From: a virus
Strand: one strand, 5' to 3'
Virus record (IMG/VR): IMGVR_UViG_3300030118_006270
Coordinates: 1 to 33,602 of that record
DNA length: 33,602 nt
Below the pieces are notes generated by a model, which was given only the letters and a program-made list of their open reading frames with translations, was not told the origin of the DNA and ran no database searches. A program made the translations under genes and the position numbers. Below, piece after piece: positions 1 through 33,602 of the stretch. Within the stretch, counting starts at the first letter, position 1. The number at the start of each line of letters is the position of its first letter.

Positions 1-1125
1 GCAAGAAATTTAGTTATAAAATTTGCAACTGCAACAATCGCTGCGAGTACAGTTTGTACTGTGCCAGATGGTATTGAAAAATTTTATATTTTTGATTGTA
101 GTGGTTTAACTAATGCAAATAATCTTACGATTAAAACAGCTTCAGGAACAGGTTTTTCACCAACGACTGCCGGAGCTGCAAGTCCTAAAATATTTGCTGC
201 TTATTCAGATGGTACTAATTTAACTGAAATATCTTTAAATACTTTAGGGGGTACTATTGGAACAGCTCAAATAGAAGCAGATGCTGTTGATAATGCACAA
301 ATAGCAGATGATGCAATCAGAGCTGCACAAATTTCAAACAATGCAGTTGTTACTGCTGGTATTAATGATGATGCTGTGACACAAGATAAAATAGCAGACG
401 ATGCAGTTGGTGCAGATCAACTTGCTAATACTACTGTAACAGCTGGATCTTACACTTCTGCATCTATTACGGTAGATGCTCAAGGAAGATTAACAGCTGC
501 TTCAAGTGGCTCTGCAGGTGGGGGAGGTTTCGTTCCAAAATTAAATGAAAGCGGACCTGCTTCAGGAACTTACACTGCTAGTTCAAATGCTAGTTCAATT
601 CTTTGTTATGCTACCGGAGGCGGTGGCGGTCAAGGTGGAAATCATCCTAGAGGTGGAAAAGGCGGAGCTGGAGGAAACGGTATGGTAGCTATATATAGTA
701 TACCTGTTTCGAATCCTTTTTCTCAACCGTTTACAGTTGGTTCTCATGGTACTGGTCCATCACCTCAACCACCAATTAACCAAGGTTTTACAAGTAATGC
801 AAATCCAGGTAACGCAACAAGTTTAGGAAGTTTGTTTACAGTTAATGGAGGTAATGGCGGTAACGCTAGTCTAAATCCGGGAGGACCCGGTACTGGAAAT
901 GCAGGTAATGCTGGTACAGCCTCTAGTTCACCAGTCGCTGCAGTCCTTTCAAGTGCAGATGGTAATTTAATGACTGTAGGTGGTAATAATTTTTTTGGTA
1001 GAGGTGCAAACACAGGAAGTTTCCCTTTTCCATCTAATCCAAAAAATGCATCTCCGGCTGTGTTAGACACAGACGAATGTCCAGGAGATGGTCTTCTTGT
1101 AATTTATGAAAATATTGGAGCATAG
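1..1125 (+). CDS. Tail fibre / glycine-rich adhesin, 5' partial
   Basis: The frame is open from base 1, so the gene begins left of the window; the GTG at 61 is internal and should not be taken as the start. 374 codons are visible. The first third holds repeated short units of the type A-x-I-A-D-D-A-V/I (about positions 280-410), followed by an 'SITVDAQGRLTAASSG' segment typical of phage tail fibres. The middle and C-terminal parts are rich in Gly and Asn (GGGGGQGG, PGGPGTGNAGNAG), like the glycine-rich receptor-binding tips of phage adhesins. The tail ends in GDGLLVIYEN. Inference: distal tail fibre that contacts the host surface. The receptor cannot be told. The two downstream oxygenases could modify this or another surface protein. 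Confidence 0.8.
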   Translation, partial: ARNLVIKFATATIAASTVCTVPDGIEKFYIFDCSGLTNANNLTIKTASGTGFSPTTAGAASPKIFAAYSDGTNLTEISLNTLGGTIGTAQIEADAVDNAQIADDAIRAAQISNNAVVTAGINDDAVTQDKIADDAVGADQLANTTVTAGSYTSASITVDAQGRLTAASSGSAGGGGFVPKLNESGPASGTYTASSNASSILCYATGGGGGQGGNHPRGGKGGAGGNGMVAIYSIPVSNPFSQPFTVGSHGTGPSPQPPINQGFTSNANPGNATSLGSLFTVNGGNGGNASLNPGGPGTGNAGNAGTASSSPVAAVLSSADGNLMTVGGNNFFGRGANTGSFPFPSNPKNASPAVLDTDECPGDGLLVIYENIGA

Positions 1126-1133
1126 GAGATATA

Positions 1134-1622
1134 ATGGCTAAGTATGGAATTTTCGGAAATAATAACGTTTGTCTAAGACTAGCATCAGATGAAGCAATTA
1201 GAGATGATATGCTTTCACGTATTACATACTCTGTAGCAAAAGAAATTACAGATGAACAATTTGATGATGCTGGAAAAGATAAAATAAGTTTAAGTTTAGA
1301 TGACAATGGGAATGTTTCAGTTGCCACTCAAAATAATCCTTTAAGTCTTGAAGGTGGTGAGGTAACAGGAGTAACAACAACAGGTGTAGGCCAACCTGCT
1401 TTTTGTCAGGAGTTAATTGATGAACAAAAAAGTCGTTTAAAAAGTTACTTGAGGGCAAGTTCAAATCAAGGTCAACCTGATTATGAAATTTGGCAAGATT
1501 ATCAAAATAAACTAAATGAATTAAACGTTGACGATATGACATTTCCTATGGAACAAACCTTTCAAGAATGGTTTAATTCACAACCAGGTAACCCAACTAA
1601 ATTTATATTGCAACTGCCATAG
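1134..1622 (+). CDS. Putative tail-fibre partner or assembly protein, unknown
   Basis: 162 codons starting 8 bases after the fibre stop, with AGGAG at 1123-1127 as ribosome binding site. The protein is acidic and begins MAKYGIFGNNN. It has a low-complexity Gly/Thr/Val linker in the middle (about residues 85-105) and a C-terminal helical part with many Gln, Asn and Trp residues (QEWFNSQPGNP). I recognise no catalytic motif. Position directly behind a tail fibre gene is the usual place for fibre-assembly chaperones or fibre-associated proteins, so that role is an inference from context only. Confidence 0.6.
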   Translation: MAKYGIFGNNNVCLRLASDEAIRDDMLSRITYSVAKEITDEQFDDAGKDKISLSLDDNGNVSVATQNNPLSLEGGEVTGVTTTGVGQPAFCQELIDEQKSRLKSYLRASSNQGQPDYEIWQDYQNKLNELNVDDMTFPMEQTFQEWFNSQPGNPTKFILQLP

Positions 1623-1643
1623 GCTTATATATACATATGGTTT

Positions 1644-2402
1644 ATGGGTTCTAAAAAAATTGAGTTTAAGATACATCCGCATTTATCTAAAATAGACATA
1701 ATTAAACCCAAACCAAAAAGCCTTGCAATACCTTCTTGGTATAAGAAGGTAGAAAGACATATACTTAGTTATCCAAATTTAAAAGGTTGTATGCCATTTT
1801 TAGACGGTTTAACTGCTGGTTATGTTTTACCGCTTCCGCAGGATATGCTTTTAAGTTACAATATAGATAATCCTGATACAGGTAAAAAAGATTTAATGTT
1901 TAAATTTTCTTTAGGTGATGGTTTTTATGACAATGATTTAGCAGCCTATAATTTAAACTCAACTAAGCCACAAGTACATCCAACAAAACAATTTGGTGGA
2001 GATGATAGTTATTTAGCAAAAAAACAAAATGGTTTTGCAGCGTTAAAAATTTTAAATCCTTGGATAATTAGAACGCCACCTGGGTATTCGTGTCTTTTTA
2101 TAACTCCTACTCATGGTGATGAAGTTAACGATTATTTTAATATTTTGACAGCTATAGTGGACACCGATGTATTTGAAAATCATATTAATTTTCCTTTTGT
2201 TATAAACGGAGACAAATACGATTCTTTTTCAAAACTTTTTAAAGCAGGTACACCTTATGTTCAAATTATACCTTTTAAAAGAGATGAATGGCAAATGGAA
2301 ATAGGTAAAGGTAGACAAACTAATACTTTCAATTATAATTATTGGTCATCTATGATTAATAGGTACAAAACAAAAATATGGAATAGAAAAAAATGGAAGT
2401 AA
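1644..2402 (+). CDS. Conserved phage protein of unknown function (DUF6065-like)
   Basis: 252 codons. The ATG at 1644 is preferred because the earlier ATG at 1637 is in another frame and stops at once. The protein has an N-terminal basic stretch, then P-S-W-Y at about residues 30-33, a 'CMPFLDGLTAGY' segment near 50-60 and 'RTPPGYSCLF' near 143-152. The pattern resembles a phage/bacterial family I associate with DUF6065; that name is from memory and unverified. No nucleotide-binding or metal site is evident. It overlaps the next oxygenase gene by 10 bases, so the two are probably translationally coupled and may act on the same target. Confidence 0.65.
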   Translation: MGSKKIEFKIHPHLSKIDIIKPKPKSLAIPSWYKKVERHILSYPNLKGCMPFLDGLTAGYVLPLPQDMLLSYNIDNPDTGKKDLMFKFSLGDGFYDNDLAAYNLNSTKPQVHPTKQFGGDDSYLAKKQNGFAALKILNPWIIRTPPGYSCLFITPTHGDEVNDYFNILTAIVDTDVFENHINFPFVINGDKYDSFSKLFKAGTPYVQIIPFKRDEWQMEIGKGRQTNTFNYNYWSSMINRYKTKIWNRKKWK

Positions 2403-2965
2403 AAAAATACATATACATTCACGATAATGCTATGCCATACGAGGCTTTATCATCCCTTTTATTATGGTGTAATACTTTAAAAAATTTTGAAGATGCTAGT
2501 ATTTTTAACAAAGGTGAAGTTAAAACTATAAAAACAATAAGAGATGTGCAAATGTTAACTTTACCAAAAAACCATAAATCTAAAACTTTAGTTCATTGGC
2601 AAAGAGTGCTTATCAATATATTCAGAAAAAGTTTAATGATGTATAGAGAAAAATTTTCTTTTGTAGGGTTTAATTGTGAAGAATTCAGAAATATTGATAT
2701 TTTAAAATATTATGAGGGTAATCATTTTCAACTTCATACTGATCATGCTGCAAAAGAACCTAGAACTATTTCAATAATTTTACTTTTAAATAATGATTAT
2801 GAGGGGGGTGAATTAGCTTTTACAGATCCTGATGGTAAAGAGGAATTAATAATAGAAAATAAACCAAATAGATTAATTTTATTTCCGTCAAATTTTCTTT
2901 ATCCTCATGTTGTCAAACCAGTAAAAAAAGGAGTGAGATATTCTATTGTGTCATGGGTACTATAA
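2393..2965 (+). CDS. 2-oxoglutarate/Fe(II) oxygenase, prolyl 4-hydroxylase type
   Basis: 190 codons. The C-terminal half shows the double-stranded beta-helix signature of the prolyl 4-hydroxylase superfamily: the iron ligands H115-T-D117 (LHTDHA) and H172 (YPHVVKP), and the 2-oxoglutarate-binding R182 in 'GVRYSIVSW'. 'YEGGELAF' lies between them, as usual. Such enzymes hydroxylate proteins, peptides or other substrates using O2 and 2-oxoglutarate. The gene starts inside the end of the upstream gene and overlaps the next oxygenase by 13 bases, forming a tight three-gene unit next to the tail fibre. Substrate unknown; a Pro/Gly-rich virion protein or a host surface or regulatory protein are possibilities (inference). 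Confidence 0.85.
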   Translation: MEVKKYIYIHDNAMPYEALSSLLLWCNTLKNFEDASIFNKGEVKTIKTIRDVQMLTLPKNHKSKTLVHWQRVLINIFRKSLMMYREKFSFVGFNCEEFRNIDILKYYEGNHFQLHTDHAAKEPRTISIILLLNNDYEGGELAFTDPDGKEELIIENKPNRLILFPSNFLYPHVVKPVKKGVRYSIVSWVL

Positions 2966-3501
2966 GAGATTTAAAATATAAAGTTATAAAAAATTTTCTA
3001 TCAGAGGATGAATTAAGATTGGCAAAAAGATATATGCTTCATAGGCATAATGAAAATTATGAAGATTTTGACTTTATTCAAAATAACAATTGTGACTCAT
3101 ATTTCTATAATGACCCTTTAAGTGAATCCTTACTTTTTATTAAACAAAAAAAAATGGAACAAGAAACAGGATTAGAATTATTTCCAACTTACTCTTTTGC
3201 AAGACTTTATACTTATAATGCGGATTTAAAACCACATACTGATAGACCCTCATGTGAAATATCAGTAACTGTAATGTATGGAAGCTCTGGAGAAAGTTGG
3301 CCAATATATATGGGTGATAAACCTGTTGAGTTAAATCCTGGAGATGCATGTATTTATCTAGGTTGTGAAGTAAATCATTATAGAAAAAATTTCACCGGGG
3401 ATTGGCACTCACAAGCTTTTCTTCATTATGTTGATAAAAATGGCCCACATGCAAGTTATAAATTTGATAAAAGACCAATAGATCTAGATTTTTTCAAATA
3501 G
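2953..3501 (+). CDS. Second 2OG-Fe(II) oxygenase-like protein
   Basis: 182 codons. The fold signature is again the jelly-roll oxygenase: H95-T-D97 ('PHTDRPSCEIS'), 'ELNPGDACIYLG' before the second histidine H142 ('EVNHYRKNF'), then 'SQAFLHYV'. Arg144 or Lys145 near the second His could serve the co-substrate, but the usual R-x-S motif is less clear than in the upstream gene. It is clearly diverged from its neighbour, so the pair is not a recent tandem duplication. ATG at 2953 sits inside the upstream gene's last codons. Nothing but a short intergenic segment separates it from the large tail gene. Confidence 0.78.
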   Translation: MGTIRDLKYKVIKNFLSEDELRLAKRYMLHRHNENYEDFDFIQNNNCDSYFYNDPLSESLLFIKQKKMEQETGLELFPTYSFARLYTYNADLKPHTDRPSCEISVTVMYGSSGESWPIYMGDKPVELNPGDACIYLGCEVNHYRKNFTGDWHSQAFLHYVDKNGPHASYKFDKRPIDLDFFK

Positions 3502-3531
3502 TGACGAGTTTATTTTTAGTAACTAAATGTG

Positions 3532-3537
3532 TATAAT
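3532..3537 (+). promoter_or_regulatory. TATAAT -10-like box five bases before the tail gene start
   Basis: The 41-base gap between the oxygenase and the large tail gene contains TATAAT, then five bases, then the ATG at 3543. The -35 region (TTTATT at 3509-3514) is weak, and TATAAT is frequent by chance in DNA this AT-rich. If active, it would give a transcript with almost no leader. No good Shine-Dalgarno is visible (only AAAG). Confidence 0.35.
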
Positions 3538-3542
3538 AAAGA

Positions 3543-5696
3543 ATGCCTTTAACAAACGTACAGATACAACCTGGTTTCAATAAACAAGCAACTGCAGTTG
3601 GAGCAGAAGGTCAATGGATAGATGGTGATTTTGTTAGATTTAGATATGGTTTGCCTGAAAAGATTGGAGGTTGGCAACAAATTTTAGCAGACACAATACC
3701 TGGTGCTACTAGAGAACAATTTATTTGGGCAGATTTAGATGGAAGAAGATACGCTGCTTTAGGAACTAATAAAGTTTTAGTGGTTTATTACGAAGGTTCT
3801 TTTTATGATATAACACCTTTGGACACTGCTTTAACAGGGTGCACTTTTACCACTGTTAATACAAATGCTACTGTGACTGTAAACAAAGCAGCACACACTT
3901 TAGAACCTGGAGATTTATTTACATTCACTTCTGTAACACCACCTACTGGAGCAGGGTACTCAGCTGCAGATTTTACTACTAACACCTTTCAAGTAATTAC
4001 AGTTCCTACGCAGGACACGTTTACAATTACAATGGCTAGTGCAGCAGGAACGAGTGTTAGTGCAAGTGGATCAGCAGTGGTTAATCCTTATATAAAACCT
4101 GGATCATTAGGTTTTACTTATGGCTTTGGTTGGGGCACTGGACTTTGGGGTGGAGGCCAACAAGTCTTTAGCACGTTAAATGGTTCTTTAAATGATGATA
4201 CAGCAGGGACAGGTGGTTCAGGTACCTCTATTACTTTAGCTGACACTACCGGTTTTCCTACATCAGGGACAATTTTAGTAGGTGCAGAATTTATTTCTTA
4301 CACAGGTATATCATCTAACGATTTAACAGGTATTACTAGAGCAGCTGCAGGAACTAGATCAGCACATTCTAGTGGAGCCAGTGTAGAATATTACACTGCT
4401 TGGGGAGAAGCATCTTTATCACAAACTCTTACTATAGATCCTGCATCTTGGTCTTTAGACAATTTTGGTGAACAATTAATTGCTACTGTAAAAAATGGCA
4501 GATCTTTTTCTTGGAACCCTATTAACTCTAATCCTAATGCCTTAACTACCAGAGCAGCTATTATTTCAAATGCACCCACTGCATCTGTAATGTCATTAGT
4601 ATCTGATAGAGATAGACATTTAATTATGCTTGGCACTGAAACAACAATTGGCACCGTAGGAACACAAGATAAAATGTTTATAAGATTTTCAGATCAAGAA
4701 AATATTAATGATTATACACCAACTTCAGTTAATACTGCAGGTTCTTTTAGGTTGGACTCTGGTACTAAAATAGTAGGAGCAGTAAAAGGTAAAGATTATA
4801 CTTTTATTTTGACTGATACCTCTGCATATGTAATGCAGTTTGTAGGTCCACCTTTTACATTTTCTATTAGGCAAGTTGGATCTAATTGTGGAGCGATAGG
4901 ACAACACTCAATAAAATATGTAAACGGTGCAGTTTACTGGATGGGCGAAGCCGGTGGTTTTTTTGTTTATGATGGTACTGTAAAAGCTCTACCTTGTTTA
5001 GTTGAGGATTTTGTTTTTACCACTAAAGGGGATAATCTAGGAATAAATTATCAAAACGGAGAATCAGTTTATGCAGGTCTTTACACTTTATATGAAGAAA
5101 TTACTTGGTTTTATCCAAAAAGTGGTAGTGATTTTATTGATAGATGTGTGACTTACAATTACCAAAGTAACACTTGGACAACAGGATCTTTAGCAAGAAC
5201 AACTTACGCTGATGCAAATCTTTACGATAATCCTTATGGCACTGAGTTTATTTCTACAGGGGTGCCATCTTTTCCAATCATACAAGGTGTAACTAATGTT
5301 AACGGAGCAACTACGTATTATGAACATGAAGTAGGAACTAACCAAGTAGATTCTGCAGGAGCTAAAACAGCGATTCCTGCCTTTATTCAATCCGGTGATT
5401 TTGATTTATCAATTGAAGGCGATGGTCAGTTTTTTATGAGTATGAGAAGATTTGTTCCTGATTTTAAGTTGATAACTGGTAACGCACAGATAACTATTAA
5501 TTTAAAAGATTTTCCAACTGACACATCTGTTTCATCACCTTTAGGTCCATTTACAATTAATTCATCTACTAACAAAGTTGATACCAGAGCAAGATCAAGA
5601 TTTGCAAGTTTAAAAGTAGAGAATACTTCAACAGATCAAAGTTGGCGATACGGAACTTTCAGAGCGGATGTTCAACCTGATGGAATGAGGGGATAA
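3543..5696 (+). CDS. Large tail / tail-tube structural protein (tail tubular protein B-like or stabilization protein)
   Basis: 717 codons. The N-terminus 'LTNVQIQPGFNKQATAVGAEGQWIDGDFVRFRYG' (quoted here only as the opening block of residues) matches in style. Confidence 0.
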   Translation: MPLTNVQIQPGFNKQATAVGAEGQWIDGDFVRFRYGLPEKIGGWQQILADTIPGATREQFIWADLDGRRYAALGTNKVLVVYYEGSFYDITPLDTALTGCTFTTVNTNATVTVNKAAHTLEPGDLFTFTSVTPPTGAGYSAADFTTNTFQVITVPTQDTFTITMASAAGTSVSASGSAVVNPYIKPGSLGFTYGFGWGTGLWGGGQQVFSTLNGSLNDDTAGTGGSGTSITLADTTGFPTSGTILVGAEFISYTGISSNDLTGITRAAAGTRSAHSSGASVEYYTAWGEASLSQTLTIDPASWSLDNFGEQLIATVKNGRSFSWNPINSNPNALTTRAAIISNAPTASVMSLVSDRDRHLIMLGTETTIGTVGTQDKMFIRFSDQENINDYTPTSVNTAGSFRLDSGTKIVGAVKGKDYTFILTDTSAYVMQFVGPPFTFSIRQVGSNCGAIGQHSIKYVNGAVYWMGEAGGFFVYDGTVKALPCLVEDFVFTTKGDNLGINYQNGESVYAGLYTLYEEITWFYPKSGSDFIDRCVTYNYQSNTWTTGSLARTTYADANLYDNPYGTEFISTGVPSFPIIQGVTNVNGATTYYEHEVGTNQVDSAGAKTAIPAFIQSGDFDLSIEGDGQFFMSMRRFVPDFKLITGNAQITINLKDFPTDTSVSSPLGPFTINSSTNKVDTRARSRFASLKVENTSTDQSWRYGTFRADVQPDGMRG
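3543..5696 (+). CDS. Large tail structural protein (tail tubular protein B / stabilization-like)
   Basis: 717 codons. The opening residues (VQIQPGFNKQATAVGAEGQW, then D-G-D-F-V-R-F-R) are of the kind found at the start of podovirus tail-hub or 'stabilization' proteins. The body is beta-rich with repeated G/W/Y-containing strands (about residues 290-520), compatible with a propeller-like tail tube protein. Two inserted modules stand out: residues about 95-185, rich in Thr/Val, and about 225-280 with 'GTILVGAEFISYTG', a module seen in many phage structural proteins. The stop overlaps the next ATG (TAATG), so it leads a coupled run of virion genes. The exact tail role is inferred from size, style and position. 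Confidence 0.7.
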   Translation: MPLTNVQIQPGFNKQATAVGAEGQWIDGDFVRFRYGLPEKIGGWQQILADTIPGATREQFIWADLDGRRYAALGTNKVLVVYYEGSFYDITPLDTALTGCTFTTVNTNATVTVNKAAHTLEPGDLFTFTSVTPPTGAGYSAADFTTNTFQVITVPTQDTFTITMASAAGTSVSASGSAVVNPYIKPGSLGFTYGFGWGTGLWGGGQQVFSTLNGSLNDDTAGTGGSGTSITLADTTGFPTSGTILVGAEFISYTGISSNDLTGITRAAAGTRSAHSSGASVEYYTAWGEASLSQTLTIDPASWSLDNFGEQLIATVKNGRSFSWNPINSNPNALTTRAAIISNAPTASVMSLVSDRDRHLIMLGTETTIGTVGTQDKMFIRFSDQENINDYTPTSVNTAGSFRLDSGTKIVGAVKGKDYTFILTDTSAYVMQFVGPPFTFSIRQVGSNCGAIGQHSIKYVNGAVYWMGEAGGFFVYDGTVKALPCLVEDFVFTTKGDNLGINYQNGESVYAGLYTLYEEITWFYPKSGSDFIDRCVTYNYQSNTWTTGSLARTTYADANLYDNPYGTEFISTGVPSFPIIQGVTNVNGATTYYEHEVGTNQVDSAGAKTAIPAFIQSGDFDLSIEGDGQFFMSMRRFVPDFKLITGNAQITINLKDFPTDTSVSSPLGPFTINSSTNKVDTRARSRFASLKVENTSTDQSWRYGTFRADVQPDGMRG

Positions 5697-6187
5697 TGGA
5701 AATGAATCAACAAATAGGTTTACCGATACTTTTACCGGATGGTGAAAATAATATGACTAACCCAAACACAGAAATGCAATTTCCATCACCATCACAAGTG
5801 TTAAAAAATATTGCACAACAAAAAGTTTTTGAAACTGTAGGTAGGAAAGTTGGATTACCTGCTTTAGGAACTGTTTTAGGTATGAATGCTTTATATTCTA
5901 ACCCATTTGGTATTGCTGCTTTAGGACCTATAGGTTTAGGCATAGGAGCATTAAGCACTGGTATTAGAAATAAATTTGTGGCGTACAAAAATCAAAAAGC
6001 TATAAATAAAGAATTAAATAGAAACCTACAAGAAAGAGTAGATAGAGGAGAATTTGGGGGACAGACAAAACAAGATATAAGAAGATCAGCACAATATGAG
6101 GGAGATGGACAAGGCGGCAGTAGTGCAGGTACAGGTTCACAAGAGTCAGCTAGAGAATCTTATGGTGCAGGGGGTCAATATAGATAA
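5696..6187 (+). CDS. Virion-region protein with hydrophobic centre, unknown
   Basis: 163 codons; ATG at 5696 overlaps the previous stop, with a second in-frame ATG at 5702. The middle (about residues 55-90) is Gly/Ala/Leu-rich and hydrophobic (GTVLGMNALY, LGPIGLGIGAL), followed by a basic helical segment and a Gly/Ser/Gln-rich, probably disordered C-terminus. The combination suggests a virion or membrane-interacting protein, but I do not recognise a family. It sits in a coupled chain with the genes on both sides. Confidence 0.6.
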   Translation: MEMNQQIGLPILLPDGENNMTNPNTEMQFPSPSQVLKNIAQQKVFETVGRKVGLPALGTVLGMNALYSNPFGIAALGPIGLGIGALSTGIRNKFVAYKNQKAINKELNRNLQERVDRGEFGGQTKQDIRRSAQYEGDGQGGSSAGTGSQESARESYGAGGQYR

Positions 6188-6351
6188 TGGCAAGAGTTGA
6201 TATAGTCATACCTGAACCATCAAGTGAATATACACAAGAAAACCAAAGACAGATAAATCAATCTTTACGTACTATGCAAGATAAGTTAAATACCTCTTAC
6301 CAACAAGAATTAAAAAATGAACAAGATACTTTTAATTGGTTTTTATTATGA
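6187..6351 (+). CDS. Small virion-region protein, 54 aa
   Basis: The frame starts at the ATG that overlaps the previous stop (TAATG at 6185-6189) and stops at TGA 6349-6351. The protein begins MARVDIVIPEPSSEYTQENQ and continues with a Gln/Asn/Leu-rich amphipathic helix. The stop overlaps the start of the next gene in an ATGA, which is the local pattern for coupled real genes. Function unknown; small helical proteins at this position occur in marine phage virion modules. Confidence 0.6.
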   Translation: MARVDIVIPEPSSEYTQENQRQINQSLRTMQDKLNTSYQQELKNEQDTFNWFLL

Positions 6352-6689
6352 CAATACAATATAAAAATGCGGGTATAGATTTATCAACTACAGGCACAAC
6401 TTCAGTGTTAACAGCACCTAACAATGCTAGATTATTAATTAAACAAATACAAATAGATAATACTTCAGGTAGTCCAGTAAATTTATCAGTGCAAGTTACA
6501 GATACCTCTGCAACAGCAACATTTAGAATAAGTGGTAACCCTATACCAGCAGCTACAACAAAAGATATTATAACCTCCACTCTTATTTTAGAAGAGAGTG
6601 ATATTTTAAAAATGACAGCGGGAACAGCAGGAGAATTACAGGGCATAATAAGTTATGCACAGATTGATAGATCTCAGGAAAACGGTTAA
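6348..6689 (+). CDS. Small beta-rich virion protein, 113 aa
   Basis: The start is placed at ATG 6348, which overlaps the upstream stop as ATGA; a TTG 12 bases earlier would add four residues but lacks support. The sequence alternates Thr/Ser/Val/Ile (GTTSVLTAPNNARLLIKQIQ, then SPVNLSVQVTDTS), as expected for a beta-sandwich such as a decoration, stopper or neck protein. It ends in a TAATG overlap with the next small gene. No known family is recognised with confidence. Confidence 0.6.
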   Translation: MTIQYKNAGIDLSTTGTTSVLTAPNNARLLIKQIQIDNTSGSPVNLSVQVTDTSATATFRISGNPIPAATTKDIITSTLILEESDILKMTAGTAGELQGIISYAQIDRSQENG

Positions 6690-6817
6690 TGGCTAAAAGA
6701 AAATTTATTAATTTTGTACCTAGACCTAAACCACGTAAACGCCCAAGACGACACAAAAAAAGACTTTCCAAATCTGAAAAAAGATCGTATAAGAAATACA
6801 ATCGTCAAGGAAGATAA
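6689..6817 (+). CDS. Very basic 42-aa protein
   Basis: ATG at 6689 overlaps the previous stop (TAATG); TAA ends at 6817. About half the residues are Lys or Arg (for example PRPKPRKRPRRHKKR), with few acidic residues. Such a charge pattern suits binding to DNA or RNA, or a small packaged protein, but no domain is present. The coupled position argues that it is translated. It is shorter than most gene callers accept. Confidence 0.55.
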   Translation: MAKRKFINFVPRPKPRKRPRRHKKRLSKSEKRSYKKYNRQGR

Positions 6818-6819
6818 TT

Positions 6820-7020
6820 ATGAATGATTTACCAAAAATACCAGCGGTAGCAAAAGAAATAATCAAACATAAAAGGACTGGTAAAATTTATGCTGATAAA
6901 GCTGAATTTGATGCAGATGTTGCTGACCCAAACACTGATACTACTAACGAAGATTTTAGACAAGATTTAGAAATAACTGTCACTAGGGCAGGGAGTCTGG
7001 GTGCTAAAACAAAAAAATGA
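6820..7020 (+). CDS. Small unknown protein, 66 aa
   Basis: ATG at 6820 lies two bases after the upstream stop. The protein is mixed-charge, with an acidic centre (EFDADVADPNTDTTNEDF) and basic ends (KHKRTGKIYADK; GAKTKK). The last codons read ACA AAA AAA TGA: a perfect A_AAA_AAA heptamer (7011-7017) directly against the stop, with the next gene in the -1 frame starting at 7017. Normal termination with ATGA coupling is the simpler reading; a frameshift fusion is possible (see findings). Confidence 0.55.
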   Translation: MNDLPKIPAVAKEIIKHKRTGKIYADKAEFDADVADPNTDTTNEDFRQDLEITVTRAGSLGAKTKK

Positions 7021-7220
7021 TTTATAATTTTAAAGATAAAGGTTTAGAAATAAAGTTTACCTGGAGAGAAAGAATAAGTTTATTTTTTTTAGGACGAATA
7101 ATAATGACTTATAAAGAGAGTTATCACTTTAGTGCAGCTTTAATGAGTCTTGTACAAGCATCTTTAAAAAAATATGGAGATGCTAGAGAGCATGTTCATC
7201 CTAAACCGCCACAAAAATAA
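7017..7220 (+). CDS. Small unknown protein, 67 aa
   Basis: ATG at 7017 overlaps the previous TGA (ATGA). The sequence has a basic, aromatic N-terminus (MIYNFKDKGLEIKFTWRERI) with a short hydrophobic patch, an internal ATG at 7104, and a C-terminus with His/Pro/Lys (HVHPKPPQK). Starting at 7104 would give a 38-aa protein; the longer form is kept because of the ATGA overlap. No family recognised. Confidence 0.45.
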   Translation: MIYNFKDKGLEIKFTWRERISLFFLGRIIMTYKESYHFSAALMSLVQASLKKYGDAREHVHPKPPQK

Positions 7221-7225
7221 AATTT

Positions 7226-7267
7226 ATGAAACCTAGAGGTGCAACTGAAACACGTCAGAATATTTGA
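7226..7267 (+). pseudogene. Remnant of a glycosyltransferase start (14 codons)
   Basis: The segment begins ATG and reads MKPRGATETRQNI before a TGA. The first eight residues match the start of the complete glycosyltransferase at 7762 (MEPRGATE) apart from one residue, and 25 of the first 28 bases are identical between 7226-7253 and 7762-7789. The oxygenase gene lies between the two copies and its likely start codon sits inside this copy. It appears to be a duplicated 5' end left by insertion or recombination. Confidence 0.6.
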
Positions 7268-7724
7268 TAATTTAGTATCAAAAAAACAAATAGATGAGAT
7301 ATTTGATTTTTGTAAAAATCAATCATATAAAAGAACAGAACTTGATAGACCAGGATTACCGTACACCGGATTAATATCTAATTTGGAATTAGAGAATAAT
7401 TTAGTAAAGTTTTTATTAAAAGTAACAAATTCTAAAGAAGATAAATTAACAAGGGCATATATAAATTTATTTATTCATGATGAAAAACCTTATTATCATC
7501 AAGACGAACCAAAGCCAGGTGCAAAAACTTTACTTTATTATGCTAACCCACAACCTAAAAATTATGATGATCTAGGAGAAACTTTTTTTATTATTGATAA
7601 TGAAATACAAGGAGTATTTCCTGTACCAGGACGAATAGTAATATTTGATGCTGAAGTATGGCACAAAGCAACTCCGTTAAGAACTGATGATAGATATACT
7701 GTTGCTTTAAAATGGAGTAACTAA
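7239..7724 (+). CDS. Third 2OG-Fe(II) oxygenase
   Basis: About 161 codons if GTG at 7239 is the start; the CTG at 7245 or another weak codon is possible since there is no in-frame ATG near the conserved N-terminus (VRIFDNLVSKKQIDEIFDF). Numbering from the GTG, the iron site is H87-Q-D89 ('YYHQDEP') and H142 ('EVWHKATPLR'), with R152 in 'DRYTVALKW' for 2-oxoglutarate. 'TLLYYANP' and 'FPVPGRIVIFDA' fill the expected strands. It lies just ahead of two glycosyltransferases, suggesting hydroxylation followed by sugar transfer, or shared surface tailoring (inference). The start codon lies within a duplicated piece of the glycosyltransferase start. Confidence 0.8.
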   Translation: MQLKHVRIFDNLVSKKQIDEIFDFCKNQSYKRTELDRPGLPYTGLISNLELENNLVKFLLKVTNSKEDKLTRAYINLFIHDEKPYYHQDEPKPGAKTLLYYANPQPKNYDDLGETFFIIDNEIQGVFPVPGRIVIFDAEVWHKATPLRTDDRYTVALKWSN

Positions 7725-7727
7725 AAG

Positions 7728-7755
7728 TTGATTATGTAATTATAATTGATATAAA
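7728..7755 (+). promoter_or_regulatory. Possible promoter before the glycosyltransferase
   Basis: TTGATT (7728-7733), a 16-base spacer and TATAAA (7750-7755) lie in the 37-base gap before the ATG at 7762. The gap is very AT-rich, so a match this loose could be chance. It would give the glycosyltransferase its own, nearly leaderless, transcript. Confidence 0.25.
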
Positions 7756-7761
7756 ACTTAT

Positions 7762-8691
7762 ATGGAACCTAGAGGTGCTACTGAAATACAACATGAATTA
7801 TTAAATAAATTTGTAGAAAAAGATCTATTAGATCAATTTCAAATTTGCACATCCATACCTGGTAAAGTTCCTTTAGATAATAACAAAATAAATATACTTT
7901 GGCAAAAAAACTCGTGGGATCAACCTAATTTACAAAATTTTTTTAAAGATAAAAAACGACACCAAGAGTATGATTGGTACGTATTTAACTCACATTGGAA
8001 CTATGAAAAATTTAGATATTTTTTTAGAATACCTGAGGACAAATCAGTTGTAATAAAAAATGGTTGTAACCATTTTCCTGATAGAAAAAAATATACTAAA
8101 GGTAGCCCAATAAAAATATTACATCACTGCACACCTTGGAGAGGTTTAAATGTATTGTTATTGGCCATGCAGATGATAAAAAACCCAAACGTTTCGTTAG
8201 ATGTCTATAGTTCTTGTAAAATATATGGAAGTGAGTTTGAACAAAAAACTGGGCCTGACTTTAAGGAATTATATGAACAAGCTAGTTCATTACCTAATGT
8301 TAACTACATAGGTTACAAACCTCATGAATATATTTTAGAACATATTACTGATTACGATTTATTTGTGTATCCATCTATATTTGAAGAAACATTTTGCGCA
8401 TCTGCATTAGAAGCACTGTCTGCTGGTTTACATGTGATTACTTCAAATTTTGGTGCACTGCCAGAAACTTGTTCCGAGTGGCCTATTTATGTTAATTACA
8501 CAAAAGATTTAAATATGTTAGCCTCTGCAACAGCACAAGCTATTGATGTGGCATCAGGATACTTACATACAAAGGTCATACAAGATCATTTAGATGAGCA
8601 ACAAAAGTTTTATAAAAGATTTTATAGTTGGGAGAAAAAAGGTGTAGAGTGGACTAATTTTTTGAAAGGAGCTCTAAGTGTCAAACGATAA
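7762..8691 (+). CDS. Glycosyltransferase, GT-B fold, family 4-like
   Basis: 309 codons. The N-terminus MEPRGATEIQHELL carries the G-x-T-E motif of GT4-type enzymes. The C-terminal domain has 'LHHCTPWRGLNVLLLAM' near 120-136, 'VNYIGYKPHEYI' near 180-191, and the E-x7-E element E209...E217 in 'FEETFCASALEALSAG', which binds the nucleotide-sugar donor. It is slightly shorter than typical bacterial GT4 enzymes (about 350-400 aa). It probably transfers a sugar to a virion, DNA or cell-surface acceptor; the acceptor cannot be read from sequence. It overlaps the second glycosyltransferase by 14 bases. Confidence 0.87.
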   Translation: MEPRGATEIQHELLNKFVEKDLLDQFQICTSIPGKVPLDNNKINILWQKNSWDQPNLQNFFKDKKRHQEYDWYVFNSHWNYEKFRYFFRIPEDKSVVIKNGCNHFPDRKKYTKGSPIKILHHCTPWRGLNVLLLAMQMIKNPNVSLDVYSSCKIYGSEFEQKTGPDFKELYEQASSLPNVNYIGYKPHEYILEHITDYDLFVYPSIFEETFCASALEALSAGLHVITSNFGALPETCSEWPIYVNYTKDLNMLASATAQAIDVASGYLHTKVIQDHLDEQQKFYKRFYSWEKKGVEWTNFLKGALSVKR

Positions 8692-9562
8692 ATATATTAA
8701 TGAAGACACTTATCAAACTTTACAAGATATTAAAATTGACCCGCAATCTGATTATGTGTCAGCGAAAAAACCATTGTGGAAACCGGACACCGGAACAACT
8801 AAGGATAAATCTCCACACAAAATTTTTTTAGGTACACCAGTACATAGCGAAGTATCCATACATTACACTCAGGCTTTAATTGAACTACAACAAGCTTGTT
8901 TTAAGAAAAAGATTGGAGTATCATTTCATCTCATAAAATCATCATTAGTAACTCAAGGAAGAAATCTATGTGTTGCAGGTTTTTTAGAGTCTGACGCTAC
9001 ACATTTATTTTTTGTGGACTCAGATATTTATTTTCAATCTAAATCTTTCTTTACTATGTTAAATGCAGATAAAGATATAATATCTGTTCCCTATCCTCTT
9101 AAACATTTAATGTGGGACAAAGCTTTTACAAAAATGCAAGAGGGAAAAATTAAATCAGCTGATGATATTAGAAGGGCTTTACATAGTTATCCAATGAAAG
9201 TGCCTAATGATAAGGACATATTAGTTAATAAAGGTGTAATGGAAGTTACAGATTCTCCTACAGGATGTATGTTAATTAAAAGATCTGTGATTGAAAAAAT
9301 GATTAAAGCTTATCCAGAAAAGAAAATAGTTCAAAAAACAATAATTAATGGCGAGTATGTTAACAAACCTAATATGTGGAATTTTTTTGACACATTACAT
9401 GACCCAGATGAAAAGACCTTTTTAGGTGAAGATTTTGCTTTTTGTAAGCTATGGCGAGATCTGGGAGGTAAATGCTATGCATATATTAATGATTCTATTG
9501 TCCACGTTGGAGAGCATCAGTATCAAGGCATGTTTCGTGATGAGTTGATCTTACCTAAGTAA
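8678..9562 (+). CDS. Glycosyltransferase-like protein, GT-A fold (GT2-like)
   Basis: 294 codons with a GTG start at 8678, chosen because AAAGGAG lies at 8665-8671 with suitable spacing. Features of the GT-A nucleotide-sugar fold are present: 'KIFLGTPVHSEV' near residue 48, 'QGRNLCVAGFL' near 93-103, the metal-binding D114-S-D116 in 'FFVDSDIYF', 'DSPTGCMLIKRSV' near 195-205 and 'LGEDFAFCKLWRDLGG' near 250-265, ending in a His-containing 'HVGEHQYQG'. The first 45 residues look like a flexible leader. Works with the upstream GT in a cassette; substrate unknown. It contains one copy of the rare CGGACACCGG motif. Confidence 0.8.
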   Translation: MSNDKYINEDTYQTLQDIKIDPQSDYVSAKKPLWKPDTGTTKDKSPHKIFLGTPVHSEVSIHYTQALIELQQACFKKKIGVSFHLIKSSLVTQGRNLCVAGFLESDATHLFFVDSDIYFQSKSFFTMLNADKDIISVPYPLKHLMWDKAFTKMQEGKIKSADDIRRALHSYPMKVPNDKDILVNKGVMEVTDSPTGCMLIKRSVIEKMIKAYPEKKIVQKTIINGEYVNKPNMWNFFDTLHDPDEKTFLGEDFAFCKLWRDLGGKCYAYINDSIVHVGEHQYQGMFRDELILPK

Positions 9563-9579
9563 AATGGTAATATTTTACA

Positions 9580-9593
9580 TTTAAGATCTTAAA
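9580..9593. promoter_or_regulatory. 14-bp perfect palindrome before the internal virion genes
   Basis: TTTAAGATCTTAAA is a perfect dyad in the 48-base gap between the glycosyltransferase and the next virion gene, followed at once by the Shine-Dalgarno AAAAGGAG (9591-9598). It could be a protein-binding site or a short hairpin near the ribosome binding site. AT-rich palindromes of this size can arise by chance. Confidence 0.35.
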
Positions 9594-9610
9594 AGGAGAA
9601 TTTTACAAGT

Positions 9611-10537
9611 ATGGATTTAGTATCTTTGTTACCAGCAGCACTAGCAGCATTTGGTGGTTATAGAGGCTATCGTGATGCACAAAAACAAGGTGCTACAGGT
9701 ATAGGTGCATTAGCTAGAGGTGCACTAGGAGCTTACACTGGTTATCAATTAGGAACAACGGCAACAGCAAAACCAACGGGTATCAATCCTTTGCCAGGAG
9801 AAAGTATAGGAACAGAATCAGCATTATCAGAAATTGCAAAACTTGATAGACAACAAAAGTTGCAAAAATTAAAACAAACTCTTTTAATGAAGGGCGATAC
9901 AGATGAATTTAGTCCATTTAAAATCTCTGCTTTAGCAGGTGGTATACCTTTTTTATTAGGTGCTTTTGATCAAGCACCCGCTGATGTTTATCAACCAACT
10001 TACAATTTAGCTTACGGAGATTTTGCTAAACAAAGACCAGGTTTTACTTATATAGATCCAGAAACAGGTTCAGAAAAACAATATGCACCTGTTTATATTC
10101 CTGAACAAGATCCGGCTAATTTTGGAGTGGCTAGAATGGGTCCGTATGCTGTAGAGAGAACTAGAGTAGGTGGATTAAAAACAGGTGGATTAGCAGAAGT
10201 TAAAAAATTTAATGAAGGTGGTGTAAACTATCTTCCATCAAAAGTTTCTCATGACGAAAATGATTCTAACAATTATGTTAGAGCAACAGGATATGTTGAA
10301 GATGGGTCAGGAGCAGGTGATAAAGATGAAGATACAATGTTAGCTCAATTAGCAGATGGTGAATTTGTGACAAGAGCAGATGGAGTATTAGGCGCGGGTA
10401 TCATAGCTGGAGCAAATCCAAACAGCTTTAAAGATATGAGAGAAAAAGGTGCCGCGTACTTCTATGAACAACAAAAAAGATACAAAAGAGTATTTGATTT
10501 ATTGAAGGAACACGATGGCAACAGCAAAAAAAATTAA
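9611..10537 (+). CDS. Virion structural / internal protein
   Basis: 308 codons with a strong AAAAGGAG 12 bases upstream of the ATG. The N-terminus is small and hydrophobic (LVSLLPAALAAFGGYRGY) and then Gly/Ala-rich. The C-terminal third contains 'GGLAEVKKFNEGGVNYLPSK' and 'MLAQLADGEFVTRADGVLGAG', a motif that recurs near the C-termini of phage virion proteins, followed by a basic helix. Probably an internal or tail-associated protein that opens the second virion gene block; the precise role is not determined. The end overlaps the next gene by 23 bases. Confidence 0.65.
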   Translation: MDLVSLLPAALAAFGGYRGYRDAQKQGATGIGALARGALGAYTGYQLGTTATAKPTGINPLPGESIGTESALSEIAKLDRQQKLQKLKQTLLMKGDTDEFSPFKISALAGGIPFLLGAFDQAPADVYQPTYNLAYGDFAKQRPGFTYIDPETGSEKQYAPVYIPEQDPANFGVARMGPYAVERTRVGGLKTGGLAEVKKFNEGGVNYLPSKVSHDENDSNNYVRATGYVEDGSGAGDKDEDTMLAQLADGEFVTRADGVLGAGIIAGANPNSFKDMREKGAAYFYEQQKRYKRVFDLLKEHDGNSKKN

Positions 10538-10970
10538 ACCATATGTAAGCATTCTACCTATAGAGCCAAAAGATATTGATAGATTTTGGCCTCTAATGGA
10601 GTTTATGATAGCTGAGGCATTAGCTTTTTCTGGTAAGTATGCTGATCCTGAATGGATGTTTAAAGAATTAAAAAAAGATGAAATGCAATGTTGGGTTATG
10701 TTTGGTTCAGATGAATCAGAAGAGAACAAAGTTTTTGGTGTTTGTATTGGAAGGATAGCAATGCTGCCAAACTTTAATCAATATGAAATATTAATTTGCA
10801 CTGGTAAGAGAAGAGAATTATGGGAAGACAATTTAGTAAGTGAGATAACAAATTTTGCAAAACATAATGAGTGCAAAAGAATGAGTATAATGGCTAGACC
10901 TGGTTGGGAAAAAGTTTCAAAAAAATGGGGATGGCAAAAAAAACATGTGCAACTAGAGAAATGGATATAA
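10515..10970 (+). CDS. GNAT-like acetyltransferase family protein in the virion block
   Basis: 151 codons starting at ATG 10515 (AGGA upstream). The C-terminal 'MARPGWEKVSKKWGWQKK' is typical of phage-encoded GNAT-fold proteins, preceded by an alpha/beta core with 'KVFGVCIGRIAML' (about 72-84) and 'YEILICTGK'. The acetyl-CoA loop Q/R-x-x-G-x-G/A is not clear, so enzymatic activity is uncertain. Similar proteins are found among virion genes of podoviruses, where they may be structural adaptors or modify a virion protein. Overlap on the 5' side and one base to the next gene indicate co-translation. Confidence 0.62.
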   Translation: MATAKKIKPYVSILPIEPKDIDRFWPLMEFMIAEALAFSGKYADPEWMFKELKKDEMQCWVMFGSDESEENKVFGVCIGRIAMLPNFNQYEILICTGKRRELWEDNLVSEITNFAKHNECKRMSIMARPGWEKVSKKWGWQKKHVQLEKWI

Positions 10971-10971
10971 T

Positions 10972-11814
10972 ATGAGTTTTTTAGGATTTGGTGGTTCAAA
11001 ACAACCTGCAACACCCGCTACTCAAACACAATTTGTTAGAGAGGCACCAGGCATAGAAGAAAGAAAAATTGAGTTGATGGATATTGCTAGGCAAGTTGCC
11101 CAGCGTCCAATAGATTTACCTGATGTGCAAGTTGCTCCTTTAACAGCACTAGAGCAACAAGGGTTAGCACAAGCGGCAGCAACTGGTGTAGGCGCAGATA
11201 CAGTAAACAAAGGTATAGCTGCATTACAAGCAGGTGTTGCACCTATTGGAGCAGCACAAATAAGTCAATTTTTTAATCCGTTTCAAGATGCAGTTAATCA
11301 AGAAATTTTAAGACAATCACAAGGTATGCAAGATCAAATTGCAGCACAAGCTATCAGATCAGGAGCTTTTGGTGGTGGAAGAGAAGGTGTTCAACAAGCA
11401 GAATTACAAAAAAGAACTTTAGAAGCCATAGGCAGATCTAATCAAATGGGTTTCACACAAGCTTTACAAGCAGCACAAAATCAACAAAGAACACAATTAG
11501 CTGGAGGTCAACAACTCGCAAACGTAGGAGCTGGACAACAACAAATGGCACAAGCTGATATTAATCAGTTGTTTGGCGCAGGTGGTATACAAAGACAATT
11601 AGCACAACAAGCTTTAGATGCACAAAGAGCTTCAACTTTACAACAACAGTTTGAACCTTTCCAAAGAGCAGAGTTTTTAGCAAACTTATATGCTCAAGGA
11701 CCAAAAACACAATCGGGAATTACTATGGGAACCGCTCCTTCAACAAGCCCTTTAGCTCAAGCAGTTGGAACAGGTATAGGAGCTTTTGCTGCATTCCAAG
11801 GTGCTAAAAGTTAG
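10972..11814 (+). CDS. Ala/Gln-rich internal virion protein
   Basis: 280 codons. After a short Gly/Pro/Thr-rich leader the protein is almost entirely helical with high Ala and Gln content. It carries 'QFFNPFQDAVNQEIL' near 100-114 and 'SGAFGGGREGVQQAELQK' near 130-147, a combination recurrent in phage internal or ejection proteins. Long amphipathic helices suggest a coiled-coil assembly in the tail or capsid lumen. The stop TAG is part of the Shine-Dalgarno of the next gene (TTAGGAGGAAACATG). Confidence 0.65.
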   Translation: MSFLGFGGSKQPATPATQTQFVREAPGIEERKIELMDIARQVAQRPIDLPDVQVAPLTALEQQGLAQAAATGVGADTVNKGIAALQAGVAPIGAAQISQFFNPFQDAVNQEILRQSQGMQDQIAAQAIRSGAFGGGREGVQQAELQKRTLEAIGRSNQMGFTQALQAAQNQQRTQLAGGQQLANVGAGQQQMAQADINQLFGAGGIQRQLAQQALDAQRASTLQQQFEPFQRAEFLANLYAQGPKTQSGITMGTAPSTSPLAQAVGTGIGAFAAFQGAKS

Positions 11815-11822
11815 GAGGAAAC

Positions 11823-14114
11823 ATGTCCGTAAATAAAGTTTTAAACAGACCTATGTTTCGAAAGGTAGCATTAAAAAAAGGGTACATTAAACCAATACAT
11901 GCACAATCAGGCAGAATGGTTGGTGCACCAACACAAGATATTAGAAACACTCGATTTCGACCACCTGCTATTAATACTCAAGGTTTTTTTGGTAGAAATA
12001 TAAGACCTTTTTTACAAAGAACTATGGGAGATATAAGAGGTTTTGCTACACAACCTGGACAATTTTTTACAACTCAACCTTTAGGAAAAACACCTGGAAT
12101 AGGCACAGCAAGACTTTTAGGTATAGAGGGACTAATTAAACCAATAGGTGCAGTAACTAGCAAACTCGGTATGCCAGAAGGCACAGCAAAAAGTGTAGTG
12201 GACTTTGGTTTAGCTACTATAGGTGGGCTTACTCCAATAGGCAGAGCTGCTGGATTAACGTTAGGTGCTGCAGACTTATTAATGGGCGCACAGGATTATG
12301 TTAGTGGTAAAAAATTAGGAACTACAAGTAAAGCTGTTTTTAATCTTGGAGATCCTTTAGGTTTATTTCAACCAATAGACAGTACAAAAAGAGTGGGAAG
12401 AAAAAGAGATCCAGAAAGAGCTAAAATAGTACAAGAACAAATTAGTGCAAATAGACAAAAATTAATAGATGCTGGTAAAGAAAATCTGTTACCTGAAAAT
12501 AGATCTAGATTAAGAAGGAAACAAGTTGAGGCTAGAATGCAACCAAAGGATGAAGTTGATGTTGCTACACAGCCTCAAAATACAACTAAGATAGGTGATA
12601 ATGAATTAGTTGATACAGCAAAAATTTCAGAAAATGCTATCAATAATCAACAACAATTTGATGAGGGAGATTTACAAGCTCCACCAATCGGTGAAGAAAA
12701 AAAACAAGAAAAAGATAGATTTGGTTTTGCAAAAAAAGAAATTAAAAAAGGAGAAGCAGACAATGCTCAAGATCAAGCAAATAAAGATGCATTAGTGGTT
12801 GAGTCTCCCTACATGGCAGCGATAAAAGAGGCAAAGGCTATGGCTGCAGAAATGAGAAAAGGTAGAGCATCACAAACTCAGCTTATATTTTTATCTAATT
12901 TAGCATCTGGTTTACTTACCGGCACTACTAACAGACGTGGTTTATCAGGAGCCTTAGATGTGTTTGGTAAAGCCTTAGGACCTGCTGTCAACAATATGGT
13001 TATGGTAAAAATGAAAGAAAACGAATTAGATCAAAACCTATTAGGTAGAGCATTAGAATTTCAATCTGATTTTTTAAAAGCTCAAAACGATGCATTCGAG
13101 ATGCCTGATACAGCAGAAACTGGAGTAATACAAATTCAAAATGAGGTAGGTAGAATTGTTAACGTGCCTGGAAGAATTTTAAAAGATGGCACCAAACAAA
13201 GAGCCACAGGAGAAGTAGACTCAAGAGGAATGAATATTTATGTTACAGTTGATCCTTCTTTTAACTTTATTGCAAATAAAGATCAAAACAAAGAAACTTT
13301 GGAAATAGCTGGTGACATTGCAGGAAAGTATGCTGCTGTAAATCTAATTAACAGATCTTTAGCTATTATCACAGAAGATAGGGCTAGTGCGGGTGTAACT
13401 GGTGCTATTGGTTTATATGGAGGCCGATTGGCGGAAGCGTTAGGGGATGTATTGAAATTTGTTAAACCTTCTGGAGATACAAAAGCAGAATTAAAAACAT
13501 CTGGAAAAACAATGTTTGATATAGAAAGAAATTCTGCCGCTAATAGATTAGTCAAAGGTGGTGAATTTGAAACAAAAGAGGAAGCATTAAAATATTTAGA
13601 TGCACAATTTGGAAGCTTTGATAAAATTTATAACAACTCATTAAATAATGCTAGAAAAAGATTAAAGGGCGGTAAAAAACTTGACTATGAGAGATTAGCA
13701 ATTAATGAAACAGTGCTTGTTTACAAACTTGCAAACTCATTAAAATCAAAAGATAGATTAACACAAAAAGATATTGATATGGCTAAGGGTCTTGTAAAAG
13801 TTTTTCCAGCGTTTAGAGGTGAAATAAATGTCATAGCTTCATTAACAGCTACGGCAGAGACTATTCTTGATGATATTAAACAACAAGAAAGATTATATGA
13901 AAGAGCTGGTGGTTCTACACAATACTTGTTAAATGAAAGACGAGCTTATGGGTTAGGCACTGCATCAGAGACACTTAACACCTTTACAGGTGATTTACTG
14001 GGCGGAAAAAAACGAAAAGAACTTAAAGACTTTGAGGAACGAGTTCAAGAATTACTAAAAGATGAGGAGCGTTTACAAAACTTATTTCCACCCGAATTAT
14101 TTAGGATAAATTAA
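11823..14114 (+). CDS. Large internal virion / ejection-type protein
   Basis: 763 codons with AGGAGG at 11813-11818. The N-terminal 130 residues are Arg/Pro/Gln-rich and basic; a Gly/Ala hydrophobic stretch (GGLTPIGRAAGLTLGAADLL) follows at about 138-157. A charged Lys/Glu/Gln-rich linker lies at about 200-325, then a helical core ('SQTQLIFLSNLASGLLTG', about 350-367) and a long helical C-terminus. No lysozyme or transglycosylase motif is seen. Size, composition and the TAATG coupling with the next very large gene fit the pair of internal proteins that podoviruses eject with their DNA (inference). Confidence 0.65.
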   Translation: MSVNKVLNRPMFRKVALKKGYIKPIHAQSGRMVGAPTQDIRNTRFRPPAINTQGFFGRNIRPFLQRTMGDIRGFATQPGQFFTTQPLGKTPGIGTARLLGIEGLIKPIGAVTSKLGMPEGTAKSVVDFGLATIGGLTPIGRAAGLTLGAADLLMGAQDYVSGKKLGTTSKAVFNLGDPLGLFQPIDSTKRVGRKRDPERAKIVQEQISANRQKLIDAGKENLLPENRSRLRRKQVEARMQPKDEVDVATQPQNTTKIGDNELVDTAKISENAINNQQQFDEGDLQAPPIGEEKKQEKDRFGFAKKEIKKGEADNAQDQANKDALVVESPYMAAIKEAKAMAAEMRKGRASQTQLIFLSNLASGLLTGTTNRRGLSGALDVFGKALGPAVNNMVMVKMKENELDQNLLGRALEFQSDFLKAQNDAFEMPDTAETGVIQIQNEVGRIVNVPGRILKDGTKQRATGEVDSRGMNIYVTVDPSFNFIANKDQNKETLEIAGDIAGKYAAVNLINRSLAIITEDRASAGVTGAIGLYGGRLAEALGDVLKFVKPSGDTKAELKTSGKTMFDIERNSAANRLVKGGEFETKEEALKYLDAQFGSFDKIYNNSLNNARKRLKGGKKLDYERLAINETVLVYKLANSLKSKDRLTQKDIDMAKGLVKVFPAFRGEINVIASLTATAETILDDIKQQERLYERAGGSTQYLLNERRAYGLGTASETLNTFTGDLLGGKKRKELKDFEERVQELLKDEERLQNLFPPELFRIN

Positions 14115-17100
14115 TGAGCACATTAGAAAAATTACAAGAAGCTTTAGATAACAAAACTTTAAATACAGATAAATTATCTGAAGATCAAAAAATTATTATT
14201 GATGAATTAATTAGACAGAAAAAATTAAAAGGTCCAACCACTGATCAATTATCTGAATTACGTGGTGCTGCAAGAAGAAAAGCAGCAAGAAAAAAAGAGT
14301 TTTTACAAGATCCATTAAGAACAACAGGTGTAGGCCAACCAACTTATGAACTTGTGGGTGATGTAAGTGGTTCAATATTTCCTTATGCTTATAATAGAAA
14401 TAAAATTTTTCGAGCTGCCAAAGATGGAAAATTACTTGGTAAGGGTCCAGGATTTTTAGCGCAACAAGCAGTAAAGATAGCTGATGGATTACCAGGTAGG
14501 TTTAAATTATTTGGAGGTGCAATTAGAGGCATTGGAAAATTAATTGATCCATTATCAAGAGCTTATAGAGGACCTTTATTACAAACAGAAGTACAATCTA
14601 TTCTTGGTGGTACAATTGGTGCTGGTGTTGGAGCATTAACTTACGATGTTTTAAATGAACAAGCAGGTGTTGAAATCGCCTCTGCATTAGCAGATGATTT
14701 ATCAGAAATACCAGAAGGAGAGGTTGAAAGGGATCAATTAACTAATACGGCAGTGGCTATGAAAAACGCTTTAATGTTTAACGCAGGTGCCTCAATACTT
14801 ACACCCTTTGTATTTGGTCCTTTTGGTAGACTTCTTAAAAATGCTTTTGGAACAGTGGGTCCTAAACAAAAAGAATTAGCAACGTTTGCTAGGGACAAAG
14901 GTTTACCTTTACCAATGCTATCAGCTTTAAAAGAAGGTCAAGGAACATTTTCAGGGTTGGGAAGAAATTTTTTTAGATTTTTAGGAGTTGTCCCTCTAGT
15001 TGCTCCAATAGGGAAAGTAGCAAAATCAGAAGCAGAAATTGCAGGTGGTAAAAGATATCTTGCTGATATACAAGCTTACGCACCCTTGTTAAAAGTTAGT
15101 GCGATTAATGCCTCTATTCGAAAACAAGCAGAAAAAATATTTGTAGAAAATGTTGACCTCTATAACAGTGCTTACAAAACATTTGATAATTTAGCCGCAG
15201 TTTCTGGTAATCCAAGAATAATTAAATTAGAAAAAACACAAAATGCAGCAAGAGAATTTTTGCAAGAAAACGCAGAACAGTTTCCTGAGTTTGCAAGATA
15301 TATTGAAGATGTTGGTGATTTAAAAGCATTTGACATTGAAAAATTATTAACAATGCAAGGTGATCCTATAAATTTATTTATGAAAGCAATGGTTGCGATT
15401 GAAGATGGTTTAATTACTCCTAAGCAATTTAAAGGTGTTATGACAATGTTAAATAATGCTATTGAAGGTAGTAGATATCAAACTTTAAAAAATAATATGT
15501 TTATTATGAGAGAAGCTATGGAAACTGATTTTGCAAAATTTGGTGAAGATATTGCAAACCCAAGTAAATTTTTACAAGATGAAGGTATAAAGGCAACTTA
15601 CGATACAATTACTGAAACTAGCGGCAAGGGTTTAGCTGATCAATTTATACAACAAAATATGAAAGCTGCTGCAGATTTAAAAAAACAATTAATGTTAGCA
15701 AATAAAATATTTGCAGATGTACAAGGTTTTTATCAACTATCGCCAGTAGTAAAAAGGTTAAGACAATTTGATAGAAATTCATTCACTGCTAAAAGTCTGG
15801 AGGGTTTTCAGGGAGCAGGTTCAAAGTATAGAGATCAATTATTTCAAGAGATAGGTAGAGAGGTATTTGAAAATGATTCTGTTGATGCACTCGTACAGTT
15901 TAAAAAATTGATAGGAGCAGAGGGTTCTTCAGAGATAGGTGTAAAAGCCACACAAGGTGGTAAAGATTTATTTAAAGCTGTAACAGCTAAATATTCTTTT
16001 AATAAATTTTTAAGAGCATTTAGCAGTCCATCAGATGCAGGTGCAAGATCAGTCTTAAACTTTGTAGACGAAGATACGTCTGTACAAGCTGGAGCTACAT
16101 ATTTAACAGATACACTTAAGGTATTAACAAGAGACCAAAAAAGAAACTTACCAGATTTTAGTATTGAGTCAGTTAAAAAAAATAACGGTATATTTAACAC
16201 TACAGAATTAAAATTTGGTGGTGATGAATTTGCAGATTTTAGTGCAGATGAGTTTATGAAATCTTTTGGTATTAGAAATTCTTTTGACGAAGGAGGTCGA
16301 AGAAAACTACAATATATGCTTGGTAATAAAGGTGCTGAGGAGTTTTATAATTTTGCATCTTATATGAAAGCAATAGGAGACACTAAAATTGCTGACCCTT
16401 CACAGTTTTTAGCTAGAAGACTCACTTTAGGAGGTAGTATATTAGGAGGTATGGGTTTAATGTTTGGTGGTGCAGGTTTAGTAGGCGCGGCTGCATTTTT
16501 ATTATTAACAAGAAGGGCTGGTCAAATTTTATCTGACCCTGTTGCTTTAAGAGCGATGAATGATGCCTTACTGCCAGAGGAAACAATTAAATTATTACGG
16601 GGTGAAAAACTAGGCACGGGTACACCTAAAGCTACTTTTTTACCTGGTAGAGATTATTATTCAGGTAGAAGCATAAATACAATTATTGATGCTATGAAAA
16701 CTAACGGCATTCTAGGAAAAACAAAAGCAGTATCTGAGTCTGCACTTAAACTAGGATTGACTAGAAAAAGAGACGCTTTAGCGAGATTAATAAATTATTT
16801 AGCTGAAGAGGATAAAGATATACCAAAAGTTGATCCTAAAACTATAAATGAAGCAGAAATAATTGAACAATTAAGTGAACTACCAATGAGCATACCTGAA
16901 CCAATATTTAAAGATAATCTTCCACCAACTGTTGAAGAAGTTATGTTTGCAAATGATTTTAGTAAATCATCTGGTGATATTCAAGAAGACAATAATCTTG
17001 TGGGAATGATTAATAGATCTATTGAAAATAATAAAATTGTTGAGGCAGAAGAAATTGAAAGAGATGCAGCAGAAGCTGATACAAATATAGTTGGTGACTT

Positions 17101-17233
17101 ACAATTTCAAAGTCCTATACCTTCAACAGCAGCAAATACAGGACAGGTAACCTCACAACAAATATCAGACTTATTTCCTGATGATGCAACTACAATAGCG
17201 GCAGCGAGACGAAGGGAAACTCCTAATGTCTAA
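14114..17233 (+). CDS. Very large internal virion / DNA-ejection protein
   Basis: 1039 codons, the largest gene in the window, starting in a TAATG overlap. It is mostly alpha-helical with many Lys, Ala and Phe residues. Two strongly hydrophobic Gly/Ala segments are seen: about 155-180 (ILGGTIGAGVGALTYDVL) and about 770-805 (LGGSILGGMGLMFGGAGL), each able to span a membrane. The last 200 residues are acidic and Pro-rich. No catalytic motif was found. A long helical virion protein with membrane-active segments suggests a component of the trans-envelope ejection channel, as with T7 gp16 in role but not recognisably in sequence. Confidence 0.65.
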   Translation: MSTLEKLQEALDNKTLNTDKLSEDQKIIIDELIRQKKLKGPTTDQLSELRGAARRKAARKKEFLQDPLRTTGVGQPTYELVGDVSGSIFPYAYNRNKIFRAAKDGKLLGKGPGFLAQQAVKIADGLPGRFKLFGGAIRGIGKLIDPLSRAYRGPLLQTEVQSILGGTIGAGVGALTYDVLNEQAGVEIASALADDLSEIPEGEVERDQLTNTAVAMKNALMFNAGASILTPFVFGPFGRLLKNAFGTVGPKQKELATFARDKGLPLPMLSALKEGQGTFSGLGRNFFRFLGVVPLVAPIGKVAKSEAEIAGGKRYLADIQAYAPLLKVSAINASIRKQAEKIFVENVDLYNSAYKTFDNLAAVSGNPRIIKLEKTQNAAREFLQENAEQFPEFARYIEDVGDLKAFDIEKLLTMQGDPINLFMKAMVAIEDGLITPKQFKGVMTMLNNAIEGSRYQTLKNNMFIMREAMETDFAKFGEDIANPSKFLQDEGIKATYDTITETSGKGLADQFIQQNMKAAADLKKQLMLANKIFADVQGFYQLSPVVKRLRQFDRNSFTAKSLEGFQGAGSKYRDQLFQEIGREVFENDSVDALVQFKKLIGAEGSSEIGVKATQGGKDLFKAVTAKYSFNKFLRAFSSPSDAGARSVLNFVDEDTSVQAGATYLTDTLKVLTRDQKRNLPDFSIESVKKNNGIFNTTELKFGGDEFADFSADEFMKSFGIRNSFDEGGRRKLQYMLGNKGAEEFYNFASYMKAIGDTKIADPSQFLARRLTLGGSILGGMGLMFGGAGLVGAAAFLLLTRRAGQILSDPVALRAMNDALLPEETIKLLRGEKLGTGTPKATFLPGRDYYSGRSINTIIDAMKTNGILGKTKAVSESALKLGLTRKRDALARLINYLAEEDKDIPKVDPKTINEAEIIEQLSELPMSIPEPIFKDNLPPTVEEVMFANDFSKSSGDIQEDNNLVGMINRSIENNKIVEAEEIERDAAEADTNIVGDLQFQSPIPSTAANTGQVTSQQISDLFPDDATTIAAARRRETPNV

Positions 17234-17414
17234 AGAAGCTTTAAATAAAATTGAAGCACATGAAAAATTGTGCAGAATAATGCAAAAACAAACGCATGAT
17301 AAGATAAACAACTTAGAAAAAGCTGTTAGCAGAATAGAAAAAATAATGTTGACATCTGCAGGTGTATTAATTACAGGTATGGCATCGATCATAATTGTAT
17401 TAATTACACAATGA
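17226..17414 (+). CDS. XhlA-like coiled-coil membrane protein (putative lysis factor)
   Basis: 62 codons overlapping the previous gene by 8 bases. Residues 1-40 form a charged helix with a heptad-like pattern (EALNKIEAHEKLCRIMQKQ, then DKINNLEKAVSRIEKI), and residues 41-60 a single hydrophobic segment (MLTSAGVLITGMASIIIVLI). This N-in coiled coil plus C-terminal membrane helix is the layout of the haemolysin XhlA family that accompanies phage holins. No endolysin was seen nearby, so a lysis role is inferred from layout and from its place at the end of the virion genes. It is followed by an ATGA-coupled exonuclease gene. Confidence 0.6.
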   Translation: MSKEALNKIEAHEKLCRIMQKQTHDKINNLEKAVSRIEKIMLTSAGVLITGMASIIIVLITQ

Positions 17415-18073
17415 AATTAATTAAGAAGTATCCTTATAAACATTACAATAGATTTTCAGACACAAACGGCAGGAAATATTTAGTAGATAATATTAAAGTT
17501 CCAAGTGTAACAACTATTTTGTCAGCAACAAAAGATAAAAGATTTTTAGATAATTGGCGCAGAAAAATAGGAGATGCTGAAGCTGATAAAATTATGAAAC
17601 AAGCATCTACTATAGGAACTGAAATGCACCAGGTTTTAGAATATACTTTAAATGGACAAGGGTATTTCAATGCTATGGAAGAAGGCACAAAACCAAGAAT
17701 GATGGCTAAAACAATATTGGATAATATTAAAATAGATGAGGTATGGGGTAATGAAATAAGTCTTGAATATCAAAACAAATTTGCAGGGACTTGTGATTTA
17801 ACTGCAATTGCCTACGGTAAACCTAGTATAATAGACTGGAAACAAACAAATAAGCCAAAAAGGGAGGAATGGGTTGAGGACTATAAACTTCAGCTAGGTG
17901 CCTATTATTTAGCCCATACGGCTAATTACGGGCCCATAGAGCAGGGTATAATAGCAATGTGTAGCCGTGACCTCCAATATCAAGAATTTAAGCTCTCAGA
18001 GCCTGATTTGAAGGAATATGCAGATAAATTCCTTAATAGGTTAGAAAGTTATAATAACTTACAACAACCATGA
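17411..18073 (+). CDS. PD-(D/E)XK exonuclease (RecB/Cas4-like)
   Basis: 220 codons starting in an ATGA overlap. The family's ordered motifs are visible: 'GTEMHQVLE' with H73 (70-78), 'GTCDLTA' with D129, 'IIDWKQTNK' with D142 and K144, and 'YKLQLGAYYLA' with Q161. These enzymes degrade or trim DNA ends; phage examples act in recombination, host DNA degradation or processing of replication intermediates. The last 15 bases overlap the 3' end of the convergent SNF2 gene, with no terminator space between them. The second half is somewhat richer in G+C than neighbouring genes. Confidence 0.85.
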   Translation: MKLIKKYPYKHYNRFSDTNGRKYLVDNIKVPSVTTILSATKDKRFLDNWRRKIGDAEADKIMKQASTIGTEMHQVLEYTLNGQGYFNAMEEGTKPRMMAKTILDNIKIDEVWGNEISLEYQNKFAGTCDLTAIAYGKPSIIDWKQTNKPKREEWVEDYKLQLGAYYLAHTANYGPIEQGIIAMCSRDLQYQEFKLSEPDLKEYADKFLNRLESYNNLQQP

Positions 18074-19516
18074 TTTAAGATCTTCTTCTCCAAGGGTTTT
18101 AGCAGCTACCTTACCTTTGTTAATAAGTGACTTCATGATAGCCTCATCTAATGTGTTTTTGGCTACAATATCAATATAAACAACAGTTCCTTTTTGGCCC
18201 ATTCTATGAGCCCTATCTTCTGACTGCATTCGCACTTCTAAATTATAATTATTAGAAAAATAAATAACAGTGTTTACTGCTGTTAAGGTTAAACCAAAAC
18301 CACCAGTTGTAGGATTTATTACGATAAATTTTGTTTCAGGATCTTCTTGAATTTTTTTTACGGCTTCTTGCCTATCCTTGACGTTAACAGCACCGTAAAT
18401 ACTAACTGTTGTATTTTTACCATATTTGTGTTGCAAAAATGCAACAATTTGTTCGATATTGTAAATATAATTAGCAAAAATTATTACTTTGCCGTCAGTT
18501 TCATCAAGTATTTCATTTAAAACATTTAATTTTTGTTCATGCAATCCCAAAACTAAACCATCATCATCTTTTGTAAAACCATTACAAACTTGATGCAATT
18601 TAATTATTTCAGTTAATTTATTTGAAAAAGAAATAGTGCTATCTTCAACTATAGCTAATGCAGTAGTTCTTAATTTTTCATAAATTTTTTTCGCTTCTCC
18701 TTCTAGTTCTATATATCGCTTTTGACGGACTTTAGGTTTTAAATCTAAACATTGATCTTTTCTAATTCTTGTTGAAAAAAATTTTAATTTTTGTTCTAAT
18801 TCTTGTAATCTTTTGTAATATTTTGGCACTGATATATATCTGCCAGATCCAACTGGTATATCAGTCATTTCAGCATATCTATTTCTAAAAGCAAGATAAC
18901 TAGAAAAACCTAATAAATCTTGATCTAAAAATTGACATTGTGTATATACGTCTAATGGAGATTTTGTTATTGGGGATCCTGTTAGTATACGCCTTACCCG
19001 CGATAATCCTCTTAGTTTTAAAATGTTCTTTGTACGTTTCGCTGATTTATTTTTTATGGTTGTGGATTCATCCAATACTACAAAGTTAAGTTTATTTTTC
19101 AATAAATAATCACAAGCACCATTAAAACCTCTTTTTGTTGATAAAGCTTCAACGTTCATTAGAAAGATTCTAAGGTGCTCATATTTATTTAACTTGTCAT
19201 AATCTTTAGGTTTGTCTATATTCCATTTATAGATTCTATATTTTATTTCATCAGGTAAATGAATCTCAATTTCATTTTGCCAAACTGTGTAAACAGATTT
19301 TGGTGCAATGACTAAAACACTTTGTATTTGTTTTTTTAAATATAAAAAACCAATATTATCAATTGTAACTTTTGTTTTACCAGTACCCATTTCCATGAAG
19401 TAAGCCCATTTATTTTTATTTGCTGATTCGTTCAAAGCATTTCTTTGATGTTCATAGGGTTTAGTTTTATACGGGTATTTCCACATCCAAAAACAATTTA
19501 TTTTTTTTTCTTGCAA
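18059..19516 (-). CDS. SNF2-family (SF2) DNA helicase / translocase
   Basis: Up to 485 codons from a TTG at 19516; the ATG at 19483 (residue 12) is an equally plausible start, because conserved sequence begins near 'YPYKTKPYEHQRNAL'. Motifs: Walker A MGTGKT (43-48), 'VLVIAPKSV' motif Ia, DEST as motif II (149-152), LTGSP motif III (178-182), 'TTGGFGLTLTA' motif V, and 'QSEDRAHRMGQ' motif VI (431-441), diagnostic of SNF2 ATPases. It lacks accessory domains. It is the only long minus-strand gene, convergent with the exonuclease and divergent from the replication operon. It could remodel replication or recombination intermediates or displace proteins from DNA. Confidence 0.92.
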   Translation of the reverse strand: MQEKKINCFWMWKYPYKTKPYEHQRNALNESANKNKWAYFMEMGTGKTKVTIDNIGFLYLKKQIQSVLVIAPKSVYTVWQNEIEIHLPDEIKYRIYKWNIDKPKDYDKLNKYEHLRIFLMNVEALSTKRGFNGACDYLLKNKLNFVVLDESTTIKNKSAKRTKNILKLRGLSRVRRILTGSPITKSPLDVYTQCQFLDQDLLGFSSYLAFRNRYAEMTDIPVGSGRYISVPKYYKRLQELEQKLKFFSTRIRKDQCLDLKPKVRQKRYIELEGEAKKIYEKLRTTALAIVEDSTISFSNKLTEIIKLHQVCNGFTKDDDGLVLGLHEQKLNVLNEILDETDGKVIIFANYIYNIEQIVAFLQHKYGKNTTVSIYGAVNVKDRQEAVKKIQEDPETKFIVINPTTGGFGLTLTAVNTVIYFSNNYNLEVRMQSEDRAHRMGQKGTVVYIDIVAKNTLDEAIMKSLINKGKVAAKTLGEEDLKSWLL

Positions 19517-19517
19517 A

Positions 19518-19542
19518 GGTCAATTGAATAATTTAATAGACC
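19518..19542. promoter_or_regulatory. 25-bp imperfect palindrome in the divergent gap
   Basis: The segment starts GGTC and ends GACC, with half-sites GGTC-N-ATT-N-AAT facing each other around base 19530. Only two opposed pairs break the symmetry. It fills most of the 41-base gap between the SNF2 start (TTG, 19516) and the Shine-Dalgarno (AGGAGG, 19546-19551) of the replication operon. An operator controlling both directions is plausible; a hairpin in the leader RNA is the alternative. Confidence 0.5.
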
Positions 19543-19557
19543 AACAGGAGGATTAAT

Positions 19558-20097
19558 ATGGATATTGAGCAAATGTCAGCAATAGACATTAATCAGGAAA
19601 GTGTAAAATCTATTTCTGAAAAATGTAATCAACTCAAAGATCTTCAAACTCAGATTGAACACGTAGAAGAAAGATTAAAAAAATTAAAAAATCAATCTAA
19701 GGATCTTGAAGAAAGAATAATTCCAGAGATGATGCAGGAAGCCGGTGTATCGTTGTTAAAATTAAAAGATGGTTCAACTGTCGAGGTTAAACCCTTTTAT
19801 GCAGCAAAAATTCCTGAATCACGCGTTGACGAAGCCTTTGGTTGGCTAAGAACAAAAGGATTTGAAGACCTAATAAAAAATACGGTCACAGCATCTTTTA
19901 ACCGAGGGCAAGATAATCAAGTCTCTGAATTAATAAAAGTTTGTGAAGAACATGGTTTTAACTACAATAAAAAAGAAAAGGTAGAGCCAATGACTTTAAA
20001 AGCTTTTGTTAGAGAACAAGTAGAAAATGGTAAGGAATTACCTTTTGATTTGTTCGGAGTATACATCGCAAATAAAACAAAAATAACAAACAAATAA
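19558..20097 (+). CDS. Conserved coiled-coil phage protein at head of replication operon
   Basis: 179 codons with AGGAGG six bases upstream. Residues about 15-60 form a coiled coil (LKDLQTQIEHVEERLKKL), followed by a compact domain with 'LKLKDGSTVEVKPFYAAKIP', 'AFGWLRTKGFEDLIKNTV' and a C-terminal 'TLKAFVREQVENG..LPFDLFGVY'. This layout is found in many phages directly ahead of single-strand-binding and primase genes, usually with no assigned function. I cannot give it one; association with the replisome is inferred from position. Confidence 0.65.
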   Translation: MDIEQMSAIDINQESVKSISEKCNQLKDLQTQIEHVEERLKKLKNQSKDLEERIIPEMMQEAGVSLLKLKDGSTVEVKPFYAAKIPESRVDEAFGWLRTKGFEDLIKNTVTASFNRGQDNQVSELIKVCEEHGFNYNKKEKVEPMTLKAFVREQVENGKELPFDLFGVYIANKTKITNK

Positions 20098-20107
20098 TAG
20101 GAAACAT

Positions 20108-20902
20108 ATGGAAACGAAAAAAAACGAACAATCGAAAGAAGTAACGAAGAAAGCACAATCAAGTTTGCCAGTAGCTAACATTGAGCAATTTGCAGACGCA
20201 GGATTTGATAATGTTGACTCTAAAAGTCTGGCATTACCATTTCTTAAAGTTCTTGGTCAGTTATCACCACAGGTCACACAAGGTGATAGTCAATTTATGG
20301 CTAATGCTAGAGCAGGGATGATTTATAATACAGTCACAGATGAACTTTATGACGGTCAAAAAGGCATAACAGTTATACCTTGCTATTATAAATTAGAATA
20401 CATTGAATGGAGAGATAGAGGCCAGGAAGGAAGTTCTGCTCCGATCAATGTTTACACAGCTGATTCGGATATCATGAGTAAAACAACAAGAGGTGATGAT
20501 GGAAAAGATCGTTTAGAAAATGGTAATTACATTGAGGAAACGGCTTCACATTACGTTATGGTGGTTGATGAGGAGAAATCTTCAACAGCTTTAATAACAA
20601 TGAAATCTACTCAAAGAAAAAAATCTAAAAAGTGGAATTCAATGATGATGTCTTTAAGGCAGAAAAGAAAAGATGGCAAAGGTTTTTTTAAACCTGCCCC
20701 TTTTACTCAAATGTATACTCTCAAAACTGTGCTAGAAAAAAATAATTTAGGTTCATGGTTTGGTTGGGAGATTGAGCATATAGGACAAGTGGAGAGCGAA
20801 GATACAATTAAAGCAGCTTTTGAGTTTTATGAAACTTGCAAAAAAGGTGCTGTCAAAGTTAACCACGGTAAAGAGGAACAAGTAGAAAAATCACCATTCT
20901 AA
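20108..20902 (+). CDS. Phage replication protein, candidate single-strand DNA-binding protein
   Basis: 264 codons. The N-terminus is Lys/Glu/Ser-rich and disordered; the core begins near 'LALPFLKVLGQLSPQVTQG' (about 42-60) and includes 'GQKGITVIPCYYKLEYIEW'. The C-terminus is a charged linker ending in K-S-P-F. The terminal Pro-Phe after a charged tail is like the partner-binding tip of bacterial SSB. The gene lies directly before the primase. Function as an SSB is an inference from this tail and from gene order; other phage proteins of this family are usually listed as unknown. Confidence 0.55.
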   Translation: METKKNEQSKEVTKKAQSSLPVANIEQFADAGFDNVDSKSLALPFLKVLGQLSPQVTQGDSQFMANARAGMIYNTVTDELYDGQKGITVIPCYYKLEYIEWRDRGQEGSSAPINVYTADSDIMSKTTRGDDGKDRLENGNYIEETASHYVMVVDEEKSSTALITMKSTQRKKSKKWNSMMMSLRQKRKDGKGFFKPAPFTQMYTLKTVLEKNNLGSWFGWEIEHIGQVESEDTIKAAFEFYETCKKGAVKVNHGKEEQVEKSPF

Positions 20903-20903
20903 A

Positions 20904-22475
20904 ATGGATTTGCTTGACAAAACCCTGGATGAGTTTATAGAACTCTTCCAGGGCTCATCTACATATTTTGGTGTTTCTAAACCCACGGGCAAAAAGAACT
21001 CGAAAGGTAAAGCAGAATTCAAACATTGGGTTGAACCTTCTCCAATGACAAAAGAACATTGGGTGCAACATTTACAAGGAGAAGCTTACTATGGATCAGT
21101 TCCCATTAGAGATGATAATACATGCAGTTGGGGTGTCATCGATGTTGATCGTTATAATATACAGCATCAAGAAGTTATATCGGTTATACGGAAAAGAAAC
21201 TACCCACTCGTACCATTCAGATCAAAATCCAACGGACTCCATTTAATTTTATTTGTTGAAGGTGTAGTTGCTGCATCTGCAATGCGAAAAAAATTAATTG
21301 AACTAGCATCAGATCTTGGAATAAATGATACTACAACAGATATTTTTCCTGCACAAGATGAAGTTGATTTAACTCCTGAAGACTGGGATGAAAAAAGAAA
21401 AGGTAATTTTGTAAATTTACCTTATCAAAAAGCAGAAATGACAACTAGAGTTGCAATGGATGATGATTGCAGGTCTATTAATTTAAAGGATTTATATAAG
21501 TTTGTTAACAAATTTAGATTAAAACCATCTGATTTTAAAAAATTAAAAATATTTCAGGATGATGAAACAAAAGATTATCCACCTTGTGTTGTTAATTTTA
21601 TGAAAAATAAAGTTAAAAAAGGTGAGGGTAGAAATGATGCAATGTTTAATGTTGCTGTGTTAGCAAAAAAGATTAACCCAGATCCAATAATGTATCAAGA
21701 TTGGACACGAGATATGATGATAAAAGTTTGTGAGGAGAGATTACATCCTAAAGAATTAGAAAATATATTTAAAGGTGTAGAAAACAAAGAGTATGCTTAC
21801 AAATGTAAAACCTCAATTGCTAGAATGCATTGTGTGTCTAGTGAATGCGTTAAAAGAAAACTAGGTATAGGAGCAAATGAAGCTTTGCCTGAAGTTGGTA
21901 AACTAATAAAAGTAAACTCTTATCCAGAACCTTATTGGATTTTACCCATCCAAGGTAAATCAATTAGACTTTCAACGAAACAATTATATCAACAACAATT
22001 ACTTGGAGAACAATTGTTAAATTATGATATTGTCTGGCGACCACTAAAACCTTCTAAAAGAGATCCAGACCCTTATAGAGATTGGCTAGATGAACTGATG
22101 GGTAACAAACAAGACATGGAAGGTTTTGATGCAACAGAGGAAGGCAGTGATGTATTTAACTCAAGAATGTCAAGATTTTTAGAGGATGTTGAAGATACAA
22201 CAGAATTTGATCAAATAGATTCAGGTAACATATGGAAAGATGAGGATGAAATGAGATTTAAATTAGAAACATTTAGATCTTTTATGAAAAAAATGGGTTA
22301 CAATTGGAACGAAAAAGAATGCACAAGGTTTTTAGAACAGGGAGGTGCGAAACCCAAAGCAAAATTTAAAGGTATACAAACCAGACACTGGATTGTGCCG
22401 TTACCAAAACAAATGGAGCATAAAAATAAAGATGTCAAATTTACTAAACCTAAAGCTGCGTGGGAAGACAATTAA
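20904..22475 (+). CDS. Archaeo-eukaryotic-type primase (TOTE/PrimPol-like)
   Basis: 523 codons. The catalytic AEP triad is visible in order: D80-V-D82 ('WGVIDVDRY'), the S-N-G-L-H motif S109...H113 ('RSKSNGLHLILF') and D146 in 'TDIFPAQ'. A helical PriCT-like region follows ('GRNDAMFNVAVLAKK', about 240-255), with conserved cysteines near 295-315 ('CKTSIARMHCVSSECVKR'). The C-terminal third is acidic and has no Walker A, so no helicase is fused to it. It should prime replication, and perhaps also polymerise. The 3' end is overlapped by 44 bases by the SF1 helicase gene. Confidence 0.85.
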   Translation: MDLLDKTLDEFIELFQGSSTYFGVSKPTGKKNSKGKAEFKHWVEPSPMTKEHWVQHLQGEAYYGSVPIRDDNTCSWGVIDVDRYNIQHQEVISVIRKRNYPLVPFRSKSNGLHLILFVEGVVAASAMRKKLIELASDLGINDTTTDIFPAQDEVDLTPEDWDEKRKGNFVNLPYQKAEMTTRVAMDDDCRSINLKDLYKFVNKFRLKPSDFKKLKIFQDDETKDYPPCVVNFMKNKVKKGEGRNDAMFNVAVLAKKINPDPIMYQDWTRDMMIKVCEERLHPKELENIFKGVENKEYAYKCKTSIARMHCVSSECVKRKLGIGANEALPEVGKLIKVNSYPEPYWILPIQGKSIRLSTKQLYQQQLLGEQLLNYDIVWRPLKPSKRDPDPYRDWLDELMGNKQDMEGFDATEEGSDVFNSRMSRFLEDVEDTTEFDQIDSGNIWKDEDEMRFKLETFRSFMKKMGYNWNEKECTRFLEQGGAKPKAKFKGIQTRHWIVPLPKQMEHKNKDVKFTKPKAAWEDN

Positions 22476-24042
22476 AATATTTGGTCCACCTGGTACAGGA
22501 AAAACTGAAAATTTATTAAAAAGAGTGCAACGTTATTTAAAAAAAGGTTATTCACCAGATGAAATCTGTTATGTTTCATTTACTAATAAAGCAGTTAATG
22601 AATGTGTATCTAGAGTTAGAAAGAGATTTAAAGAGTATGATGAAGATGACTTTAAATATTTTAGAACACTACATTCTTTAGCTAGGCAACAGTTTGCAGA
22701 GATACCCGTGTTAGATCCCAAAGCAGATATGTTAATTTTTCATACTCAATATGGAACAGTAAAAGTAAACTATAAAGAAGGCCATGATGATCAAAAAGTT
22801 TATAACAATTGGTCCTTACAAATTTATGATAGAGCGAGAAACATGAAAGTAGATCCTGTTTGGCTTTATAAACAACAAGCTAGAAAATCTGTTCGATTAC
22901 AACAATTTAAATCTATTATTAACGGTTACGAGGAGTTTAAAACTATGGAACTTGAGGACGGACAACGGACACCGGATAGGTTAGATTTTACTGATATGGT
23001 TCAAAGATACATTACTGATGGGTTAGTAATACCTTTCAAAGTGTTGATGGTGGATGAAGCCCAAGACCTTACCCCTTTACAGTGGGATATGGTTGTAAAA
23101 ATATCTAAAGCTGTTGATAGAGTTTACATAGCAGGAGATGATGACCAGGCTATTTATGAGTGGAATGGCGCAGATGTAAATTTATTTCAAACATTTCCAG
23201 GTAAATCTTTAGTTTTAAAAAAAAGTGTTAGATTAAATAAAAATATACATTATTTTTCTAATTGTATTTTACATTCCATGGGCTCTTCAAGAATTAAAAA
23301 AGAATTTTATTCTAACGGTAAAGAGGGTTCCATACAAAGATGGAACGGTCTTAAAAAAATACCTTGGGATTTAAATGGCAGCTGGATGGTTTTAGCAAGA
23401 ATCAACGATGTTAAAAGAGAGCTGCAGCAGGAGGCTAAAAATTTAGGACTATACTATCAAGATCAAAAAAATAATAAATCATTTGATCCAAATCAGTTTG
23501 CAGCAATACAGTTTTGGGAAAAAATATGTCAAGGGGGTTCAATAACAAGAGAAGAGGCCACTATAATGTATGAATTTTTATTAAATATAGACCACGGATT
23601 TAGGTCAGCAGATAGTAAAAAATGGTCATTTGCTCATGCAAATCAGGTATTTAATTTTGATGAATTACATCTCAGATGTGGTATGAGAGATAGTAAAGGA
23701 CCATGGAATCAAGTGTTTAAAAGAAAATTTAAAGATAAAGATAAAAAATATTTTAGAAAATTAATAAATGAAGGTGTTGATTTGAATCAACCTCCTAAAA
23801 TTATTATAGATACTATTCATCAAGTAAAAGGTGGTGAAGCTGATAACGTGGTTTTAGCTAGTAAATGTAATTTTCCATCACACTTTGACAAAAAAAATTC
23901 AACGGAAAAAGTTAAAGAACTTAGAGTTTGGTATACTGGTGCCACTAGATCCAAACAAACCTTACATTTATTAGGAACAAATCATCAATATAATTTTCCG
24001 TTAGGAAAATATTTTAAATTATACGAGGCAAATTATGTTTAA
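22432..24042 (+). CDS. UvrD/Rep-like superfamily 1 DNA helicase
   Basis: 536 codons from ATG 22432, chosen because GGAG lies at 22415-22418 and conserved sequence starts only ten residues later; the frame stays open upstream to 22345 but there it lies deep within the primase gene. Motifs: Walker A GPPGTGKT (18-25), 'VDEAQDLTPLQW' (D208-E-A-Q-D212), 'GDDDQAIYEWNGAD' (from residue 235), 'TIHQVKGGEADNVVL' (from 461) and 'WYTGATRSKQTLHL' near 500. A 3'-5' translocase for replication or repair is expected. With no DnaB-type helicase in view, it is a candidate replicative helicase (inference). Confidence 0.92.
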   Translation: MSNLLNLKLRGKTIKIFGPPGTGKTENLLKRVQRYLKKGYSPDEICYVSFTNKAVNECVSRVRKRFKEYDEDDFKYFRTLHSLARQQFAEIPVLDPKADMLIFHTQYGTVKVNYKEGHDDQKVYNNWSLQIYDRARNMKVDPVWLYKQQARKSVRLQQFKSIINGYEEFKTMELEDGQRTPDRLDFTDMVQRYITDGLVIPFKVLMVDEAQDLTPLQWDMVVKISKAVDRVYIAGDDDQAIYEWNGADVNLFQTFPGKSLVLKKSVRLNKNIHYFSNCILHSMGSSRIKKEFYSNGKEGSIQRWNGLKKIPWDLNGSWMVLARINDVKRELQQEAKNLGLYYQDQKNNKSFDPNQFAAIQFWEKICQGGSITREEATIMYEFLLNIDHGFRSADSKKWSFAHANQVFNFDELHLRCGMRDSKGPWNQVFKRKFKDKDKKYFRKLINEGVDLNQPPKIIIDTIHQVKGGEADNVVLASKCNFPSHFDKKNSTEKVKELRVWYTGATRSKQTLHLLGTNHQYNFPLGKYFKLYEANYV

Positions 24043-24241
24043 ATCAATAATACTTCAAGCATTAGAAGATAAATACAATGCACAAATATCAGAGGCATAT
24101 GCAACTTTAAAAATTTATTTAGAAAAACCTGTAGCCATAGGTGAACATCCACAACACATAGAGGAAGCAGATAAATTAATTAATAAAATTGCTCAGGCTG
24201 AAGAAAATAAAAAAGTTGTTATAGAGTTAAAAAATGACTAA
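24035..24241 (+). CDS. Small conserved phage protein, 68 aa
   Basis: ATG at 24035 overlaps the helicase gene by 8 bases. The protein begins MFKSIILQALEDKYNAQISE and holds 'PVAIGEHPQHIEEADKLINK', an arrangement recurrent in small helical proteins of cyanophages and other marine phages. It forms two or three helices with no catalytic residues evident. Function is unknown. It is coupled to the DUF3310 gene by an 8-base overlap. Confidence 0.65.
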   Translation: MFKSIILQALEDKYNAQISEAYATLKIYLEKPVAIGEHPQHIEEADKLINKIAQAEENKKVVIELKND

Positions 24242-24479
24242 CAAAGACATGTTTGAAGATGCGTTTCCACAAGATAAACAAATTGGTGGATCTCATTACA
24301 AATTTTTTACAATTCAACCTTTTGAATTTATATCAAAAAATGAGCTAACCTTTTTCCAAGGGAACGTTATAAAATACGTTTGTAGGTACAAATTTAAAAA
24401 TGGTATCGAAGACTTAGAAAAAATAAAACACTATTGTGATTTAGAAATAAAAAAATTAAAAGATAAAAAGAAAAAATGA
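24234..24479 (+). CDS. DUF3310-family protein
   Basis: 81 codons. The family signature is clear: 'GGSHYK' (about 18-23), 'IQPFEFISKNELTFFQGNVI' and 'KYVCRYKFKNGIEDLEKIKHY'. Members are small helical proteins very common in phages and sometimes labelled nucleotide kinase without good evidence. The biochemical role is unknown; its usual location among replication and nucleotide genes is kept here. The stop overlaps the next tiny ORF (ATGA). Confidence 0.85.
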   Translation: MTNKDMFEDAFPQDKQIGGSHYKFFTIQPFEFISKNELTFFQGNVIKYVCRYKFKNGIEDLEKIKHYCDLEIKKLKDKKKK

Positions 24480-24574
24480 CAACTATATTTGGTATAGGCA
24501 TGTTTGGTTATAGTATGCTTTGTTTATTAATTGGTGCTCTAATCGTTTATTATTTTATTAAAGACTTAAAATGA
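24476..24574 (+). CDS. Tiny membrane protein, 32 aa
   Basis: ATG at 24476 overlaps the DUF3310 stop (ATGA). The product is nearly all one hydrophobic segment (MFGYSMLCLLIGALIVYYF) with the basic end IKDLK, so probably a single membrane helix. It ends in an ATGA overlap with a second tiny membrane ORF. The unbroken chain of ATGA junctions argues for translation. Possible roles are holin-like, anti-holin or membrane anchor; none can be shown. Confidence 0.5.
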   Translation: MTTIFGIGMFGYSMLCLLIGALIVYYFIKDLK

Positions 24575-24675
24575 TTGAATGGTTAGGTGTTATAAGTTTT
24601 TTAGTTTGTGTTTATGGTTTAGTTGTGCTTTTATTAGTTTTTTGGAATAATGAAAAAAATAATATTGATAATTAG
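24571..24675 (+). CDS. Tiny membrane protein, 34 aa
   Basis: ATG at 24571 overlaps the previous stop. Residues 5-25 form a hydrophobic segment (LGVISFLVCVYGLVVLLLVF), followed by a polar tail WNNEKNNIDN. Its 3' end overlaps the start of the lipoprotein ORF by 26 bases in another frame, as inner- and outer-membrane spanin genes do, though both products here are much smaller than known spanins. Confidence 0.5.
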   Translation: MIEWLGVISFLVCVYGLVVLLLVFWNNEKNNIDN

Positions 24676-24769
24676 TATTTTAATAATATTAACCAGTTGT
24701 GTTAAGGACTATGATTTTAATCCAACAGCTACTATCGTCAGACAACTTGCAAATTTTAACCAAAAATGA
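24650..24769 (+). CDS. Tiny lipoprotein, 39 aa
   Basis: ATG at 24650 inside the preceding ORF; stop TGA overlaps the next gene's ATG (24766). The sequence MKKIILIISILIILTSC is a classic lipoprotein signal peptide with lipobox L-T-S-C and Cys17 as the lipidation site, leaving a mature chain of about 23 residues. Candidates: outer-membrane component of a spanin-like lysis pair, or a superinfection-exclusion lipoprotein that blocks a receptor. Its place in the replication operon favours early expression and thus exclusion (inference). Confidence 0.6.
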   Translation: MKKIILIISILIILTSCVKDYDFNPTATIVRQLANFNQK

Positions 24770-25365
24770 TTGTAAAATTTAAAATTCCTGACAATATTTA
24801 TTTCGATCTATTGGAAGTTATAAAAAACAAAACAAAATCATATGTGAAAAATTTAGCAGGTAATATCAGAGAAGAATATTATATTGGGGATTACATAAAT
24901 AAACTTCAACCTTTTATTATTTCTGCAATAGAAAATTCATTGTTAATTAATCACGTAAAAGAACAAAAAATTTTATTTCCTTACTCACAAAAATTAGTAT
25001 TAGATTCTTTATGGGTTAATTATCAAAAAAAATATGAGTTTAATCCAATGCACACTCATGATGGTTTATGTAGTTTTATATTATTTATGAAAATTCCATT
25101 CTTAATGGAAGAAGAATTTAAAGACTCTCCAGGAATTAATGCTAAACAAAACAAAGCAGGACATTTAGGTTTTTTTTGTTTAAACAGTAATATAAAAGGT
25201 TGCATAGAAGAATTAGTAATTCCTGTTGATAAAACTTTTGAAAAAACTGGTTTTTTATTTAAAGCAGATCTAAACCATTGTGTATATCCATTTTATTCAA
25301 GCGATGATTATAGAATTACTATTTCAGGAAATGTTTCTTTTGGAAATGAAGGTTTAAAAAAATGA
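24766..25365 (+). CDS. 2OG-Fe(II) oxygenase-like protein (fourth)
   Basis: 199 codons in ATGA overlap on both sides. The C-terminal half resembles the phage oxygenase-like family with 'NPMHTHDGLCSFILFMKIP' (H96-x-H98-D99), 'TGFLFKADLNHCVYPFYSSD' with H171, and 'YRITISGNVSF' with R183. Those three sites match the positions of the two iron-binding elements and the 2-oxoglutarate arginine. The H-x-H-D arrangement is unusual, so activity is less certain than for the gene at 2393. It lies directly before Pol A and may act on nucleic acid or a replication-stage protein (inference). Confidence 0.62.
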   Translation: MIVKFKIPDNIYFDLLEVIKNKTKSYVKNLAGNIREEYYIGDYINKLQPFIISAIENSLLINHVKEQKILFPYSQKLVLDSLWVNYQKKYEFNPMHTHDGLCSFILFMKIPFLMEEEFKDSPGINAKQNKAGHLGFFCLNSNIKGCIEELVIPVDKTFEKTGFLFKADLNHCVYPFYSSDDYRITISGNVSFGNEGLKK

Positions 25366-27230
25366 CTCATCAACTTAATTTTATTTATAATGACTCTGAT
25401 TGGATATGCCCCTCTGAGTATCCAGATTTATCTCAAGCCACTGAAATAGCGATAGATATTGAAACTAAAGACACTAATTTAAAAACAAAAGGGTCTGGTT
25501 GGGCAACATTTGATGGCCACATTGTAGGTTTCGCTGTAGCTGCTTTAGGGCAACAATGGTATTTTCCAATACATCACGATGCTGGAGGTAACATGGATGA
25601 AGGTGTGACCTGCGCGTGGATGCAACATATTTTAAGATTACCCGCCACTAAAGTTTTTCATAATGCTAGTTACGATGTGGGGTGGTTATTGGTAAACGGT
25701 TTTGAGATTAGAGGTAAAATTGTAGATACTATGATTGCTGCAGCTATTATTAATGAAAATAGATATAGCTTTAGTTTAAATGCTTGTGCTAAAGATTATT
25801 TAGGTGAGATTAAAAACGAAACCTTTTTATTAGAAAAGGCAAAAGAGTGGGGTATAGATCCAAAAGCTGATCTTTGGAAACTTCCTGCTGGTTATGTAGG
25901 GTTTTATGCTGAGCAAGACGCAGGTCTAACATTACGATTATGGGAGAGATTTAAATCAGAAATTAACAAACAAAGTTTAAATGACGTTTGGGATTTAGAA
26001 ATGGACTTACTGCCTATATTAATAGATACAAGAATGAAGGGCATAAGAGTAGATGAAGATAAAGCGGTAAAGCTTAAAAAAGAATTTAAACAAAAAGAGT
26101 ATGAAGTTTTAAAAAAAATTAAAAGCGAAACTACTATCAAACCTGACATTTGGGCAGCGAGATCTGTAGCGCAAGTGTTTGATAGAATAGGTGTTGAATA
26201 CCCACGGACACCGAAAACCGGAGAGCCTAGTTTTACCCAAAACTGGTTAGTAAATTGTAATAACCCGATAGCGCAACTAATAAGACAAGCAAGAGAAATA
26301 AATAAATTCCATTCAACATTCATTGACTCCATTCAACGTTTTGTTCATAAAGGTAGAATACATTCGGAAATAAATCAACTAAGAAGTGATCAAGGTGGAA
26401 CAGTATCTGGTAGACTTTCTTATTCAAATCCTAATTTGCAACAAATACCAGCACGTAATAAAGAGTATGGCGATAAGATAAGAAGTTTATTTTTACCAGA
26501 AGAAGGCCGTCAATGGGGAAGCTTTGATTATTCTCAACAAGAACCAAGATTGGTTGCACATTATGCTGCTTCAGTTAATAATAATTTTGATGGAGCTGCA
26601 GAATTTATCGAAGCTTATAAAAACGAGTCGGCTGATTTTCATCAAATCGTTGCTGACATGGCATCTATTACTAGAAACCAGGCCAAAACAATTAATCTTG
26701 GTTTATTTTATGGTATGGGTAAAGCGAAACTAGGTAAAGAGTTAGGTATATCAAAAGATGCTGCAGAAAATTTATTAAGAAAATATGGTGAAAGAGTTCC
26801 CTTTGTAAAAAAATTAGCCACAGATGTTTCAAACTCTGCATCTAAATATGGTTTTATAAGAACTATAAAAGGACGAAAATGTAGATTTGATATGTGGGAA
26901 CCAAACTCATTTGGTATGAACAAGGCAATGAATTATGAAGAAGCCAAAGCACACTATGGAAATAATATACGTAGAGCTTTTACTTACAAAGCTTTGAACC
27001 GACTAATACAGGGCTCTGCAGCTGATCAAACAAAACAAGCCATGATAGATTGTTATAAAGCTGGATACATGCCATTATTACAAATTCATGATGAATTATG
27101 TTTTTCTGTAGATAATGAAAACAGTATAAATAAAATAAAGGAGATAATGGAAAATGCAGTCGACACACTTAAAGTACCATCCAAAGTTGACATTGCCCTT
27201 GGAAGATCGTGGGGAGAAGCCAAAGAATAA
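25362..27230 (+). CDS. polA: Family A DNA polymerase with 3'-5' exonuclease
   Basis: 622 codons starting in ATGA. Proofreading domain: Exo I D32-I-E34, Exo II N101...D105 ('HNASYDVGWL'), Exo III Y182...D186 ('YAEQDAGLT'). Polymerase domain: motif A D389-Y-S-Q-Q-E394, motif B R438-x3-K442-x3-L446-x3-Y450-G451, motif C H576-D-E578 ('LQIHDELCF'). All catalytic residues are present. There is no 5'-nuclease domain, as usual for phage enzymes. The residue equivalent to E. coli Pol I Phe762 is Leu446, a variant proposed to mark slower, higher-fidelity replication and temperate-like lifestyles. Confidence 0.95.
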   Translation: MTHQLNFIYNDSDWICPSEYPDLSQATEIAIDIETKDTNLKTKGSGWATFDGHIVGFAVAALGQQWYFPIHHDAGGNMDEGVTCAWMQHILRLPATKVFHNASYDVGWLLVNGFEIRGKIVDTMIAAAIINENRYSFSLNACAKDYLGEIKNETFLLEKAKEWGIDPKADLWKLPAGYVGFYAEQDAGLTLRLWERFKSEINKQSLNDVWDLEMDLLPILIDTRMKGIRVDEDKAVKLKKEFKQKEYEVLKKIKSETTIKPDIWAARSVAQVFDRIGVEYPRTPKTGEPSFTQNWLVNCNNPIAQLIRQAREINKFHSTFIDSIQRFVHKGRIHSEINQLRSDQGGTVSGRLSYSNPNLQQIPARNKEYGDKIRSLFLPEEGRQWGSFDYSQQEPRLVAHYAASVNNNFDGAAEFIEAYKNESADFHQIVADMASITRNQAKTINLGLFYGMGKAKLGKELGISKDAAENLLRKYGERVPFVKKLATDVSNSASKYGFIRTIKGRKCRFDMWEPNSFGMNKAMNYEEAKAHYGNNIRRAFTYKALNRLIQGSAADQTKQAMIDCYKAGYMPLLQIHDELCFSVDNENSINKIKEIMENAVDTLKVPSKVDIALGRSWGEAKE

Positions 27231-27351
27231 CATTTGTAAAAAATGTAATCAAACTAAACAGGTAACAATATACACTGGGTCAAAAACAAAAGTGCCTTGT
27301 CCTAATTGTTGTTTGACTCCACATACCTTAAGACATAAAGGTTTAATTTAG
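27154..27351 (+). CDS. Small zinc-ribbon protein overlapping the polymerase end
   Basis: 65 codons from ATG 27154, supported by AAGGAG at 27138-27143. The first 25 codons overlap the polymerase gene in another frame. The C-terminal half carries C28-x2-C31 ('CKKC') and C49-x2-C52 ('CPNC'), a four-cysteine zinc ribbon. A later start with only the ribbon would be equally functional. Small zinc ribbons near phage polymerases may bind nucleic acid or RNA polymerase. It closes the plus-strand replication operon. Confidence 0.55.
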   Translation: MQSTHLKYHPKLTLPLEDRGEKPKNNICKKCNQTKQVTIYTGSKTKVPCPNCCLTPHTLRHKGLI

Positions 27352-27369
27352 AGCGCAGTATCCTTAGGA

Positions 27370-27403
27370 AAAAAATTAATTTTTTAGCTAGACTAACTAG
27401 CTA
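27370..27403. terminator. Inverted repeats at the convergent junction
   Basis: Between the zinc-ribbon stop and the convergent minus-strand gene lie AAAAAATTAATTTTTT (about 27371-27385) and a perfect 7-bp stem TAGCTAG/CTAGCTA (27385-27391 and 27397-27403, loop ACTAA). The minus-strand stop codon is inside the second stem. Together they could stop transcription arriving from both sides, but the GC-poor stems make this a weak candidate. Confidence 0.4.
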
Positions 27404-27581
27404 TATCAAAAAGACCTATCTTTGCGTCTTCAACACTTTGATCATTAATCTTTGTTTTAAGATTTTTGATCTTGATATCGATCCACTTCATATCAGGTGT
27501 AACTCTACCTTGAGTTAACGCCTGTGTCGCCCACTTGGACTCCAATCGAAGTTTCTCCGATATTAACGTTTGTAGTTGCAT
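27393..27581 (-). CDS. Small helical protein, 62 aa, minus strand
   Basis: The start is placed at ATG 27581 because GAGGAGG lies about ten bases upstream on the minus strand; an upstream TTG at 27590 would add three residues. The protein is helical and charged (MQLQTLISEKLRLESKWATQ, then DIKIKNLKTKINDQSVED). It overlaps the preceding minus-strand gene by 77 bases in another frame. Function unknown. Last gene of a three-gene minus cassette. Confidence 0.5.
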   Translation of the reverse strand: MQLQTLISEKLRLESKWATQALTQGRVTPDMKWIDIKIKNLKTKINDQSVEDAKIGLFDIAS

Positions 27582-27771
27582 CTCGGTCAACCTCCTCGAA
27601 GGTTATGAAAAGTTTATCTGGAGTTAAAAAACCACCAGCATTTTTTTCAGTTACAACTCCTGAGTCAACCTTCTTTACAAAACACTCAAGAGCGGCTTTA
27701 TCGTTCTTGGCCTCAAGCATCTCATCAACATATATATTATTATATTTTGCTTGGACGCGATATAGCTTCAT
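27505..27771 (-). CDS. Small unknown protein, 88 aa, minus strand
   Basis: ATG at 27771. The N-terminal two thirds look like a compact alpha/beta protein (MKLYRVQAKYNNIYVDEMLE, then 'DKAALECFVKK'), the remainder is Thr/Val/Gly-rich. The Shine-Dalgarno is poor, and a TTGCAT-18-TATAAT promoter lies immediately upstream with the -10 box five bases from the ATG, so translation may be leaderless. Function unknown; small minus-strand genes between early phage genes often encode host-directed factors. Confidence 0.5.
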   Translation of the reverse strand: MKLYRVQAKYNNIYVDEMLEAKNDKAALECFVKKVDSGVVTEKNAGGFLTPDKLFITFEEVDRDATTNVNIGETSIGVQVGDTGVNSR

Positions 27772-27776
27772 GTAAT

Positions 27777-27806
27777 ATTATATACTAAAATGTGATATAA
27801 ATGCAA
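27777..27806 (-). promoter_or_regulatory. Minus-strand sigma70-like promoter
   Basis: On the minus strand TTGCAT (27806-27801), an 18-base spacer and TATAAT (27782-27777) occupy the gap between two minus-strand genes. The -10 box is followed by five bases and the ATG at 27771. A perfect -10 and good -35 at acceptable spacing make it a fair candidate despite the AT-rich background. Confidence 0.5.
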
Positions 27807-27808
27807 CA

Positions 27809-28039
27809 CTATGCTGTAGGTAGTTCTCTACACTCAAATTTTATAGCAATTTTGTCATTATTAAGGCGATCTAAGCCATAATATTCGTCATCAACTAGGT
27901 TTTTGTAATGATCAGCAGATACTAAATATCCTGCAATAGCACAATCATAGTGTGATTTAAAAGTATAACCAGTAACTTTTACTTCAGGACAGTTTCCTGT
28001 TGCTAAACTACAAAGGTAAAGTATAAGCCCAAATTTCAT
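27809..28039 (-). CDS. Small exported Cys-containing protein, 76 aa
   Basis: Start ATG at 28039 with AGGA upstream on the minus strand. The N-terminus MKFGLILYLCSLATG is a short hydrophobic export-type signal; the rest has cysteines at 10, 17, 33 and 70 ('GNCPEV', 'YDCAIAGY', 'FECRELP'), which could form disulphides outside the cytoplasm. Small proteins of this type, with a YDC-x-AGY core, are familiar from marine phage genomes but have no assigned role. Superinfection exclusion or envelope interference are possibilities (inference). It is the first gene of the minus cassette and divergent from the gene at 28140. Confidence 0.6.
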   Translation of the reverse strand: MKFGLILYLCSLATGNCPEVKVTGYTFKSHYDCAIAGYLVSADHYKNLVDDEYYGLDRLNNDKIAIKFECRELPTA

Positions 28040-28040
28040 A

Positions 28041-28105
28041 ATTATCCTATATTATCCTATCTTTTTATTTACTTGCATATCCCATCAAAATGTTTATATA
28101 GGATA
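28041..28105. promoter_or_regulatory. Operator-like repeats in a divergent intergenic region
   Basis: ATTATCCTAT occurs twice in tandem (28041-28050 and 28051-28060). The core TATCCTAT is repeated in inverted orientation as ATAGGATA at 28098-28105, overlapping the -10 region of the plus-strand promoter, while the direct copies lie just before the minus-strand start. Two direct and one inverted copy across a 100-base divergent gap is the layout of a repressor or activator control region. Confidence 0.5.
28073..28100 (+). promoter_or_regulatory. Plus-strand promoter with ATCCCA block
   Basis: TTGCAT (28073-28078), 16-base spacer and TATATA (28095-28100), ahead of the gene at 28140. Its spacer contains ATCCCATCA (28079-28087), shared exactly with the promoter at 33199. 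The -10 box overlaps the inverted ATAGGATA element. Confidence 0.5.
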
Positions 28106-28139
28106 TATGTTTTTTAAAAATACTAACAAAGAGGTTATC

Positions 28140-28472
28140 ATGAAAACAGAAAAAGAGATAGCTGAGACAGATAGGCATAAGGAAACTAATGATTTTCTTA
28201 GATCTATGACAGCTGCTGAAAAGCTTGGCGAAGCCTTGGTTTTAAAGCCTGAATGGGAAGTAAAACCAAAAAGTGTAGCCGTGACTCATATCTTTTCAGT
28301 TGAATTTAATGAGTCAACAAAAGAATTACAGTTAACTGTAAACGGTGAAGTTTACCAAACTGTAAAAACTAAGGATACCATGAGTGGTAAAATAAAATTT
28401 CACTCTGGTTTAAGTGCAGTAATAGATAAATTTAATTTATGGAAATACGATGAACCCAAAATTAAAAACTAG
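28140..28472 (+). CDS. Unknown protein, 110 aa
   Basis: Start at ATG 28140 with AGAGG upstream (28130-28134); an upstream in-frame ATG at 28107 lies within the promoter -10 area and is unlikely. The N-terminal half is helical and charged (EIAETDRHKETNDFLRSM). The C-terminal half looks like a small beta domain (HIFSVEFNESTKELQLTVNG). First gene of a plus-strand unit that ends at the terminator at 29878. Overlaps the next gene by 23 bases. Function unknown. Confidence 0.55.
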   Translation: MKTEKEIAETDRHKETNDFLRSMTAAEKLGEALVLKPEWEVKPKSVAVTHIFSVEFNESTKELQLTVNGEVYQTVKTKDTMSGKIKFHSGLSAVIDKFNLWKYDEPKIKN

Positions 28473-28722
28473 ATCTGACTCACCGGTGTTTAGAGATTGG
28501 GCTACACGTGTAGACAATATCTTAATGCAAGTTCCAACTGTATCGGCTAACGGACACATGCCACTTGAATTTTCAGATGATGAATTTCAAAGTGCATCAA
28601 GAAAATTGCAACAATGTGCGTTGCGATTTGATGACATACCCATTTATCCGATAAACGAGGTTATTGCTAAAAAATTAATTTATGATCAATTACAGGAGGC
28701 AAATGACAAATCTGATTATTAA
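28450..28722 (+). CDS. Unknown protein, 90 aa
   Basis: ATG at 28450 inside the end of the preceding gene. It has a helical C-terminal half with 'ASRKLQQCALRFDDIPIYPI' and 'VIAKKLIYDQLQEAND'. No recognised motif. The C-terminal codons contain the Shine-Dalgarno (AGGAGG) of the tiny membrane ORF that follows. An ACACCGG-type motif lies near its 5' end on the minus strand (28482-28489). Confidence 0.5.
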   Translation: MNPKLKTRSDSPVFRDWATRVDNILMQVPTVSANGHMPLEFSDDEFQSASRKLQQCALRFDDIPIYPINEVIAKKLIYDQLQEANDKSDY

Positions 28723-28810
28723 AACAATTATTTGTTTAGTATTATTTTTGTTACCAGCTAAAGTAATTTTTATGATTTTAGGAGCTTTAACTTACGTAAT
28801 TTTTTATTAA
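28703..28810 (+). CDS. Tiny membrane protein, 35 aa
   Basis: ATG at 28703 with AGGAGG about four bases upstream, overlapping the preceding stop by 20 bases. The product (start MTNLIIKTIICLVLFLLPAK) is almost wholly hydrophobic and could form one or two short membrane helices. The strong ribosome binding site is the best evidence that it is real. Function unknown. Confidence 0.5.
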   Translation: MTNLIIKTIICLVLFLLPAKVIFMILGALTYVIFY

Positions 28811-28825
28811 TAAGGAGGAAAAGAT

Positions 28826-29608
28826 ATGAACAATTCAATAAAAAATAAATACTTTGAGACTACAGATTACTCAAAGTTTAAAAAAGCTAGAGGTAATAGA
28901 CCTGTAGATGACACACACGTAAAGCAATTAAAAAGATTAATTGCAGAAAAAGATCTTTATGATCCAATCCGTGTAAATAAAAATATGGAAGTGATTGATG
29001 GTCAACACACTTTACAAGCTAGAAAAGAACTAGATTTGAAAGTGCCATACATCATTATTAATTCTGATGATCCACTCGATGTTGCAAGACTCAACACGGG
29101 TAGGAAGAACTGGTCCATGGAAGCATATTTAAATCATCACTGCGCTAGGCAGAAAAGAGATTATCAAATATGTAGAAATAAAATGAATCAGTATGGTATT
29201 AATGTTGCTGAAGCGATAATGCTTTTATTAAAGCAAGTTTCTTTATGGAACAGAATATCCACTGATTTTAAAACAGGTCATTTTTCAATACCTGCAGGAG
29301 GGATAGAAAATATTGATCGTATAGGATCTGCATTGAATACCTTAAAAAAATATTTTTTAGGTATGGATGATACAAAACGTAGATTAAAAAGATCTATGGT
29401 TATGGCTTACATAATAGCTGATAGATGCCCAAATTTTGATCTCAGACGTTTTAGAGATGCCTGTAAAACTAAATCTGCTTGGTTCCTTTCTGGTACTAGC
29501 ACCAAAGATTACATCGCTATTATTGAAAAAATTTACAATAGTGGCCGTAGTAAACATAAAATAAAACTTCTTGATTTTTTTACATCTAAAGAATATCAAG
29601 AACATTAG
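28826..29608 (+). CDS. ParB-like N-terminal domain protein
   Basis: 260 codons with AAGGAGG upstream (28812-28818). The first 80 residues match the ParB/sulfiredoxin fold: 'NRPVDDTHVKQLKRLI', 'LYDPIRVNKNMEVIDGQH' and 'TLQARKEL', with the D-G-Q-H box at 58-61 in place of the G-E-x-R box of chromosomal ParB. The rest is helical and basic, possibly DNA-binding. Phage proteins of this kind may be nucleases, CTP-dependent DNA clamps or transcription regulators. No ParA partner is present, so plasmid-like partition is not supported. Confidence 0.75.
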   Translation: MNNSIKNKYFETTDYSKFKKARGNRPVDDTHVKQLKRLIAEKDLYDPIRVNKNMEVIDGQHTLQARKELDLKVPYIIINSDDPLDVARLNTGRKNWSMEAYLNHHCARQKRDYQICRNKMNQYGINVAEAIMLLLKQVSLWNRISTDFKTGHFSIPAGGIENIDRIGSALNTLKKYFLGMDDTKRRLKRSMVMAYIIADRCPNFDLRRFRDACKTKSAWFLSGTSTKDYIAIIEKIYNSGRSKHKIKLLDFFTSKEYQEH

Positions 29609-29616
29609 GAGGAAAG

Positions 29617-29838
29617 ATGAACATCAATAAATGGAAGTCATGCGCAGTAGATATCAATACTTATTGTATTATTAGAGCAATGGGGCAACAAGGTTTTAGA
29701 AGACCAGGGTCTATGATTGCCAAAATAGTTGATGATGAGATTAAAAAAATAGCTAAAAAAGAAAACAAAAGCTATAAATTAATGAGAGAGAATTTACTAT
29801 CACAGGGTAAGAAGTTACTTAATGGAAGTGGTAAATAG
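29617..29838 (+). CDS. Ribbon-helix-helix-like small DNA-binding protein
   Basis: 73 codons with AGGAGG upstream (29608-29613). The pattern of a short strand (KSCAVDINTY), helix (CIIRAMGQQGF) and second helix beginning at Pro-Gly-Ser (MIAKIVDDEIKKIAKKEN) follows the Arc/MetJ fold. The call rests on pattern only. If correct, it could be the regulator that binds the repeats at 28041-28105 or the iterons before the small terminase gene (inference). A strong terminator follows. Confidence 0.5.
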   Translation: MNINKWKSCAVDINTYCIIRAMGQQGFRRPGSMIAKIVDDEIKKIAKKENKSYKLMRENLLSQGKKLLNGSGK

Positions 29839-29877
29839 ACCTGCAGGTTGGATGGTTAACCTTGAATCTGGGGTTGG

Positions 29878-29907
29878 AAAAGGGCCGGGAGAACTGGCCC
29901 TTTTTTT
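29878..29907 (+). terminator. Rho-independent terminator
   Basis: AAAAGGGCC (29878-29886) pairs perfectly with GGCCCTTTT (29896-29904) around a nine-base loop, continuing into a run of seven T (29901-29907). It closes the ParB/RHH transcription unit and is the clearest terminator in the window. Confidence 0.9.
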
Positions 29908-30056
29908 AAAAAATTAACTGTTGCAATTAAGTCACATATTTTATAATAATCAAATCAACGTATTCCTAAGCCTAAATGAGAAAGTGGGGCTTTCAAAACA
30001 CTTTATTAATCACTGACAACGAACTCAAAATTAACTTTTAACAAAAGGATATTTTT
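29908..30056 (+). promoter_or_regulatory. Leader region with promoter-like box and two alternative hairpins
   Basis: After the terminator comes TATAAT at 29942-29947 with TTGCAA at 29921-29926 (spacer of only 15). Downstream, GAAAG/CTTTC (29980-29984, 29990-29994) forms one hairpin and AAAGTG/CACTTT (29981-29986, 29999-30004) an alternative one; they share bases and exclude each other. The leader ends with AAAAGGA (30043-30049) before the GTG start at 30057. No gene is seen here. Confidence 0.4.
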
Positions 30057-30314
30057 GTGGGTATTGAAAGATCTGTTAAAAAAAACAGTGAAGAAATATT
30101 AAACGAAGCGTTGGACAAGTTAGTCTTATTATCTCCTAACAAGAAAACGTATGATCAATTAACTAGTTTAATGTTTCAGTTGTATTGTGGTAACGATTAT
30201 GGCTTAGGAAATTTTAGTTTATCTTTTCTTGATAAAATTGAGAAAAGGTGGCAACAAGGTAGAAAAGCAGCTGCTGCTGTTAAGGGTATCAAACTTGTTG
30301 TAAAAAATGCATGA
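30057..30314 (+). CDS. Small unknown protein, 85 aa
   Basis: GTG start at 30057 with AAAAGGA seven bases upstream. A helical, basic protein (SEEILNEALDKLVLLSPN, then 'DKIEKRWQQGRKAAAAVKG'). No family recognised. It begins a new transcription unit after the terminator and a structured leader; its stop codon lies in the 5' arm of the hairpin at 30311-30364. Confidence 0.55.
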   Translation: MGIERSVKKNSEEILNEALDKLVLLSPNKKTYDQLTSLMFQLYCGNDYGLGNFSLSFLDKIEKRWQQGRKAAAAVKGIKLVVKNA

Positions 30315-30364
30315 CCACGGTGTTAATTGTTATACATCCATATCTTTTCCCACATCGTGGTTAT
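30311..30364 (+). promoter_or_regulatory. Long RNA hairpin between two small genes
   Basis: Bases 30311-30323 pair with 30352-30364 as a 13-bp stem (core ACCACGGTGT against ACATCGTGGT) with two G-U pairs, so it is a better RNA hairpin than DNA palindrome. The loop is 28 bases. The stem includes the stop of the upstream gene and ends just before the ATG at 30369, so it may control translation of that gene. No T run follows. Confidence 0.5.
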
Positions 30365-30368
30365 GCAA

Positions 30369-30563
30369 ATGTCTATCGATAATCAATTAATTATATTAAG
30401 CACATTAGCTTTAGTTAAAGAGTTAGATGGCCCAGACCGGACTGATTTTATCGAAAATATTTGGGAACATTACGAACACGCACTTTTTATGAGATATCCT
30501 AACAGGGAACGTAAGAGGTATTATGAGTTACTCTCCGAACTTGTTAAGAATTTTGGGCATTAA
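30369..30563 (+). CDS. Small acidic protein, 64 aa
   Basis: ATG at 30369 chosen (start MSIDNQLIILSTLALVKELD); an in-frame ATG at 30363 lies in the hairpin stem, and a further one upstream at 30327 is less likely. The protein is helical with 'FIENIWEHYEHALFMRYPNR'. No clear Shine-Dalgarno. Overlaps the following gene by 41 bases in another frame. Function unknown. Confidence 0.45.
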   Translation: MSIDNQLIILSTLALVKELDGPDRTDFIENIWEHYEHALFMRYPNRERKRYYELLSELVKNFGH

Positions 30564-30936
30564 ATTGGCAAACGAACTTACAAAGGATAATTTAATTTCT
30601 GAACAAAGGGTGTTTAAAGCTATCCTAATACAGGCTTTAGAAGATGCCATGTCTAATTCTGTATTTAAAAGAGAAACATATTGGAAACATGATGCTCATA
30701 GGTGGTTTTTAGATAATGGTAAAGATTTTCAACAGATTTGTTGGTCCGCTGATATTGATCCTGAATTTATTCGAGGTGAATACATTAGACTTTGCAAAGA
30801 AAGAAAGATAGTTTTTTCTAAGATTCAGGCTACTTGGATTGATTATCGTGAATTGTATAAGATGTATAGAAACGCGAGTAGTAAGGAAGAACGTAAAAAT
30901 ATTAAAAAACTAATCGATAAGATTAGGTTTAATTAG
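30523..30936 (+). CDS. Conserved phage protein, unknown, 137 aa
   Basis: ATG at 30523 with AAGAGG upstream. The central part 'QRVFKAILIQALEDAMSNS' followed by 'DAHRWFLDNGKDFQQICWSA' and 'DPEFIRGEYIRL' is a pattern often seen in small phage proteins encoded near terminase genes. It is helical with several conserved aromatic residues; no catalytic site is known. The C-terminus is Lys-rich. It is the last gene before the 398-base non-coding region. Confidence 0.6.
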   Translation: MSYSPNLLRILGIKLANELTKDNLISEQRVFKAILIQALEDAMSNSVFKRETYWKHDAHRWFLDNGKDFQQICWSADIDPEFIRGEYIRLCKERKIVFSKIQATWIDYRELYKMYRNASSKEERKNIKKLIDKIRFN

Positions 30937-30962
30937 TCATGTAGGAGTTAGGGAGTGGTAAA

Positions 30963-30997
30963 CTCCAGGAGGGAGAGCTAAATTAATCCTCCTGGAG
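30963..30997. repeat. Perfect 10-bp inverted repeat
   Basis: CTCCAGGAGG (30963-30972) is mirrored by CCTCCTGGAG (30988-30997) around a 15-base AT-rich loop. The stem is unusually GC-rich for this genome. There is no following T run, so it does not look like a standard terminator. Confidence 0.75.
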
Positions 30998-31136
30998 CTA
31001 ATGATCAAGTTTAATGAAATAAACATAAACTAGCTAAACTGTAACATATCTTGTATTTGAGGGCAAATATTAAGTAACACCGGCCACCGGACAAAATACA
31101 CTATATAGATTATCTAGACTAACGATTAATAAAAAG

Positions 31137-31150
31137 TACCCCCAGGGGTA
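31137..31150. repeat. Palindrome TACCCC-CA-GGGGTA
   Basis: A 6-bp dyad with a two-base centre, five bases before the first GGTGTATCT repeat. The tiny centre suits protein binding better than an RNA hairpin. Confidence 0.6.
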
Positions 31151-31155
31151 ATAAT

Positions 31156-31260
31156 GGTGTATCTGGTGTATCTAAACAACTATTAATCAATATTACCAAC
31201 ACTTTTAATCAATTTTAGTGGTGTATCTATGGTGTATCTATGGTGTATCTTGGATACACC
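31156..31260. repeat. Iteron-like array of GGTGTATCT
   Basis: Exact GGTGTATCT copies lie at 31156-31164, 31165-31173, 31220-31228, 31231-31239 and 31242-31250; the last three are spaced exactly 11 bases apart. An inverted copy, GGATACACC, follows at 31252-31260 and pairs with the fifth copy (GGTGTATC-TTG-GATACACC). The 11-base period places repeats about one helical turn apart, as for cooperative protein binding. Candidates are a replication origin, a terminase-binding site or a regulator array. Confidence 0.8.
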
Positions 31261-31334
31261 ACTCTTGCGGGAACGCAACCGTAACAACTTTAGGTAGTTA
31301 CTTTTTGATGAAATAATCTATATAGTAGAAAATT

Positions 31335-31469
31335 ATGAATAAAAAACAAGCAATCTTAAAAAAAATAAAAGGCAAATTAGAAAAAGCTTCAAAAGCACAT
31401 GCTGGACAAGCTAAGGCCATTGGTAAAGTATTAAAAACAAAGAATAAAAAAAATGGGCGGGTTAGTTAA
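31335..31469 (+). CDS. Tiny lysine-rich protein, 44 aa
   Basis: ATG at 31335; TAA ends at 31469, overlapping the small terminase start by 17 bases. The product (KKIKGKLEKASKAHAGQAKA in the centre) is a Lys/Ala-rich amphipathic helix. Short proteins with the 'KASKAHAGQAK' core recur in marine phages near the small terminase gene. Possible nucleic-acid binding, but no proven role. Confidence 0.6.
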   Translation: MNKKQAILKKIKGKLEKASKAHAGQAKAIGKVLKTKNKKNGRVS

Positions 31470-31977
31470 AAAAGAGTTAAGAACTGATAAAGACCTTACT
31501 CCCAAACAAAAAATGTTTGTTGAGATTATGGTTCAAGATCATGGGCAAATTACACAAGCCGAAGCACTTAAACGTGCCGGTTATTCTTGTAAGGATTTAA
31601 ATAGTGCAAGATCAACAGCATCACAGTTACTAAACAGAAGAATAAACCCACATGTAGCTAAATATTACGATAAACGATTTGAGCAAGAAGTTAAAAAATA
31701 TGAAAGTGACAACTTAAGACGATTCAAAAGATTTGAAAGATTATCTGATAAAGCAGAAAAGAAAGAACAATATGCTGCAGCAATTAATGCAGAATATAGA
31801 TCTGGCCAGTTAGCCGGTGCTTTTGTTGATAGAAAAGAAGTTAGAGTAACTGGATTGGAGGGTATGTCACGTGAAGAGCTTGAGAACAAACTTAAGGAAC
31901 TCTCAGAAAAAATCGATGGCCACAATGCAAAAACTATCGATATCAAAGCTGAAGACAAATCATCTAAAAAAAGTTAA
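31453..31977 (+). CDS. terS: Terminase small subunit (putative)
   Basis: 174 codons. The N-terminal domain begins 'LTPKQKMFVEIMVQDHGQ' and holds a helix-turn-helix-like region 'TQAEALKRAGYSC' and 'ARSTASQLLNRRINPHVAKY' (about 30-72), the usual DNA-recognition domain of small terminase subunits. A charged coiled-coil-like centre for oligomerisation and a Lys/Asp-rich tail follow. It should select viral DNA for packaging with the large subunit, expected beyond the right edge. Repeat arrays flank it on both sides. Confidence 0.8.
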   Translation: MGGLVKKELRTDKDLTPKQKMFVEIMVQDHGQITQAEALKRAGYSCKDLNSARSTASQLLNRRINPHVAKYYDKRFEQEVKKYESDNLRRFKRFERLSDKAEKKEQYAAAINAEYRSGQLAGAFVDRKEVRVTGLEGMSREELENKLKELSEKIDGHNAKTIDIKAEDKSSKKS

Positions 31978-32068
31978 GTGGTCTGAGTGGATCAAAGTAT
32001 TTAACAGGGTACATAACCCTACGATGTTTACATCTGTTGGGAATATTGAGGTTAAGATTGATGATTAA
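31925..32068 (+). CDS. Possible small protein overlapping terS end
   Basis: A frame with ATG at 31925 (another at 31916) runs 47 codons to TAA at 32068, overlapping terS by 53 bases. The non-overlapping part 'KVKWSEWIKVFNRVHNPT' looks protein-like, and the stop overlaps the next gene's start region (ATG 32061). No Shine-Dalgarno supports the start, so the call is weak. Confidence 0.3.
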   Translation: MQKLSISKLKTNHLKKVKWSEWIKVFNRVHNPTMFTSVGNIEVKIDD

Positions 32069-32360
32069 AAGAAAAATATCTATACCAAAAAGAATAAAAA
32101 ACCAGATAGACAAATATCCTATGGTTTCTGTTGAATGGTACGATATTGTATCAAACAGCTCCTGGAGCACATTCGAAGAGATTAAAAAAGCAAAACTAGC
32201 TACGTGCATTACAAAAGGACATTTGTTTAGTCAATCAAAAGGTATTATAAGATTGTTTGGTGATTATTCATTTGCAGATAATGGTATAGATATAGAAAAT
32301 GTTGGCAATACAACTATTATTCCATTATCAGTAGTTAAGGAAATAAAAAAATTAAGTTAA
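32061..32360 (+). CDS. Small conserved phage protein, unknown, 99 aa
   Basis: ATG at 32061 with GAGGTT upstream; an in-frame ATG at 32037 is less well placed. The core 'SVEWYDIVSNSSWSTFEEI' followed by 'CITKGHLFSQSKGIIRLFGD' and 'NTTIIPLSVVKEIKKL' follows a pattern I associate with a small phage protein family of unknown function near terminase genes. Probably a compact beta-rich domain. Confidence 0.6.
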   Translation: MIKRKISIPKRIKNQIDKYPMVSVEWYDIVSNSSWSTFEEIKKAKLATCITKGHLFSQSKGIIRLFGDYSFADNGIDIENVGNTTIIPLSVVKEIKKLS

Positions 32361-32365
32361 TTATT

Positions 32366-32749
32366 ATGAAAGAATCTAGGCTATGGAAAAAGGTACAGAA
32401 AGGTTTACCTAAATGTTTCTTAACCCGCGTAGAATCTAGCACAATTAATGGTATTCCGGATGTACATGCTGTTGCAAAAGGTAAAATTTTTTGGATAGAA
32501 TTAAAATCAGATGAAGCTAATTATCCTAAACTTAACAAGTGGCAAATAGTTTGGATTAATAGATATATTAAGTCAGGTGGTAGAGTATTTATCCTCAAAG
32601 AGACCCCCTCGAAGAGGTCTTTAGAACTGTACAGACCGGTGTCCGTGTTTACGGATCCTCGTTCTCTCGTTCCTGTTTTCTCGTTCTCGTTCCCTGTACA
32701 ATGGCCAACGGTCCAGGATCTCCTGCTGGGGGGCTGCACGGCAGCGTAG
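32366..32749 (+). CDS. VRR-NUC nuclease with an odd C-terminal extension
   Basis: 127 codons. The VRR-NUC core spans residues about 1-78: E23, 'NGIPDVHAV' with D32, 'FWIELKS' with E45 and K47, and Q60 in 'KWQIVWI', then 'SGGRVFIL'. Such small nucleases can cleave branched or structured DNA. From codon 80 the DNA changes character: G+C rises, codons such as CTC, GTC and CTG appear, and residues 90-127 (VFTDPRSLVPVFSFSFP and onward) are encoded by the CTCGTT-repeat segment. This suggests loss of an earlier stop and read-through into non-coding DNA. Confidence 0.78.
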   Translation: MKESRLWKKVQKGLPKCFLTRVESSTINGIPDVHAVAKGKIFWIELKSDEANYPKLNKWQIVWINRYIKSGGRVFILKETPSKRSLELYRPVSVFTDPRSLVPVFSFSFPVQWPTVQDLLLGGCTAA

Positions 32750-32854
32750 CTCTCGTTCCCTGCCCACGTTTCTTTTACCTCTTTTTGTTAGTTGCGTGGG
32801 CTGGGGACGAGATCCTCGTTCTCGTTTCTCGTTCTCGTTTCTCGTTTCTCGTTT
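32658..32854 (+). repeat. CTCGTT repeat region
   Basis: CTCGTT occurs 11 times here, all in one orientation: four copies at 32658-32691, one at 32752-32757, and six tandem CTCGTT(T) units at 32815-32854. Longer repeats include GATCCTCGTTCTC (32654 and 32811) and CTCGTTCCCTG (32686 and 32752). Three further copies lie at 32982, 33004 and 33499. The strand-biased pyrimidine repeats just after terS suggest a packaging-recognition region or a structured RNA. Bases 32750-32954 contain no gene. Confidence 0.8.
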
Positions 32855-32866
32855 AAATTTAAGGAG

Positions 32867-32897
32867 GCACTGGCGTAGCACTGGCTGGGATGCCAGT
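32867..32897. repeat. Direct repeat and hairpin GCACTGGC / GCCAGT
   Basis: GCACTGGC occurs at 32867-32874 and 32878-32885. Either copy's ACTGGC can pair with GCCAGT at 32892-32897; the nearer gives a 6-bp stem with loop TGGGAT. The alternatives could form two RNA states. It lies between the CTCGTT array and the promoter at 32921. Confidence 0.6.
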
Positions 32898-32920
32898 CCC
32901 CTCCAGACACGAAGTATGGT

Positions 32921-32949
32921 TTGACAACGATCCCACGATGTCTTATAAA
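32921..32949 (+). promoter_or_regulatory. Near-consensus sigma70-type promoter
   Basis: TTGACA (32921-32926), a 17-base spacer and TATAAA (32944-32949). The spacer contains ATCCCA (32930-32935), and GTCTTAT spans the approach to the -10 box, both shared with the promoter at 33199. The -10 box ends five bases before the ATG at 32955, so transcripts would start at or beside the start codon. Confidence 0.75.
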
Positions 32950-32954
32950 AAAGA

Positions 32955-33194
32955 ATGACAGAGTTTAATGAATCGATAGGTCTCGTTCAAAGTCAGAACA
33001 AAGCTCGTTCTTACGACAGTAAAGTTGGGGAGCTCCAGCGTGAAGTGACAGGACTTCGTCAGCTGGTAACCAAAGTCAAGGAACACTTGGTATGGAACAT
33101 TGAACAGGAGGCCACGTTTGAGAATTTTGAAGTTAGGGCGGACAGTGCACAACTGTTACATAAAATCGAAGATCTAGAAAAAAAAGTAAAATAA
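32955..33194 (+). CDS. Small coiled-coil protein, 79 aa
   Basis: ATG at 32955, five bases after a consensus -10 box, with no clear Shine-Dalgarno. The protein is a charged helix with heptads ('KVGELQREVTGLRQLVTKVK', 'LLHKIEDLEKKVK'). Arginine is encoded as CGT as well as AGG, unlike the AGA-dominated left part of the window. Two CTCGTT copies are within the gene. Function unknown; possible oligomeric adaptor or regulator. Confidence 0.6.
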   Translation: MTEFNESIGLVQSQNKARSYDSKVGELQREVTGLRQLVTKVKEHLVWNIEQEATFENFEVRADSAQLLHKIEDLEKKVK

Positions 33195-33198
33195 CTTC

Positions 33199-33227
33199 TT
33201 GACATATATCCCATCAGGTCTTATCTT
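33199..33227 (+). promoter_or_regulatory. Near-consensus sigma70-type promoter
   Basis: TTGACA (33199-33204), a 17-base spacer and TATCTT (33222-33227), with ATCCCATCA (33208-33216) in the spacer as at 28079. Followed by a leader of about 55 bases with a hairpin and a strong Shine-Dalgarno for the gene at 33289. Confidence 0.72.
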
Positions 33228-33233
33228 AGGCAC

Positions 33234-33266
33234 GGGTGGGCATTCTAGTGCACGACCGGTCCACCC
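33234..33266 (+). promoter_or_regulatory. Leader hairpin GGGTGG / CCACCC
   Basis: GGGTGG (33234-33239) pairs with CCACCC (33261-33266). The stem can be extended internally by GCA/TGC (33240-33242, 33249-33251), and the loop includes the palindrome GACCGGTC. It lies at the 5' end of the predicted transcript, just before AAAGGAGG (33275-33282), and could stabilise the mRNA. Confidence 0.55.
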
Positions 33267-33288
33267 AAACTAACAAAGGAGGGGTAAC

Positions 33289-33489
33289 GTGGGAAAACAA
33301 AAACTAAACAATCTTATAAAACAATTGAATGCAGACAACGCACCGCCTGATGGTTGGTCCGCTGCCGATCGCGTGAAGAAAGACAAACCAGAACCCGGCA
33401 AAGTTTATGCATTAACCGGTGCCCCTGGTACACGTTGCATCGCTAATGGATACTCATGGAAGGACAGTGTCGTAAAGGATGAGAAATGA
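33289..33489 (+). CDS. Small unknown protein, 66 aa
   Basis: GTG start at 33289 with a perfect AAAGGAGG six bases upstream and its own promoter at 33199, which implies strong expression. The protein is basic and Pro/Gly-containing ('NAPPDGWSAADRVKKDKPEP', 'YALTGAPGTRCIANG'). Codons such as CGC and CGT are used for Arg. No family recognised. Confidence 0.65.
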   Translation: MGKQKLNNLIKQLNADNAPPDGWSAADRVKKDKPEPGKVYALTGAPGTRCIANGYSWKDSVVKDEK

Positions 33490-33602
33490 CGCTCTCGTCT
33501 CGTTGCAGCTGGGACGGGGCCCAGCGTACCGATCCTGAACTGGGATCCAGCGTCAGGACTCCGAAGTAGCATATGGTTTCGTTTATCTCGGTATATCTTG
33601 TA
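33490..33602. other. Right edge, structured segment without a visible gene
   Basis: After the last stop there is another CTCGTT (33499-33504), paired CCCAGCGT and TCCAGCGTC segments, and the small dyad CTGG-GAT-CCAG. No start with a good ribosome binding site is seen before the window ends. A large terminase gene would be expected beyond. Confidence 0.4.

Follow-up and report, generated by a model that had tools for sequence, protein, structure and literature searches.

A same-strand CTCGTT array with a conserved hairpin at its centre in a putative RNA-level control region of an HTVC023P-type pelagiphage

Next to the terminase small subunit gene (terS) of a phage most likely infecting SAR11, a dense same-strand array of the hexamer CTCGTT surrounds a conserved stem-loop, here called H1, whose loop is complementary to the ribosome-binding leader of small genes of the same island. 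The array is more likely a gene-control region than the packaging site that an earlier note on this DNA had considered plausible. Among the HTVC023P-type pelagiphages that carry CTCGTT, it may form part of a region of the early-gene island that exerts control at the RNA level, with H1 as an anti-leader element and CUCGUU as tags; we put forward this reading tentatively, with confidence somewhat short of even.

Classification and features

The window (the whole stretch of 33,602 nucleotides that was analysed) is an entire IMG/VR record of 33.6 kb, classed as linear, and is a fragment of an HTVC023P-type (SAR11) phage, a member of an abundant ocean virus group. The host is most likely SAR11, judged from the TerS protein, which is 51% identical to that of the Pelagibacter phage HTVC023P, and from a terS 80% identical to that of the window on a contig in the single-amplified SAR11 genome AG-919-D18 (Pelagibacteraceae). 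The host of this phage group is indicated by a 47.8 kb phage contig (L202, CACMNP010000007.1) within a Pelagibacteraceae single-cell genome.

The terS gene (31453-31977, plus strand) was assigned by PHROG 51, terminase small subunit (E 2.5e-13), and by its identity to HTVC023P TerS. It is followed by a VRR-NUC-like nuclease gene (32366-32749, plus strand; PHROG 2165/93/5702, DNA helicase / endonuclease / Holliday junction resolvase). The G+C content of the array region is 45-55%, as compared to about 33% for the phage. A protein encoded near the terS operon (28826-29608) has a ParB-like IDGQHTLQA motif, as seen by eye. A second array lies upstream of terS (31156-31260), with five direct copies and one inverted copy of GGTGTATC at a spacing of 9-11 bases; most close relatives have it at the same position, with GGTGTCCCTG taking its place in L067, and it could itself be an origin, a regulator or a packaging site.

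Organization of the CTCGTT array

On the plus strand, 11 copies of CTCGTT (32658-32853) start at positions 32658, 32666, 32680, 32686, 32752, 32815, 32821, 32828, 32834, 32841 and 32848, with three further copies at 32982, 33004 and 33499 and no others on that strand in 33.6 kb. Four copies are located elsewhere on the minus strand (4049, 14038, 26622 and 28654). The recount agrees with the earlier note as to eleven copies of one orientation in about 200 bases and three more up to 33504; it noticed none in the rest of the window, which holds for the plus strand, and did not list the four minus-strand copies. Both strands together contain 18 copies, compared with a shuffle mean of 6.7, and 0 of 100 shuffles reached 18.

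The array had been described as lying just after terS and VRR-NUC. It is indeed next to these genes, but its start lies inside VRR-NUC, where copies 1-4 (32658-32691, plus strand) serve as codons at the 3' end of the coding sequence. Rare codons are used by CTCGTT there (TCG, 3.4% of Ser; CTC, 3.1% of Leu; CGT, 7.2% of Arg). The fifth copy (32752) is part of the 5' arm of H1. The six tandem CTCGTT(T) units reported at 32815-32854 (plus strand) were found again by motif count, and TRF confirmed the tandem block.

Further downstream, an early promoter-like site (TTGACA-17-TATAAA, 32921-32949, plus strand) was identified from its sequence and from relatives with TTGAC..TCCCAT..TAT sites at the same place. 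It is followed by an open reading frame for a small protein of 79 aa (32955-33194, plus strand; 42 homologs in H1 loci), whose coding sequence contains the CTCGTT copies at 32982 and 33004. The -10 element of this first early promoter (TATAAA, 32944-32949) is just 5 bases ahead of the ATG of the 79-aa gene; relatives have a normal AACAAAGGAG leader there, and the window copy looks leaderless or appears to have lost its leader. Another early promoter (TTGACA-17-TATCTT, 33199-33227, plus strand), within a segment (33197-33230) that is 85-100% identical in many relatives, precedes an open reading frame of 66 aa (33289-33489, plus strand; 102 homologs in H1 loci). The last CTCGTT copy (33499-33504, plus strand) is situated 10 bases past the stop of this gene, a position kept in many relatives.

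Conservation and arrangement in relatives

Among 80 loci found by their terS, nearly all of those reaching past VRR-NUC carry 8-20 same-strand copies of CTCGTT. In these loci the array spans 0.3-2.5 kb from a point about 1.2 kb downstream of the start of terS. Relatives whose TerS identity is as low as 49% have it in a single GC-rich island, with VRR-NUC on one side and terL on the other, and in ten long related records CTCGTT occurs almost entirely in one island and on one strand. Conservation of the array beside terS, proposed earlier as a check, was therefore observed in nearly all relatives extending that far, and its restriction to one place in whole related records.

The collection was also scanned for three clustered CTCGTT copies, a pattern whose listed matches include unrelated contigs. 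Among the matches listed were five extra loci with TerS just 49-51% identical (L109, L139, L147, L161 and L178) and one array locus with a 41% identical VRR-NUC (L106). A is avoided at the bases flanking the hexamer. The array was not found in any of the cultured phage isolates compared.

The copies are arranged with respect to genes and promoters. CTCGTT occurs at most 100 bases after the stop in 83 of 131 island genes and at most 100 bases before the start in 12 of them; for 68 island promoters, the mean is 5.1 copies in the preceding 300 bases and 0.85 downstream. Most stops in the deep clades are followed, 3-70 bases on, by clusters of two to four copies, and L106 has CTCGTT triplets at gene ends, two of which directly abut intrinsic terminators. 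The VRR-NUC genes of relatives carry the hexamer in all three frames (118, 62 and 10 times), which, together with the rare codons used, indicates that selection acts on the nucleotides. The TTGAC..TCCCAT..TAT promoter sites of array islands number 171 forward and 0 reverse, and inverted cassettes, which would part an RNA from a DNA function, were not found in CTCGTT islands. Tiny hydrophobic reading frames (e.g., MLVLVIVLVAISFLVIEQ) with codons built from CTCGTT were seen at gene ends (L147, 9868-9930; L161, 7718-7775; L178, 13106-13161).

A conserved hairpin at the array centre

H1 (32751-32812, plus strand; covariance model 69.9 bits, E 1.3e-17) consists of a 19-bp stem enclosing a pyrimidine-rich loop (UUUUACCUCUUUUUGUUAGUU) and is found in 126 of 146 oriented array loci. 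Its loop core CCUCUUUGUU is near-invariant, and the stems are quite different among loci. Regarding 32 diverse sequences, 95.6% of the cells were paired, and both sides had changed in 16 of the 18 pairs. Double-changed cells numbered 94, as compared to 27.5 in shuffles (0 of 500 reached 94), and all slid versions were far lower. RNAalifold recovered the same helix unaided. H1 is almost certainly a real RNA helix, to judge by these compensatory changes beyond the shuffled and slid controls, and the structured RNA that had been named as an alternative to a packaging site was the right suggestion for the centre of the array. G-U wobbles are common in H1 on the plus strand (e.g., C-G to U-G in 10 of 32 sequences at one pair), and because such one-sided changes are frequent, a plus-strand RNA is favoured over a DNA cruciform.

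Besides its own reverse strand, H1 was the sole match of the covariance model in 627 kb (window, isolates, deep clades and host). A comparison with Rfam yielded nothing relevant at the gathering cut-off or at E<=1 (the best hit, mir-2068, reached 19.8 bits with E 0.31, where the cut-off is 99). In the literature and Rfam searched, the H1 family and its link to the array appear to be undescribed; the anti-leader stem-loop as a kind of element is already known. H1 was absent from the deep CTCGTT clades, which makes array and hairpin separable.

Alignment of the whole island with RNAalifold over 300-400 nt was too gapped for use. Folding of the full region gave modest z-scores on the plus strand (0 to -4), and the predicted accessibility of CUCGUU did not exceed that of the flanking sequence; for these two reasons a single large RNA fold is not claimed.

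Complementarity of the H1 loop to leaders

The small genes of the island share a ribosome-binding leader, AACAAAGGAGG, to which the loop core of H1 is complementary. Predicted loop-leader duplexes are stronger for island genes (median -12.0) than for other phage genes (median -9.5), and within genomes the value was -13.9, versus -13.0 (sd 0.22) after permutation. The best-matched target in the window is the 66-aa gene, whose leader AACTAACAAAGGAGG (33268-33282, plus strand) has a predicted duplex of -20.9 kcal/mol with the loop. For one orthologous gene, 42 genomes have a GTTAGTT loop and 25 of these show an AACTAAC extension of the leader; among the 27 genomes lacking that loop, 0 do. Leader and H1 loop are associated among the homologs of the 66-aa gene. 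That loop and leader appear to vary together is support for pairing and not proof of it, as shared ancestry may partly account for the association. Several changes of the H1 loop are unmatched in the leader, and HTVC023P has AACTAACAAAGGAG leaders with H1 absent. On these sequence comparisons H1 is likely an antisense regulator; that it regulates the use of the leader is a possibility to which we would give not quite an even chance.

Proposed mechanism

Read-through from the terS/VRR-NUC operon would produce an RNA in which repeated CUCGUU tags lie on either side of H1. By pairing through its loop, in cis or in trans, with AACUAACAAAGGAGG, the Shine-Dalgarno leader of the small island genes, H1 would then reduce their translation. 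Early transcripts would begin downstream of H1, and, not containing it, would be translated at first. CUCGUU after stop codons would be a sense-strand sequence tag, read by some protein or RNA, a role in which we place less confidence than in the regulation of leader use by H1. Taken as a whole, a system in which a 3'-end CUCGUU tag on early cassettes and an anti-leader hairpin jointly shut off the small early genes once read-through begins would be previously undescribed; in this full form it is doubtful.

Alternative explanations

Candidates for a polar element acting at the level of DNA, other than a packaging site, include an origin, a site that controls replication forks or nucleases, and a site for antitermination or activation ahead of the promoters. 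The full strand polarity of the array agrees with such an element, as do two other phages of the group. HTVC027P has (GCTTGNN)n arrays in the same island, all on one strand, and in both HTVC027P and 023Pt_psg01 the small genes of the island run the opposite way, so that the repeats, which share the strand of the main gene set, are antisense to those small genes. Should these arrays be the counterparts of the CTCGTT arrays, their orientation would speak against a sense-RNA tag and strengthen the case for a polar role at the DNA level; CTCGTT and GCTTG may resemble each other by chance. A host Chi-type site was rejected on the basis of a SAR11 single-cell genome in which a related phage contig is present: in 340 kb, CTCGTT was found 43 times (17 forward, 26 reverse) against an expected 45.9, with no strand skew. 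Overall, we regard a DNA-level polar element as unlikely. AACGAG, the complement of CTCGTT, is presumably a universal segment of 16S rRNA, and pairing with it was discarded since the flanking bases misfit and the SAR11 phage HTVC027P has other repeats.

Some features of these two phages were recorded alongside. In 023Pt_psg01 (L204, 15367-17839), all five GGGCCCACCC copies share a strand, and the spaces between small genes contain GCTC/GCTTG runs. HTVC027P (L203, 17659-18200 of MN698241; locus 11671-12220) has a GC-rich stretch of about 450 bases without an annotated gene and with a promoter-like site of its own, which is upstream of gp34, ends in a (CAAGCNN) array and is possibly a non-coding RNA. 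The island genes gp30, gp33 and gp34 of HTVC027P are strongly expressed in early to middle infection, and the phage is without an RNA polymerase of its own (PMC12753301).

The repeats, hairpins and promoters might also be mobile or recombining intergenic modules that shuffle small early genes, with recombination, and not a binding partner, keeping the motif alike. The repeats do lie between swappable small genes, the gene content of the island varies, and the island holds different repeats in other lineages of the HTVC023P type ((GCTTGNN)n in HTVC027P, GCTC/GGGCCCACCC in 023Pt_psg01). The bare hexamer is, however, too short for homologous recombination, and its conservation extends over deep divergence and into coding sequence, where three frames and rare codons are used. 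This explanation is improbable. The T4-type promoter early stem-loop (PeSL) elements, which are mobile regulatory cassettes according to work cited in PMC4503421, are the model for it. The CTCGTT island resembles them in its promoter and stem-loop modules between small early genes and differs in adding a hexamer array and a leader-complementary loop, and shuffling is here putative.

A packaging site, in the form of an array bound by TerS with a cut by TerL nearby, as in a broad pac region, is distinctly improbable. The pac/cos reading offered earlier is favoured by the conservation of an oriented array beside terS, confined to one place and tied to terS over a wide range. Phage P1 pac is likewise composed of repeated hexamers, clustered near a terminase gene; the CTCGTT copies, unlike those of P1, spread over up to 2.5 kb, lie at gene ends and do not track TerS. 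A motif read by TerS should change with its DNA-binding region, and this hexamer does not, which makes packaging less likely: the helix-turn-helix regions of the TerS proteins of L109, L139, L147, L161 and L178 are only about 40% identical to that of the window (38-45%) and occur with the same hexamer, whereas HTVC023P lacks the hexamer although its TerS is about 60-65% identical to theirs, and 60-64% identical in that region. (Note that in the TerS tree the CTCGTT label of L202 is unsupported, since this contig ends 569 bases past terS.) The spacing of the units, at 6-7 bp or scattered over up to 2.5 kb, also speaks against pac, as does their placement after stops and before promoters, an arrangement that a pac site does not predict. 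For an SPP1-like TerS, PMC4737164 reports recognition through multiple sequence-independent contacts, which is a further point against it.

Comparison with known systems

Antisense stem-loop regulators of plasmids and phages mask Shine-Dalgarno sequences. H1 is like them in being a conserved hairpin whose loop is complementary to a ribosome-binding leader and covaries with its target; it is unlike them in that it is not opposite its target, would have several downstream genes with a shared leader as targets and sits in a CUCGUU array, and in that the regulation is predicted. The TAACTGA heptamer repeats of marine Beggiatoaceae, suggested to be sites of a post-transcriptional regulator, are, like CTCGTT, short intergenic direct repeats on the same strand; they are found just upstream of starts across bacterial genomes, whereas CTCGTT is found after stops in one phage island (PMC4679880).

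Implications

Position beside terS is, by itself, insufficient to call a repeat array a packaging site. If the proposed RNA control system is real, it would belong to one of the most abundant phage groups of the ocean, and a conserved hairpin whose predicted target lies in its own genome offers a concrete and testable handle on the timing of phage genes.
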